A stretch of 57,060 bases of DNA from Cellvibrio sp. UBA7671 (GTDB lineage: Bacteria; Pseudomonadota; Gammaproteobacteria; Pseudomonadales; Cellvibrionaceae), in the NCBI GenBank assembly GCA_002483145.1, contig DLHJ01000006.1, positions 1 to 57,060 of the forward strand, written 5' to 3'. A program made the translations under genes and the position numbers. Of the stretch, positions 1 to 57,060 are shown piece by piece. The first letter of the stretch is position 1. Each line of letters opens with the position of its first letter. Below the pieces are notes generated by a model. That model worked only from the letters and a program-made list of their open reading frames with translations. It did no database searches and was not told the origin of the DNA.

Positions 1-38
1 GCGTTTTTCTACAGTTTCGTTAAGCATAAGGAGGTAAC

Positions 39-818
39 GTGTTAGAAATTATAAGGAATCTGCATTTGGGTGAATGGGCAACATTTGTTCTTGTTGCATA
101 TCTGCTTTGGAAATTTGTCATCAAATCATTTGTTGAAGCTTGGTTTAAAAATAAACTAGAAATGCAAAAGCAAGAAGTTGGTCTGTCACTTCAATTACAA
201 AAGGACTTGGCTTTAAAACAAGCAGAGTTTGAGAAGATCAAGCTTGAAAGGGTGCTGCCTTTGCTTGAAGGAATGAACGCCTCACTATCTGAGCATAAAA
301 TGATGTTTAACTCTTATATTAGCTACATTATAAACAAAGGAGGTTTGCCTGAAGATTTTGAGGATATAAGGCTAGAACAAGACAAAAAAATAGTTTCTAA
401 TTTGTCTTCGTTATCAATCTATTTACCCGAAGAATTTAGGAATTTGTTATTTCAACTTAGAAAAGTTATTAGCTGTTCGTGGCATGAGCCAATAATCATT
501 TATCGAATACTGCATTCTTTTAACGCAGTACAGCAAGTACCTCTTGCCGCACAAGATCTATACATTGATCTTTTAGAGTGCTTTTATTCCATGTGCAATA
601 AATATTTAGGATTGGGTAATGAAGCTCTATCGTACATAGAGATCCTTAACGCTCACAACCTTAACCATGAGGCAGCAACTACAAAATTAGACCCTGTAAA
701 TCAATTAGCATATAAATTTATACTGTTTCACGAGTACTTTGGGTCTGGTGAAAAAAGCGAGGCCCAGTCAAAGGTGGAAAATCTATTTGGTGCATTTTCA
801 AAAAACAATCAGGCTTAA
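39..818 (+). CDS. Hypothetical membrane-anchored protein (possible cassette ORF)
   Basis: I do not recognise the family. The 259-residue product has one hydrophobic segment near residues 10-32, followed by a charged, coiled-coil-like stretch (about 36-70) and a soluble, probably helical remainder. It may be anchored to the inner membrane by its N-terminus. The start is GTG, preceded by a strong Shine-Dalgarno AAGGAGG (28-34). Codon use is much more AT-rich than in the neighbouring genes. The stop codon TAA lies inside a GCTTAAC motif (813-819), and a GTTAAGC motif (19-25) sits just before the ribosome binding site. That arrangement is typical of integron gene cassettes. Function unknown; the foreign-origin reading is inference. 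Confidence 0.7.
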   Translation: MLEIIRNLHLGEWATFVLVAYLLWKFVIKSFVEAWFKNKLEMQKQEVGLSLQLQKDLALKQAEFEKIKLERVLPLLEGMNASLSEHKMMFNSYISYIINKGGLPEDFEDIRLEQDKKIVSNLSSLSIYLPEEFRNLLFQLRKVISCSWHEPIIIYRILHSFNAVQQVPLAAQDLYIDLLECFYSMCNKYLGLGNEALSYIEILNAHNLNHEAATTKLDPVNQLAYKFILFHEYFGSGEKSEAQSKVENLFGAFSKNNQA

Positions 819-902
819 CAGTATTATCCGTTTATCACAGCTTTAGGCGACCGAGTTACCGACGAACAGCAGATGCAGAATGTCCGCAATTAGCCGTTAG
901 CT
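813..902 (+). repeat. Candidate attC-like recombination site
   Basis: GCTTAAC at 813-819 fits the RYYYAAC start of an integron attC site. A GTTAGCT at 896-902 resembles, but does not fully fit, the closing GTTRRRY core. The 90-base span is a normal attC length. The arms can be paired only weakly by eye, so this stays a candidate. A complete GTTRRRY core (GTTAAGC, 19-25) lies on the other side of the ORF. Confidence 0.3.
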
Positions 903-1054
903 GCCCTTAATAAAAAGAATTTAAAAATCTGGATTGAATCAGAGGTAAGTTTACAAACACTTTTGAACGTGTCCCTGTTCATCGCAACCTATATTTAGAA
1001 TACAGCGGGTTGGCCAATCAAGCCAGCCCGGGCAGTTATATTTTTCGAAAATAT

Positions 1055-2272
1055 TTAATCCCGTTTCATCGCAGGCAATAAAATAGTGATGATTCCCAAC
1101 AATGGCAAAAACGCGCAGTAATTAAACATATTTTCAATCGAAGTCGCATCAGCAATCGCGCCCAATCCCGCCGCCGCTATACCGCTAATCCCAAACATCA
1201 ATCCAAAAAACACACCGGAAATCATACCTATTTTACTGGGCACCAATTCCTGTGCGAGCACCACAATGGCGGAAAATGCTGAGGATAAAACCAAGCCAAT
1301 CACGACCGACAATACTGCTGTCCAAAACAAATTGCAGTAGGGGAATAGCAGGGTGAAAGGCGCCGCGCCGAGAATGGAAATCCAGATTACTGCTTTGCGC
1401 CCCACCTTATCGCCAATCGGGCCACCTGCAAATGTCCCTACTGCAACGGCAGCGAGAAACAAAAATAAAAACAATTGTGCATTGGCGACTGAGGTTGAAA
1501 ATTTTTCGATCAAATAAAAGGTGTAGTAGTTGGTAAACGCGGCCATGTAAATGTATTTGGAGAATACCAGCAGCGCTAATACCACGAGTGCGCCTATAAC
1601 TTGCTTGCGAGTTAAGTGCGCAAAATGTGGATGTTTTTTGACGCTTTTAAGTGAAGCTCGTGAACGGATTGTCCAGCGGCTTACGCCAAATAAAACGCTG
1701 AAACCGAGAATCGCAAAGAGCGTGAACCAACCAATCGCACCTTGCCCTTGCGGAAGAATAATTGCCGCTGCCAACAGTGGCCCGAATGCAGACCCAGCAT
1801 TGCCACCCACCTGAAAAAAGGATTGTGCGAAGCCAAAACGCCCGCCCGATGCCATGCGCGCAACGCGCGATGCTTCCGGGTGGAATGTTGATGAACCCAA
1901 ACCAATCATGGCCGATGCAATTAACAGCCAGGTAAAACTATCGGCCAGCGCCAGCATCACTAATCCGCACAAGGTAAATAGCATTCCGGTTGGCAATAAA
2001 TAGGGTTTGGGATGTTTGTCGGTATAGAGCCCAATGCCTGGTTGCAGGAGTGAGGCGGTCATTTGAAAGGCGAGGGTGATCATCCCGATCTGCGTAAAAC
2101 TCAACTCGTAATTGGTTTTCAGCATGGGGTAGATCGAGGGCAAAATTGCCTGGATTAAATCATTCAGCAAGTGCACAAAACTCACCGCTCCCACGACCGG
2201 CAAAATCGTTTTGGTGGGATCAAATTCGGTGGGCGTGAGAGTTTGGTTTGGAATGGGTTCCATCTTGCTCAT
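1055..2272 (-). CDS. MFS transporter, fosmidomycin-resistance (Fsr) type
   Basis: The 405-residue protein has about 12 hydrophobic segments and the layout of the major facilitator superfamily. The best match by eye is the Fsr subgroup: an N-terminal segment rich in H and N (SFVHLLNDLIQAILPSIYP), then GMITLAFQMTASLLQP and a DKHPKPYLLP loop. Members are inner-membrane drug/proton antiporters, and E. coli Fsr exports fosmidomycin. The substrate here is unknown. The start ATG at 2272 has GGAG upstream. The gene diverges from a cupin-AraC regulator across about 130 bases, a common arrangement for a regulator and the exporter it controls. Confidence 0.85.
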   Translation of the reverse strand: MSKMEPIPNQTLTPTEFDPTKTILPVVGAVSFVHLLNDLIQAILPSIYPMLKTNYELSFTQIGMITLAFQMTASLLQPGIGLYTDKHPKPYLLPTGMLFTLCGLVMLALADSFTWLLIASAMIGLGSSTFHPEASRVARMASGGRFGFAQSFFQVGGNAGSAFGPLLAAAIILPQGQGAIGWFTLFAILGFSVLFGVSRWTIRSRASLKSVKKHPHFAHLTRKQVIGALVVLALLVFSKYIYMAAFTNYYTFYLIEKFSTSVANAQLFLFLFLAAVAVGTFAGGPIGDKVGRKAVIWISILGAAPFTLLFPYCNLFWTAVLSVVIGLVLSSAFSAIVVLAQELVPSKIGMISGVFFGLMFGISGIAAAGLGAIADATSIENMFNYCAFLPLLGIITILLPAMKRD

Positions 2273-2348
2273 GGCTGTGGGTATCTCCGGGGCGGGGCGT
2301 AAACAGTAAATGCAGTCGCACAGTATAAAATAACGAAAAAAGCAGATA

Positions 2349-2374
2349 TGACATAAACTGTCGAATAAGTGACA
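2349..2374. promoter_or_regulatory. Candidate operator, alternating TGACA / TGTC half-sites
   Basis: The exporter-regulator intergenic region contains TGACA (2349-2353), TGTC (2359-2362) and TGACA (2370-2374). TGTC and the last GACA form an inverted repeat with an 8-base centre, and the first GACA with TGTC forms another. This is a plausible AraC-family binding region for the divergent pair. It rests on pattern alone. Confidence 0.3.
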
Positions 2375-2402
2375 ATTTGGTCAACGCTTATTTGGAGCCG
2401 TT

Positions 2403-3191
2403 ATGAGTAAACTTCTGCCTCGCAGTCCGGAAGAGTTGCAACATGTACCGCGCCCGATTGTGGCGTGGGGTGGGCATTACAAAAATGGAGATGAAATTCC
2501 CCCGCACACCCATCCGCGTGCGCAGTTGCTCTATGCCGTTGAAGGGGTAATGCGGGTGTTAACGCCGAATAGTGTGTGGACAATTCCATCGCACCGCGCG
2601 CTCTGGGTGCCGCCGAACGTTGAGCATCATTCATTTATGATGAGCGACCTGCAAATGCGCACGCTTTATGTGAGCGCCGATATTCCGCTTTCGCTCGGCA
2701 CAGAGTGCCGCGCAATTTCGGTCTCGGGTTTGCTGCGCGAACTGATTTTGGGGTTGCTGCAGGAGCCGGCGGAATATCCTATTCCGGGGCGCGGCGAACA
2801 TCTGGTGGCGTTAATTTTGATGGAGATTAATCGCGCTGCAACCCAAGCGGTAGAAATCCCCTGGCCTCAGGATCGACGCTTACAAACGGTTTGCCAATTT
2901 GTGATGAACTCACCCGGTGTCAGTCACACCATTGATGATCTCGCCGCTATGGCGGGCGCAAGTACGCGCACGCTTATCCGGTTGTTTCCCAAAGAAACTG
3001 GTTTGAAATATCACCAGTGGGTGCAGCAAGTCCAACTCGCCGAAGCGCTCTGCCGTTTGGGGCGCGGCGAGAGTATTGCACGCATCGCCAGTTTTCTCGG
3101 CTACGCCAGCCCCAGCGCATTTTCGGCGATGTTCAAACGCAATTTTGGAGTGACACCCAATCAGTATTTTCAGCGCGCAAGCACTAACTAA
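2403..3191 (+). CDS. AraC-family transcriptional regulator with N-terminal cupin
   Basis: The 262-residue protein has an N-terminal cupin/RmlC-like sensor domain (about 15-85, with HTHPRAQLLYAVEG and WVPPNVEHH metal-site-like motifs). A C-terminal AraC double helix-turn-helix follows (about 165-258, ending in GYASPSAFSAMFKRNFGVTPNQYF). Such proteins bind a small ligand and control an adjacent gene, often an MFS exporter. Here the Fsr-like exporter is divergent and shares the intergenic region. The start ATG at 2403 has GGAG (2394-2397) upstream. Family assignment is secure; ligand and target are inferred from position. Confidence 0.9.
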   Translation: MSKLLPRSPEELQHVPRPIVAWGGHYKNGDEIPPHTHPRAQLLYAVEGVMRVLTPNSVWTIPSHRALWVPPNVEHHSFMMSDLQMRTLYVSADIPLSLGTECRAISVSGLLRELILGLLQEPAEYPIPGRGEHLVALILMEINRAATQAVEIPWPQDRRLQTVCQFVMNSPGVSHTIDDLAAMAGASTRTLIRLFPKETGLKYHQWVQQVQLAEALCRLGRGESIARIASFLGYASPSAFSAMFKRNFGVTPNQYFQRASTN

Positions 3192-3224
3192 GTGATCGAC
3201 ATTGGCTGTTGTTGTTTTAGGACA

Positions 3225-3998
3225 CTATCTTGTCAAAAAGCATTCTTCCGTTATTGTTGCCAGTGATTGAAACGAGGGGCGAGCAAAATAATATCCCTGG
3301 AACAATTCAACGCCCATATCTTGCAACGCGGCAAATTCTTCGTATGTCTCTATACCTTCTGCTACAACCGTCATTCCCAGTTCGTTACAAACTTGAATGA
3401 TGCCGCGCACGATAATTTGGCTTGAGCGGCGTTTGTCGATATCACGCAGCAAGGCCATATCCAGTTTCATAATATCGGTTTGAATTTCAGCAAGCAGATT
3501 CAAACCTGCATAGCCTGCACCAAAATCATCAATGGCGGTTTTAAAGCCGCGTTGGCGATAGTAGTCAACAATATTACGCAGGTGCGCAAGGTCATCGACT
3601 TTTTCACTTTCCGTGATTTCAAAAATAATTTGCTCGATAGGAAAACCGTATTTTTCAGCCGCCGCAAGCGTGGTGCGAATACACAATTCAGGGCGATAAA
3701 CTGCATTGGGCATAAAGTTAATACTGAGCAGCGATTGCATACCCAATTCAGCGGCCAACTTGATCGCTGTAGTGCGGCAGGCTTGGTCAAAACGATAGCG
3801 ATTAGCGTCATTTACATGCGCAAAAATGGTTCCGGCGCCTTCGTTGTTTAATCCACGCACGAGTGCTTCATGCGCATATATGCTGTGAGTGCGCGCGTTT
3901 ACTATGGGTTGGAAAGCCATAGTGAATTCAAAGTCCAAACCTTCGCCATTGGTGCATTCTTCACAGCCCGTGGGGCGGCATTGTTTTTGGTCTGTCAT
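3225..3998 (-). CDS. EAL-domain protein (cyclic-di-GMP phosphodiesterase)
   Basis: The 257-residue protein is almost entirely one EAL domain. Catalytic landmarks are present in order: HEALVRG (the EAL signature), SINFMPNAVY with the metal-binding Asn, EITESE, DDFGAGYAGLNLL, KLD, VVAEGIET and QGYYFARP. It should hydrolyse c-di-GMP to pGpG in the cytoplasm. No membrane segment is visible. The N-terminus before the domain holds Cys7, Cys12 and Cys15 (CX4CX2C), a possible metal or redox site. It lies on the same strand as the AraC/GGDEF pair but is separated from it by about 170 bases, so cotranscription is uncertain. Confidence 0.9.
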   Translation of the reverse strand: MTDQKQCRPTGCEECTNGEGLDFEFTMAFQPIVNARTHSIYAHEALVRGLNNEGAGTIFAHVNDANRYRFDQACRTTAIKLAAELGMQSLLSINFMPNAVYRPELCIRTTLAAAEKYGFPIEQIIFEITESEKVDDLAHLRNIVDYYRQRGFKTAIDDFGAGYAGLNLLAEIQTDIMKLDMALLRDIDKRRSSQIIVRGIIQVCNELGMTVVAEGIETYEEFAALQDMGVELFQGYYFARPSFQSLATITEECFLTR

Positions 3999-4166
3999 TG
4001 TAAAGATCTTTTTTGAAAGGATTTGTAAGCGTTAAGAGGGGAGTTTGTTGTTGCCCTCAATCATGCAAGGGCATGAGGGGATATCAACTACCACTTTTGA
4101 TCATAGACCGAATGCCGGGATTTGCCATTCGTGAAGGAGTTTTGTTGTTTTCGATAGGTTGTCAGG

Positions 4167-5234
4167 TTAGCGGCTGGCCGATAGGCCACCGGTCCATTTT
4201 TTAAATGCGCGGCGCAAATTGGCAACGTCGTAGAAGTGAAGTGCCTGTGCCACTTGGTCTTTACTCCAGCCTGCTTGATGCAACCAATAGAGCGCAAGAT
4301 CTTTGCGCACCAGATCGTATTGTTCCTGAAAATGGCTATGGTGTTTTTTCAGTTTGCGTTTGAGGCTGGCGCTGCTCATACCAAAGGCATCGGCCGTTTG
4401 CTCAAGGTTAGGGTTGTGCTGGATATTATGATGCAGGTAATGATACAGCTCGCTTAAAAATCCCCGCTGCAAAGGCATTGATTGTGAGGGCACATTAGCA
4501 ATTGCAAAAGCATCTGTAATCCTTGATACACAACGATTGTTCCATGGGCGGTGTAAATAATCGCGCGCAATCGCCATGGCATTCGCTTGACTGGAAAATT
4601 GCACATGATTGTTTAGATGAACTTCATATTGTTCAATGTAATGGGGTTTGCTGTGGGTAAAATAAAATTGCCAGGGTAAATTTTCTCCATTCTGCCAGCG
4701 CGACAGTGAACTGAATGCGGTGAACATCATTTCGAGTAAAAAGGGCATAGCCTTCTCGGCTCCGCAGGCATCTTGTCCGTATATGACCAGACGATCGTGT
4801 TCATAACATACGCGTAAATTGAGCAGTGGCATAAGCTGTGTTTGGTGTTCAATTAACCTATCGATTGCTGCCTGTAAGTTGGCGACCTGGGTGAGCGCTG
4901 CGATTGCAGGGTTATCCGGTGAAGAAAAAAATTCATGCCCTAATAAAAAGCCCAGTTCATTGCTGTGAATCTGCTTTTGCATATTGTTGATCAGCTGGAA
5001 ACACTGCTGCGGCGCTAGTTGGCTATTTTTATTTGCGATGTCTTCGCGAAAAATTCCGGTGCCGCGCAACAATTTATATTCTTCCACACCACGGCTTAGC
5101 GCCATATCAATAAGCGCGAGTGGCCACTCATGGCCAGGAATAAACGGCGTATCAATTTCAAAGTAGGGTGCTGGGTGATAGTAATGACCCACAACGCCAG
5201 CGGATTCATTGACTGTATTGTGCATGCTGTTCAT
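4167..5234 (-). CDS. AraC-family transcriptional regulator (Arabinose_bd / OruR type)
   Basis: This has a large N-terminal ligand-sensing domain of the arabinose-binding-like type (about 20-220) and a C-terminal AraC helix-turn-helix (about 255-355, with LEQTADAFGMSSASLKRKL and the second helix pair ending near FKKWTGG). The start was set at the ATG of a TGATG overlap with the upstream GGDEF gene's stop codon, which suggests translational coupling. An in-frame GTG at 5246 would add four residues. The coupling means the regulator and the degenerate GGDEF protein are made together, possibly under phosphate control (see the site at 6218-6235). Target genes are unknown. Confidence 0.85.
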   Translation of the reverse strand: MNSMHNTVNESAGVVGHYYHPAPYFEIDTPFIPGHEWPLALIDMALSRGVEEYKLLRGTGIFREDIANKNSQLAPQQCFQLINNMQKQIHSNELGFLLGHEFFSSPDNPAIAALTQVANLQAAIDRLIEHQTQLMPLLNLRVCYEHDRLVIYGQDACGAEKAMPFLLEMMFTAFSSLSRWQNGENLPWQFYFTHSKPHYIEQYEVHLNNHVQFSSQANAMAIARDYLHRPWNNRCVSRITDAFAIANVPSQSMPLQRGFLSELYHYLHHNIQHNPNLEQTADAFGMSSASLKRKLKKHHSHFQEQYDLVRKDLALYWLHQAGWSKDQVAQALHFYDVANLRRAFKKWTGGLSASR

Positions 5235-6166
5235 CACGCTGCACACTGTAGTGTAGTGCGACGTTTTTCTTTGGCGTGCAGCAGTGCCCGATTGGCGCGC
5301 TCAATCAATGTTTCTACCGAGTCGGTCGTTGTTGCATCACTGCTGGAGAGTGCAATACCTATACTAACCGAATGAAATAAACTTTCATCCTGATTCTGGG
5401 GTTTGTAGGCCAAATGTTGCACTGCAGTAGCAATTTCGCTGGCAAGATTTTCTGCTACTGCTCGTCCGGTATTGGGCAATATCAAGGCAAACCTATCACC
5501 CGCATAACGGCACAATACATCCCCGCGGCGAATATTTAATAAGATCAATTCGCTCAGTGACTGCAATAAGTGATCGCCCTGTTGATGGCCGTAGCGACGA
5601 TTGATTTCGCGAAAGTTATCGACATCAATAAACAATAGCGCCAGCAATTTTTCTGAATGGCGATGTTCAGGCAGCGCCTGTAGTAGTTGCTTGCGTAAAT
5701 AATCGGCTCCGCTCAAATTGGTAGTGAAATCCAGGCTGCGGTGTTCGCGAAACAATCGTTCACGTTTGCGCAACTGTTCATTAATGCTGAGTTGCTCTTT
5801 ATGCCAGTGGAAAATACCGAGTGTGAGCAACACCAAGCCAATTGGCATACAGCCCGATTCTATCCAATGATCCCAGCGAGTCGCTTCAGGGAAACGAATA
5901 AATTCATCAAGTAGATCCTGAAAGCCTGCCAAAAAAATTCCGCTTAATCCCAAACTTAAATATTGCGTGACGCGTCCGGCGGGGCGACTATGCAAAATCA
6001 ATCCCAACCATACCAGCGCGAGCATCGCGGCTCCACCCTCACTGAGTACATCAAGCCAATTTATCTCGGCCAATACTTTTAAATCGGCGACGGCAAGGCT
6101 GGCGATCAAAGCCACATTGGCGCCCATGCCGACAAAAAACAGTTTCCATTTATGGTGTTTCAACAT
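5234..6166 (-). CDS. Membrane GGDEF-domain protein with degenerate active site
   Basis: The N-terminal half has about four hydrophobic segments (roughly residues 5-115), then a short linker and a GGDEF domain. The metal-site region FIDVDNFREINRRYGHQQGD is intact, but the signature GGDEF reads AGDRF (codons at 5489-5503): the first Gly and the Glu are replaced. The inhibitory RxxD motif (RRGD), five residues before the signature, is preserved. The likely role is therefore a c-di-GMP-binding receptor or regulator and not an active cyclase. The start is ambiguous: ATG 6166 was chosen because a Pho-box promoter would start transcription near 6195, but an in-frame GTG at 6202 is possible. Translationally coupled to the AraC gene. 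Confidence 0.85.
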   Translation of the reverse strand: MLKHHKWKLFFVGMGANVALIASLAVADLKVLAEINWLDVLSEGGAAMLALVWLGLILHSRPAGRVTQYLSLGLSGIFLAGFQDLLDEFIRFPEATRWDHWIESGCMPIGLVLLTLGIFHWHKEQLSINEQLRKRERLFREHRSLDFTTNLSGADYLRKQLLQALPEHRHSEKLLALLFIDVDNFREINRRYGHQQGDHLLQSLSELILLNIRRGDVLCRYAGDRFALILPNTGRAVAENLASEIATAVQHLAYKPQNQDESLFHSVSIGIALSSSDATTTDSVETLIERANRALLHAKEKRRTTLQCAA

Positions 6167-6217
6167 AACGGCTCGCAACCCATTGGGATAAAAGTGCTGC
6201 ACCGATAACAGATCAAT

Positions 6218-6235
6218 ATGACAGTTTTATGAATG
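6218..6235 (-). promoter_or_regulatory. Candidate Pho box facing the GGDEF-AraC pair
   Basis: Read on the minus strand the site is CATTCAT-AAAA-CTGTCAT: two 7-base direct repeats with an A-rich 4-base spacer. The second repeat matches the PhoB half-site CTGTCAT at 7/7 and the first at 5/7. A weak -10 (TGTTAT, 6210-6205) follows 7 bases downstream; about 10 would be usual. It suggests phosphate-starvation activation of the GGDEF/AraC genes. Confidence 0.5.
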
Positions 6236-6315
6236 TTGGTTTTATCAAAAAAAATCGCTCGATTAGTTGCAGGGAGGCAAATCAGCTCAGCCTATTTGTT
6301 GGCTGCAGAGCCTGC

Positions 6316-6349
6316 TCGTCACAGAAGTGTCATTTATTCCCCCTAGTTT
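6316..6349 (+). promoter_or_regulatory. Candidate Pho box and promoter for the TonB receptor-phytase-PhoX genes
   Basis: TCGTCAC (6316-6322), AGAA (6323-6326) and GTGTCAT (6327-6333) form a direct repeat with an 11-base period, the PhoB box geometry. The second half-site matches CTGTCAT at 6/7, the first only in its GTCA core. A weak -10-like TAGTTT (6344-6349) follows 10 bases after the box, the expected spacing. The downstream genes fit a phosphate-starvation role. Confidence 0.45.
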
Positions 6350-6414
6350 GGCGTCGTCTAAATCTCTTGGCGTTTTAACTATCGAGTCTTTTAAAAAAGA
6401 TCGGGGAGCACACT

Positions 6415-9186
6415 GTGAAAAAAACTGTATCCATATCCAAAAACAAAAATTTTGTTAAGACGGCGTTGGCGGTAGTGGTTGCTGGCCTTGCCGGGACTGT
6501 TCTGGCTGACGGCCGCATTGAAGGGCAAATTAAAGCTACTGAGCAAGGTATTGCATTACAGGGAGCAAAAATTCGTATCCTGGAATTAAATCGCGAAGCA
6601 GTAAGTCAACGCGATGGGCGTTTTGTGTTTTTGGATGTGAAGGCGGGTAATTACACTTTGGTCACCAGTTATATCGGTGCGGATGATATTAAGCGTTCGG
6701 TGGTTGTACAGGATCAACAAACCACACGCGAAAATTTTCAATTAGTGGGTGTATCCGGTCTGGTTGAAAATGTCATCGTGATTGGGCAAGCGGCAGGCAT
6801 TAACAAATCGCTGAATAAACAGCGCAGCGCCGACAATATTCTCACTGCGGTATCAGCGGATGCGATTGGCCAATTTCCCGATACAAACGTTTCCGAATCC
6901 TTGCAGCGTTTGCCGGGTTTATCGATTGAGCGCGATCAAGGCGAAGGCCGTTATGTGCGCGTACGCGGAATGGGGCCGGATTACAACGCAGTGACTATTA
7001 ATGGTGTGGGCGTGCCGGGGCCGGATGCGGATCGTCGCGCAGTTGCACTGGATGTAATTCCATCGGATTTGTTGGAAAACTTAACCGTGACCAAAAGTTT
7101 AACGCCGGATATGGATGCCAATTCACTCGGCGGCAGCATTGATGTACAAAGTTTGTCAGCGTTTGATCGTGATGGTTTCTTTTATCAACTCACTGCTGAA
7201 GGCAGTTACGATGAAAATACCGAAGAGACTAGCCCAAAAGTGGCAGCGACTGCGAGCAACCAATTTAGTCTCGGTGGCGACGAAAATAATCTCGGTGTTG
7301 CATTTGGGGTAAGTTCGTTCAAGCGCGAATTCGGTTCCGATAACGTCGAAACTGGCGGTGCATGGGATTTTGAAGATGGCGAAGCGCGCTTGGAAGAAAT
7401 GGAACAGCGCGATTACCGCATCACTCGTGAACGTTCAGGTGTGACCTTAAATCTGGATTACAAGCCAAGTGATGACACGGATTTATATTGGCGCAATCTT
7501 TACAGCGAATATACCGATTCAGAAATTCGCTTGGCGAATGTCATTGAGTTTGAAGATGCGCTTGCCGAAGGTGAAGGAGGTTCGGCTGAAGTGCAGCGCG
7601 AATTAAAAGACCGCACTGAAACACAAAAAATTCTCTCGACTTCTTTGGGCGGTCAAACCCGTTTGGATAAGTGGACCGTGGATTATCGTGTGGCCTACAG
7701 CAAATCCAGTGAAGATGAACCGCAAAATGTCGCCGGTGCCGTGTTTAAAATAGATGACGATGTTATTGCTGATGAAACTTTCGATCTTTCCTACACCAAT
7801 ACTGGCAAGATATTGATTTTCGCTCCGGCTGAATATTATCAATCCGCCAGCTATAAATTGGACGAAGTGGAATTGGGTAGCACCAACACCAATGATGAGA
7901 GCACTGCGATCAATATGGATTTTACGCGCGATCTCGAATTAGCAGGTAATTCAGCGCAATTGAAGTTCGGTGTCAAACACGCTGAGCGTGAAAAAGACAA
8001 TGATGTTGATATCTGGATTGCCGAAGATTTTACTGGCGATACGTCGCTCACTGAATTTTCTGGCAGTGAAGTGGATTATCAAATGGGTCAGTTTGGCAGC
8101 ACCATTAATGCCGCACAGGTGAAATCCGCCATCGAAGATGCTGAAGAAGACGAAGTGGAAAGCAGTATCGGTGATTATCTGATTACTGAAGATACCAGTG
8201 CTGCCTACGTGATGGGGCGCGTGGATATTAACGACTGGCGTATCCTGACTGGTGTACGTTATGAAAATACCGATTTTACCGCGCAGGGCAATTCATATGA
8301 TGGCGAGAACGAAGAATTAAATGCGCAATCGTTTGAGAATTCCGATGATTATTTTTTACCAGCATTGCATATCCGCTACAGTATCAGCGATAAAACCCAA
8401 GTGCGTGCAGCCTGGACTAATTCAGTGGTGCGCCCCGGTTTTGCACAGTTGTCGCCCGGTCGTTTAATTGAAGAGGATGATGGCGATATTGAAGCGGAAT
8501 TTGGCAACCCGGGTTTGAAATCACTGGAATCCAGCAATATCGATTTTGGTATTGAGCATTACCCTGGTGTAGCCAGCGTTATTTCTGCGTTTGCGTTTTA
8601 CAAAGCTATCGATAATTTTGTTTATCAAACCGATTTGGGCGGCACAGCGGGCTACGAAGATTTTGATAAATCGGTAACCTTTGTTAATGGCGATAAAGCA
8701 GATATTCTGGGGCTCGAATTGGCTGCATCCAAACAGTTCACCAGTTTGCCGTCACCTTGGGATGGCCTGTTAATTGGCGGTAATGCGACCTTTGTTGATT
8801 CGACTGCAGAAATTGGCGGTTATGACGATGGTGAGTTTGTTGCGCGCGATATTCCCATGCCCAGCCAATCCGATACTTCAGCTAACTTTATGATCGGTTA
8901 TGAGTCAGACAAAATTAGCATGCGTTTGTCAGCTAATTACAAATCCAATTATTTGTTGGAAGTGTTAGAACCGATGGAAGCGGATTATGATGCTTATGTC
9001 GATGATCAAATGCAGCTGGATTTTTCACTGCGTTATTATTTGACCGAATCTATCAAGCTGCATTTTGAAGCGCTGAACTTGACCGATGAAGTTTATTATT
9101 CCTACGTGAAAGATACCCAATACAATGCGCAATACGAAAGCTACGGTGCCACTTACAAACTCGGCATTACCTTTATGCAGTTTTAA
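6415..9186 (+). CDS. TonB-dependent outer-membrane receptor (phosphate/phytate locus)
   Basis: The 923-residue protein has a signal peptide (about 1-31, ending VLA). A carboxypeptidase-regulatory-like beta domain follows (about 32-115), then a plug domain (about 135-250: SADAIGQFPDTNVSESLQRLPG, RVRGMGPDYNAVTING, LGGSIDV). A beta-barrel ends in an aromatic residue (FMQF), as outer-membrane proteins do. It resembles the large Xanthomonas/Caulobacter TonB receptor family. The start is GTG 6415 with GGGGAG six bases upstream. Followed by a phytase and PhoX, it is best read as the uptake channel for inositol phosphates or another organophosphate. The substrate is inferred from context. Confidence 0.9.
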   Translation: MKKTVSISKNKNFVKTALAVVVAGLAGTVLADGRIEGQIKATEQGIALQGAKIRILELNREAVSQRDGRFVFLDVKAGNYTLVTSYIGADDIKRSVVVQDQQTTRENFQLVGVSGLVENVIVIGQAAGINKSLNKQRSADNILTAVSADAIGQFPDTNVSESLQRLPGLSIERDQGEGRYVRVRGMGPDYNAVTINGVGVPGPDADRRAVALDVIPSDLLENLTVTKSLTPDMDANSLGGSIDVQSLSAFDRDGFFYQLTAEGSYDENTEETSPKVAATASNQFSLGGDENNLGVAFGVSSFKREFGSDNVETGGAWDFEDGEARLEEMEQRDYRITRERSGVTLNLDYKPSDDTDLYWRNLYSEYTDSEIRLANVIEFEDALAEGEGGSAEVQRELKDRTETQKILSTSLGGQTRLDKWTVDYRVAYSKSSEDEPQNVAGAVFKIDDDVIADETFDLSYTNTGKILIFAPAEYYQSASYKLDEVELGSTNTNDESTAINMDFTRDLELAGNSAQLKFGVKHAEREKDNDVDIWIAEDFTGDTSLTEFSGSEVDYQMGQFGSTINAAQVKSAIEDAEEDEVESSIGDYLITEDTSAAYVMGRVDINDWRILTGVRYENTDFTAQGNSYDGENEELNAQSFENSDDYFLPALHIRYSISDKTQVRAAWTNSVVRPGFAQLSPGRLIEEDDGDIEAEFGNPGLKSLESSNIDFGIEHYPGVASVISAFAFYKAIDNFVYQTDLGGTAGYEDFDKSVTFVNGDKADILGLELAASKQFTSLPSPWDGLLIGGNATFVDSTAEIGGYDDGEFVARDIPMPSQSDTSANFMIGYESDKISMRLSANYKSNYLLEVLEPMEADYDAYVDDQMQLDFSLRYYLTESIKLHFEALNLTDEVYYSYVKDTQYNAQYESYGATYKLGITFMQF

Positions 9187-9215
9187 GTTTTGATTAAGTG
9201 TGTATTTGTAGTCTG

Positions 9216-9240
9216 AATGGCTCCTGCTGGAGCCATTTTA
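9216..9240 (+). terminator. Hairpin between TonB receptor and phytase genes
   Basis: A perfect 9-bp stem AATGGCTCC / GGAGCCATT with loop TGCT is followed by TTTTATAAAA. It could end the receptor transcript partially, so that the phytase and PhoX are made at lower levels, or act as an mRNA-stabilising 3' end. Confidence 0.6.
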
Positions 9241-9256
9241 TAAAAAGGTCTTGATT

Positions 9257-11194
9257 ATGATCAGTTTGCGTAAATCCTTGCTTGCCTGTTTGTTGACAGG
9301 TTTTTGTTCGTCAGTTATTGCAGATGCTAGTCCGCCACCATCATTAAAAGATGGGGTGATCGCGCCTCTGCCCACCTTGCTGCAGCACCAATCTACTTTT
9401 TTGGCGCTGGGCGATAACATTGACTGGCTCGATGCCAGCGGTAAATCTCTCGCGCAACTCAAACTGCCGGCAGAACTTTTGGATTGGCGTTACCCAGTGC
9501 AATTGCAATCTGGAAAAACAATATCATCCGAATTGGTCGCGGCCACGGTATTTTTGCCGGAACAACAACCGGGGCTGGTTGCGCTTGATCCTGAATCGGG
9601 AAAGTTGCGCGAATTGCTGCGTCTGCCCACGCCGGAATTTAAAATCGAGAACTTGTGCCTCAGCCGCGTAAATAACCATCTTTCTTTATATCTATTGGAT
9701 GAGCGCGGCACGGCGGAGCATTGGTTGGTCGTAGATGCAAAAGGCACGGCGAATGCAAAACTGCTGCGCCGTTTACCTATCGCACCCAACAGTAAATCCT
9801 GCGCGGTCGATGATGAACAGGATTTATTGTTTATTGCAGAAGAAGGTATTGGTATTTGGGCGCAGGGTGCATCAGAAGAATCGGCTCCCGGCCGTGTCGC
9901 GGTCGATTTGCAAAAACCTTTCGGTTCATTATCCGGCAGTGTGGAATCACTGGTAGTAATTCCACAAGGTTTCGTTGCTGCGGTGGCAGAAGAAAAACAA
10001 CTTGCGCTCTACAGCACCAAAGAAAGTAAATTCAAACAGCAGCAGTTAGTTGATCTCCCCAATACCGATGAGCCGGAAGTAGTTAAAGCAGCTGTCGGTG
10101 CTCCTGACAAAAATTCACTTGCACTGGTAGTCGGCGATGAAAAAACCGGGAATCATTTTTTATCCTTGCCTTGGATGGTCGCGCCGCAGAAAAAATCAGC
10201 TCACGCCATAGTGAGCGTCACGCCCGATGTGCAGACCCAGGTTATGGCGAGATTTGGTGATGCGGCAGATGATCCCGCGATTTGGGTCAATAAAAAACGC
10301 CCACAAAAAAGTCTGGTGATTGGCACCAACAAACAGCAAGGTTTATTCGTGTACGATATGCATGGGCGCGAAGTGCAGCATTTCAATACGGGCAAATTAA
10401 ATAATGTGGATGTCCGTTATGGAGTGCGATTGGGTAAAGAAGTTGTCGATATTGCCGTAGCTACCAATCGCGATGACAACAGTTTAGCGATTTACACGAT
10501 TGATCCTAAAAACGGGAAATTACGTTTTTCTGGCAGTGTCCCAACGGATCTTAAGGAAATTTATGGTTTTTGTTTGTATCAAGATGCCAGCGGAGTTACC
10601 TATGCGATTCCCAATGGAAAAAGCGGTGAGTTTCAGCAAATTCAATTAAGTGCTGTGATTGATCAACAAGATAAAAATTCTCATGTCTGGCAAGGAAAGA
10701 AAGTACGCAGTTTTTTTGTAAAGAGCCAACCGGAAGGTTGTGTAGCTGACGATAAAAATCAGCGCTTATTCGTCGGTGAAGAAGACGAAGCTGTGTGGAC
10801 AATTGGCGCTGAGCCAAACGCGGGCACACAAGTGGAATTGGTATTGCGTGCCGGTGATGTGTTGGTTGCCGATGTGGAAGGCATGGGCATCTATCAAGGT
10901 AAGAATAAAAACTATCTTGTAGTATCCAGTCAAGGCAACAATAGCTATGTGATTCTGGATGCAACAGCGCCCTATAAAACGCGCGGTGTGATTAGAGTGG
11001 ATCTGGATGCAGAGCGTGGCATTGATGGTGTGTCGGAAACGGACGGCCTTGAAGTTACCCATGCCAATCTCGGTGGTGCTTTTGGCGAAGGTATGTTGGT
11101 GGTGCAGGATGGTCATAAAGTGATGCCGGAAGCGCCGCAGAATTTTAAATATGTGAGCTGGGAAAAAATTCGCACAGTATTAGCACTCGAATAA
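9257..11194 (+). CDS. Beta-propeller phytase (3-phytase), two-part
   Basis: A Sec signal peptide (about 1-22, ending VIADA) is followed by some 620 residues. The C-terminal part, from about residue 330, carries beta-propeller phytase hallmarks: DAADDPAIWVN, GTNKQQGLFVYDMHG, LNNVDVRYG, GFCLYQ, and acidic calcium-site motifs such as EGCVADD and FVGEEDEAVW. It should remove phosphate from calcium-phytate in the periplasm or outside the cell. Single-domain enzymes are about 350-400 residues, so the first 300 residues look like a second, degenerate propeller half. ATG 9257 was chosen over an in-frame TTG at 9251 because AAAAAGG (9242-9248) is correctly spaced only for the ATG. Confidence 0.9.
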   Translation: MISLRKSLLACLLTGFCSSVIADASPPPSLKDGVIAPLPTLLQHQSTFLALGDNIDWLDASGKSLAQLKLPAELLDWRYPVQLQSGKTISSELVAATVFLPEQQPGLVALDPESGKLRELLRLPTPEFKIENLCLSRVNNHLSLYLLDERGTAEHWLVVDAKGTANAKLLRRLPIAPNSKSCAVDDEQDLLFIAEEGIGIWAQGASEESAPGRVAVDLQKPFGSLSGSVESLVVIPQGFVAAVAEEKQLALYSTKESKFKQQQLVDLPNTDEPEVVKAAVGAPDKNSLALVVGDEKTGNHFLSLPWMVAPQKKSAHAIVSVTPDVQTQVMARFGDAADDPAIWVNKKRPQKSLVIGTNKQQGLFVYDMHGREVQHFNTGKLNNVDVRYGVRLGKEVVDIAVATNRDDNSLAIYTIDPKNGKLRFSGSVPTDLKEIYGFCLYQDASGVTYAIPNGKSGEFQQIQLSAVIDQQDKNSHVWQGKKVRSFFVKSQPEGCVADDKNQRLFVGEEDEAVWTIGAEPNAGTQVELVLRAGDVLVADVEGMGIYQGKNKNYLVVSSQGNNSYVILDATAPYKTRGVIRVDLDAERGIDGVSETDGLEVTHANLGGAFGEGMLVVQDGHKVMPEAPQNFKYVSWEKIRTVLALE

Positions 11195-11206
11195 TGGTGA
11201 TGGCCA

Positions 11207-13189
11207 ATGAGTAATAAAAATGAAATGCCGGTGGTGGATATCGATGATATTCCGGTAAATCCGTCCAACAATCCCTGGTTGTCAGAGGTTATCGCCAGCC
11301 GTCGCAATTTATTGAAAGGTGGATTGGGTTTGGCGCTGGGAGGATTTTTGGGTGGACATTTATCGGGCTGTGCAGCAACCAATGAAAAGGCATCGCCATT
11401 CGTTGGATTAAAAAATACATCGCCAAAAATTGGGTTCACCTCAGTTCCTCTTCAGCACGCGCAGGATTTTGACCGTGTTCTGGTCGCCGATGGCTACACT
11501 GCGCGCGCGTTTTTTTCATGGGGTGATGAAGTGGTGACTGGCGCTGTGCCCTGGAAGGCTGATGCGAGCAATAGCTGGCAGGAGCAGCAATTGCAGGCAG
11601 GGCAAAATCACGACGGCATGGCCTATTTTCCTTTTTCCGATGCACCGAATGATCATGGCTTGTTGGTGATCAACCATGAATACACTAATCCGACCTTGCA
11701 TCCTAATGGTCCCACAGAAACGCGCGACGCACAGGGTGTTATCCGTCGCCCAGAGCATGAGGTATTAAAAGAGCAGGCGGCGCACGGTGTAAGCGTGATT
11801 GAAATTAAACGCGACCAGAAAAATCTTTGGCAGCGAGTAAAAAATTCTTCGTTCAATCGCCGGTTGACTGCTAATACGCCAATGGGAATTACTGGCCCGG
11901 CCGCTGGATCGGAACATTTAAAAACCGCGCAAGACCCTACCGGTACGCGCGTGCTTGGCACCTTAAATAATTGCTCTATGGGAAAAACCCCTTGGGGCAC
12001 CTATTTAATTTGCGAAGAGAACTGGAATAATTATTTTGTGAACCGCAATACCGCCGATTGGCAGCAGCGCGTATCCCATAAACGCTATGGTATTTCCAAC
12101 GGGTTAAATAGCAGTAAATATTATTGGGAGACGGTTGATCCGCGTTTCGATGCAACACCCACCGACAAACAATATTTTAAGGGTTTTGTGAATGAACCTA
12201 ATCGTTTTGGTTGGGTGGTGGAGTTTGATCCTTTTAATCCGGATTCACTGCCACAAAAGCGTACCGCGTTAGGCCGCTATGCACGCGAATGCGCAACGGT
12301 GGTAATTGGCGATGAGGGTGAGGTAGCAATTTATTCGGGTGACGATACGCGCGGCGAATATATTTATAAATTTGTTGCGCAAGAGCGTTTTGATAAAACC
12401 AATCCCAAAGCAAAATCCGATTTATTGGATGAAGGGATTTTGTATGTTGCGCTATTTCACGCTGATGGTCGCGGTGAGTGGTTGCCGTTGTTGTGGGGTG
12501 AGCGAGGTTTAACGGCGCGCAATGGTTTTATGAGTCAGGCCGATGTGGTGATAAATGCCCGTGCTGCTGCCGATATTCTCGGTGCAACACCGATGGATCG
12601 CCCTGAGTGGGTCGCGGTTGATCCGCATACACGCGAGCTTTATGTCACGCTCACTAATAATGTTGAACGCGGTATCAAAGTGGATCAGCCAGTCGATACA
12701 GCAAATCCGCGTAAAGAAAATCATCACGGACAAATCCTGCGCTGGGTGGAAAAAAATTCTAATCCTGCGGCGACAGAATTTAACTGGGAGATTTTTTTGC
12801 TTGCGGGTAATTCAGCGCAATCTTCTGTACCGGAAAATCAACAGGGCAATATTCGCGGCGATATGTTTTCCTGTCCGGATGGGCTTTGGTTTGATGCGGA
12901 TGGTCGCTTGTGGATTGAAACTGATTTTGATGATGCAGAAGATGTGTATCAGCCCATGGGGTGCAATCAACTGCTCTGTGCTGATCCTTTAACGCGCGCT
13001 GTAAAACGTTTTTTAGTGGGACCGCGCGGCTGCGAAATCACCGGGTTGACTGGAACGCCGGATGGCAAAAGTCTGTGGTTGAATATCCAGCATCCCGGGA
13101 TTAGTTATCCTGCCAGCGATGGAAAAACCCGCCCACGTTCCACTACAGTGTTGGTGACAAAAAATGATGGAGGGGTGATTGGAACTTGA
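11207..13189 (+). CDS. phoX: PhoX-family alkaline phosphatase, Tat-exported
   Basis: The 660-residue protein belongs to the PhoX / DUF839 family of calcium- and iron-dependent alkaline phosphatases, which release phosphate from phosphomonoesters. Recognisable segments are LLVINHEYTNP, GTLNNCSMGKTPWGTYLICEEN, GRYARECATVV, YSGDDTRGEYIYKFV, DRPEWVAVDP and CPDGLWFDADGRLWIETD. The N-terminus has the twin-arginine signal SRRNLLK (about residue 29) and then LSGC, a lipobox-like sequence, so the enzyme may be a Tat-exported lipoprotein. It starts 12 bases after the phytase stop and is clearly in the same operon. Phytase and PhoX would act in sequence on organic phosphate. Confidence 0.92.
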   Translation: MSNKNEMPVVDIDDIPVNPSNNPWLSEVIASRRNLLKGGLGLALGGFLGGHLSGCAATNEKASPFVGLKNTSPKIGFTSVPLQHAQDFDRVLVADGYTARAFFSWGDEVVTGAVPWKADASNSWQEQQLQAGQNHDGMAYFPFSDAPNDHGLLVINHEYTNPTLHPNGPTETRDAQGVIRRPEHEVLKEQAAHGVSVIEIKRDQKNLWQRVKNSSFNRRLTANTPMGITGPAAGSEHLKTAQDPTGTRVLGTLNNCSMGKTPWGTYLICEENWNNYFVNRNTADWQQRVSHKRYGISNGLNSSKYYWETVDPRFDATPTDKQYFKGFVNEPNRFGWVVEFDPFNPDSLPQKRTALGRYARECATVVIGDEGEVAIYSGDDTRGEYIYKFVAQERFDKTNPKAKSDLLDEGILYVALFHADGRGEWLPLLWGERGLTARNGFMSQADVVINARAAADILGATPMDRPEWVAVDPHTRELYVTLTNNVERGIKVDQPVDTANPRKENHHGQILRWVEKNSNPAATEFNWEIFLLAGNSAQSSVPENQQGNIRGDMFSCPDGLWFDADGRLWIETDFDDAEDVYQPMGCNQLLCADPLTRAVKRFLVGPRGCEITGLTGTPDGKSLWLNIQHPGISYPASDGKTRPRSTTVLVTKNDGGVIGT

Positions 13190-13212
13190 ATAAATAAAAT
13201 GGCGTAATCAAT

Positions 13213-13243
13213 AAAAAAGCTCGTCAAATGTGCGAGCTTTTTT
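13213..13243. terminator. Bidirectional terminator between phoX and the GNAT gene
   Basis: A stem AAAAAAGCTCG (13213-13223) / CGAGCTTTTTT (13233-13243) with a 9-base loop has A and T runs at both ends, so it can stop transcription from both converging genes. The GNAT stop codon overlaps its right end. Confidence 0.85.
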
Positions 13244-13703
13244 ATGTGGGCTTGATATCCCAGGAGGGTTTTAAGACATAGCCTTTTTCAACGTCACCGC
13301 GAAACCCTAAGTTCTCATAAAATCCATGTGCTTCAATACGCTGAATTCCCGACAATAGCATCACTTTATAACAATCATGTTGCCACGCAAGATCAATAAC
13401 AAAGCGCAGCATCTGTTTGCCTATTCCCTTTCCGCGCACCGCATTGGTGGTGACAACATGTTCGATCATGCCAAATGGTCGCGCGCCATTGGTTAGTGTC
13501 GGAATCAGGCCCAGCATGCAGGTACCAACCAGCTGTTCACCGTTATCAACAACAATTAAATGTGTTAATGGATTTTCAATCAGCTCGCGCAAACGTTGTT
13601 GCGCGAGTAATTGGGGTAGGTCTGGATCGGCAGGGCGAAGCTCGCGGTAGAGTTCGAGAATGCCCGTCAAATCTTGTGTGCGGGCGCTACGAATATCAAG
13701 CAT
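13242..13703 (-). CDS. GNAT-family N-acetyltransferase
   Basis: The 153-residue protein has the Gcn5-related acetyltransferase fold, with the acetyl-CoA pyrophosphate-binding motif VRGKGIGKQML (about 92-102) and a C-terminal HGFYENLGFRGD strand-helix typical of the family. The substrate cannot be read from sequence. It begins 5 bases after the stop of a small lipoprotein gene, so the two are probably cotranscribed. No convincing Shine-Dalgarno precedes the ATG, which suggests translational coupling. Confidence 0.85.
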   Translation of the reverse strand: MLDIRSARTQDLTGILELYRELRPADPDLPQLLAQQRLRELIENPLTHLIVVDNGEQLVGTCMLGLIPTLTNGARPFGMIEHVVTTNAVRGKGIGKQMLRFVIDLAWQHDCYKVMLLSGIQRIEAHGFYENLGFRGDVEKGYVLKPSWDIKPT

Positions 13704-13708
13704 AAAAA

Positions 13709-14002
13709 TTACTGGCCTTTCTGTGATTCGCGGATATAAAAGCGTGCGTCTTTGGCTAGGTTGTAGCAGTTGTCAAAATTCTCTACGGTTTGCATGGTGC
13801 CCGCCGAGGTAATTAAAGTCAGTGCTTTTCCGTAACTGGCTGTGCCACCAAAGCCTTTTGCTTTTGAAATGGATAATTCGCTCCAGGCGGCTTCGAGTTC
13901 TTGATCACAGGCGCTGCGGTATTGGGTTTTCCCGGCGCAGGCGGAGAGGGTTGCGGCAACTGCTAATAGGCTACAGACAAGAATAACTTTGGAAGATGGC
14001 AT
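13709..14002 (-). CDS. Small lipoprotein of unknown function
   Basis: The N-terminus is a lipoprotein signal (VCSLLAVAATLSAC, cleavage before the Cys of LSAC), leaving a mature part of about 75 residues with two further cysteines (SACDQ, NCYNLA) that could form a disulfide. The start was placed at ATG 14002 because GGAG lies 8 bases upstream; an ATG ten codons earlier (14032) lacks such a site. Residue +2 after the lipid Cys is Ala, which favours outer-membrane sorting. I do not recognise the family. Probably an operon with the GNAT gene. Confidence 0.75.
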   Translation of the reverse strand: MPSSKVILVCSLLAVAATLSACAGKTQYRSACDQELEAAWSELSISKAKGFGGTASYGKALTLITSAGTMQTVENFDNCYNLAKDARFYIRESQKGQ

Positions 14003-14099
14003 CTGTGATTCTCCGTGGGTGATGTTGATCATTGGATCAAGATCCGGCTCAAGAGTTCACATTCTCGCTGGTGTGGCGCCTAATGCCAAGCCTGATCTA

Positions 14100-14669
14100 T
14101 CAGGCGAGCAGTGCATCTGCCTGATGATGAAGCTCGCGGTCAACCACGTGAATCGCCAGTGCCAGCACTTGATCCAGAGGAGCGTTCACATCAATGGTGT
14201 AAACATCTGCTTCATGGCGCGGGTCTTCAAGGCTCTCGAATTGACTATCGACCAGACTCGGTGCCATAAAATGCCCGGCGCGTTTGTTGACGCGGGTTTG
14301 AATGGTGTCTTTATCGCTGTGCAGGAATAGGAAAATCGTTTTTAGCCCGGCTTTGCGCAGTTCATCGCGGTGGGCGCGTTTAAGGCCGGAAAAGGCCAGG
14401 GTCGAATGCTGATGATTGCGCGCAGCATTGCGGAAGTAATCGCGCATGCGGATGACCCAAGGTAGGCGCATGGTGTCGGTCAACGGCAGGCCTTTTGCCA
14501 TGCGGTCGCGCGCTTCCTGGCTGTGAAAATCATCGCCATCCAGATACTCATAACCATAGTGATCAGCCAGTGCTTTGGCCAAGGATGATTTACCGCTACC
14601 AGAAACGCCCATCACAATAATGAGGTTGGTATCGGCATCAGGATTGGTGATGGCGGTTAAGTGCGGCAT
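14100..14669 (-). CDS. gntK: Gluconokinase
   Basis: This GntK-type kinase has a P-loop GVSGSGKS (about 21-28), YLDGDDFHS and the conserved LPLTDTMRLPW segment, then CSGLKRAHRD-like FSGLKRAHRDELR and GHFMAPSLVDSQFESLE. It transfers phosphate from ATP to D-gluconate to give 6-phosphogluconate for the pentose-phosphate or Entner-Doudoroff route. The start chosen gives 189 residues, close to the family's 170-180; longer in-frame starts at 14717 and 14759 would overlap the operator region or the divergent gene. It is divergent from a GntR-like repressor. The nearby GH94 phosphorylase would release gluconate, its substrate. Confidence 0.9.
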   Translation of the reverse strand: MPHLTAITNPDADTNLIIVMGVSGSGKSSLAKALADHYGYEYLDGDDFHSQEARDRMAKGLPLTDTMRLPWVIRMRDYFRNAARNHQHSTLAFSGLKRAHRDELRKAGLKTIFLFLHSDKDTIQTRVNKRAGHFMAPSLVDSQFESLEDPRHEADVYTIDVNAPLDQVLALAIHVVDRELHHQADALLA

Positions 14670-14721
14670 ATGCAGGTTTTCTCGTGTACACCTAATGACC
14701 AGCAAGGTAGTATACATGCTG

Positions 14722-14737
14722 ATGATAGCGCAATCAT
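14722..14737. promoter_or_regulatory. Palindromic LacI-family operator candidate
   Basis: ATGATAGCGCAATCAT is a 16-base palindrome with a single symmetric mismatch pair (A/A) around a GCGC centre. LacI-family operators typically have a central CG pair. It lies in the short gap between gntK and the LacI/GntR-type gene, where a repressor would control both. Confidence 0.5.
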
Positions 14738-14749
14738 TACGCTTGTGGT

Positions 14750-15823
14750 ATGTTAGCAAAAAATAATAGCCAAGTGCAGATATTGCCTATGAGAACAGCA
14801 AAAAAAAGAAGTTCAGATAAGAAAATTACCCTGGTTGATGTCGCCGATGCATCGGGTGTTAGTGCAATCACTGTATCGCGGGTGATCAACCAGCCGGAAA
14901 AAGTCTCGGAATCCCTGCGGATTCAAGTCCAAAAAGCCATTGATTCGCTCGGTTATATACCCAATCAGCACGCCAGTTCCCTGGCTTCATCCAAGTCCCG
15001 GGTGATAGGCGTTGCCATTCCATCATTAAGTAACATCGTGTTTACCGAGGTCTTGCGCGGTATTTATGAGGTGATGGGTGCGGCGGGCTACAAGGTGCTG
15101 TTAGTGGACACCCATTACTCGCCGCTGGAAGAGGAAAAAATGGTGCGCACCCTGCTGAGCCAATCCCCCGAAGGATTGATCATTACCGGTGGCGATCAGA
15201 CAAAGGCCTGCCAGAACTTCCTGCACAAGGCGCGTATCCCGATTGTGCAGATCATGGAATTGCTTGCCGATCCTATCGATATGAATGTCGGTTTTGCCCA
15301 TGGTCGCGCCGGTTTTGATGTGGTCAAGCATCTGTTGGGGCAGGGGTACGAGCGCATTGGTTTTATCGGCGCGCGTATGGACCCGCGTGTGCAACAGCGT
15401 ATGCAGGGTTACAAATTGGCATTGGAGCAGGTGGGTAAGTTTGAGAAAAACTACATCGTCACCACGCCTGAACCTTCATCCATAGGTGTGGGCGGTGAAT
15501 TATTTAAGAGCCTGATGGCGTCAACGAACGGTGTTGTCGATGCGGTGTTTTGCGTGAACGACGACCTGGCACTCGGCGCATTGTTTGAAGCGCAGCGGAT
15601 GAATATTCGTGTCCCGCAGGATATGGCCATTTGTGGCTTTAACGATATTGAAGCGGCTGAATATGTGAACCCTTCATTGACCAGCGTGTCCGTTGGCCGT
15701 TATGAGATGGGTGTAAAAGCATCGGAAATGATTATTCGTGTGCTCAATGAAAAGCCAATCGAATCGAAGAAAGTCGATATGGGTTACGAAATTAAAAAAC
15801 GCGCTTCGACCAGTCGTTTGTAG
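14750..15823 (+). CDS. LacI-family regulator, gluconate repressor (GntR) type
   Basis: The N-terminal helix-turn-helix (ITLVDVADASGVSAITVSRV, then the hinge helix ending ASSLASSKS) precedes a periplasmic-binding-protein-like ligand domain (PSLSNIVFTEVLRGIYEVM, GYERIGFIGARMDPRVQQR, VFCVNDDLALGALFEAQR). Several segments line up well with E. coli GntR, the gluconate-responsive repressor. It is divergent from gntK, and followed by a symporter and the GH94 phosphorylase; the likely inducer is gluconate or a related aldonate. Two starts are possible, ATG 14750 and ATG 14789; neither has a good Shine-Dalgarno. If the operator at 14722-14737 overlaps the promoter, the later start is the more natural. 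Confidence 0.88.
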   Translation: MLAKNNSQVQILPMRTAKKRSSDKKITLVDVADASGVSAITVSRVINQPEKVSESLRIQVQKAIDSLGYIPNQHASSLASSKSRVIGVAIPSLSNIVFTEVLRGIYEVMGAAGYKVLLVDTHYSPLEEEKMVRTLLSQSPEGLIITGGDQTKACQNFLHKARIPIVQIMELLADPIDMNVGFAHGRAGFDVVKHLLGQGYERIGFIGARMDPRVQQRMQGYKLALEQVGKFEKNYIVTTPEPSSIGVGGELFKSLMASTNGVVDAVFCVNDDLALGALFEAQRMNIRVPQDMAICGFNDIEAAEYVNPSLTSVSVGRYEMGVKASEMIIRVLNEKPIESKKVDMGYEIKKRASTSRL

Positions 15824-15867
15824 TTTCTTTTTGCAATTACATAATAAATCTATAACGGGGTTTTCTT

Positions 15868-17490
15868 TTGACTAGTCGCAATAGTGATCGTTTGGCCAAG
15901 CTCTCCTCGCGTGAACGCATCGGTTACGGATTGGGTGATGCCGGTTTCAATTTCTACTGGGCAATAATCGGATCTTATCTGGTATTTTTTTATACGGATG
16001 TATTTGGTATTGGCGCTGCGGCAGCGGCGACCATGATTACCGTTACCAAAATTATTGATGCGATTACCGACCCGATCATGGGGGGTATTGCGGACCGCAC
16101 CAATACTCGCTGGGGTAAATTTCGCCCCTATTTGCTTTGGGGTGCACTGCCGATGATGGGGGCAGGCATTTTAACCATGAGTACGCCCGATTTGGATGAG
16201 ACGGGCAAGCTGATTTGGGCTTATGCAACTTACAGTTTGCTGATGCTCTGTTATACCGTATTGAATATGCCTTACAACTCGCTTTCGGCAGTGTTAACAG
16301 CTAACACACAGGAACGTAACAAACTCAATAGTACGCGTTTCTTCTTTGCTTATTTCAGTAGTATTTTTGTCGGAGCAGCCACGCCGGAATTAGCGGAGTA
16401 TTTTGGTGATGGTGATCGTTACAGTGCGCGCGGTTGGCAATTGACTATGGTGGTTTATTCAATAATCGCTAGCTGTTTATTTGTCGTGACTTTTTTGACT
16501 ACACGCGAGCGAATCCAGCCATCGATAACCCAGGAAAAAACCAATCCGCTGAATGATCTTAAAGATTTATTCACCTGTCGCCCATGGTTGGTGCTTTTTG
16601 TGTTGGCACTGGTATTCATGATCACTATGACACTGCGCGGAAGTTCAGCGGCTTATTATTTTCGCTATTTCGTCGAGCGCCCGGATTTGCTTGGCAATTA
16701 CATAGGTTTGCAAATGGCGGGCTTGATGGTCGGTGCAATGTTCGCGTCAACAGTCACTAAATACATTGATAAGCGCAAATTGATGATGTCGTTGCTCTGT
16801 GTGGTGGCGATATTATCGATTGCATTTACATTTGTTCCCAAACCGCAATCCAATGGTGTGTTGGATGTTGCATCAAATGAGATTCAACTTGATGCGGGCA
16901 CGCTGCTTGGGCAGTCACATGTCGAAGGTGATACCTATCAGTGGCTGCGTCACGACAAAATTTTCTGGATTATTAAAGAGCGTGTTCCTCTGGGTGAAAC
17001 CGGACCGAATTTGAATCTGGCTGATGCGAAAGGGCAGGTCATCAGTGTGATACGTACTGGGGCGGATGGCAGTGTGCGCGATAGCGCAGAATTACCGAAA
17101 GAAATTATCTGGATGTTTGCGTTGAATATTTTGATCAGCATTGCGCTGGGCTTTAAACCGCCAATTACTTGGGCGATGTATGCCGATGTCGCTGACTATA
17201 ACGAGTGGAAAAATGGGCGCCGTGCGACCGGTATGACTTTCGCTGCAACGACCTTCTCGCAAAAAATTGGCAGTGCAATTGGTTCCGCATTAATGCTCTC
17301 TGTGCTCGCGGTGATGGGCTATCAGGCGGGCCAGATGCAGGCGGGCGCATCGCTCGACAGCATCATCTATATGCAAACACTAGTGCCCGGATTATTTGCT
17401 TTACTCACTGCATTGTCGCTGGTGTTTTATAACCTGAGTGATGCAAAAGTTGAATCGATCCAACAGGATCTTGAAGCGCGTCACTCCTGA
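15868..17490 (+). CDS. GPH-family sugar:cation symporter with a large periplasmic insertion
   Basis: A 540-residue member of the glycoside-pentoside-hexuronide symporter family (MelB-like). Signatures are GYGLGDAGFNFYW, DAITDPIMGGIADRTNTRWGKFRPY, LNMPYNSL and YADVADYNEWKNGRRATGM, and there are about 12 membrane segments. Residues about 326-411, between predicted segments 9 and 10 on the periplasmic side, form a hydrophilic insertion of about 85 residues that typical members lack. The start is TTG 15868 with ACGGGG seven bases upstream. It sits between the GntR-like regulator and the GH94 enzyme, so its cargo is probably cellobionic acid or a related oxidised disaccharide (inference). Confidence 0.88.
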   Translation: MTSRNSDRLAKLSSRERIGYGLGDAGFNFYWAIIGSYLVFFYTDVFGIGAAAAATMITVTKIIDAITDPIMGGIADRTNTRWGKFRPYLLWGALPMMGAGILTMSTPDLDETGKLIWAYATYSLLMLCYTVLNMPYNSLSAVLTANTQERNKLNSTRFFFAYFSSIFVGAATPELAEYFGDGDRYSARGWQLTMVVYSIIASCLFVVTFLTTRERIQPSITQEKTNPLNDLKDLFTCRPWLVLFVLALVFMITMTLRGSSAAYYFRYFVERPDLLGNYIGLQMAGLMVGAMFASTVTKYIDKRKLMMSLLCVVAILSIAFTFVPKPQSNGVLDVASNEIQLDAGTLLGQSHVEGDTYQWLRHDKIFWIIKERVPLGETGPNLNLADAKGQVISVIRTGADGSVRDSAELPKEIIWMFALNILISIALGFKPPITWAMYADVADYNEWKNGRRATGMTFAATTFSQKIGSAIGSALMLSVLAVMGYQAGQMQAGASLDSIIYMQTLVPGLFALLTALSLVFYNLSDAKVESIQQDLEARHS

Positions 17491-17508
17491 TTTTTACAGC
17501 TTTAATCA

Positions 17509-17535
17509 AGCGCCGCGCTGCGGCGCTTTTTGTTT
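17509..17535 (+). terminator. Hairpin between symporter and GH94 genes
   Basis: A perfect 8-bp stem AGCGCCGC / GCGGCGCT with loop GCT is followed by a T run. It looks like an intrinsic terminator placed inside the gene cluster, so readthrough or a second promoter would be needed for the GH94 gene. Confidence 0.75.
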
Positions 17536-17573
17536 TTGGCCCTCTTATTATTTGTTTTCGATAGGACACCTTC

Positions 17574-19940
17574 ATGACTAACGCTTTACTGAATCCCAGC
17601 CAGGCTGGCGAACGCTATGATTTGTTAACTCCGACAGCTATGCCGCGCGCTGCCGGGTTCCTGTGGAATCAGCAAATGATGATCCAGGTAACTTGTCGCG
17701 GTTATGCAGTTGCACAATTTATGCAGCCAGAACCTGCCAAATATGCGTATGCTCCAAATCTGGAAGCAAAAACATTTATGCAGCCGGAGCAGCCATATTA
17801 CGCACATCATCCGGGCCGTTTTTTTTATATCAAAGATGAAGATACGGGTAAGATTTTTTCTGCGCCTTATGAGCCGGTGCGTGCGCCTTATGACGATTAT
17901 TCTTTTTCCGTTGGCAAAAGCGATTTGCAATGGGCGATTGAGTGCGATGGTGTGCGCGCCGAGTTAATGTTGTCACTGCCAGTAAAAGATGTGGTGGAGT
18001 TGTGGCAATTGCGTGTGATTAATAATTCCGGTCGTGTGCGCAAGCTAAGTATTTACCCCTATTTCCCTGTTGGCTATATGTCCTGGATGAATCAATCGGC
18101 CGAGTATCGCGCTGATCTGGGCGGTATTGTTGCTGCTTGCGTTACTCCTTATCAAAAAGTTGCCGATTACTTTAAAAATAAAAACTTTAAAGACAAAACA
18201 TTTTTCCTGCATGAAGTTAATCCGGTTGCATGGGAGGCCAAACAGGAGACTTTTGAAGGTGAGGGCGGTTTGCATAATCCAATGGCATTGCAAGCTGATG
18301 TGCTTGCCTGTGGCGATGCGCGCTATGAAACACCTGCCGCAATTTTGCAGTATCGCTTGGAAATGCCTGATCAGGCGCAGCAGGATTATCGTTTTATTTT
18401 TGGCCCGGCGTTTGACGATGCGGAGATTACAAAGCTGCGTGACACCTATTTAAGTGCGGCAGGTTTTGCGAAAGCCCAAGCTGATTACGCAGCTTATATC
18501 GCTACTGGAAGTGGCTGTTTGCAAATCGAAACTCCAGATGCTGAGCTAAATAATTTTGTTAACAATTGGCTGCCGCGCCAGGTGTTTTATCACGGTGATG
18601 TCAATCGCTTAACCACTGATCCGCAAACGCGCAATTATCTGCAAGATAATATGGGCATGACGTTTATCAAGCCTGATGTTACCCGCGCGGCATTTCTGCA
18701 TGCGTTAAGCCAACAGGAAGAATCGGGCGCAATGCCGGACGGTATTTTGTTGGCGGAAGGTGCCGAGCTGAAATATATCAACCAGATTCCGCATACTGAT
18801 CACTGCGTGTGGTTGCCGGTGTGTTTAAAAACCTATCTTGATGAAACCAATGATTATGCGATCTTGCAGGAAATGGTAGCGGGCCACGATGGCAAAACGC
18901 TGTCTGTTTTTGAACGCATCTCCAATGCCATGCGCTGGCTGTTGCAATCGCGCGATTATCGCGGCCTGAGTTTTATTGCGCAGGGCGATTGGTGTGATCC
19001 AATGAATATGGTGGGTTACAAAGGTAAGGGCGTTTCCGGTTGGCTGTCAGTGGCAACCGCGTACGCGTTAAATTTGTGGGCGGATGTCTGCGCGAAAAAA
19101 TCGTTGCCTGATCTGCAACAAGAGTTTATTGCGGGCGCCCAAGAAGTGAATGCTGCAGTGAATAAATATTTGTGGGATGGCGAATGGTTCGGGCGCGGTA
19201 TTACCGACGATGATGTAGTGTTTGGCATCAGTAAAGATAAAGAGGGGCGCATCTTTTTAAATCCACAAAGCTGGGCCATTTTGGGTGGTGCCGCAAATGC
19301 AGAGCAGCGCAAAAAAATGATCGCTGCAGTAGAAGCTCAATTGGAAACACCTTACGGCGTTACTATGCTTGCACCTGCTTATACCGCGATGCGTGATGAT
19401 GTCGGCCGTGTTACGCAAAAGCATCCCGGTTCGGCGGAAAACGGTTCGGTCTACAATCACGCGGCGATATTTTATATTTACAGTTTATTCACCATTGCTG
19501 AAAAAGATCGCGCCTATAAGCTGCTGCGCCAAATGATTCCTGGTCCAACAGAAGCGGATTATTTGCAGCGTGGGCAATTGCCGGTGTATATCCCCAATTA
19601 TTATCGCGGCGCTTATCATCAGTATCCGCGCACTGCAGGTCGTTCATCGCAATTGTTCAATACTGGAACCGTTTCCTGGGTGTATCGCTGTTTGGTTGAA
19701 GGCGTGTTTGGTTTGCAGGGTAGTGAAAGCGGTCTGCAAATTGCTCCGCAATTGCCGTCAAGTTGGCCGGGCGCAAAAGCAGTGAGGCAATTTCGTGGTG
19801 CTGAGTTTCATGTGTCGATTGAGCGGGCAAATATTGCGGCGACCGAAATTCGCTGTGAAGGTGAATTGCTCAGCGGTAACTGTATTGACAATATCCAAGC
19901 AGGGCGCAGCTATTCGGTGCAGGTATTGATTCCGCTCTAG
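17574..19940 (+). CDS. GH94 glycoside phosphorylase, probably cellobionic acid phosphorylase
   Basis: The 788-residue protein has the GH94 layout: an N-terminal beta-sandwich (about 1-290), helical linker, (alpha/alpha)6 catalytic barrel (about 320-720) and C-terminal beta jelly roll. The catalytic acid is Asp472 in [11 protein letters not shown], where cellobiose phosphorylases usually read DWND. Arg612 and Lys616 (RVTQK) sit where, as I recall, the characterised Saccharophagus enzyme has a basic pair binding the gluconate carboxylate. The expected reaction is cellobionate plus phosphate to glucose-1-phosphate plus gluconate, in the cytoplasm. Gluconokinase, a gluconate-type repressor and a symporter alongside support this strongly. 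Cellobiose phosphorylase is the alternative. Confidence 0.85.
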
Positions 19941-19976
19941 ATTGCCAGTGTTGCTCCCGAAAAAATCAGCACAATT

Positions 19977-20005
19977 AAAAAGCGCACAATCGAGTGCGCT
20001 TTTTT
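19977..20005. terminator. Bidirectional terminator between GH94 and DUF413 genes
   Basis: AAAAAGCGCAC (19977-19987) pairs with GTGCGCTTTTT (19994-20004) around loop AATCGA. A and T runs flank both sides, fitting the convergent genes. Confidence 0.85.
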
Positions 20006-20022
20006 GTTTTGCGAGTGTGCAT

Positions 20023-20430
20023 TTATTCTGTTTTGGCGGTTTTTTTGGCGGCTTTTGCCTTTGCGGGTTTGGCTTCCGGATCGGTAGCTGCAGGTTCTGC
20101 CGCTGCGGGTTCGGCTGGTTTTGGTTTTGCCTTGGTTTTGCTGGATTTAGCTGGTGCTGATGCTTGGCGCGCTTTAACTATGGAGAGATATTTAGTCCAG
20201 GCCTGCTCAATGGGGCTTTTGGGGGCGCTTTGATTGGCAATCACTTTGAGAATGTGTAAGTCATCCGGTGTTGGATCCGAGACTTCATCCATTGTCAGAG
20301 CATTAACTAGCACCCCTTGTTTGCGTATCAGACGTGCCTGAATATCCGAGAGCCCACCTTTTTCAAAACCATCAGGAAAGTTAACAGTGTCTTGAAAAGT
20401 CTGTTTCAGATAATGATCACGCGGCAGCAT
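20023..20430 (-). CDS. DUF413 / MaoP-like protein with Lys/Ala/Pro-rich tail
   Basis: Residues about 15-90 match the DUF413 family, whose E. coli member MaoP (YifE) helps organise the Ori macrodomain of the chromosome. Similar points are FPDGFEKGGLSDIQARLI, a KQGVLVNAL segment, and the C-terminal EQAWTKYLSIVKAR helix (compare ERVWSKYMTRIK in MaoP). The last 45 residues (about 91-135) are a low-complexity tail of Lys, Ala, Pro and Glu, similar to the histone-H1-like tails of bacterial DNA-binding proteins. As I recall, E. coli MaoP lacks such a tail. Family identification is fairly sure; a DNA-binding role for the tail is inference. Confidence 0.8.
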   Translation of the reverse strand: MLPRDHYLKQTFQDTVNFPDGFEKGGLSDIQARLIRKQGVLVNALTMDEVSDPTPDDLHILKVIANQSAPKSPIEQAWTKYLSIVKARQASAPAKSSKTKAKPKPAEPAAAEPAATDPEAKPAKAKAAKKTAKTE

Positions 20431-20668
20431 AGAGTATCTCCATTATTAGTATGTGCACTTCGGGGTGAGGCGTTAACTGCAAACAGCCGCGTCTTGGTTG
20501 TGGTTGCTCGCTGGTGATATCGCCCAACCCCAGCTCTCTTTTTGTAATGCCGGAAAAGGGTTCCGGGCAAAAGTTGCTGCCGAAGATAATCTGTTTTTGT
20601 GACAGTGTATAGAGCTAAAGTTATGCTTTGTGGTGCCTAAGGCAGCACTTTGACCAAATTGCGGGCAT

Positions 20669-20696
20669 AAAAAAACCGGCTTGAGCCGGCTTTTTC
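20669..20696 (-). terminator. rpsT terminator
   Basis: Read on the minus strand, CCGGCT-CA-AGCCGG forms a 6-bp hairpin followed by seven T residues, 23 bases after the rpsT stop codon. Confidence 0.85.
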
Positions 20697-20718
20697 ACGC
20701 TTGAAACCAAGTAGGCAA

Positions 20719-20988
20719 TTAGGCTGCTGCCAATGCCTTGAGCTTGGCGTTCAAGCGGCTCTTGTGACGAGCTGCCTTGTTCTTATGGATCAGGCCCTTG
20801 TCAGCGATACGATCGATCACTGAAACAGCTGAAACATAAGCGGCTTGGGCTGCTGCCTTGTCACCAGTTTGGATAGCGGCAAGCACTTTCTTGAGGTAAG
20901 TACGCCCCATAGAGCGCATGCTTGCGTTGTGCTTGCGAGCTTTTTCATTTTGACGCGCGCGTTTTTTGGCTTGGGGTGAGTTTGCCAC
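20719..20988 (-). CDS. rpsT: 30S ribosomal protein S20
   Basis: The 89-residue, strongly basic protein begins [20 protein letters not shown] and ends in [13 protein letters not shown], as S20 does (87-89 residues usual). It binds 16S rRNA in the small subunit body. The start ATG at 20988 has AGGAG close upstream (minus strand), and an intrinsic terminator follows. A monocistronic rpsT is normal in this group. Confidence 0.97.
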
Positions 20989-21252
20989 CTTAGTGCTCCT
21001 ATAGATAAATTCTGGACAAAACTGTCGAAAAGGGGTCGGGATTCAAGGACGCGACATTATGCCGTGTTCGATTCGTTTGTCAACCGAAGAAACTGCGATC
21101 TTTTACTGGAGTTGGTACTTGGCGGGGCGCAGGCCTACTTTGTCCCGCTTGTTTATTCGTCGGTGTTACCGCTTGGAGCAACATGCCGTAAAACCCGCGG
21201 CCGTGTTAGTATTCGTGGTTATAAATACGCCAAAAGCTCAGGGGATTTTTGC

Positions 21253-23094
21253 GTGGCCGACAACGAAGAATCGAATAAGACCAGCCTCAGGGCCTCGGTT
21301 GAAGAGGGGGAAACACGCGTTGCACTGGGGCGCCCGGAACCCTCGTTGCCGGTCGCCGATACAGCTTACGCCACTCAATTCACCCAATATAGTGCTCCAC
21401 ACAATCACTCGACCGGGTTTGCGCAAGCCCGCGAACTGGTTAAGCAATCCCAAAGTGGTAAAGGCAGGCTGCTGAAAAAGCGTTTCCTGTTAGAAGATGT
21501 GCTGGGGCACGGCGGTATGGGGACCGTCTACAAGACCAAAGATTTGCGCAAAGTCGAAGCAGAAGACCCCAATCCGTATATCGCCACCAAGATCCTCAAC
21601 CAAGATTTCAAAGATCACCCCGACGCGTTTGTAACGCTGCAGCAGGAAACGGCTAAATCCCAGACGCTCGCACATCCAAATATAGTTACGGTGCACGATT
21701 TTGATCGCGAAGGCGACACGCTGTTCATGACCATGGAGCTGCTCGAAGGGCAGCCGCTGGATCAACTCATTAAAGCGCAGCGCAGTAAGGGCTTGCCCAA
21801 AGAACAAGTGTGGCAAATAGCTAAAGACCTTTGTGCCGCCCTGGCTTATGCACACCAGCGCCAATTAATTCATGCGGATTTCAAACCCGGCAACGTGTTT
21901 GTGAACACCGACGGTAGCGCCAAGGTGTTGGATTTTGGCATCGCCCGCGCAGCCTCGAAGGAGGCGCAAAAACACAAGTTTGATGCTGGGCAATTGGGCG
22001 CGCTGACGCCGGCCTATGCCACTATCGAAATGGTAAAAGATGAGCCACTCGGCTTTAGCGATGATGTCTACGCGCTCGCCTGTGTGATTTATGAGATGTT
22101 GGCTGGGCGCCATCCTTACAATAATCGTTCCGCACTAGAGGCATACCAGCAAAAACTGGTACCTAAACGTTTGGATAAACTCAGCGCGCGTGAGTGGAAA
22201 GCCTTGAGTCATGCGCTCGCGCTCACCAAAGCTGAGCGCACTGCGAGCATTACGCAATTTGTCGATGAGTTATTTCCCCGTCGCAACCCCTTGATGTTGA
22301 CTGCCGCAGTGGGGATGGCGTTGGTGTCGCTTGCAGGTGCGGCCTGGTTTGGCTTTAGCCAGCATCAGGCGCAGCAAAAAGTGCAGGCAACCATCGCCGA
22401 AAAAATAACACAAGCGCAAAGCTGTTTTGCAACTCAGGATTTTGCCTGCGCAATTGAACAGAGTTTGGTGGCGACCAATCTTGCCCCCGATAATTCTGTG
22501 GCGCGCCAGTTATTGTTGGCCGCCCAGCAAGCGCAAGAGCAGCGTCTTCAAGACGATAAAATCGGCGAACTGATTGGTGAGGCGCAGCGGTGTTTACTAC
22601 AACAGGATTTGGAGTGTGCGGCTGTGTATTTGCAAAAAGCCGAGGCAGTCGGTGTGCACAATTCGCAAGTGGTCAGTTTTCATGAGGCGTTAAGTGTGGC
22701 GCGCGCGCAGCAGGCGCAATCGGCGACACAAAAGCAGGCGGAGATAGATGATGCCTTGGCGCGGGCTAACAGTTGTTTCACCGCCAGGGATTATACGTGT
22801 ACAGTTAATTCAGTTGACCGCATTTTGGCGTTGGACCCAGCACATGCCGAAGCCATCGCACTGAAGCAAAAAATCGCTTCGGCCAAGGAGCAGGAAGGTG
22901 CGTTAGCCGGAAAAGTCAGCCGCTTGATGGTCGATGCCGAAAACTGCATGGCTAAGAAAAATTATTCCTGCGCTATCGCCAAAGCAGAATCGGTGCTGGA
23001 ATTGGATGCGGGCTACCAACTGGCGACAAGTTTAAAAAGCCGCGCACAGGAAACCCAGCGCAAGCTAAAAGAAACAGGGTTTACCATTAAATAA
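21253..23094 (+). CDS. Transmembrane Ser/Thr protein kinase with four periplasmic CX7C repeats
   Basis: A Hanks-type kinase domain covers about residues 78-340: glycine loop GHGGMGTVYK, ATP-binding Lys in IATKIL (about 112), catalytic HADFKPGN (about 205), DFG (about 226) and DVYALACVIYEMLAGRHPY. One membrane segment follows (about 348-368). The outer part has four TPR-like repeats, each with two cysteines spaced identically: SCFATQDFAC, RCLLQQDLEC, SCFTARDYTC and NCMAKKNYSC. All kinase catalytic residues are present, so it should phosphorylate cytoplasmic targets in response to a periplasmic signal. The start is GTG 21253 (AGGGG about nine bases upstream), leaving 613 residues; an upstream in-frame extension to 21064 looks non-coding. 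Followed closely by a secreted protein. Confidence 0.9.
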   Translation: MADNEESNKTSLRASVEEGETRVALGRPEPSLPVADTAYATQFTQYSAPHNHSTGFAQARELVKQSQSGKGRLLKKRFLLEDVLGHGGMGTVYKTKDLRKVEAEDPNPYIATKILNQDFKDHPDAFVTLQQETAKSQTLAHPNIVTVHDFDREGDTLFMTMELLEGQPLDQLIKAQRSKGLPKEQVWQIAKDLCAALAYAHQRQLIHADFKPGNVFVNTDGSAKVLDFGIARAASKEAQKHKFDAGQLGALTPAYATIEMVKDEPLGFSDDVYALACVIYEMLAGRHPYNNRSALEAYQQKLVPKRLDKLSAREWKALSHALALTKAERTASITQFVDELFPRRNPLMLTAAVGMALVSLAGAAWFGFSQHQAQQKVQATIAEKITQAQSCFATQDFACAIEQSLVATNLAPDNSVARQLLLAAQQAQEQRLQDDKIGELIGEAQRCLLQQDLECAAVYLQKAEAVGVHNSQVVSFHEALSVARAQQAQSATQKQAEIDDALARANSCFTARDYTCTVNSVDRILALDPAHAEAIALKQKIASAKEQEGALAGKVSRLMVDAENCMAKKNYSCAIAKAESVLELDAGYQLATSLKSRAQETQRKLKETGFTIK

Positions 23095-23129
23095 GTATTC
23101 AATAATCAATAGGTCAAGGTGCGGCAATT

Positions 23130-23810
23130 ATGAAAACCAAAGCGATAATCTTTATGTTGTTTTGTGTCTTGGTTAATCCGGCGCAGGCATTTAGTTTGGG
23201 CGATCTGAAAGACAATATTGACCGCTCGCATAAATGTAAAAGTGGTGACCAGGGTTGTAAAAATCGCGAGCATCTTAAAGCGGTTGCGCGTGTGGCGGCG
23301 GTTGCTGTTGCGGTGACAGTACTCACTAAAATGATTATCAAGCATCGCTCCGAGCGCATTGCTAAAGAAGAGCAAGTTGCCGAGGAATATAAAGCCCAAA
23401 ATAATAACTTGCCGACCGAACCTACCGCGACTGAATACACCACCAAAACCCTTCCCGGCAACGTGGTTGAGCCTGGCAAAGAGGTGATTATCCAATCCGA
23501 TATAGTGGTAGTGCCGGGCACTAAACAAAAAACAGCATTGATCGAAGAAAGCATTGTTATTTATGACAATGAAGACAACACCAAAGAGTTAAAAAACTTC
23601 ACCAAACCGGTCAATGAAAAAACTAAAAAAGGTGGGCGCTACCAAAATGAATTTTCATTTACCTTGCCTGAAGGTTTGCCGCAGGGGGTATATCCGATTA
23701 AAACGGAATTGCTGCTCAATGGTAAGGTGGTGGATACATCAAACAACGATATTCAATTGGTCTTACATGTCAATGAGCTGGGCGCAATGCAATTGTTGGC
23801 GATGAATTAG
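23130..23810 (+). CDS. Secreted or membrane-anchored protein, partner of the kinase gene
   Basis: The 226-residue protein has a signal peptide (about 1-20, ending AQA). The mature N-terminus contains a CX6C pair (KCKSGDQGC), a hydrophobic helix (about 48-66) and a short charged stretch. From about residue 100 on, a beta-rich domain of Ig-like character follows (alternating hydrophobic strands such as EVIIQSDIVVV and GVYPIKTELLLNGKVV). I do not recognise the family. The start lies 35 bases after the kinase stop, so cotranscription is very likely. The protein could be the ligand, sensor partner or envelope target of the kinase (inference). Confidence 0.75.
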   Translation: MKTKAIIFMLFCVLVNPAQAFSLGDLKDNIDRSHKCKSGDQGCKNREHLKAVARVAAVAVAVTVLTKMIIKHRSERIAKEEQVAEEYKAQNNNLPTEPTATEYTTKTLPGNVVEPGKEVIIQSDIVVVPGTKQKTALIEESIVIYDNEDNTKELKNFTKPVNEKTKKGGRYQNEFSFTLPEGLPQGVYPIKTELLLNGKVVDTSNNDIQLVLHVNELGAMQLLAMN

Positions 23811-23843
23811 TTCTTCTTGAAGCAGATCAACATCGAATATAAA

Positions 23844-23868
23844 GAGGGCGCCGATAAGGGCGCCCTTG
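23844..23868. terminator. Terminator between the kinase partner gene and the SPFH gene
   Basis: GGGCGCC (23846-23852) pairs with GGCGCCC (23859-23865) around a short GATAAG loop. The flanks are AAAGA and TTGTTGT, so it is a GC-rich hairpin between convergent genes with only a modest T run. Confidence 0.65.
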
Positions 23869-23889
23869 TTGTATCTTTCGCAAGAGTTT

Positions 23890-24771
23890 CTATTTGTTGG
23901 CATTAAAAAATGGCAAGGTGCCGTTGGGCAGCATGGTTTTTGGTAACTGTCCGTCCCATTTTTCTGCCTTGGTCAATTCGATCAAATTTTGGTTTTGCGC
24001 CAATGCTTCCGCGCGGCTTTTAATTGCAGAGGCTTCCGCATCACCTTTTATCCGAATGCTTTCCGCCTCGGCTTTGGAGCGTGCAAGTTGTGAATCTGCC
24101 TCGGCCTGTGCTTTGGTCACTGCAATTTGCGCACTCACACGCTCTTTTTCCAAGTTTTGTTTTTGCGTCTGTACCTCCACCTCTGCGCGCATACGGTCTT
24201 CAACCGATTTTTCATAGGCCGCGCTGAAATCGATATTTTCAATCTGCACCGAATTGATCACTATAGGGCCGTTAATAGATTTGGTGATGGCATCGGTGAC
24301 ATCGATACCGAATTTAACCCGCTCTTGCACCACCGAGATGGCGGTGTATTTACCGAAAATATTTTCCACTTGTGTCGGCACTTGGCGATCTACAAGGCGC
24401 GCGATCATTGAATCGATACTTTTGAAGTTTTCATACACTTCTTCCACTCTATCTGCAGGGACACTGAAGGTGACTGAGGCGCGGATGGTGGCCGGTTGTT
24501 GGTCGCGGCTGTAGGCCTGTAATTCTTGATAGCTTGCCGTGTGTGTTTGGGTGGATATTTTTACCACTGAATCGATAAGGGGAATTTTAAAGCCCAAACC
24601 CGGTGCTGCAGTGCCGATGATTTTGCCGTTGCGCAAATGTACGCCGCGCTCGCCCTGGTCAACGGTGTACCAGCTGCCATAAAGCACGGTGATAAGAAAA
24701 AGTATAACAATCGCGGGAATAATTTTGCCCAAGCTGATTGGGTTGGGTGAACTGAAATCGGCTTTTAACAT
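23890..24771 (-). CDS. SPFH / prohibitin-family membrane protein
   Basis: The 293-residue protein has an N-terminal membrane segment (about 17-35), then an SPFH (band 7) domain (about 38-200: TVDQGERGVHLRNGKI, GLGFKIPLIDSV, YSRDQQPATIRASVTFSV), then a long charged coiled coil (about 200-265) ending in a conserved LPNGTLPFFN tail. Such proteins form ring-like assemblies in membrane microdomains and modulate membrane proteases or scaffold complexes. It is convergent with the kinase pair and adjacent to murU on the same strand, 36 bases downstream. Confidence 0.88.
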   Translation of the reverse strand: MLKADFSSPNPISLGKIIPAIVILFLITVLYGSWYTVDQGERGVHLRNGKIIGTAAPGLGFKIPLIDSVVKISTQTHTASYQELQAYSRDQQPATIRASVTFSVPADRVEEVYENFKSIDSMIARLVDRQVPTQVENIFGKYTAISVVQERVKFGIDVTDAITKSINGPIVINSVQIENIDFSAAYEKSVEDRMRAEVEVQTQKQNLEKERVSAQIAVTKAQAEADSQLARSKAEAESIRIKGDAEASAIKSRAEALAQNQNLIELTKAEKWDGQLPKTMLPNGTLPFFNANK

Positions 24772-24807
24772 GATGCGTCCTTTTTGTGTTGTGGTGGTAG
24801 AGATTGA

Positions 24808-25554
24808 TTATTTATGTTCGGTGTTGATTAATTTGGCTGACAGATAATCTTCCAGTAGGTGTAATCGCACCGGGGTTCCAACATCACTCCAGTGTCCGCG
24901 ATGAACTTGTCCTGTGATTTGCTCGTTGCTTATTGCGCGGCGTAACACTTCTACCAAGGGGAATTTTTGGCGTTTATCCGGGTAGGCGGCGATTAATTCC
25001 GGTTTGAGCAAACTGATACCACCAAAAGTGAATCGCTGTTGGGCTATTTTTTTGGGGCCATCAGGTTTTTCGGGATCATTAAGTAATAGCCCGCTACTGG
25101 CAAGTGCAAAATCACCCTGCGGATGAAATTCCGGATTAGGTACCAGCAGCAAATGCCCCAGCTGGTTTTGCGACAATATATTTTCAGCAATAGGCTGGTG
25201 GATAAATTGTGCAAACTCCAGATCGCACCAGACATCGCCATTAATCAATAAAAAAGGTTCTTCACCGAGTAAATCCAACGCATGCAAAATAGCGCCGCCG
25301 GTTTCCAGTGGCTCGGGCTCGGTGGAATAGCTGATCTTTAATCCAAATTGTTGGCCATCACCCAAGTGCGAGCGAATTTTTTCGCCTAGATAGGCGAGGT
25401 TGATAATGACTTCGCGAATACCCGCGCGCTGCAGGTTTTCCAAATGGTATTCAATCAGCGGTTTGCCACCCGCACACAGCAGCGGTTTGGGGGTGTGATA
25501 GGTGAGTGGGCGCATGCGATTGCCGAGCCCGGCAGCGAGGATCATGGCTTTCAT
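24808..25554 (-). CDS. murU: N-acetylmuramate alpha-1-phosphate uridylyltransferase
   Basis: The 248-residue nucleotidyltransferase carries the signature LAAGLGNRMRPLT (about 6-18), KPLIEYHLENL, and the Mg-binding LINGDVWCD. Together with the kinase encoded just upstream it matches the Pseudomonas AmgK-MurU pair: MurU converts MurNAc-1-phosphate and UTP to UDP-MurNAc, bypassing de novo synthesis. The start ATG overlaps the amgK stop (25551-25554, ATGA), showing translational coupling. The position next to lptD matches the Pseudomonas arrangement. Confidence 0.9.
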   Translation of the reverse strand: MKAMILAAGLGNRMRPLTYHTPKPLLCAGGKPLIEYHLENLQRAGIREVIINLAYLGEKIRSHLGDGQQFGLKISYSTEPEPLETGGAILHALDLLGEEPFLLINGDVWCDLEFAQFIHQPIAENILSQNQLGHLLLVPNPEFHPQGDFALASSGLLLNDPEKPDGPKKIAQQRFTFGGISLLKPELIAAYPDKRQKFPLVEVLRRAISNEQITGQVHRGHWSDVGTPVRLHLLEDYLSAKLINTEHK

Positions 25555-26621
25555 TGGTCGCCTGCTGATTGATAGTCCCGATACCAGGATTGTTGTTGCG
25601 CGAGTGGTAATAAAGTCTGTTTAAACCAAGTCACAAAGGCTTTTAGTTCCAGATATTGTTCGGCGACTTCCAGTGTATAGCGAATCACTAGCGGCAAATC
25701 ATTCAGGTAGCCGGTTTTGCCATCGCGCAGATTTAAACGTGCAAAAATACCGAGCACTTTTATATGGCGCTGTAAGCCGAGCCAGTTAAACCAGCGCAGG
25801 AATTCCGTTTCACTGACATCCGGAATAATGTTTGCGCTGATTGCCTGTTGACGATAATCCAAAGCCCAGCCTGTTACCTTTTCCGCTGGCCAGTGCAGAT
25901 AGCAGTCGCGCAACAGCGAGACCAGATCGTAAGTCACGCCGCCCCAAAGCGCGCCTTGGAAATCAATTACACCAAGCGCGTTATCATCCAGCAATAAAAG
26001 ATTGCGCGAATGGTAGTCGCGATGCACAAACGTTTGCGGTTGCGCGAGTGCATTGTCCTCCAGCCGGATAAATAATTCATCGAGCAATTTTTTCTCTGCA
26101 GTAGCGAGTGGATGACCGAGCAGTTTACCGGCAAACCATTCGCTGAAAATTTCCAGCTCGCGGTGCAAAAGTGCGCGGTCGTAACGCGGGATTAGTGCGG
26201 CATCATCCTGAATGTGCTGAAGCTGCAGCAGGGTGCTGAGCGCCATTTGATAGAGGTCATCGACGTTACCGGTGTTCACTGCGCGGAAGAACAAGCGGTC
26301 GCCCATATCTTCTACCAGCAAAAAGCCCTGGTTTGCATCCGCGGTGGCAATACGCGGGCTGCGCACGCCTTGTTGCTCGATAAGGCGGGCGATAGCGAGA
26401 AACTGGTGGGTGTCTTCGCTGGCGGGCGGTGCATCGACTGCCAGCCATTGCGATGGGGTTTGATAGCGGAAGTAGCGGCGAAACCCCGCATCACTGCCCA
26501 GGCTAAACAGTTCTATCGGGTGTTCCGCGAAAGATGTTTGCTGTGTGACCCAGTTGGTGAGGGCTAACTTTCGGGTATCGATTGGCGCGCTGGGGCTGTC
26601 TCTGGTGTGATTGGTGGTCAT
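25551..26621 (-). CDS. amgK: N-acetylmuramate / N-acetylglucosamine kinase
   Basis: A 356-residue phosphotransferase of the aminoglycoside phosphotransferase fold. It shows the ATP-site FLLVEDMGDRLF hinge, catalytic loop FVHRDYHSRNLL (Asp about 209) and metal-binding VIDFQGALWGG. AmgK phosphorylates MurNAc (and GlcNAc) at C1, the step before MurU. The gene is divergent from lptD across about 180 bases. With anmK elsewhere in this window, most of the anhydro-MurNAc recycling pathway is represented; the MurNAc-6-phosphate phosphatase (MupP) is not. Confidence 0.9.
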   Translation of the reverse strand: MTTNHTRDSPSAPIDTRKLALTNWVTQQTSFAEHPIELFSLGSDAGFRRYFRYQTPSQWLAVDAPPASEDTHQFLAIARLIEQQGVRSPRIATADANQGFLLVEDMGDRLFFRAVNTGNVDDLYQMALSTLLQLQHIQDDAALIPRYDRALLHRELEIFSEWFAGKLLGHPLATAEKKLLDELFIRLEDNALAQPQTFVHRDYHSRNLLLLDDNALGVIDFQGALWGGVTYDLVSLLRDCYLHWPAEKVTGWALDYRQQAISANIIPDVSETEFLRWFNWLGLQRHIKVLGIFARLNLRDGKTGYLNDLPLVIRYTLEVAEQYLELKAFVTWFKQTLLPLAQQQSWYRDYQSAGDQ

Positions 26622-26800
26622 GCGGGATCCGGCGTTATGTCAATTATTAGTTGGGCGTTGGGTGTGGGTGCCTCAGTGGTCGGATTCTACCCCAGTCAGG
26701 TGATTTCCCCCAATTCATTCCCAGTACAGACGGTTTACAGTAGAATCGCCTCAATTTTTCGGCGGCATATGTATGGCGCGCCTATTTGAGACCGCGGTTA

Positions 26801-29341
26801 ATGGCTCCAACCCAGAATCATTCCAAACAGAATCTGCGCAATAAATTCCTTCGCTCCCGCCTAGCCCTGTGTGTTGCAGCCCAGTGCGCGGGGATTTTGC
26901 TATTGTCTGTGCCTTTAACCTGGGCTGATGACACTGCATCGGCGCCTAAAAAAGACCCCAACGAGCAGCTGCGCGAATTGGATTGGGTGCCCATGGAAGA
27001 GCTTACCCCGGAGCAGAAAGCGCAGGTGCCCACCGCCTGTTGTGGTGCCTATGTGGCGCCGCCGCGCGACGATGTTGAGTCGGAGATGGATCCGGAAAAA
27101 GCCAATATCTTTGGTACCGCCGATTACTCGGAATCCGAAAAGCAAACCAAATTCATCATGCGCGACGATGTGCGCCTGACCCAAGGGCGCCGCTCGTTCC
27201 GCGCGGATACCTTCACCTTTGATAAAACTACGCGAGAAGCGGAGCTGGATGGTGACATCCAGGTGCGCGAGCCGGGAGTATTGTTGCGTGCTGACAAAGC
27301 TTATGTCGATACCAACACCGGCAACGCCCGTTTGGATAACGCCCGTTTTGTGCTCTATGAAACCCGTGTGCGCGGTCGCGCGGAGAGTTTGGAAAAATTT
27401 GGCGATGCTGTTATCAGCCTTGATCAGGGTACATTTACCAGCTGCGAGCCGGGCGATAATACCTGGCTGATCAAAGGCTCGAATATCACCCTGCACAACG
27501 ATAAACATTACGGCACGGCTAAACATATGCGCTTGCATATCAAAGATGTGCCAGTTGTCTATGCGCCTTATTTTCGTTTTCCGGTAGGGCCAGACCGTCT
27601 GACAGGCTTTTTGTTTCCCTCGATCGGCTTTGATGAGAGCGATGGTATCGGCGAATTTTCTGCGCCCTTTTATTGGAATATCGCCCCTAATTACGATGCC
27701 ACTATTACGCCGCGCTACCTCGCCGAACACGGTTATATGCTCGCGACTGAGCTGCGCCACAAATCCGAATTGTTTGATAGTGAGTTGAGCGGCAGCGCGC
27801 TGAATAACGATCGCAGCGGAGATACCGGCCGCGACGACGATGAGATCAACCCACAGTATCTCGGCAAAGATCGCTGGCAGTACAACCTGGTGCAAACCGG
27901 CGGGCGCAACCAGCCTTGGTCAACTGAAATTGATTACACCGATGTCAGTGATACCGACTACATCCGCGATGTAGACGGCAGTGCCGTGGATTTAAATCGC
28001 CAGGCTTACATCCGCCAGCGCGCAGCCGCTGGTTACAACAGCGAGCATTGGCAACTGGGCGCCAAAGCGGAAGAGTTTCGTTTGTTGACCAGCACGCAAT
28101 TACCTTATCGCGAATTGCCGCGTCTGCATGCCGATGGTCAATACCGGGTGAATGACTGGCTGGTCGAGCTGGATAATGAATATACTCACTTTGGTATGAA
28201 CCGCTACTTTGAGGGCGATGAGGCCAACCTTATTGTTGGCGAGCGTTTGCGCACCAATTACAAACTGAGTTGGGATAAAGAATACACCGCTGGTTATGTA
28301 AAACCGGGCGTGGGTTTGAAAACCCTTGGCTATGAATTAGAAGCCACTAACCTGCGCACTGATGCGGAAAGCAGCCAACAATTCACTGCCCCGCAAGGCT
28401 CGCTTGATATGGGGCTGTATTTTGAGCGCGACAAAGCCTTATTTGGTGATGCCTTTACCCAGACTCTGGAGCCGCGCGCGTTTTATCTCTACCGCGATTA
28501 CGAAAATCAGGATTCGCTCTACGCTCTCACCTCTGATGCCAGCTATGTCAACTTTGACACATCGGATCTGATCTTCACCTACGAGCAGTTGTTTCGTGAC
28601 TCGCGCTTCTCTGGTGGCGACCGTATCGATGACACCAATCATCTCGCATTGGGCCTTACCAGCCGCTTCGTGGAATCCGACACCGGCGTTGAGCGCTTGC
28701 GCCTGAGTATTGGTCAGATCACCTATTTTGAAGACCGTGAAGTCAGCATCCTCAATGACGATGACGCCTATGCCAATACCCGTACCAGCTCGGCAGTGGC
28801 AGGGCAGGCAAGTACTCTGATTGGCGATCACCTGCGCATCAGCAGCGATGTACTTTATGATCACCAACAAGAGCAGGTGAACACCGTCAGCACCAGCTTG
28901 AATTATATGGATGAGCAGTACCGGATCCTGAACCTTGGCTATCGCTACAGCCGCGATCCGGTATCGCTCAGCCCACTGGAAACCACACCGAACATCGGTG
29001 AAACCCTGAACCAGATAGATGTCACCACACTCTGGCCAGTTTCCAGTCAATGGTCAGTAATTGCCCGCGCCAACTACGATTTTACGTACAATGCGGAACT
29101 CGACACCTTTGCCGGGCTCGAATACACCGATTGCTGCTACCGCATCCGCGTGCTAGCGCGGCAGTGGGTGGATTTCGATTTTAGTCCCGACTTTATGGAA
29201 AACCTCAGCAGCGACGATTATGACCGCGGTGTGTTTATCGAAGTGCAATTGCGCGGCTTCGGCAGCTTGAGTCAACGTATTAGTAACCTGCTCGACAAAG
29301 CTATGTTTGGCTACGGCGAGCGTGAAGCATCTCTACAATAA
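26801..29341 (+). CDS. lptD: LPS-assembly outer-membrane protein LptD
   Basis: The protein has a signal region (about 15-45, ending TWA), an OstA/LptA-like jelly-roll domain (about 110-230: FIMRDDVRLTQGRRSFRADTFTFD, REAELDGDI) and a large beta-barrel domain. Cysteines are placed as in LptD: an ACC near residue 80, SCEPG in the periplasmic domain and a DCC pair in the barrel (DCCYRIRVL), which form the inter-domain disulfides. It inserts LPS into the outer leaflet with LptE. ATG 26801 was chosen; an in-frame TTG at 26786 would add five residues. The length, 846 residues, is normal. It heads the surA-pdxA-rsmA-apaG-apaH run. Confidence 0.95.
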   Translation: MAPTQNHSKQNLRNKFLRSRLALCVAAQCAGILLLSVPLTWADDTASAPKKDPNEQLRELDWVPMEELTPEQKAQVPTACCGAYVAPPRDDVESEMDPEKANIFGTADYSESEKQTKFIMRDDVRLTQGRRSFRADTFTFDKTTREAELDGDIQVREPGVLLRADKAYVDTNTGNARLDNARFVLYETRVRGRAESLEKFGDAVISLDQGTFTSCEPGDNTWLIKGSNITLHNDKHYGTAKHMRLHIKDVPVVYAPYFRFPVGPDRLTGFLFPSIGFDESDGIGEFSAPFYWNIAPNYDATITPRYLAEHGYMLATELRHKSELFDSELSGSALNNDRSGDTGRDDDEINPQYLGKDRWQYNLVQTGGRNQPWSTEIDYTDVSDTDYIRDVDGSAVDLNRQAYIRQRAAAGYNSEHWQLGAKAEEFRLLTSTQLPYRELPRLHADGQYRVNDWLVELDNEYTHFGMNRYFEGDEANLIVGERLRTNYKLSWDKEYTAGYVKPGVGLKTLGYELEATNLRTDAESSQQFTAPQGSLDMGLYFERDKALFGDAFTQTLEPRAFYLYRDYENQDSLYALTSDASYVNFDTSDLIFTYEQLFRDSRFSGGDRIDDTNHLALGLTSRFVESDTGVERLRLSIGQITYFEDREVSILNDDDAYANTRTSSAVAGQASTLIGDHLRISSDVLYDHQQEQVNTVSTSLNYMDEQYRILNLGYRYSRDPVSLSPLETTPNIGETLNQIDVTTLWPVSSQWSVIARANYDFTYNAELDTFAGLEYTDCCYRIRVLARQWVDFDFSPDFMENLSSDDYDRGVFIEVQLRGFGSLSQRISNLLDKAMFGYGEREASLQ

Positions 29342-29356
29342 AACAGTGATTGAATT

Positions 29357-30676
29357 ATGAGTAAGAACCAAAACAAGCCACATTCATTGCATATGGGCTG
29401 GACGCTATTGCTGGGCGGTTTGCTTCTGGCGACCAGCCAGCTCGGCCTGGCCCAAAGCAATGCGGTATCACTGGATCGCGTGGTGGCGATTGTCGATAAA
29501 GATGTGGTACTGCAAAGTGAGTTGGATGATCGCAAAGCATCTATCCTGGAGCGCTTGAAAGGCCAATACCAACAGCTGCCGCCGGAGGATGTGCTCAATA
29601 AACAAATCCTCGAACAATTGATTATTGAACGTATCGAACTGGGCTTGGCCGAGCGTTACGAAATTAAAGTGGATGAGGCGGAAATCGACCAGGCGATTGG
29701 CCGTGTGCTGCAAAAAAATCAAATCACCTTGGCGCAGCTTGAAGCTGATCTAAAAACCCAGGGGTTAAATCTCGATGGTCTGCGCAAACAAATGCGCAAC
29801 GAATTGACCATCAGCCATTTGCAACAAGGTGTTGTGAATAGCCGCATCAAAGTGACCGATCAGGACATTAACAATTTCCTCGCTTCAAGCGACGGCAAAT
29901 TTGCCACCTCACCGGATTTTCATATCGGCCATATTTTAATTGCAGTCTCCAGTAGCGCTGATGCTGACGCGATTGCCGCTGCTGAAAAGCAAGCTAACGA
30001 TATTTATCAAAAACTGCAAAGTGGCAGCGATTTTTCGCAGATGGCGATCAGCTACTCCAACGACCAAGCCGCCCTGCAAGGTGGCGATATCGGCTGGCGT
30101 AAACTCGCGCAATTGCCGGAGCTGTTTGGCAATCAAATGGCGAATTTAGCGGTAGGGCAAGTCTCCAAACCTTTCCGCAGCGGTGCCGGTTTCCATATCC
30201 TTAAAAATATTGAACAGCGCGGCGGCGGCGAGCAATTGGTTGAGCAGACCCATGCGCGCCACATATTGGTAAAGACCTCGGAAATTATGGACGATGCCCA
30301 AGCGCGCCAGAAACTGTTGGATTTAAAAGCGCGGATCGAAAAAGGTGAAGATTTTGGCAAGCTGGCCCGCGAGCATTCAGAAGATACCGGCTCTATGTTG
30401 AGCGGCGGTGATTTGGGTTGGTCTACACCGGGCATGTTTGTACCGGAATTTGAAGAGGCGATGGGCAATACTTCCATAGGTGGCATCACCCGCCCATTCA
30501 AAAGTCAATTTGGCTGGCATATTTTGCAAGTGATCGAGCGTCGCAAAGAAGATATGAGCGATAAAATGAAGCGCAACCAAGCCGCCAACGTATTGCGTTC
30601 ACGTCGCTTTGAGGAAGAATTCCAACTCTGGCTGACACAAATCCGCGAAGAGGCTTACGTCGAAATTAAACTCTAA
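29357..30676 (+). CDS. surA: Periplasmic peptidyl-prolyl isomerase / chaperone SurA
   Basis: The 439-residue protein has a signal peptide (about 1-33, ending LAQS), the N-terminal chaperone domain (VSLDRVVAIVDKDVVLQSELD), then two parvulin-type PPIase domains (about 178-275, IGHILIAV to FHILKNIEQR, and 290-390, ARHILVKTSEI to FGWHILQVIERR), and a C-terminal helix. SurA escorts unfolded outer-membrane proteins, LptD among them, to the Bam complex. The start lies 15 bases after lptD, so the two genes are cotranscribed as in E. coli. Confidence 0.95.
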   Translation: MSKNQNKPHSLHMGWTLLLGGLLLATSQLGLAQSNAVSLDRVVAIVDKDVVLQSELDDRKASILERLKGQYQQLPPEDVLNKQILEQLIIERIELGLAERYEIKVDEAEIDQAIGRVLQKNQITLAQLEADLKTQGLNLDGLRKQMRNELTISHLQQGVVNSRIKVTDQDINNFLASSDGKFATSPDFHIGHILIAVSSSADADAIAAAEKQANDIYQKLQSGSDFSQMAISYSNDQAALQGGDIGWRKLAQLPELFGNQMANLAVGQVSKPFRSGAGFHILKNIEQRGGGEQLVEQTHARHILVKTSEIMDDAQARQKLLDLKARIEKGEDFGKLAREHSEDTGSMLSGGDLGWSTPGMFVPEFEEAMGNTSIGGITRPFKSQFGWHILQVIERRKEDMSDKMKRNQAANVLRSRRFEEEFQLWLTQIREEAYVEIKL

Positions 30677-30698
30677 GCCAGCGCTCTTTTTTACCGGC

Positions 30699-30744
30699 GG
30701 CTAAAAATAGATTGCACGAAAAAATGTGCAATTTGTTTTTAGCC
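30699..30744. terminator. Long nested hairpin between surA and pdxA
   Basis: A 46-base inverted repeat has outer stem GGCTAAAAA / TTTTTAGCC, a 3x3 internal loop, inner stem ATTGCAC / GTGCAAT, and loop GAAAAAAT. The right arm is T-rich, so it may act as a terminator or attenuator in either direction within the surA-pdxA run. Confidence 0.7.
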
Positions 30745-30793
30745 GTTGTGCATTTTGAATCCTGTGTTTTTATCGTGACTTTTTCAGGCTCAG

Positions 30794-31795
30794 ATGATTA
30801 TGGTTCCCTGTTATCGAATTGCACTTACCCCCGGCGAACCGGCAGGTATAGGCCCGGATCTTATTATTGCGCTCGCACAACAGGCGCAGCAACATGAAAT
30901 TGTCGCCATTGCTGATCCGCACTTACTGCAAACACGTGCACAGCAACTTGGGCTCAGCCTGACGTTGCGCGAAGTTAACCTGCAGGATGCGCCGCGTCCG
31001 AGTGCGGCGGGTGAGTTGGCAATACTGCCCGTTACACTCGCTGAACCTGCCGTGCCTGGCAAACTTAATGTGCACAACGCGTCCTACATTTTGCGCACCC
31101 TGGATGCGGCTATCGAAGGCTGCGTTGCCGGGCATTTTGCCGCGCTGGTTACCGGGCCAGTGCAAAAAAGTATTATCAATGATGCGGGTATCGCTTTTAG
31201 TGGCCATACCGAATATCTTGCTGAAAAAACCCATACCGAAAAAGTAGTGATGATGCTTGCCACGGAAGGTTTGCGAGTGGCACTCGCGACTACCCATTTG
31301 CCGCTGAAAGATGTCGCGGCTGCTATTACGGAAGATGAACTCACACAGGTGACGGAAATTTTGCACCGCGATATGCAAGTGCAATTTGGCATTGCACAGC
31401 CGCGCATTTTGGTGTGCGGATTAAATCCCCACGCTGGCGAAGGCGGGCATCTCGGGCGAGAAGAAATTGAAGTCATCGAACCGGTACTTAAACAATTGCG
31501 CGCGCGCGGCATGAATTTAATCGGCCCACTGCCAGCAGATACACTGTTTACACCAAAATATCTGGATCACGCTGACGCGGTACTTGCGATGTATCACGAC
31601 CAGGGTTTGCCGGTATTAAAATACAAAGGTTTCGGCCAAGCGGTGAATATTACCCTCGGCTTGCCAATTATCCGCACCTCGGTAGACCACGGTACCGCAT
31701 TGGATTTGGCGGCGACTGGCAAAGCCGATTTGGGCAGTTTACGCACCGCATTAAGTTATGCCCTTGCGATGGTGCAAGCAAAACACGCGCGCTAA
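30794..31795 (+). CDS. pdxA: 4-hydroxythreonine-4-phosphate dehydrogenase
   Basis: The 333-residue PdxA shows [14 protein letters not shown] (about 9-22), the substrate- and metal-binding GHTEYLAE and LNPHAGEGG, and the C-terminal signature [15 protein letters not shown] ... [13 protein letters not shown]. It oxidises 4-phosphohydroxy-threonine in pyridoxal phosphate synthesis, using NAD(P) and a divalent metal. ATG 30794 has AGG five bases upstream; ATG 30800 is an alternative. rsmA follows after 16 bases, the gene order known from E. coli. Confidence 0.95.
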
Positions 31796-31811
31796 TTATT
31801 GGAACATGTGC

Positions 31812-32651
31812 ATGAAAAAATTTCTTAATGACGAATCCCAGCACAAAGCGCGAAAACGTTTTGGCCAAAACTTTTTGATTGATCACGGCATCATTCGCGA
31901 CATAGCGCGCTCTGTTCACCCGAAAAAAGACGATCTGATTGTCGAGATTGGGCCTGGCAAAGGTGCAATTACGCAATTGCTCGCTGACAGCTGTGAAAAT
32001 TTAAGCGTGATTGAATTGGATCGCGATCTGGTGCCCTGGTTGAAAGTGAAATTTGAGCAGCATCCCAACTTCCAATTATTCCAGGCCGATGCGCTGCAAT
32101 TTGATTTTGCACAATTAATAAAAAATGGCCAACCGCTACGTATCGTCGGCAACTTGCCTTACAACATATCTACGCCGCTGATTTTTCATCTGCTTACCTA
32201 TGCGAACCGCGTGCAAGACATGCATTTTATGTTGCAGAAAGAAGTGGTCAAACGTATGGCGGCGCAACCGGGCGATAGCGCTTATGGCCGCTTGGGTATT
32301 ATGGTGCAATATTATTGCGCCGTAGAAGATTTGTTTGATGTACCGCCGACATCATTTGATCCTGCTCCCAAAGTCGATTCAGCCATTGTGCGTCTGACTC
32401 CGCATGCACAATTGCCACATGTCGCCAATAATATAAAAAGTTTAGAGACGCTGGTAAATGTGGCGTTCCAGCAGCGGCGCAAAACCCTGCGCAATTCACT
32501 CAAACAATTGCTGACCGCCGAGCAAATGGAAAGCCTGCCGGTGAATTTACAATTGCGCCCGGAAGAAATCAGTTTGCCTGAGTATGTCGCAATGAGTAAT
32601 TTGCTGGGCGAACTTTCATTGAATGGCCAACCATTGAAAGAGGTTGATTAA
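31812..32651 (+). CDS. rsmA: 16S rRNA dimethyladenosine transferase
   Basis: KsgA/RsmA dimethylates A1518 and A1519 of 16S rRNA using SAM. Visible motifs are RKRFGQNFLID, motif I VEIGPGKGAIT, VIELDRDLV, motif IV NLPYNIS, and the C-terminal FQQRRKTLRNSL. ATG 31812 was chosen because GGA at 31801-31803 is spaced correctly for it; earlier in-frame ATGs at 31758 (inside pdxA) and 31806 are poorly placed. The result, 279 residues, is close to the usual 270. Confidence 0.95.
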   Translation: MKKFLNDESQHKARKRFGQNFLIDHGIIRDIARSVHPKKDDLIVEIGPGKGAITQLLADSCENLSVIELDRDLVPWLKVKFEQHPNFQLFQADALQFDFAQLIKNGQPLRIVGNLPYNISTPLIFHLLTYANRVQDMHFMLQKEVVKRMAAQPGDSAYGRLGIMVQYYCAVEDLFDVPPTSFDPAPKVDSAIVRLTPHAQLPHVANNIKSLETLVNVAFQQRRKTLRNSLKQLLTAEQMESLPVNLQLRPEEISLPEYVAMSNLLGELSLNGQPLKEVD

Positions 32652-32652
32652 C

Positions 32653-33021
32653 ATGTCGAACATCCAGGTCCTGGTGCGCACCAATTATGTCGAAGCGCAA
32701 TCCATCCCACTCGAACACCGCTATGTGTACACCTACACCATCACTATCGCGAACAAAAGTGATGTGCCTGCACAATTAATCAGTCGTCATTGGCGCATTA
32801 CCGACGCCAATGAAAAATTACAGGAAGTGCAAGGCATGGGGGTGGTTGGCGAGCAGCCGCATCTCAAACCGGGTGAAAGTTACACTTATACCAGTGGTGT
32901 AATTCTTGAGACTGAAACAGGAATAATGGAGGGCACTTACCATATGCGCACTGACGAAGGCGCTATGTTTGATGCACCTATCCCCACTTTTGCTTTAGTG
33001 CCGCCGCACGCGGTACATTAG
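32653..33021 (+). CDS. apaG: ApaG protein (DUF525)
   Basis: The 122-residue ApaG-domain protein shows YVYTYTITIANKSDVPAQLI, SRHWRITDANEKLQEVQG, MGVVGEQPHLKPGESYTYTSG and GTYHMR. The fold is an immunoglobulin-like beta sandwich; the biochemical role is still unclear. The start is ATG 32653, with GAGG (32640-32643) nine bases upstream, one base after the rsmA stop, so the genes are translationally linked. The rsmA-apaG-apaH order matches E. coli. Confidence 0.93.
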   Translation: MSNIQVLVRTNYVEAQSIPLEHRYVYTYTITIANKSDVPAQLISRHWRITDANEKLQEVQGMGVVGEQPHLKPGESYTYTSGVILETETGIMEGTYHMRTDEGAMFDAPIPTFALVPPHAVH

Positions 33022-33065
33022 TTTCTCTCCAAACATTTTCGATAAAAAAGTTAGCAGGTATTGAT

Positions 33066-33878
33066 ATGGCAACCTATGCAATTGGGGATATCCAAGGCTG
33101 TCTTGAACCGCTGCAATGCCTGTTACAGGAAATCAAATTCAATCCATCCAAAGATAAGCTTTGGCTTGCAGGTGATTTAATTAATCGTGGGCCGGATACG
33201 CTAGAGACACTGCGCTTTTTATATCGGCTGCGCGATTCCATTACCATCGTATTGGGTAATCACGATCTGCATTTTATTGCCGTGTATTACGGCCAGCGCA
33301 AACGCGGTAAAAACGATACGCTGGATGAACTATTACGCGCGCCCGATTGCGCCGATCTGGTTTATTGGTTGCGCCAGCAAAAATTAGTGCATCATGACCC
33401 GCTCTTGAATTTCACTATGGTACATGCTGGCATCCCGCCCCAGTGGGATTTATCTGAAGCCCTGGCGCATGCGCGCGAAGTGGAAAATGTGTTGCAAACC
33501 GATAAGGTCGAAATCTTTCTCGCTGGTATGTACGGTAATTTACCCAATCGCTGGAATGATAATCTCGCCGGTGTCGACCGTTTGCGTTTAATCACCAATT
33601 ACTTTACGCGCATGCGTTTTTGCAGCGCCGACGGTGAATTGGAATTGCAAACGAAAGAAAGTGTCGATGCAGCGCCTATTGGCTTTGCGCCCTGGTTTTC
33701 ATTTGCCGAACGCAAAACCTGGGATCAACGAATCCTGTTTGGCCACTGGGCTGCCCTCGAAGGCCGTACGGATGTAGAAAATGTTTACGCACTCGATACC
33801 GGCTGCGTATGGGGTGGTTCGCTCACTGCATTGCGTTTGGAAGATGAACGTTGGTTTGCATGCGATTGCCTCGCGTAA
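33066..33878 (+). CDS. apaH: Symmetrical bis(5'-nucleosyl)-tetraphosphatase
   Basis: The 270-residue metallophosphatase shows the PPP-family signatures GDIQGC (8-13), GDLINRGPD (about 37-45), GNHD (about 66-69) and HAGIPPQW. It splits Ap4A into two ADP, and in E. coli it also removes Np4 caps from RNA 5' ends. It ends the lptD-to-apaH run; no clear terminator is visible after it. Confidence 0.95.
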   Translation: MATYAIGDIQGCLEPLQCLLQEIKFNPSKDKLWLAGDLINRGPDTLETLRFLYRLRDSITIVLGNHDLHFIAVYYGQRKRGKNDTLDELLRAPDCADLVYWLRQQKLVHHDPLLNFTMVHAGIPPQWDLSEALAHAREVENVLQTDKVEIFLAGMYGNLPNRWNDNLAGVDRLRLITNYFTRMRFCSADGELELQTKESVDAAPIGFAPWFSFAERKTWDQRILFGHWAALEGRTDVENVYALDTGCVWGGSLTALRLEDERWFACDCLA

Positions 33879-34027
33879 ATTTTTTCTGCTCTTAATGTAC
33901 GCGTTCCGCACAGTAAATAACCTTCATTTGTAACACTCTGTAACGTTCAGGTTCAATTCAATTTTCTTCCTCTAGTATGACTCCAAGCATCACTACAGAT
34001 GCTGTTGTTTATATCAGAGGATAGATT

Positions 34028-34867
34028 ATGAAATTAAAATTATTGCCTGCCATTATTGCTGCTACCGGTTTTTTAGTTGCCCCTTTTGCACTTGCTGCAA
34101 CCTATCAAAGTGAAATATCGGCGTCTTATGCGGATATTGATGTTAATGATGATTCCGAAGAAGGTTATTTTGTTGGCCTTGAAGGAAAATATTATTTTTC
34201 TCCTGTAGATACTGCAAGCCATCCACTCGCTGAAGCCGCTTTTATTGAAAAGGCGAGCAATGTCTATTTGGGAGTTGGTAATTACGAATACAAAGAAGAG
34301 GGTGATCGTCTCGATATTTATCTGCGCACATTGGGTGTGGATTTTTATATTCCCAATACCATGTTTTATGTGGGCGCTGGCGTTAATGAATACAAATCCA
34401 AATATTCCTGGCCAGCAGAGGGCAGTTTTGACGGGGGCAGTGAATCATCCAAATGGGACTCTAGCTGGTTTGTAAAAGCCGGTATAGCACCCGTCACCGG
34501 TTTGTTAGTCTGGTCTGAATTTACTGAAGATGTTGATGTGTCAGATGAGTGGAATATCAATGGTAAATACGTGATTCCTTTGTCTGGTGAACAGGCGTTG
34601 AATGTTGAGGCCAGCTATGAGAAGTCGGATATTAGTGATACCGATGACATTATTACAGGTGCAGTAGATTATTACCTAGACAGGCATTTGAGCTTGGGTG
34701 CTGGTTTTATCAATAGCTCTTATGATTCCGGTAGTGATAATGAAAGCACCACCGACTACTTTATCCGCGCTCGTAATTTCTTCACCGACAATATAAGTGC
34801 GGAGCTGAGTTATACCGATGGTGATTATGAAAGCAGTTTGATGTTGGGGGGGGCGATTCGTTTCTAA
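34028..34867 (+). CDS. YfaZ-like putative outer-membrane beta-barrel protein
   Basis: A signal peptide (about 1-23, ending ALA) precedes 256 residues of alternating beta-strand pattern ending in AIRF with a terminal aromatic, typical of an outer-membrane barrel. It begins SEISASYADIDVNDDSEEGYFVGLEGKYYF when read through residues 26-55 (given here in part), and resembles YfaZ-family putative porins. The sequence is acidic, rich in Asp, Glu and Ser. Shine-Dalgarno GAGGATAG precedes ATG 34028. It stands alone with its own upstream region; function beyond an outer-membrane location is unknown. Confidence 0.75.
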   Translation: MKLKLLPAIIAATGFLVAPFALAATYQSEISASYADIDVNDDSEEGYFVGLEGKYYFSPVDTASHPLAEAAFIEKASNVYLGVGNYEYKEEGDRLDIYLRTLGVDFYIPNTMFYVGAGVNEYKSKYSWPAEGSFDGGSESSKWDSSWFVKAGIAPVTGLLVWSEFTEDVDVSDEWNINGKYVIPLSGEQALNVEASYEKSDISDTDDIITGAVDYYLDRHLSLGAGFINSSYDSGSDNESTTDYFIRARNFFTDNISAELSYTDGDYESSLMLGGAIRF

Positions 34868-34960
34868 GTGCAACGTTTCTAAATTTAGCGTTTCTAGGTC
34901 TTGCACTTTCAAGTATTTGGTTTCTGTGTATCTTGCTAATTCATTAAATGCTTTAATGGA

Positions 34961-34986
34961 GCGCCAATGCTGTTAACGATTGGCGC
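34961..34986. other. Hairpin ahead of the small secreted protein gene
   Basis: A perfect 8-bp stem GCGCCAAT / ATTGGCGC has a 10-base loop and no T run. It is either the 3' end of the YfaZ-like transcript or a leader structure of the next gene. A second inverted repeat, AAGTGCAA / TTGCACTT (34866-34873, 34901-34908), lies upstream, overlapping the YfaZ-like stop codon. Confidence 0.5.
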
Positions 34987-35014
34987 TTACATCAACTACA
35001 GGATAGCGATCATC

Positions 35015-35290
35015 ATGCGTATAAAATCTGTGTGTGCAGCAATAATGGTGTTGGTTTTTGTGAGTGCAGGTAACAGTTATGCTGACCAAAAAATAAAAAC
35101 GAAGAGTAATATTAAGAATGACCGTGTTGTACAACCTGTTGCGAGTTCCGAATGCACAGAGATCTGTGCCGAAGGTGAACAATGTGTTAAATCTCCTACA
35201 ATTGAGGCAGTCTCATCTGATGCAGTTAAAAGTTATTGTGTTGCCGTGAGTGAGGAAAAAAGCTCTGCTGCCAGTGCGGAAAGCCAATAA
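35015..35290 (+). CDS. Small secreted cysteine-containing protein
   Basis: From ATG 35015 the product has 91 residues with a signal peptide (about 1-22, ending SYA). The mature part is a Lys-rich start followed by ECTEICAEGEQCVK and, further on, a fourth Cys (SYCVAV), enough for two disulfides, then a Ser/Ala/Glu tail. An in-frame ATG 16 codons upstream lies within a hairpin and would disrupt the signal peptide. AGGA (34999-35002) is rather far upstream. Family not recognised. Confidence 0.6.
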   Translation: MRIKSVCAAIMVLVFVSAGNSYADQKIKTKSNIKNDRVVQPVASSECTEICAEGEQCVKSPTIEAVSSDAVKSYCVAVSEEKSSAASAESQ

Positions 35291-35369
35291 TGCTGAGTTT
35301 ATTTTGTTATATAAAAAAATGTGTTTAGTGCTGATGTTTTGTTTAAGTGTTACTCCTTGCGTTTTAACT

Positions 35370-35405
35370 CGATGGGTTTATAGTTAATCCATCGGGTAGC
35401 TTTTT
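35370..35405 (+). terminator. Possible terminator after the small secreted protein gene
   Basis: CGATGG (35370-35375) and CCATCG (35389-35394) form the base of a hairpin extended by a G-U and two A-U pairs, followed by GGTAGCTTTTTATT. It lies about 80 bases after the stop codon. Confidence 0.5.
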
Positions 35406-35731
35406 ATTCTCAGTAGTTTTTAAGCTTAATCACTCGCTGTGGCTCAAGTTTCCCGATGATTGTTGGAATTGAGGTGTCCGGTTTTCTGGTACGTCCTGTG
35501 TTCTGGCTGTGTGTCTTTGTTTTCAAAGACTTGGGTATTTGAAAAGCGATTGATGAACGTGCTTTTCAGTAGCTATCCCCGCTTTTTGGCCAGTTGGCTA
35601 TTTCTGTTGTCAGGTCGCACCTTGTTCTGGTTTGTTGACTGGATTTGTTCACCTGATTCCCGTTGCTGGATGAGTTCCAGCGTCTGTGTGTTGCTACTTT
35701 TTTACTACAAAGTGGTTACTAAAAAAGCGGT

Positions 35732-35776
35732 GCAATAACAATGGCCAATATTTAGGTCATTCTCTTTGGTTATTGC
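35732..35776. other. Long imperfect hairpin upstream of coxB
   Basis: Outer stem GCAATAAC (35732-35739) / GTTATTGC (35769-35776) is stacked on inner stem AATGGCC (35740-35746) / GGTCATT (35755-35761) with an 8-base AT loop and a 7-base bulge on the right arm. There is no T run. It could be a leader structure or part of a small RNA. Confidence 0.5.
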
Positions 35777-35898
35777 CGTTCGTTTTGTGCACATGATTTT
35801 TAATATACCGTTTTATGAATTGTTGTGAGTAGAACAATATTCCTTCATTGATTGTGGGATGGCTTCGCTCATCTGTTCGTTTACACGTTTCCACACTC

Positions 35899-35938
35899 AT
35901 AAGATCAATGCCATAAGACCAAAGCCATAAGAAGGAGT
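35899..35938 (+). repeat. 14-base tandem repeat ending in the coxB ribosome binding site
   Basis: CATAAG recurs at 35899, 35913 and 35927; the units read CATAAGATCAATGC, CATAAGACCAAAGC and CATAAGAAGGAG. The third copy has become the Shine-Dalgarno AAGGAG of coxB. Confidence 0.65.
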
Positions 35939-35944
35939 CGTGCA

Positions 35945-37105
35945 GTGAAACGCTATTTATCCAGCTTGAGATGCGTGGCGAATTATCCGGTGCTGATGTG
36001 GATGTTATTCATCAGCACTCCGCTACAGGCACAAACTGAAAAATACAATATGACGCGCGGCGCGACTGATATCAGCCATCAGGTGTATGACCTGCATATG
36101 GCGATTTTTTATATCTGCTGTGTCATAGGTGCAATTGTATTTGCGTTGATGTTTTGGTCGATTATCTATCACCGAAAGTCCAAAGGTGCTAAAGCTGAAC
36201 AGTTTCACGGTAGTTTAAAAATAGAATTGTTATGGACCGCTATACCGGCGGTAATTTTGGTGGTGATGGCAATTCCCGCAAGCAAAACCCTGATTGCCAT
36301 GGAAGACGCTTCTAAAGCGGATCTCACGGTGTTAGTCACAGGCTCGCAATGGAAATGGCACTACAAATACATGGAATATCCAATTGAGTACTATTCCATG
36401 CTCGCCACGCCGCGCGACCAGATCGATAACCTCGCGGAAAAAACCGAATTATATTTGCGCGATGTTGATAAGCCTCTCGTACTTCCCACCGGCAAAAAAA
36501 TTCGTTTTCTGGTGACTGCTGACGATGTAATCCACGCCTGGTGGGTGCCTGCATTTGCGATAAAAAAAGATGCCAACCCCGGATTTATTAACGAGACCTG
36601 GACCAAGGTGGACAAACCCGGCATTTATCGTGGCCAATGCGCTGAGTTGTGCGGTAAGGACCATGGCTTTATGCCAGTGGTCGTCGATGTAAGGACACCG
36701 GAAGAATTTGATCGCTGGGCGGCAGAGCAAGTAGAGCTGCAAGCACAGGCAAAAGCCGAAGCTGAAAAAGCAGCGCAACAAACCCAAAGCATGGAAGAGC
36801 TGATGGCGCTCGGTGAAAAAACATACGAAAGCCATTGCGCTATGTGCCATCAAATTTCAGGTGAGGGTTTGCCGGGCGCTATTCCTGCACTTAAAGGCAG
36901 TGCCATGGTCACTCAGGATATTTCCGCGCACATTCACATTGTGGTTTATGGCAAACCGGCAACGGCCATGCAGGCATTTGCAAAACAATTAACGACCAGC
37001 GAGCTGGCGGCGGTGATTACCTATGAGCGCAATGCCTGGGGAAATAATACCGGCGACTTGGTGCAAGTGGCGGATGTTGCTGCCGCTATAGAAGCAGGGG
37101 AATAA
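35945..37105 (+). CDS. coxB: Cytochrome c oxidase subunit II with fused cytochrome c domain (caa3 type)
   Basis: The 386-residue subunit has a signal-like N-terminus (ending PLQA), two membrane helices (about 50-75 and 95-118), and a cupredoxin domain with the CuA site: GQCAELCGKDHGFMP (about 231-243), with the upstream His in HAWWVP. A C-terminal class I cytochrome c domain follows, with heme site CAMCH (about 297-301), identifying a caa3-type enzyme that carries its own electron entry. GTG 35945 has AAGGAG six bases upstream. coxA starts 3 bases after its stop. Confidence 0.96.
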   Translation: MKRYLSSLRCVANYPVLMWMLFISTPLQAQTEKYNMTRGATDISHQVYDLHMAIFYICCVIGAIVFALMFWSIIYHRKSKGAKAEQFHGSLKIELLWTAIPAVILVVMAIPASKTLIAMEDASKADLTVLVTGSQWKWHYKYMEYPIEYYSMLATPRDQIDNLAEKTELYLRDVDKPLVLPTGKKIRFLVTADDVIHAWWVPAFAIKKDANPGFINETWTKVDKPGIYRGQCAELCGKDHGFMPVVVDVRTPEEFDRWAAEQVELQAQAKAEAEKAAQQTQSMEELMALGEKTYESHCAMCHQISGEGLPGAIPALKGSAMVTQDISAHIHIVVYGKPATAMQAFAKQLTTSELAAVITYERNAWGNNTGDLVQVADVAAAIEAGE

Positions 37106-37108
37106 GTA

Positions 37109-38713
37109 ATGAGCACAGAAAATTCAAGCGCCCTCGATATTAATGATGGTCATCACGATGACCACGATCACAAACCCAAAGGTATTACGCGCTGGTTATA
37201 TACCACCAACCACAAAGATATAGGCACGCTCTATTTATTATTTGCACTGCTGATGTTGTTTATCGGTGGTAGTTTGGCGATGGTCATTCGCGCAGAATTA
37301 TTTCAACCGGGATTGCAATTTGTCGATCCACATTTTTTTAACCAGATGACTACAGTGCATGGGTTGGTGATGGTGTTCGGTGCGATTATGCCCGCATTTG
37401 TCGGCCTCGCCAATTGGATGGTGCCGATGATGATAGGCGCACCGGATATGGCACTGCCGCGCATGAATAACTGGAGTTTTTGGATTTTACCTTTCTCGTT
37501 TTTTATTCTGTTATCGACTTTGTTTATGGAGGGTGGTGGTCCTGCTGCGGGCTGGACTTTTTATGCGCCGCTCTCAACCACCTACAGTAATGACAGCACC
37601 GCATTTTTTGTATTCTCTGTGCACTTGCTCGGTATCTCGTCAATCATGGGCGCGATGAATGTCATAGTCACCATTTTTAATTTGCGTGCACCGGGTATGA
37701 CCTGGATGAAAATGCCGCTGTTTGTGTGGACCTGGTTAATTACAGCATTTTTATTGATTGCGGTTATGCCAGTGCTTGCCGGTACTGTGACTATGGTGCT
37801 CACCGATAAATATTTTGGTACCAGCTTTTTTAACGCCGCGGGTGGTGGTGATCCGGTTTTATTTCAGCATATTTTTTGGTTCTTCGGACACCCTGAAGTG
37901 TACATTATGATTTTGCCTGCTTTTGGTATCGTCTCCAGCATCATTCCCACTTTTGCACGCAAACCTTTATTTGGTTATGAATCTATGGTGATCGCAACGG
38001 CGAGTATTGCGTTCCTGTCATTTATTGTGTGGGCGCACCATATGTTTACTACCGGTATGCCGGTAGCTGCTGAATTGTTTTTTATGTATACCACTATGTT
38101 GATCGCCGTGCCCACAGGAGTAAAAGTATTTAATTGGGTGGCGACTATGTGGCGCGGCTCCATGACCTTTGAAACACCGATGATGTTTGCCGTTGCATTT
38201 ATTGTGCTCTTCACCATTGGTGGTTTATCGGGATTAATGCTCGCCATTATTCCTGCAGATTTTCAATATCAGGATACCTATTTTGTCGTCGCGCATTTTC
38301 ATTATGTGTTAGTGACTGGAGCGCTTTTTGGCATCATCTCGGGAGTTTATTTTTGGATTCCCAAATGGACGGGCGTGATGTATAGCGAGCGTTTGGGGCA
38401 ATGGCATTTTTGGTGTTCATTAATATCAGTGAATATGTTGTTTTTCCCGATGCACTTTGTTGGCCTAGCAGGTATGCCGCGCCGTATTCCGGATTACGCA
38501 TTGCAGTTTGCCGATATGAATGCCTTTATCAGTATTGGCGGTGCCCTGTTTGGTTTGTCGCAGTTAATTTTTGTATGGTGTGTGGTGCGCTGTATGCGGC
38601 GCAAAGGTGAAAAGGCAAGCACACAAGTATGGGAAGGCGCGCATGGGTTGGAGTGGGAAATTCCGTCCCCCGCGCCTTACCACACCTTTCAAACACCACC
38701 TAATGTGAAATGA
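37109..38713 (+). CDS. coxA: Cytochrome c oxidase subunit I
   Basis: The 534-residue protein has 12 membrane helices. Heme and copper ligands are visible: TTVHGLVMVFG (low-spin heme His), FFGHPEVYIMILPAFG (CuB His and the cross-linked Tyr), WAHHMFTTGMP (two CuB His) and HFHYVLVTG (heme a3 and a). It is the catalytic core that reduces oxygen to water and pumps protons. The N-terminal stretch NDGHHDDHDHKP is His/Asp-rich, a possible metal-binding extension. Confidence 0.97.
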   Translation: MSTENSSALDINDGHHDDHDHKPKGITRWLYTTNHKDIGTLYLLFALLMLFIGGSLAMVIRAELFQPGLQFVDPHFFNQMTTVHGLVMVFGAIMPAFVGLANWMVPMMIGAPDMALPRMNNWSFWILPFSFFILLSTLFMEGGGPAAGWTFYAPLSTTYSNDSTAFFVFSVHLLGISSIMGAMNVIVTIFNLRAPGMTWMKMPLFVWTWLITAFLLIAVMPVLAGTVTMVLTDKYFGTSFFNAAGGGDPVLFQHIFWFFGHPEVYIMILPAFGIVSSIIPTFARKPLFGYESMVIATASIAFLSFIVWAHHMFTTGMPVAAELFFMYTTMLIAVPTGVKVFNWVATMWRGSMTFETPMMFAVAFIVLFTIGGLSGLMLAIIPADFQYQDTYFVVAHFHYVLVTGALFGIISGVYFWIPKWTGVMYSERLGQWHFWCSLISVNMLFFPMHFVGLAGMPRRIPDYALQFADMNAFISIGGALFGLSQLIFVWCVVRCMRRKGEKASTQVWEGAHGLEWEIPSPAPYHTFQTPPNVK

Positions 38714-38751
38714 TCAATTAACAGATTGATGCACGTGTGGCGGAGAAAAAA

Positions 38752-39279
38752 ATGGTGTCGCACAGGTTACTGGTACGCAAATTGGTATTGATTTGTATTG
38801 CCATGTTTGGTTTTGGTTTTGCATTGGTGCCTTTGTACGATGTGTTTTGTCGTTACACCGGCATTAATGGAAAAACGGAAAATACCGCTGCACCCGCATC
38901 GCGCCGCATCGATGAAAGTCGTGACATTTCGGTGGAGTTTTTAGCGAACCGCGACGCCGGTATTCCCTGGAGTTTTGCACCGGAAATTACCCGTATCAGT
39001 GTGCATCCCGGGCAGGTAAAGATCGTTAATTTCTTGGTGGAAAACCTGAGTGGCGCAGCGACGATTGGCAGAGCAGTGCCGTCAGTATCACCGGGCGAGG
39101 CTGCACGCTACTTTAAAAAAATAGAATGTTTTTGTTTTGTAGAGCAACCGCTGGATGCGCATCAGGCTAAAGCCATGCCCGTGCAATTTTATATAGACCC
39201 GGATTTGCCGAGTCATTTTACGACTATCACTTTGTCTTATCGTTTGTATAACAATACGCCGCAAACAGTTGGGCGATAG
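38752..39279 (+). CDS. ctaG: Cytochrome c oxidase assembly protein Cox11 / CtaG
   Basis: One N-terminal membrane helix (about 6-26) is followed by a periplasmic immunoglobulin-like domain with the copper-binding motif ECFCFVEQPL. An additional Cys lies near the membrane (YDVFCRYTG). Cox11 delivers copper to the CuB site of subunit I. ATG 38752 was chosen because GGAG (38742-38745) is six bases upstream; the in-frame GTG at 38737 is poorly placed. Confidence 0.95.
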   Translation: MVSHRLLVRKLVLICIAMFGFGFALVPLYDVFCRYTGINGKTENTAAPASRRIDESRDISVEFLANRDAGIPWSFAPEITRISVHPGQVKIVNFLVENLSGAATIGRAVPSVSPGEAARYFKKIECFCFVEQPLDAHQAKAMPVQFYIDPDLPSHFTTITLSYRLYNNTPQTVGR

Positions 39280-39323
39280 GCTTCGTTAGTAGACTGTTCA
39301 TCTGTGCTAGTGGAGGAATTACC

Positions 39324-40205
39324 ATGGGTACTGTTTATCAAAAATATTATGTTCCCCATCAAAGTAGTTGGCCAATTTTAGGGGCAATAGCGCTTTTTTT
39401 GCTCGGTTATGGTGCTGCAATCTGGATTAATGCGCTCGCCAAAGATCAGCATGGTTTTGGCTGGCTATTTATTATTGTTGGTTTTGCCTTGTTGTTTTAT
39501 ATGTTGTTCGGTTGGTTCAGCAATATTATTGATGAGTCTATGGATGGGCTATACAGCCAGCAAATGGATCGCTCTTTCCGCCAGGGGATGAGTTGGTTTA
39601 TTTTTTCCGAGATTATGTTTTTCATGGCGTTTTTTGGAGCGCTCTTTTATGCGCGGATGATTGCTGTGCCCTGGTTGGATGGAGCGAGCAATAATGTGAT
39701 GACTGCTGAAGTACTCTGGCCGAATTTTGAAGCTATCTGGCCGCTGACTAAAACCCCGGGTGGCTTAGAAACCCAAGCTATGCCATGGGAAGGGATCCCA
39801 CTCTATAACACCCTTATTTTGCTTGCCTCATCGGTCACCTTGCAATTTGCTCATGTTGGCATAGAGCAGCGCAAATATACCCAGTTAGGATTTTTCCTGT
39901 TGTTAACCATCATCCTCGGTGTGTGCTTTTTATATTTGCAAGGTCATGAATATGTTCACTCTTATCAAGAGTTAGGCCTGCGTCTTGACTCGGGGGTTTA
40001 CGGTAATACTTTCTTTTTGCTTACCGGCTTTCACGGTTTACACGTCACGCTTGGGGCGATTTTTTTAACTGTGATTTTTTTGCGCATTGTTATTAAAGGC
40101 CACTTTACCCCTGAACGTCATTTTGGTTTTCAGGCAGCGGCCTGGTATTGGCATTTTGTCGATGTGGTTTGGTTAAACCTGTTTGTGTTTGTCTATGTGT
40201 TGTAA
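39324..40205 (+). CDS. coxC: Cytochrome c oxidase subunit III
   Basis: The 293-residue protein has seven membrane helices and the subunit III hallmarks: FIFSEIMFFMAFFGALFYAR, HVGIEQRKY, YLQGHEYVHSY, FFLLTGFHGLHVTLG and WYWHFVDVVWLNLFVFVYVL read in part. It stabilises the subunit I proton pathway. GGAGG (39312-39316) precedes ATG 39324. Downstream the operon is interrupted by an antisense gene before SURF1. Confidence 0.96.
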   Translation: MGTVYQKYYVPHQSSWPILGAIALFLLGYGAAIWINALAKDQHGFGWLFIIVGFALLFYMLFGWFSNIIDESMDGLYSQQMDRSFRQGMSWFIFSEIMFFMAFFGALFYARMIAVPWLDGASNNVMTAEVLWPNFEAIWPLTKTPGGLETQAMPWEGIPLYNTLILLASSVTLQFAHVGIEQRKYTQLGFFLLLTIILGVCFLYLQGHEYVHSYQELGLRLDSGVYGNTFFLLTGFHGLHVTLGAIFLTVIFLRIVIKGHFTPERHFGFQAAAWYWHFVDVVWLNLFVFVYVL

Positions 40206-40227
40206 GGGTTGTTGTCAGTATCCAGAA

Positions 40228-40437
40228 TCAATAGGGGCGTGGATGGGGCGTAATAACACCGGTTAGTAACAAGATGATTAAAAATAAAATGACGACGGCG
40301 GAGAAGATCAGGCGTCGCCCCAAAAATTTTGACATCTTGGGTGCTGCCTCATCGTTTTTCAGCATCACAATCAATGCCTGAAATAAACTGAATACGACAA
40401 TTGCTAATAGCGTTACCAGAATTATTTTGATCCACAT
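40228..40437 (-). CDS. DUF2909-type twin-helix membrane protein, antisense in the cox operon
   Basis: The 69-residue protein has two membrane helices (about 3-22 and 42-63) joined by a short basic loop (KNDEAAPKMSKFLGRR). This matches the DUF2909 small proteins found beside cox genes in gammaproteobacteria. On the minus strand AGAGGTG sits five bases before its ATG. The position, opposite strand between coxC and SURF1, is notable. Function unknown; a role in oxidase assembly is inference. Confidence 0.8.
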   Translation of the reverse strand: MWIKIILVTLLAIVVFSLFQALIVMLKNDEAAPKMSKFLGRRLIFSAVVILFLIILLLTGVITPHPRPY

Positions 40438-40466
40438 GGAAACACCTCTGTAGGAGTGATGAGTGT

Positions 40467-41234
40467 ATGACCATTATAGCGTTTAATCGCTATTGGGTAG
40501 TTCGCTGGCCATGGGTGTTGATTAATCTATTGGTGCTGGCGCTGTTGTTGGGCCTGTCGTTTTGGCAATGGCAGCGCGCCGCAGAAAAAACGCAGACCCT
40601 CGCACGCATTGCCAAATGGCAGCAGCAGGATGCGGTAGACATTGCACGCTTAACGACAATAAATGCAATTGGTCGCGATGGAGTACAAATGGATTTTATG
40701 GGCCGTTGGTTAGCGCCCATGGTGTGGTTAGTGGATAACAAAATGGTGAATGGCCGCATTGGTTACGATGTCATTATCGCCGTTGAAGATGTCTCAGCAT
40801 CAGACCCTGTACATGGCGCTTCACAAGAGAAGTCTGCTGCGTTACTGGTCAATTTGGGTTGGGTTGCAGCGCCGACGCAGCGCGATTTTTTGCCGGCAGT
40901 TGATATCCCCGCAGAATTACGCGTGCAAGGAATTTTCCGCACTCGCATCACAGGGGTTTTATTGGGCACCAATATCGAAAATAAAAGTGTATGGCCGATG
41001 CGCATCCAACAAGTTGACATTGATTCCCTCTCTTTGCAGCTCAATCGCACACTGGTGCAGGGACTTACCTATCAGGAAAAAAATTCTCCTTTTCTCATCC
41101 ATTATCGCCCGGTAATTCTGCCGCCGGAGCGGCATAAGGCGTATGCACTGCAATGGTTTTTATTAGCCGTCGCGGTAATGGTTATCGCATTGCTTGCCAG
41201 CGCCCGCAAACATCCGCAGGGAATTGAATTATGA
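40467..41234 (+). CDS. SURF1-family cytochrome oxidase biogenesis protein
   Basis: The 255-residue protein has two membrane helices, one near each end (about 15-35 and 225-245), and the typical soluble domain between them. Motifs are LGLSFWQWQRAAEK, GRWLAPMVWLVDNKMVNGRIGYDVI, LVNLGWVAA and the HxAYALQWF motif (HKAYALQWFLLA). SURF1 helps place heme a into subunit I. Shine-Dalgarno TAGGAG lies about ten bases upstream. The end overlaps the next gene (41231-41234, ATGA). Confidence 0.92.
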   Translation: MTIIAFNRYWVVRWPWVLINLLVLALLLGLSFWQWQRAAEKTQTLARIAKWQQQDAVDIARLTTINAIGRDGVQMDFMGRWLAPMVWLVDNKMVNGRIGYDVIIAVEDVSASDPVHGASQEKSAALLVNLGWVAAPTQRDFLPAVDIPAELRVQGIFRTRITGVLLGTNIENKSVWPMRIQQVDIDSLSLQLNRTLVQGLTYQEKNSPFLIHYRPVILPPERHKAYALQWFLLAVAVMVIALLASARKHPQGIEL

Positions 41235-41773
41235 ACAGTCGAAAATTTTTTATATTATTTATTGCCTGTGCGGCAGTGCCCTTGGTTGCTGCACAGCTCA
41301 GTTTATCCATGGGTTGGTTTAGCCAGGGAGGTAACAATAAAGGCCAATGGTTGCAACACGAAATTCAATTGTTGCCTGATGCAAGTCATTCAACGAAAGG
41401 AAATTCTGTCAGTAGTAATGTGCATTGGCATTTGGTTTATGTACAGGCTGCCGCGTGCGACCAAGAGTGTGAGCAAGCGCTTTTTACACTGCAACAACTT
41501 TACGCAGGTATGGGGCGCAAACAATTAAAAATTAAACCGCTGGTGATGGCAGCACAAGAACCTGCGCAACTAAAAAAATTTCCGGCAATTGGTTGGCAAT
41601 CCGAACAACGCGTAGCGACTGAATTGCAGAACCAGATAGTGATTGTTAACCAGCGTGGTTTGGTACTACTACGTTATCCCGTTGATGGTAATCCTGAACA
41701 TATGCGCGATCTCGCACGCGATATTCGCACAGATTTATTGCGCTTGATCAATTACGACAGGAGTGGAGCATGA
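41231..41773 (+). CDS. Membrane-anchored thioredoxin/SCO-like protein with CX3C
   Basis: The 180-residue protein has an N-terminal membrane helix (about 6-26) and a periplasmic domain in which CDQEC (about 76-80) matches the CX3C copper/redox motif of SCO proteins. The rest follows a thioredoxin-like strand order (VHWHLVYVQAA, QNQIVIVNQRGLVLLRYPVDG). The third SCO ligand, a His near the last strand, is not evident. It overlaps SURF1 by four bases at its start and ctaA by four at its end, so it is an integral operon member. It probably helps copper or thiol handling in oxidase assembly (inference). Confidence 0.75.
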   Translation: MNSRKFFILFIACAAVPLVAAQLSLSMGWFSQGGNNKGQWLQHEIQLLPDASHSTKGNSVSSNVHWHLVYVQAAACDQECEQALFTLQQLYAGMGRKQLKIKPLVMAAQEPAQLKKFPAIGWQSEQRVATELQNQIVIVNQRGLVLLRYPVDGNPEHMRDLARDIRTDLLRLINYDRSGA

Positions 41774-42849
41774 GCCGGTTTGCTACGCTGATAAATTTTA
41801 CGCTCTTGTTAACTCTGATTGTTATCGCCTTGGGCGCTTATACACGCTTGACCGATGCCGGGCTGGGCTGTCCGGATTGGCCGGGCTGTTACGGAAAATT
41901 AACGGCGCCACTCCACGATGGGCATATCGCTGAGGCGCAAGCAAAATTTCCCGATGCGCAAATAGAACCGCACAAAGCGCACAATGAAATGTTGCATCGT
42001 TATATCGCCGGCTTATTAGGCTTGTGTGTATTGGCGATTGCGATTGTTAGTTTTTTCCTTAAAAAATTCAGGCTGTTGAGTGGAATTATTTTACTGTTGG
42101 TAATTTTTCAAGCGGCTTTGGGTATGTGGACAGTCACATTGAATTTATTACCGCTGGTTGTTCTTGCCCATTTGCTGGGTGGTTTTGCACTCTTCACGCT
42201 GTTGGCCTTATTGCGGGTGGAGCTTGCGTGGAAAATAAAAGTAATGAATACCGATTCAATTGGGCTCGATGTAAAAAAATATCGGGAACCAGGGTTGAAT
42301 TCACTTTTGCCATTAGGCTATCTGACAGTCTTGGTGTTGGTGCTGCAAATTGCACTGGGGGGATGGACATCGAGTAATTACGCCGCCGCGGTCTGCTATC
42401 AATTACCCGTGTGTGAAGCTGGTTGGAGTGACAGGTTTTCATTGCAGTCGGCCTTTAGCTTGCCGCTGGGGCACGACACTTACGAATATGGAGTGCTGCC
42501 CTACGAAGCGCGTATGAGCATCCATGTTTTGCACCGTATGGGCGCGGTGGTGACGTTGCTGTTGTTGGGAAGCTTTGCCTTTTTATGTTGGCGCAGGGCA
42601 GTGACTAAAACTATACGTGTCATAGCGGCCAGCATTGGTGGATTACTCTTGCTGCAATTAACACTGGGGTTGATCAATATTGTTGCACAGCTTCCGCTAT
42701 TAAATGCGGTTATGCACAATCTGGTGGCGGCCAATTTGCTGATGCTGACGGTGGTTTTTGTGCGGCAGATTTATCTGCGGCGAATAGTGAGAGAGCCGTT
42801 ATCGGAAATGAAAAGTGTGCAGAAAAATCATTTCGTTACTGATAGATAA
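41770..42849 (+). CDS. ctaA: Heme A synthase (COX15/CtaA)
   Basis: The 359-residue protein has about eight membrane helices and the family signatures GAYTRLTDAGLGCPDWPGCYG (read in part), the conserved H of MLHRYIAGLLG, and the second-half GGWTSSNYAAAVCYQLPVCEAGW and HVLHRMGA. It oxidises the C8 methyl of heme O to give heme A. It overlaps the preceding gene by four bases, and heme O synthase follows about 54 bases later. Confidence 0.95.
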   Translation: MSRFATLINFTLLLTLIVIALGAYTRLTDAGLGCPDWPGCYGKLTAPLHDGHIAEAQAKFPDAQIEPHKAHNEMLHRYIAGLLGLCVLAIAIVSFFLKKFRLLSGIILLLVIFQAALGMWTVTLNLLPLVVLAHLLGGFALFTLLALLRVELAWKIKVMNTDSIGLDVKKYREPGLNSLLPLGYLTVLVLVLQIALGGWTSSNYAAAVCYQLPVCEAGWSDRFSLQSAFSLPLGHDTYEYGVLPYEARMSIHVLHRMGAVVTLLLLGSFAFLCWRRAVTKTIRVIAASIGGLLLLQLTLGLINIVAQLPLLNAVMHNLVAANLLMLTVVFVRQIYLRRIVREPLSEMKSVQKNHFVTDR

Positions 42850-42903
42850 AACATGGTGTAGCGGCATCGAGTAACTGCATTAAATAAAAAATGGGAGCTT
42901 GTG

Positions 42904-43839
42904 ATGGCAACAATAAAAAATTCCCTGGCACCAGTATTGGCGCGTACCGATATTGCTGGCTACTGCCGCGCTTATTATCAACTCACCAAACCCAAGGTAG
43001 TGGCGCTATTGGTGCTCACCGCATGGGTAGGGATGATGCTGGCGACGCCCGCACCACCGGATATGTTATTAGTCATAATGGCAAGTTTGGGAATAGCTCT
43101 GGTGTCTGCCGCAGCGGCTGCATTTAATCATGTACTCGATCAAAAAATTGATGCGCAGATGGCGCGCACCTATATGCGGCCATTACCGAAAGGCAAGCTG
43201 ACTACTGGGCAGGCAGTAGCCTTTGCTTGCACCTTGGCGATTACCGGTTTTTTAATTTTATTGCTGGCCGTCAATACCCTTACCGCTCTCTTGACCTTGG
43301 TTGGTTTGTTTGGATATGCGGTGGTGTATACACTTTTGCTAAAACGCGCTACTCCGCAAAATATTGTGATTGGTGGTGTTGCCGGTGCGCTGCCACCGGT
43401 ATTGGGTTGGACTGCCATCACCGGTAGTTTGAGCGGTGAAGCGCTGCTGTTGATGATGATAGTATTCACGTGGACACCACCCCATTTTTGGGCGCTCGCG
43501 ATTCACCGCTGTAACGATTATGCAAAAGCCAATATACCCATGTTACCTGTCACTCATGGGATTGAATTTACCAAAACGGCTATTTTGCTCTATACATTCT
43601 TATTGTTTCTTGTGTGTTTGCTGCCCTTTTTGGTGGGCATGACAGGCGTTATCTATTTATTTGCCAGTATTTATCTCAACGTTAAATTTATTTATCACGC
43701 CTGGATATTAAAATTTAATGCTCAGGCTGACACCGCAATGGCAACCTTTCGTTTTTCGATTGTGCATTTGATGGTGTTGTTTCTGGTGCTTTTAGTTGAT
43801 CACTATGCGAAGTGGAGTTTCAGTGAATTATTACAATAA
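42904..43839 (+). CDS. ctaB: Protoheme IX farnesyltransferase (heme O synthase)
   Basis: A UbiA-family prenyltransferase with about nine membrane helices. The aspartate-rich active site is FNHVLDQKIDAQMARTYMRPL, the second acidic region HRCNDYAKANIPMLP, and WTPPHFWALAIHR is the heme-synthase signature. It adds a farnesyl group to heme B, giving heme O for CtaA. ATG 42904 was chosen because GGGAG (42893-42897) is six bases upstream; GTG 42901 is the alternative. The PCuAC gene starts inside its 3' end. Confidence 0.96.
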   Translation: MATIKNSLAPVLARTDIAGYCRAYYQLTKPKVVALLVLTAWVGMMLATPAPPDMLLVIMASLGIALVSAAAAAFNHVLDQKIDAQMARTYMRPLPKGKLTTGQAVAFACTLAITGFLILLLAVNTLTALLTLVGLFGYAVVYTLLLKRATPQNIVIGGVAGALPPVLGWTAITGSLSGEALLLMMIVFTWTPPHFWALAIHRCNDYAKANIPMLPVTHGIEFTKTAILLYTFLLFLVCLLPFLVGMTGVIYLFASIYLNVKFIYHAWILKFNAQADTAMATFRFSIVHLMVLFLVLLVDHYAKWSFSELLQ

Positions 43840-44254
43840 TTTTTTCGCGTGTGTTTTGATGGCGCTGCTGGCTGGTCGTTGTGCGGCACAAGTGCAGGTG
43901 GAAAATGCCTGGATACAATTGGCACCACCGGCAACTGCCGTAAATGCTGCCTATATGACGATCCACAACCCACAATTGCGCGAGCAAATCATTGTGGGTG
44001 TGAGTGCTGATTGCTGCGCGGGGGTGATGCTGCATAAGACGCACCGGGAGGGCGACAAAGTAGTGATGGATCATCTTGAGTCTTTGGTTGTCCCTGCACA
44101 AGCCCGCGTGCAATTGGCACCCGGTGGCTTGCATCTCATGTTAACGGAGGCGCAGGAAGAATTAACTCTCGACAGTAAAGTGAAAATAACCTTTAGCTTT
44201 GGCGATGGCAGCACCCAGGAATTTGGTCTTGATGTTAAACAAACCGGGCCATAA
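43823..44254 (+). CDS. Periplasmic copper chaperone PCu(A)C
   Basis: Signal peptide about 1-22 (ending RCAA). The mature domain has the full copper site H-X10-M-X21-H-X-M: His in MLHKTH, Met in VVMDH, then GGLHLM. The CuA chaperone family delivers Cu(I) to the subunit II CuA site together with SCO. GTG 43823 was chosen because GGAG (43814-43817) is five bases upstream; it overlaps ctaB by 17 bases. A Cys pair (ADCCAG) just before the first ligand, and extra His residues, are additions worth noting. Confidence 0.88.
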   Translation: MNYYNNFFACVLMALLAGRCAAQVQVENAWIQLAPPATAVNAAYMTIHNPQLREQIIVGVSADCCAGVMLHKTHREGDKVVMDHLESLVVPAQARVQLAPGGLHLMLTEAQEELTLDSKVKITFSFGDGSTQEFGLDVKQTGP

Positions 44255-44906
44255 AAAACGCTGGCAGCTGTTATATGCCGTGGCGATTGTAGCCAGTTTG
44301 GGGCTGGGAGTGGTGTTGGGTGCACAGCAATTTTCTGCAGCATCACCACTGGCTGCTGCGCAGTTATTACCTGCTCCTAAAACCTTGCCTGAATTTACGT
44401 TGGAAAATCATCGTAGTGAAGCTGTTGGTGTGAATGTGTTTCGTCATCGCTGGAGTTTGGTTTTTTTTGGGTTTACTTCCTGCCCGGATTTTTGCCCGCT
44501 GGAATTGCAAAAGTTAGCCAAACTATTGAACTTGATGGGCGCTGGTGACGAGCTGCAAGTGGTATTTGTGAGTGTTGACCCGGAGCGCGATGGGCAGGAA
44601 AAACTCGCTAACTACGTAGGTTTTTTTCATCCACAAATTCTCGGCCTGCGCGGTAGTAATCTTGCGTTAGCAAATTTTGCCCAATTTTTTGGTGCGGCCT
44701 ATGATCGCTCGGCGATTGTTGAGAGTAAATTAATAACAATTCCCGCTGGCATCAACTTGCCAACCAATGTGGGGGAGCAGTATCAGGTAAACCATTCTAC
44801 CCGGGTATTTGTTGTAAATCCCCAAGGCGAATTTATTGGTAGCTTTACTTCCCCTTATGAGTTGGAAGAGATGTTATCTGATATGCAAAAACTGATGGGA
44901 AGGTAA
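44232..44906 (+). CDS. SCO1/SenC-family copper chaperone
   Basis: An N-terminal membrane helix (about 12-32) leads to a periplasmic thioredoxin-like domain with CPDFC (CX3C) in FFGFTSCPDFCPLEL, and the third ligand His in NHSTRVFVVNPQG. It metallates the CuA centre of subunit II with PCuAC. The start was set at ATG 44232 (AGGA at 44217-44220), overlapping the PCuAC gene by 23 bases; an upstream in-frame ATG at 44199 is less likely. Last gene of the cox cluster. Confidence 0.92.
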   Translation: MLNKPGHKKRWQLLYAVAIVASLGLGVVLGAQQFSAASPLAAAQLLPAPKTLPEFTLENHRSEAVGVNVFRHRWSLVFFGFTSCPDFCPLELQKLAKLLNLMGAGDELQVVFVSVDPERDGQEKLANYVGFFHPQILGLRGSNLALANFAQFFGAAYDRSAIVESKLITIPAGINLPTNVGEQYQVNHSTRVFVVNPQGEFIGSFTSPYELEEMLSDMQKLMGR

Positions 44907-45126
44907 TTTTTTTTATGTGGTTACGATTCATCAAACAGTTAATAAATATAGATGTTGTAGTTATGGAGATTTTTTTTTTGAAGTTGATTTAGTCTAACCA
45001 CTCTCAGGAAGATAGCGGGTTGGCGCTATATACTCAGTAGACAAGACGATAGCAGTTCTTCGCCGTGCGATTATTTGTGTAGCCAAATTAATGGTCAATA
45101 CCTAATAACAGTGTTGGAGAAAGAAT

Positions 45127-45726
45127 ATGATTTCCCATGTTGCCGGTCTTTTTACCCATCCCCACCAGGAGTGGGAGGAAATTCGCGATACGCCCGAAAG
45201 CGTTTCTCATTTGTATTTCGCCCACGTCCTGTTCCTCGCCCTGATACCGCCCGTCTCAATGTACATTGGCACAACCAAAGTGGGGTGGGTAATTGGTAAA
45301 GGTGATCCAGTGATGTTGACGGAATCCAGCGCGTTAATAATGAGCGTGCTGATGTATTTGGCAATGTTAGCTGGTGTTGCGGTTATAGGTGCATTTATTA
45401 ATTGGATGTCGCGCACCTATGATTCGGCTCCCGGCTATGCCCGCTGCGTAGTGTTCGCCGCTTACACAGCAACTCCCTTGTTTGTGGCGGGGCTCTGCGC
45501 GCTCTATCCAAATGTCATTCTCACAATGCTAGTGGGTATAGCGGCGGTGTTTTATACCGTGTACCTGTTGTACATGGGCATCCCGATTTTTATGAAAATT
45601 CCTGAGGATGAAGGCTTTATTTATTCCAGCTCGATTCTCACTATTGGCTTGGTGATGTTTGTATCGATTATGGCTATTACCGTATTGATCTGGAGTTTTG
45701 GGTTTGGTCCTGCCTATACAGGCTGA
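45127..45726 (+). CDS. Yip1-domain inner-membrane protein
   Basis: The 199-residue protein has five hydrophobic segments and the bacterial Yip1-domain look: HVAGLFTHPHQEWEEIRDTPES at the N-terminus (read in part), then AYTATPLFVAGL and YLLYMGIPIFMKIPEDEG. The family's role in bacteria is not established. Shine-Dalgarno TTGGAGAAAG precedes ATG 45127. The 220 bases upstream, back to the SCO gene, hold no further gene. It is convergent with hemL across a shared terminator. Confidence 0.85.
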   Translation: MISHVAGLFTHPHQEWEEIRDTPESVSHLYFAHVLFLALIPPVSMYIGTTKVGWVIGKGDPVMLTESSALIMSVLMYLAMLAGVAVIGAFINWMSRTYDSAPGYARCVVFAAYTATPLFVAGLCALYPNVILTMLVGIAAVFYTVYLLYMGIPIFMKIPEDEGFIYSSSILTIGLVMFVSIMAITVLIWSFGFGPAYTG

Positions 45727-45762
45727 TCGATGGATTAATTGTGGGTAAATTTTTACATCAAA

Positions 45763-45797
45763 AAAAAGCCGGTGCAGTTGTTGCGCCGGCTTTTTGT
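45763..45797. terminator. Bidirectional terminator between the Yip1 gene and hemL
   Basis: AAAAAGCCGG ... CCGGCTTTTT: an 8-bp core stem GCCGGTGC / GCGCCGGC (one G-U pair) with A and T runs on both flanks, between convergent genes. Confidence 0.85.
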
Positions 45798-45816
45798 TTT
45801 CCGCGTCCAGGTGAAC

Positions 45817-47100
45817 TTATTTCAAGGTTGCAAAAACCTCGGCGGCAATCTTGAGTGTGTTGTTAATATCGTCTTCAGTGTGCGCACCGGACATAAAGCC
45901 CGCTTCGTAAGATGCCGGTGCCAAATAAACACCGCGCTCCAACATGCCGTGGAAAAATTTATTAAAACGTGGAATGTCGCAGGCCATCACTTGCTTGAAG
46001 TTGGTGACTTTTTTCTCGCTAGTAAAAAAGAAACCGAACATGCTGCCGATATGATTGGTGGTAAAGGGAATGCCTGCTTCATCCGCTAATTTTTGCAGCC
46101 CTTCAACCAATTGCGTGGTGCGTGCGCAGAGGTTTTTATAAAAACCGTCTTGCTCCAATAACTCCAATGTTTTTAAACCTGCTGCCATAGCGACTGGATT
46201 GCCGGAGAGGGTTCCCGCTTGGTACACAGGGCCGGAGGGCGCAATCATTTGCATAATATCGCGACGGCCACCAAAGGCACCCACTGGCATGCCACCGCCG
46301 ATCACTTTGCCGAGCGTGATGATATCGGCATTTACGTTGTAATGCCCTTGCGCACCTTTGTGTGCGACGCGGAAGCCGGTCATCACTTCATCAAAAATTA
46401 ATACGCTGCCATATTGGTCGCACACCTCGCGCAGGCATTCCAAAAATCCTGGTACGGGTGGAACACAGTTCATATTGCCCACTACAGGCTCAACAATAAT
46501 GCAGGCGATTTGGTCGCCCAGTTTGGCAAAACATTCACGCACTTGTTCGGCGTTGTTGTAATCGAGCGTGAGTGTGTGATCGGCCAATACTGCAGGCACA
46601 CCCGGTGAGCTGGGTACGCCGAGTGTCAGTGCACCGGAACCCGCTTTAATTAATAAAGAATCTGAATGGCCGTGATAGCAGCCTTCGAATTTAATAATTT
46701 TATCGCGCTTGGTGAACGCGCGCGCGAGTCTGATTGCGCTCATGGTTGCTTCGGTGCCGGAACTGACAAAACGCACCATATCCATATTGGGAATCAGGTT
46801 GCAGAGTTTTTCTGCGAGTGTAGTTTCGCGTTCAGTGGGTGCACCAAAACTCAAACCAAATTTTGCAGTTTCAATAACGGTGTTGATCACATCAGGGTGT
46901 GCGTGGCCGAGTACCATTGGTCCCCAGCTTTGTACGTAATCGATATATTGTTTGCCGTCTGCATCCCACACATAGGCGCCCAGCGCGCGCTCAAAAAATA
47001 CGGGTGTGCCACCGACGGCTTTAAACGCGCGCACAGGCGAGTTGACGCCGCCGGGAATGGTTTTTTGGGCTTGTAAAAATAATTCTTCTGAGCGGCTCAT
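45817..47100 (-). CDS. hemL: Glutamate-1-semialdehyde 2,1-aminomutase
   Basis: The 427-residue PLP enzyme converts glutamate-1-semialdehyde to 5-aminolevulinate in heme synthesis. Visible: [40 protein letters not shown], the PLP Asp in [11 protein letters not shown], and the Schiff-base Lys in [17 protein letters not shown]. Last gene of the clc-hemJ-thiE-hemL run, 2 bases after thiE, and itself followed by the shared terminator. Confidence 0.97.
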
Positions 47101-47102
47101 AA

Positions 47103-47732
47103 TTAATCCTGATCGGTAAAAGATAATGCAATAAATTTTTTGGCTTGTGCAGTAATGTCATCCGCAGAAAATAAACTGTGGCAGACAGCGAGCATATCGG
47201 CGCCCGCATCTAATAATTGCTTGCCGTTATCCAGAGTAATTCCTCCGATAACAACGATAGGTGTATCGCTAAATGCTTTGCGTGCATCGCTGATTAATGA
47301 AATCGGCGCAGGGCGTGCATCAGGTTTTGTATTCGAGGAAAAAAAACGCCCAAATGCAATGTAATTGGTACTGTCTTTTATAGCCTGCTGCGCAAGCGCC
47401 AGTGAGTCATGACAGGTGACGCCGATAATTGCGCGGCTGCCGAGAATAATCCGTGCAGCAACAGGATTGGTATCACCTTGGCCCAAATGTACGCCGTGTG
47501 CGCCGACTTCTTGCGCGAGACTCACATCATCATTGATTAATAACTGCGCCTGATGCTGATTGCAGAGATCGAGTAAACGTTTGGCTTCAAATAAGCGGCG
47601 TGCATGATCTGCTGATTTATCGCGGTACTGCACCAGCTTGCAACCGCCTTTGAGCGCAGCTGAAACACCGGTGAATAATGTATCGCCGGGCAGCAATTGT
47701 GAGTCGGTAATTGCGTAGAGGTTATTGTTCAT
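47103..47732 (-). CDS. thiE: Thiamine-phosphate synthase
   Basis: The 209-residue TIM-barrel enzyme joins the thiazole and pyrimidine phosphates to thiamine phosphate. Motifs are [49 protein letters not shown] and [24 protein letters not shown] read in part. It lies between hemJ (1 base) and hemL (2 bases), so all three are tightly linked. Confidence 0.95.
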
Positions 47733-47733
47733 C

Positions 47734-48156
47734 TTAAAAAGGTTTTACCACCACCAAAATAACAATACCGATTAATAGAAACACCGGTAATTCGTTAAAC
47801 ACGCGGAAAAACTTATGGCTCTTGGTGCATCGGTCATCGCGCAGTTGTTTGAAATAGGCGATGCAGGCGTGGTGATATCCGGTCAACAGCACTACCAGTG
47901 CAATTTTGCACCAGTACCAGATTTGTGTGGAGTAATACTCCCAACCGAGCCAGCTCATCCAGATGCCAAAGGTATAGGTCGCAATCATCGCGGGGTTGGC
48001 GATGCCGCGCAGTAATTTTCGCTCCATGATTTTAAAGCGTTCGCGGCTGATCTCGTCTTCGCTCATGCTGTGGTACACAAACAGACGCGGCAAATAAAAG
48101 AGCGCGGCCATCCAGCTGACAACAGAAATAATATGGAAGGCTTTTATCCAGAGCAT
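47734..48156 (-). CDS. hemJ: Protoporphyrinogen oxidase HemJ
   Basis: The 140-residue protein has four membrane helices and matches the HemJ (TIGR00701-type) family: KAFHIISVVSWMAALFYLPRLFVYH with its conserved His residues (read in part), RKLLRGIANPAM, WYWCKIALVVLLTGYHHACI, and FFRVFNELPVFLLIGIVILVVVKPF near the C-terminus. HemJ oxidises protoporphyrinogen IX to protoporphyrin IX. The link with hemL supports a heme role. It starts 16 bases after the clc gene. Confidence 0.9.
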   Translation of the reverse strand: MLWIKAFHIISVVSWMAALFYLPRLFVYHSMSEDEISRERFKIMERKLLRGIANPAMIATYTFGIWMSWLGWEYYSTQIWYWCKIALVVLLTGYHHACIAYFKQLRDDRCTKSHKFFRVFNELPVFLLIGIVILVVVKPF

Positions 48157-48172
48157 AGGAGCATCTCAAACG

Positions 48173-49924
48173 TTAAATACGGTAATAGTCATCGATTTTT
48201 GCGCGGCTGATTATACCCAGTGGCTGATGGGAATCGCTAAGTGATTCCACCCAGAGTGCATCGATTTGCTGGCGATTCATCAAATCGAGCGCTTCAAATA
48301 AATTAGCATCGGCAGTAATACGCGCAAGGTCGTAACGGCGCGCGGGAATATCCTGCAGGTTGATGATGCCATCTCCCGCGATGTCTTCTGCTTGTTGTAG
48401 ATAGCTGTGCAGGTCGGCGGGTTGCAGTAGCTGATTGGTATCACGTAATAAAATCCAGTGTGGATGATGGGCAAGTAATTGCTGGGCACCGGTAATGCTG
48501 ATCTGATTTTGTGCCACTACCAAATGTCGGTCCATTAATCCGCGCACGCCGGTACGGCTGAGCAGTTGTTCCATTGCCTCTGCACTACGGAACTTGCCCT
48601 GAATTCGCAATACATGCTGAAACAGCCCATCGCAGCGAAATACCCAGCGAGTTGTGAGGCAGGCGGCAATTACCACTAACATGCTAGGGAAAATAATATT
48701 GGGGTTATAGGTGAGTTCGAGGATTGCCATCATTGCTGCAAGTGGAGCGTTTAGCGTTGCACCCATCATCGCGCCCATTCCCAAAATCACATAGAAGCCG
48801 ATAGCGCTTGCTGAGCCGGGCATAAGTATTTGCGCTGCACTACCGACTGCGCCGCCAACGCAGGCGCCGATAAACAGCAGCGGGCCCACCACGCCGCCGG
48901 GCATACCTACGCCGAGGCTAATCGATGTGGCAAAGAGTTTGGTCACTGCAATCGCTAACAACAACGCAAAACCTATATCGCCCGCCAAGGCGCTACTGAT
49001 GGTGTCGTAACCCACACCCATAATCTGTGGAATCCACAGGGCGCAAATACCGGTGAATAATCCCGCCAAGGCAAGGCGCAAGGCGATAGGACGGTTTAGC
49101 GCCCAACGGCAACTGGCACCGTGCAGGCGAATATAAGCAGCGGCAAATACAGCAACTACTAGGCCGACCAATCCCATCAACGGCAGTTCGCGCAAGTCGC
49201 CCATGACCGATTGCGCGTTAATAAAAGCGATCTCCGGCCCAAAGGCGAGGCGAGTCATAGTTGCACCCGCGACTGCAGCAAGAATGACTGGGATAAATCC
49301 GGCGATGGTGTATTCCATTATCACTACTTCCATAGCGAAGATGACGCCAGCCATGGGTGTGTTAAAGCAAGCAGCGATTGCCGCTGCAACGCCACAGCCC
49401 GCAAGTGGCCGCAAGGTATTTGCAGGAAGTTTTAACCATTGGCCCAGCAGACTGCCACTAGCGGCGCCCATATGCACGGCAGGGCCTTCGCGCCCGACAG
49501 ATTGCCCGGTTAATAGGCAGGCTGCTCCGCCAAAAAACTGGGTCACCATATTGCCGGGAGGCATACGCCCCTGATGGTTTTGCAGGCGGTCCAACACGTG
49601 GCCAATACTGGTTGCGTGATGACGTTTATCAACGCATTGCAGGATTAGTCCCAGCACTACTGCGCCGGTTAAAGGCAGGGCAACGTGCATGATTGAGCTT
49701 ATCGCTTCAAAATTTTCAAAGCTTTCCGGCAAAAAATAGGCGAGTGGAATTTCTACTATCCAGCGAAACAGCACAATCACCGCGCCAGCGATTAGCCCCG
49801 TCAAGAGTCCGAGTAGGGTCAATAGTGGAAGCGAATCTGCGCCTGCAAGCTGGTCGCGCATGGACTCGACGTGCAGGCTCATGCGTTTGCTGGTCGTTGG
49901 GGATTGCGATGGCTCTGTTGGCAC
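48173..49924 (-). CDS. CLC-family chloride channel/antiporter with CBS domains
   Basis: The 583-residue protein has the CLC membrane core (about 30-430), including the selectivity/gate motif GREGPAVHMGA with the gating Glu, GMPGGVVGPLLFIGACVGG and GAMMGATLNAPLAAMMAILE. A C-terminal cytoplasmic region of about 130 residues (about 455-583) looks like a CBS pair. Family members exchange Cl- for H+ or conduct Cl-. First gene of the clc-hemJ-thiE-hemL run. Confidence 0.92.
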   Translation of the reverse strand: MPTEPSQSPTTSKRMSLHVESMRDQLAGADSLPLLTLLGLLTGLIAGAVIVLFRWIVEIPLAYFLPESFENFEAISSIMHVALPLTGAVVLGLILQCVDKRHHATSIGHVLDRLQNHQGRMPPGNMVTQFFGGAACLLTGQSVGREGPAVHMGAASGSLLGQWLKLPANTLRPLAGCGVAAAIAACFNTPMAGVIFAMEVVIMEYTIAGFIPVILAAVAGATMTRLAFGPEIAFINAQSVMGDLRELPLMGLVGLVVAVFAAAYIRLHGASCRWALNRPIALRLALAGLFTGICALWIPQIMGVGYDTISSALAGDIGFALLLAIAVTKLFATSISLGVGMPGGVVGPLLFIGACVGGAVGSAAQILMPGSASAIGFYVILGMGAMMGATLNAPLAAMMAILELTYNPNIIFPSMLVVIAACLTTRWVFRCDGLFQHVLRIQGKFRSAEAMEQLLSRTGVRGLMDRHLVVAQNQISITGAQQLLAHHPHWILLRDTNQLLQPADLHSYLQQAEDIAGDGIINLQDIPARRYDLARITADANLFEALDLMNRQQIDALWVESLSDSHQPLGIISRAKIDDYYRI

Positions 49925-50155
49925 GCGGTTATACCTATTGAAGTGGCTGCTTTTTAGGCGGCACTGACCAGATCTTCTGATTTATCAAAGGGCTATTATC
50001 AACACCCGTTAGCTTTTGCTTTTGATTTATCGATAAGGCTCTTATGATAGCCGTCTTTATTTTTCGCCAGCATCGGTTGGCGGGTGCTCAGGATAACAGA
50101 GTCTCCGCAACTGGATTAACCGCGATAACATTGAACAAGATTGGAGGAGACTGAG

Positions 50156-51202
50156 GTGATTAAAGCAGCGATTGTCGGTGGGACTGGTTATACGGGCGTA
50201 GAACTGTTGCGCTTATTGGCCAAACATCCACAAGTAGAAGTGACTGTGATTACCTCGCGCGCGGAAGCGGGCACCAAAGTCGCCGATATGTACCCCAGCC
50301 TGCGCGGCCATATCGATCTGGCATTTACTGAGCCGGATGTGGCGGTATTGGGCGAGTGTGATGTAATCTTTTTTGCCACGCCCCACGGCGTTGCGCAGAA
50401 CATGATGGGTGCGCTGATGAATACCAAAGCGCGCATTATCGATTTGTCGGCTGACTTCCGTATCCGTGATGTGCCCCTGTGGGAGAAATGGTACAACCAA
50501 ACCCATGGTGCTCCAGATCTTGTGGCTCAAGCTGTTTATGGTTTACCAGAGGTCAATCGTGCAGCGATCCGCACCGCCAAATTAGTGGCTTGTCCTGGTT
50601 GTTATCCCACCGCGACCCAACTGGGCTATTTGCCGCTGATTGAAAACAATCTCGTTGATCCGACTCGCCTCATCGCCAACGCCGCCAGCGGTGCCAGCGG
50701 TGCCGGGCGTCAGGCCAAAATTGATAATCTGTTGATGGAAATCAGCGACAGCTTTAAAGCCTACGGTGTTGCCGGTCATCGCCATTTGCCGGAAATCGAA
50801 CAGGGCTTGCGCGATGTGCAGCCTGCCGGTGTTGCACCGGTTGCGCTGACGTTTGTACCTCATTTGCTGCCGATTATTCGCGGCATCCACGCCACGCTTT
50901 ACGCGACACTGTTGGACGCGAATAAAGTGCCGGATTTGCAGTCCCTCTACGAGCAGCGCTATGCCAATGAGCCGTTTGTGGATGTGCTACCTGCAGGGGA
51001 ATTGCCACAAACGAGAAGTGTGAAGGGTTCGAATGTCTGCCGCATCTCGGTTTTGCGTCCGCAACAGCGCGATACTGTGGTCGTGTTGTCGGTTATCGAC
51101 AATCTCACCAAAGGCGCTTCCGGCCAGGCTATCCAGAACATGAATATCATGTTTGGGTTCGATGAGAAAGCCGGCTTGGATGTTGTGGCTTTGATGCCCT
51201 AA
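50156..51202 (+). CDS. argC: N-acetyl-gamma-glutamyl-phosphate reductase
   Basis: This NADPH-dependent enzyme of arginine synthesis shows the nucleotide loop [33 protein letters not shown], the active-site Cys in [11 protein letters not shown] (about 150) and [13 protein letters not shown] 50156 was chosen because GGAGGAG (50143-50149) is six bases upstream; a TTG start at 50141 would include the ribosome binding site itself. The length, 348 residues, is normal. It diverges from the clc gene across 230 bases in which I see no other gene. Confidence 0.96.
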
Positions 51203-51227
51203 ATTTTCCGGGCTGATCCTAACTGCG

Positions 51228-51250
51228 CGGGATGGTGTAATTCCATCCCG
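51228..51250. other. Perfect hairpin between argC and the coiled-coil protein gene
   Basis: CGGGATGG / CCATCCCG form an 8-bp perfect stem with a 7-base loop TGTAATT and no T run. It ends 12 bases before the next ATG, so it could mask that start or stabilise the argC 3' end. Confidence 0.55.
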
Positions 51251-51262
51251 TGAATAATAAAA

Positions 51263-52036
51263 ATGGTAGCTATGAATCCTGCTAAGACCAAAGTAAAAGG
51301 CTCCCCGGTTTACCGCATGAAAGTGGTACCCCATCGGCCGCTTAAAAATGCATTTATGACCCTTGCGTTGCTCGCGTTGATCGGAGCGGCGCTCATCGCC
51401 ACCTATTTCTATGCCCTGAATCAGGCAAGCCGTGAACGTCTTTCGCCTCAAGAGGCGGAGGAGCTGCGTGCGCAGCTGGAAAAATTGACGCAAGAGGCAA
51501 GTGAGTCAAAGCGCGAGCTGGCCAAATTCCAGTTAAGTGCAGAGGTTGATCGCCAAGCGGGCGAGGAATTGCGCAAGCGTGTAATGGTTTTGCGCGATGA
51601 AAAAGCCGCTTTACAGCGCGATGTCGAGGTTTATCGCATCCTTACCTCGAAAAAAAGTACCAATCCCATGGGGATCAGTTTCGGTATTTTTTCCGTTTCA
51701 GCACTGGCGGACAGCAAAAAACAATTCAAATTGGTCGTGCAAAAACTGGCGGAAGGCGATGATGATTTCTCAGGTCAGTTGCGGGTATTTGTGGTCGGCC
51801 AAAAGGATGGTTCTGAGACCAAAATATCGCTTCATGAGCTGACCGTTAGTAAGATTGACGCCGAACCTATGGCTGAAGATATTCCACTCAATTTCAAGTT
51901 TTTCCAGAATATCGACACCGAAATTGTGCTGCCGGACGGTTTTGTTCCTGCGCGGGTTGAGTTAGCGGTGAAATCCAGTTCAAGGCGTAATCCAGTGACC
52001 GTTGAATCAGAACTTGAATGGCCAGAAATTAAATAG
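51263..52036 (+). CDS. Coiled-coil membrane protein, DUF6776-like
   Basis: The 257-residue protein has a cytoplasmic basic N-terminus, one membrane helix (about 32-52), a coiled coil (about 58-120, LSPQEAEELRAQLEKL) and a beta-rich C-terminal domain (about 130-257). The place between argC and a bactofilin gene, with erpA after it, matches the Pseudomonas order, where the equivalent gene is annotated as a hypothetical protein. ATG 51263 or 51272 may be the start; neither has a good ribosome binding site. Its membrane-tethered coiled coil could connect bactofilin to the envelope (inference). Confidence 0.75.
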   Translation: MVAMNPAKTKVKGSPVYRMKVVPHRPLKNAFMTLALLALIGAALIATYFYALNQASRERLSPQEAEELRAQLEKLTQEASESKRELAKFQLSAEVDRQAGEELRKRVMVLRDEKAALQRDVEVYRILTSKKSTNPMGISFGIFSVSALADSKKQFKLVVQKLAEGDDDFSGQLRVFVVGQKDGSETKISLHELTVSKIDAEPMAEDIPLNFKFFQNIDTEIVLPDGFVPARVELAVKSSSRRNPVTVESELEWPEIK

Positions 52037-52058
52037 CATTTGCTAAGGAGTCTCCCTG

Positions 52059-52439
52059 ATGGCTTTTTCCAATAATCACACTCTTATTTCACGCGCGACC
52101 AAGGTAATTGGTGACCTTCACTTTACCGGCGAGCTGCAATTGGAAGGTAAGGTAACCGGCAATATCATCGCTGAGGATGAAAAGGACGCAAAAGTGGTGA
52201 TCGCCGATACCGGCGTGGTGGAAGGGGAGATTCGCGCGCCGGTGGTGATCGTCAACGGTAAGGTGCAAGGGAATATCTACTCCAGTAAACACCTGGAACT
52301 GGCGGCCAAAGGAAATGTGACCGGCACCGTGCATTATCATTCGATTGAGATGGTAAAGGGAGCGCAAGTGAACGGCAGCATGATCAATAAACAACAAGAG
52401 TCTGCCAGTGTGTTGGATATTGCAGTCGCCAAAGCTTAA
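52059..52439 (+). CDS. Bactofilin-family cytoskeletal protein
   Basis: The 126-residue protein shows the bactofilin beta-helix core (about 18-105: VIGDLHFTGELQLEGKVTGNI, VVEGEIRAPVVIVNGKVQGNIY, LELAAKGNVTGTVHY, read in part). Bactofilins polymerise into filaments at the membrane and scaffold peptidoglycan enzymes. An M23 peptidase and the recycling kinase AnmK are encoded just downstream. The gene starts 22 bases after the coiled-coil protein gene, with AAGGAG (52044-52049) upstream. Confidence 0.92.
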   Translation: MAFSNNHTLISRATKVIGDLHFTGELQLEGKVTGNIIAEDEKDAKVVIADTGVVEGEIRAPVVIVNGKVQGNIYSSKHLELAAKGNVTGTVHYHSIEMVKGAQVNGSMINKQQESASVLDIAVAKA

Positions 52440-52513
52440 TAGTTGACTGTTTTACTAGGGTAAAGGGATAATAAAGATTGCCCCGTCGGGCTTGCTAGTT
52501 ATCCGGAGTATGT

Positions 52514-52867
52514 ATGTCTACCGCTGAAATCTATGTCCCGCAGGTTGTTACTGTCACCGAAAGTGCTATCGCCAAGGTCAGAAGCCTAATCGAGGAAGAG
52601 GATAATCCCGATCTTAAACTACGTGTTTATGTTACCGGTGGTGGTTGCTCAGGCTTTCAATACGGGTTTACGTTTGATGAGGCGGTCGCCGATGACGACT
52701 CAGTTGTCGAGCGCGATGGTGTGAAAGTGGTAGTAGATGCAATGAGTTATCCCTATCTAGTTGGTGCGGTAGTCAATTACGAAGAGGGATTGCAAGGCTC
52801 CAAGTTTGTGATCCAGAACCCCAACGCTTCCAGCACCTGCGGCTGCGGCTCCTCCTTTACTGTCTAA
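52514..52867 (+). CDS. erpA: Iron-sulfur cluster insertion protein ErpA
   Basis: The 117-residue A-type carrier shows three conserved cysteines: one in [13 protein letters not shown] (about 45) and two in the C-terminal TCGCGSSF. It inserts Fe-S clusters into target proteins such as IspG. The start ATG at 52514 has CCGGAG about six bases upstream. It is convergent with anmK across 34 bases without an obvious terminator. Confidence 0.95.
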
Positions 52868-52901
52868 TCTACTCGCTTAAAAATCCTGCGCGGTTGTTCT
52901 A

Positions 52902-54017
52902 TCAAGCGTAGTAAACGCCGCCCAAAATAACTTCCCGCTTGGCTCCCGTCACTGCGCGCAGATTGCCAGCGCGATGATTTATGGTTTGCTGTGCCAGCCA
53001 AGCAAATGCCATAGCTTCTATCCATTGTGGATCTATCCCCAATACTGCTGTACTTGCCACTTTGTCGGTCGGCAGTAAATCCTGTAATCGCTGCATAAGC
53101 CTTGGGTTGTAAGCACCGCCGCCGCATACATAAATTTCTTTTGCTGTTTTGCCAAGGCAAGAAATGCTGTTTGCAATTGTTGCGGCGGTTAGTTCCAGCA
53201 AGGTCGCTTGCACATCTGCGGAGGAGGGTGCTGTTAGCAGTCTCGCGAGACTTTTATTGAGCCACGCGCGGTTAAAGCTTTCTCTGCCAGTGCTTTTTGG
53301 TGCGGGCAATGTGAAATACGCATCAGTCAATAAAGCTTCGAGGAGTTCCGCGTGCACCTGGCCGCTAGCTGCCCAGGCTCCATTCTTATCGTAGATATCT
53401 CCTGAGTGAGAATGTATCCAGCCATCCATCAATACGTTGCCAGGACCAGTATCAAAACCCGTTGTTTGGCCTTGCGCGGGCAGGTATGTGATGTTCGCCA
53501 TGCCACCAATGTTAACAATGACGCGGTCATGATCTTGGGTATGAAAAATAGCGCGATGAAAAGAGGGAACTAAAGGCGCCCCCTGGCCCCCTGCCGCCAT
53601 ATCGCGTCGGCGAAAATCAGCCACTGTAGTAATTCCGGTCAATTCGGCAATCAGATTGGGGTCGCCAATTTGCAGGGTAAATGTGCCCTCGCTTGAGCCG
53701 GGTGGGCGATGGCGGATAGTTTGGCCATGGCTGCCGATAGCGCTGATTTGTGTGGCACTAACGCCAGCGTTGGCGAGTAATGCCAGAGTGGCTTGGGCGA
53801 AGAGCTTCCCTAAATCCGTATCCAGTGCCCCCATGCGATCGATTTCGTTATTGCCAGGGAGCGAAAGCGAATGGATTTGTTGGCGAGTCTTTGCTGGGAA
53901 CGGTAGCGTATGTTGTGCAAGCAGTTGCGGAATGGATTGTAAATTGACGAGTGCTGCGTCAATAGCGTCTGCGCTGGTGCCCGACATCAAACCTATGTAG
54001 AGCTGGGGCTGCTTCAT
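52902..54017 (-). CDS. anmK: Anhydro-N-acetylmuramic acid kinase
   Basis: The 371-residue kinase of the ASKHA fold shows the nucleotide loop GLMSGTSADAIDAALV (about 8-23), IGSHGQTIRHRP, NIGGMANITYLP, FDTGPGNVLMD and VCGGGAYNPRLM. It opens the anhydro ring and phosphorylates, giving MurNAc-6-phosphate from recycled peptidoglycan. The M23 peptidase gene lies 12 bases upstream on the same strand, so the two are probably cotranscribed. It complements amgK and murU elsewhere in the window. Confidence 0.95.
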   Translation of the reverse strand: MKQPQLYIGLMSGTSADAIDAALVNLQSIPQLLAQHTLPFPAKTRQQIHSLSLPGNNEIDRMGALDTDLGKLFAQATLALLANAGVSATQISAIGSHGQTIRHRPPGSSEGTFTLQIGDPNLIAELTGITTVADFRRRDMAAGGQGAPLVPSFHRAIFHTQDHDRVIVNIGGMANITYLPAQGQTTGFDTGPGNVLMDGWIHSHSGDIYDKNGAWAASGQVHAELLEALLTDAYFTLPAPKSTGRESFNRAWLNKSLARLLTAPSSADVQATLLELTAATIANSISCLGKTAKEIYVCGGGAYNPRLMQRLQDLLPTDKVASTAVLGIDPQWIEAMAFAWLAQQTINHRAGNLRAVTGAKREVILGGVYYA

Positions 54018-54029
54018 GAGCTATTTGAC

Positions 54030-55445
54030 TTAGTTGCTATTGCTGCCGCCTTTGGCAACTGCCAGACGGCTGGAAGATTTGTATTGATCCAATTTGGCAA
54101 TCAATGGCCGGGTGGTTTCGTTAAAGCGCGCCAGCTCGGTTTTTTCGATACCAATTGATTTGGGTAGTGGGACGGTCACAGGGTTGCGCACTTGGCCGTT
54201 GACATGGAATTCGTAGTGCAGATGCGGACCGGAGGCCAATCCTGTAGAACCAACATAACCAATCACATCGCCTTGGCTGACACGTGACCCTGAGCGAATG
54301 CCTTTGGCAAATCCGTTCATGTGCCCATACAGTGTTTCAATACCTTGGCCGTGCTGAATAACAACAGTATTTCCGAACCCATTTTTACGGCCGGCAAAAG
54401 CTACCTTGCCATTACCGGTAGAGCGTATTGGCGTTCCCCGCACGGCAGCGTAGTCAGTGCCTTTGTGTGCTCTGATGATGTGTAGAACTGGATGCTTGCG
54501 CCCCAAACTAAAATGAGAGCTGATTTTGGCAAATTCAATTGGGCTGCGTAGAAAGGCTTTGTGCATACCGCGACCATCAGGGGTGTAATAGTTGCTTGCA
54601 CCTTGTTTGTCGGTATAGCGAACAGCTTTGAAAGTTTTTCCAGCATTGGTAAATTCTGCTGCCATTATCTTTCCTGTACCGATTCGTTTGCCCTCAAGAA
54701 ATTGTTCTTCGTACATTACCTTAAAGCTATCGCCTTTCTGGATGTCAAGCGCAAAGTCGATATCCCAACCGAAAATGTTGGCTAATTCCATGGTCAGATT
54801 GCTGGGCATCCCTGCGCGTTTTCCTGCCATGTAGAGGGAGCTATCTATAGAGGCTTGGCGGAAGGCATATTTAACATCGGGCTTGAGTGCAATTTCTTTG
54901 CCGGTGAAGCCCTTGGTGCCGCGGGTAAAGTTCAGGCTATTCAATTCGTCGATAATATAATTCAGGCCTTGCAGCTGCCCATTTTCCACCAAAAAAGCCA
55001 TTTTTTGGCCTGGGCGGATATTGCGTAAATCTTTGGCATCCTTGGCGTCGCTGAATAATTCGTAGATAGTGCGATCATTCAGACCTGCGCGTTTAAATAA
55101 GATCGATAGGTTATCGCCATTTTGTACTGTGAACTCTTTCCATTGTGGTACTGCTGGTTTTTGGTCCTGTACTTTTACTGCTTCAGGAATTGCCGCAACT
55201 GTTTGGATAATGGTTTCTACTGCGGGCACTGATATGGGGGTGGCAGGGGTTTCTATGCCTTGTATTTCCAAACCGGGGATGTTTTTGCTAGGGATACTTA
55301 CGATTGCGGAGTTTTCTTGAGAGTTGCTGCCTAAAATGATTACCAAACCTGCCGATAGCACCACTGCGGCCGCGAGATGTCCGCGCGGCACGTATTGAAG
55401 CAGGGTCGATCGAATGATTTTGTAGTAATTTTTTATTTGGGGCAT
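54030..55445 (-). CDS. M23 peptidase with LysM-like OapA domain (MepM type)
   Basis: The 471-residue protein has an N-terminal membrane helix (about 20-40), a Pro/Val-rich linker, a LysM/OapA-like domain (about 95-180: FTVQNGDNLSILFKRAGLND) and a C-terminal LytM (M23) domain (about 305-420). Zn ligands are visible: HKGTDYAA and HLHYEFHVNG, with GHM in LYGHMNGF. It should cut peptidoglycan cross-links for wall growth. The start ATG at 55445 has a suitable purine-poor upstream, so initiation is not strongly marked. Divergent from tyrS. Confidence 0.92.
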   Translation of the reverse strand: MPQIKNYYKIIRSTLLQYVPRGHLAAAVVLSAGLVIILGSNSQENSAIVSIPSKNIPGLEIQGIETPATPISVPAVETIIQTVAAIPEAVKVQDQKPAVPQWKEFTVQNGDNLSILFKRAGLNDRTIYELFSDAKDAKDLRNIRPGQKMAFLVENGQLQGLNYIIDELNSLNFTRGTKGFTGKEIALKPDVKYAFRQASIDSSLYMAGKRAGMPSNLTMELANIFGWDIDFALDIQKGDSFKVMYEEQFLEGKRIGTGKIMAAEFTNAGKTFKAVRYTDKQGASNYYTPDGRGMHKAFLRSPIEFAKISSHFSLGRKHPVLHIIRAHKGTDYAAVRGTPIRSTGNGKVAFAGRKNGFGNTVVIQHGQGIETLYGHMNGFAKGIRSGSRVSQGDVIGYVGSTGLASGPHLHYEFHVNGQVRNPVTVPLPKSIGIEKTELARFNETTRPLIAKLDQYKSSSRLAVAKGGSNSN

Positions 55446-55646
55446 GGGTAAAAATTTCGCAATTTTTTATAGATAAGTGATCCAAGAAAGAGCATTTATA
55501 GCAGAAAAAAACACCATTAACACCCCAAAATTTCATCTTGCTGCAACAAGCGTCTGGTTTTGTCTTGTAATTGGAACAAGATGCGGTATCTTTGCCGCCT
55601 TTTTGTTCCTAATCGAAACACTTTTTACAAGCTTGGTTGGTGCGTT

Positions 55647-56954
55647 ATGGCAGCTATTGACACTAATTTCCTGCAAGAGTTGCAGGATCGCGGGCTAATT
55701 GCCCAAATGACTGGCGGTGATGCTCTTGCGGAGCATCTCAATTCAGGTAGTCGCACGCTTTATTGCGGCTTTGATCCGACGGCAGACAGCTTGCACATTG
55801 GCAGTTTAGTGCCCCTACTAATGCTGAAGCGTTTCCAGCTTGCGGGTCATAAACCTATCGCTCTTGTGGGCGGTGCAACTGGCCTGATTGGTGATCCAAG
55901 CTTCAAGGCGCAGGAACGAAAACTCAATACTGCTGATGTGGTTGCCAATTGGGTGGATAAGTTAAAGACGCAGGTTAGCCAATTTATTGACTTTAACTGC
56001 GGTAGCCAATCGGCCGAAGTAGTTAATAACCTTGATTGGGTTGGCAAAATTGATGTGCTTAGTTTTTTGCGCGATGTGGGCAAGCATTTCTCTGTCAATA
56101 ACATGATCAATAAGGAATCGGTAAAGCAACGAATTGAGCGCGAAGGCGAGGGGATTTCCTTCACTGAGTTTACCTACATGCTTCTCCAGTCGTACGACTT
56201 CGCCGAGTTGTATGTGCGCAACAATTGCACCCTGCAGATTGGTGGCAGTGATCAGTGGGGCAATATCACTGGCGGTATTGATTTGGCGCGCCGGATGCAT
56301 GGAGCTCATGTGTTTGGCCTGACTATGCCGTTGGTGACCAAGTCGGATGGAACAAAATTCGGCAAAACTGAAACGGGCACTGTTTGGCTCGATGCCGCGA
56401 AAACGTCCCCCTATGCCTTTTATCAATTCTGGCTAAATACTGCGGATGCGGATGTCTACAAATTCCTGCGCTACTTTACCTTTTTATCGGTTGCTCAGAT
56501 TGCATCTATAGAGTCTGATGATACGGCTCGCCAAGGCAAACCGGAGGCGCAGCGTATTCTGGCGGAAGAGGTGACCAGGCTTGTGCATGGTGACGCTGGT
56601 CTATTAGCTGCCCAGCGCATCACACAGGCCTTGTTTAGCGATGAGTTGTCTAACTTGAGTGAGTCAGACTTCCTTCAGTTGCAGCAGGATGGATTGCCTT
56701 CGTCAAAATTAATCCGCGCAGAAATTGCTGATTTACCGCTTACCCAGTTATTGGCTGATGCTGAATTGGCTGCTTCAGGAAAGCAAATTAAGGATGCGTT
56801 GGCTAGAAGTGCCGTGTTCGTTAATGGTGTTGCCAAATCCATCGGCGACAATATGCAATCGGCTAATTGTTTTGCGGCAGGCAGTGCTTTTTTTGATCGC
56901 TTTTATCTCGTAAGGGTGGGTAAAAAGAAGTATCACTTATTTGAAGTTGTGTAG
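55647..56954 (+). CDS. tyrS: Tyrosyl-tRNA synthetase
   Basis: A class I synthetase with the HIGH-type motif HIGS ([17 protein letters not shown]), KMSKS-type KFGKT, the tyrosine-site [10 protein letters not shown] and a C-terminal S4 RNA-binding domain (about 370-435). The start was set at ATG 55647, giving 435 residues; an in-frame ATG at 55560 would add 29 residues of poor composition. A strong stable-RNA-like promoter follows. In Pseudomonas aeruginosa the equivalent tyrS gene (tyrZ) also precedes an rRNA operon, as I recall. Confidence 0.95.
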
Positions 56955-57021
56955 TTTTTGTTGCTATTGGTTGTCGATTGATCGCATATGAAATTAAGTA
57001 TGGTTGGCGCTTAAAAAGAGC

Positions 57022-57060
57022 TTGCGCAGGTGCGGTCGGATTCGTATAGTGCGCGCCCTT
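57022..57060 (+). promoter_or_regulatory. Promoter with GC-rich discriminator, probably rRNA operon P1
   Basis: TTGCGC (57022-57027), a 17-base spacer, TATAGT (57045-57050), then GCGCGCCC. Optimal spacing with a GC-rich discriminator is typical of growth-controlled stable-RNA promoters in gammaproteobacteria. The transcript would start near the right edge. Confidence 0.7.

Follow-up and report, generated by a model that had tools for sequence, protein, structure and literature searches.

Paired cysteines in the predicted periplasmic TPR-hairpin arm of a Cellvibrio Hanks-type kinase encoded beside a candidate partner protein

To our knowledge, the signals to which non-PASTA receptor kinases of bacteria respond are mostly unknown. 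PknS (XAC4127) of Xanthomonas citri is described in the accessible text of its report as a transmembrane Hanks-type kinase of 833 aa with three periplasmic TPRs, a region which modulates phosphorylation of the kinase, and as acting on the sigma factor EcfK (PMC13147305). Disulfide bracing of helical repeats is known from other proteins, including Helicobacter HcpB and HcpC, whose Sel1-like repeats are described in the available part of the source as tethered by a bond that links the end of each repeat with the beginning of the following one (PMC3851747), and COA7 of the mitochondrial intermembrane space, a Sel1-repeat protein for which five disulfides are proposed for five repeats, as far as the available part of that source describes it (PMC6505684).

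The window examined in the present study is a contig stretch of 57,060 nucleotides (DLHJ01000006.1, positions 1 to 57,060) from Cellvibrio sp. UBA7671 (GCA_002483145.1), and its features of interest are listed in Table 1. The kinase frame is open over positions 21064 to 23094 of the forward strand, 21064 being the mechanical ORF start, and GTG 21253 is the likely start because AGGGGA sits just upstream. The original prediction of a Ser/Thr kinase is borne out by the Pkinase match and by the catalytic motifs, with LGHGGMG, ATK, HADFKPGN and DFG all in place. The arginine of the usual HRD is replaced by alanine, and by alanine or serine across 29 relatives, a form which we take to be the non-RD type; with the other motifs in place, the protein reads as a putatively active non-RD kinase on sequence grounds. 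A pattern search recovered the HxDxKPxN, DFG and T-loop motifs in all 29 kinases, with misses for the glycine loop (5) and the lysine (11) that reflect narrow patterns, divergence or contig ends. The best NCBIfam match of the protein was to the Stk1 model of the PASTA kinases (PknB/Stk1), which covered no more than residues 71-300 and scored 194.5 bits, the cut-off being 450, and no PASTA repeat was present among the Pfam families listed at E 1 for the full-length kinase. The nearest named relatives of the kinase are from Cellvibrio. A hydropathy scan, applied to the window protein only, identified one membrane helix between the kinase domain and the C-terminal region, and since this segment follows two arginines, the kinase is probably cytoplasmic and the C-terminal 237 residues (the arm) periplasmic.

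Table 1 Features of the window (residues in the 613-aa numbering, if the start is GTG 21253)
Feature	Coordinates	Strand	Basis and remarks
Kinase with stapled TPR arm	21253..23094	+	613 aa; GTG start inferred; Hanks-type Ser/Thr; Pfam Pkinase E 1.6e-39
Kinase domain, residues 81-318	21493..22206	+	Pfam Pkinase; motif reading
Hydrophobic segment LMLTAAVGMALVSLAGAAW (residues 347-365), the only one, preceded by Arg-Arg	22291..22347	+	Hydropathy scan
Arm of 237 aa, predicted to be periplasmic; nine helices, three of which (35-40 residues) link the short hairpins	22381..23091	+	AlphaFold2 model
Hairpin 1 Cys pair CFATQDFAC, residues 391/399	22423..22449	+	Cys codon starts 22423/22447; Cys in 22/22 aligned relatives
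Hairpin 2 Cys pair CLLQQDLEC, residues 447/455; in the alignment, the counterpart of hairpin 3 in relatives with five hairpins	22591..22617	+	Cys codon starts 22591/22615; Cys in 22/22
Hairpin 3 Cys pair CFTARDYTC, residues 508/516	22774..22800	+	Cys codon starts 22774/22798; Cys in 22/22
Hairpin 4 Cys pair CMAKKNYSC, residues 565/573; terminal, best conserved; proposed docking unit	22945..22971	+	Cys codon starts 22945/22969; Cys in 22/22; single-hairpin relatives in other proteins
Partner protein of 226 aa, with a start resembling a signal peptide, a CX6C pair, a hydrophobic segment at residues 52-70 and a beta region at the C-terminus	23130..23810	+	

Four repeats, each with a CX7C pair, had been claimed for the extracytoplasmic part, and the four peptides do lie in frame, accounting for all eight cysteines of the arm. 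When the arm residues were shuffled 300,000 times, the maximum was three pairs (63 shuffles), and four pairs were reached in none. In an alignment (A1) of 22 ectodomains, taken from Cellvibrio and from further genera of the same family, all four pairs are kept in every relative, with identity to the window down to 24%, and eight of the 18 invariant columns are the paired cysteines, the remaining ten being A, L, Y, Q, N, E, K and I residues with one Glu among them. The extra hairpin of the longer relatives likewise keeps its own pair in 12 of the 12 sequences having it, and both results are in agreement with the proposed selection for paired cysteines.

A wider census covered 29 kinases, namely the 22 ectodomain relatives, five from the same order but outside the family, and two from G752, and yielded 137 pairs, of which 130 are CX7C, six CX8C and one CX12C. 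The script paired 136 of these, the CX12C pair of L045 having been read by hand from the list of unpaired cysteines. The refuting condition set with the original prediction, a lack of cysteine conservation in orthologues, was thus not borne out, while the claim of identical spacing holds for the four window pairs but not throughout the relatives, in which both cysteines are retained where the hairpin turn gains residues. The CX9C or CX3C spacing of twin CX9C / CX3C oxidative-folding substrates does not occur in the 137 pairs. Arms comprise four hairpins in 10 kinases, five in 18 and seven in one (L088), as counted through their cysteines, so that hairpins free of cysteine would be missed; the A1 alignment serves as an independent check. 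A single unpaired cysteine, in the membrane segment of L041, was found in the stretch examined of the 29 kinases. The arm of G140, outside the census, has five pairs, read in a record with masked letters. In L088, from G752, three of the seven hairpins are very similar, apparently recent duplications.

The arm was modelled with AlphaFold2 from an input of the window arm and three relatives (mean pLDDT 92.6, pTM 0.54). Modelled helices span residues 5-17, 21-34, 39-73, 77-91, 95-134, 138-151, 156-191, 195-208 and 213-232 (arm numbering), and the paired cysteines fall at 15/23, 71/79, 132/140 and 189/197, so that each pair is predicted to flank the three-residue turn of one hairpin, in keeping with the intra-repeat pairing proposed originally. 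Single units superpose on TPR chains with 0.8-1.9 Å over 51-62 residues (10 of the best 50 rows listed), including STUB1 chains at 0.8-0.9 Å over 51-53 residues, and because they match TPR domains in this way the arm unit is taken to be a TPR hairpin. Whole-arm structure matches were poor; as modelled, the arm would be unlike a compact TPR superhelix owing to its long connecting helices, and the orientation between its units is uncertain at a pTM of 0.54. Successive pairs are separated by 56-61 residues, so the hairpins are not packed 34-residue TPRs. The original description of extracytoplasmic TPR-like repeats is therefore retained as regards one membrane helix and TPR-like hairpins, with their location predicted from topology, but not as regards conventional TPR packing. 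In sequence comparisons, the arm profile matched designed TPR proteins best among PDB sequences (top E 2.8e-23); Pfam TPR models stayed below cut-off for the window protein, with TPR_14 at E <=0.1 in 17 of the 22 relatives. The Sel1 family was absent at E 1 from the window protein and the arm in a Pfam scan, and from the best 25 of 34 families listed for the 22 relatives.

Clustering of gene neighbourhoods placed one partner family directly 3' of the kinase in 23 of 27 cases, and in L108, L112 and L113 the partner lies on the same strand just downstream, masked by longer overlapping frames, giving a directly downstream partner in 26 of the 27 neighbourhoods. No partner was found in L117, the neighbourhood of L088. 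In G019, G258 and G140 the partner is adjacent by coordinates, two of the three loci being cut by contig ends. The partner profile matches 23 of 144 genomes of the family, the same 23 as the arm, and among 390 genomes of the order it was found in all seven with a strong arm match and, on its own, in one more, G458. Neighbours other than the partner differ outside Cellvibrio. Envelope-type genes are found beside the kinase-partner pair in the window (23890-30676), encoding an SPFH protein, a nucleotidyltransferase with an APH-type kinase, and SurA; positions 26786-29341 presumably encode an LptD-like protein.

The CX6C pair of the partner is nearly invariant in the 20 sequences of alignment A4 and absent in L115, L112 and L113. 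Searches of the partner against NCBIfam returned no family and against Pfam nothing over cut-off, with PF09608 below cut-off in nine of 20 relatives (best E 0.0052) and DUF4625 in one (E 0.00057), and the best match among PDB sequences had an E-value of only 1.2. The structure model is weak (pLDDT 65.3), and in Foldseek it matched many beta-sandwiches with low TM-scores (best E 5.9e-05), the best rows including Wzt carbohydrate-binding domains and GH2 glycosidase domains; for this reason we give the fold no name.

No second copy of the arm was found in the source genome, the only other match having an E-value of 0.26. The arm profile matched 23 of the 144 family genomes and, at E 0.001, 33 of 390 in the order sample, comprising seven strong and 26 weak matches (best E of the weak ones 3.3e-8 to 8.5e-4). 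At 23 loci (L063-L085) of the 26 weak order matches no CX7C series is present in the main frame, with one CX7C each in L068 and L070. Besides G000, the class sample (369 genomes) contributed two copies in G752 and, in G727, a weak match lacking CX7C altogether, and the phylum sample (388) only a terminal hairpin, in G1157; the order, class and phylum samples overlap. A plasmid collection gave no match to the arm, and four Mycetohabitans records (best E 6e-3) when searched with the hairpin of L150.

The kinase-domain tree comprised 38 rows, 28 stapled and 10 without CX7C, with two long outgroup branches; the truncated L040 was left out, and L085 and L087 are absent. A single gain of the staples was rejected, as the tree requires two label changes because L048-L055 nest among stapled kinases, where the label denotes lack of a CX7C pair and L048-L055 hold 3 to 12 cysteines each. 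The ten four-hairpin kinases of Cellvibrio group together with good support (98/97) in a clade placed among the five-hairpin kinases, so the four-hairpin state probably reflects loss of hairpin 2. L048 and L050-L055 are the closest kinases without CX7C; they have the kinase domain in common with the stapled kinases but a different C-terminal region, which may be a domain of the formylglycine-enzyme type.

Conservation is highest at the end of the arm, where the terminal hairpin block, including the C-terminal tail, has a mean pairwise identity of 53% compared with 34-47% in the four other blocks (hand-set edges). Three non-kinase genes with a related single hairpin (L148, L151 and L152) likewise have a partner relative nearby; the HMM E-values for these come from very small sets, and bits are therefore quoted. 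The first, in G458 (L148), encodes a protein whose C-terminal hairpin resembles the last one of the kinases but has no cysteines (a weak match, 18.2 bits), and is followed by a partner relative (78.0 bits). This cluster (L148:81-5804) also includes a Tubulin_2 gene (E 4.8e-56), and the partner relative has a Gly-zipper match below cut-off. In G1157 (L151), one hairpin, containing CFGNKKYDC (46.4 bits), forms the end of a zinc-ribbon protein, the partner relative (120.5 bits) being the next gene but one; four consecutive genes of this region (L151:1469-8421) have zinc-ribbon matches, the fourth below cut-off. In Mycetohabitans (L152:4905-5859), the gene of a small annotated protein ending in a Cys-free hairpin (32.3 bits) is directly followed by that of a partner relative (95.9 bits). 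In an alignment made by eye, Asp and Lys occupy the two cysteine positions of this hairpin and may perhaps form a salt bridge that replaces the disulfide. The partner relatives in G458, G1157 and Mycetohabitans begin with what we presume to be a lipobox, as in lipoproteins. On the basis of this conservation and of the partner relatives near three non-kinase hairpin genes, the terminal hairpin is a candidate docking site for the partner.

We consider it reasonably probable that the arm is a receptor of stapled TPR hairpins, that the terminal hairpin docks the exported partner, and that the state of the partner changes kinase activity. An intra-hairpin disulfide at the turn would lock each hairpin and the long helices would space them, a combination proposed to keep the arm rigid and stable under the oxidising conditions of the periplasm. 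Located at the far end of the arm, the terminal hairpin would hold the co-encoded exported partner, itself a possible reporter on the envelope, and binding or loss of the partner would alter the clustering or orientation of arms and thereby the activity of the cytoplasmic kinase. The influence of the TPR region of PknS on phosphorylation offers a precedent (PMC13147305). The partner is the leading candidate for the molecule held or sensed by the arm, and ligand sensing, one half of the sensor role suggested originally, fits these observations. Alternatively, the disulfides could aid folding or stability while the arm senses a cell-wall fragment, a secreted peptide or a part of the outer membrane, with the partner acting as chaperone, target or helper and not as ligand. 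TPRs bind many peptides, and the carbohydrate-related domains among the Foldseek rows would suit such a role, but we regard it as unlikely because the linkage between partner and terminal hairpin, in kinase and non-kinase contexts alike, is better explained by direct contact.

Regarding the cysteines, the periplasm should oxidise such pairs, and DsbB and DsbA families are present in the genome. Structural disulfides bracing each hairpin are the best reading, because pairing is strict, longer turns are tolerated, and stapled units have been multiplied. We attach a low probability to a redox sensor, in which one or more disulfides would open or reshuffle under redox stress or via Dsb proteins and so switch the kinase. 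Such a switch would be consistent with the many cysteine pairs of a signalling protein, with the Dsb families and with the CX6C-type pair carried by most partners too; however, a pair in every hairpin, in arms of four to seven hairpins, is expected of a structural staple, and the arm has no spare thiol. Moreover, in L148 and L152 a partner relative is still accompanied by a hairpin lacking both cysteines, and some stapled kinases have a neighbouring partner that lacks CX6C, leaving the redox half of the suggested sensor role without support. Paired cysteines in register can also ligate metal instead of bonding to each other, a reading we find barely credible for this arm, given two cysteines per turn, the lack of a conserved His, Asp or additional Cys with which a site could be completed, and a periplasm in which oxidation is favoured.

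Extending the receptor interpretation, we tentatively suggest, at somewhat less than an even chance, that the terminal hairpin and the beta domain of the partner constitute a portable envelope coupling, a single docking pair through which various machines of the inner membrane or cytoplasm would be connected to a partner that is periplasmic or lipid-anchored. These machines would be the stapled kinases, the zinc-ribbon protein in G1157, and the protein beside the tubulin-like gene in G458, and the kinase line would have made the socket a stapled arm with its length set by added stapled hairpins. With a candidate ligand next door, a candidate docking unit, and staples that can be removed from arms of variable hairpin number, the question of what is sensed becomes directly testable. 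If the bonds are confirmed, intra-hairpin stapling of TPRs would also represent a design, provided by nature, for repeat scaffolds that are stable outside the cell.

By description, PknS resembles the window kinase in its cytoplasmic N-terminal kinase, one membrane helix and C-terminal periplasmic TPR region, but the main text of PMC13147305, as available, does not contain the word disulfide and describes no such partner. HcpB and HcpC, in the available part of PMC3851747, are like the arm in being exported helical-repeat proteins with repeated disulfide braces, and differ in their Sel1 repeats, in a bond that runs between repeats, whereas the window pair is predicted to lie inside one hairpin, and in having no kinase. 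COA7 differs, in the available part of PMC6505684, in cysteines nine or eleven residues apart and in being a soluble assembly factor. Among the literature matches listed, judged by title and abstract and with subscription literature thinly covered, no CX7C-stapled TPR kinase or kinase-partner pair is described. The original statement that no family of this pattern is described is accordingly narrowed, as far as the available parts of these sources go: the layout of the window kinase belongs with the PknS-like periplasmic-TPR receptor kinases, and both such kinases and disulfide-braced helical repeats, as in the Hcp proteins, are already known, while the position of the staple and the kinase-partner pair look new.
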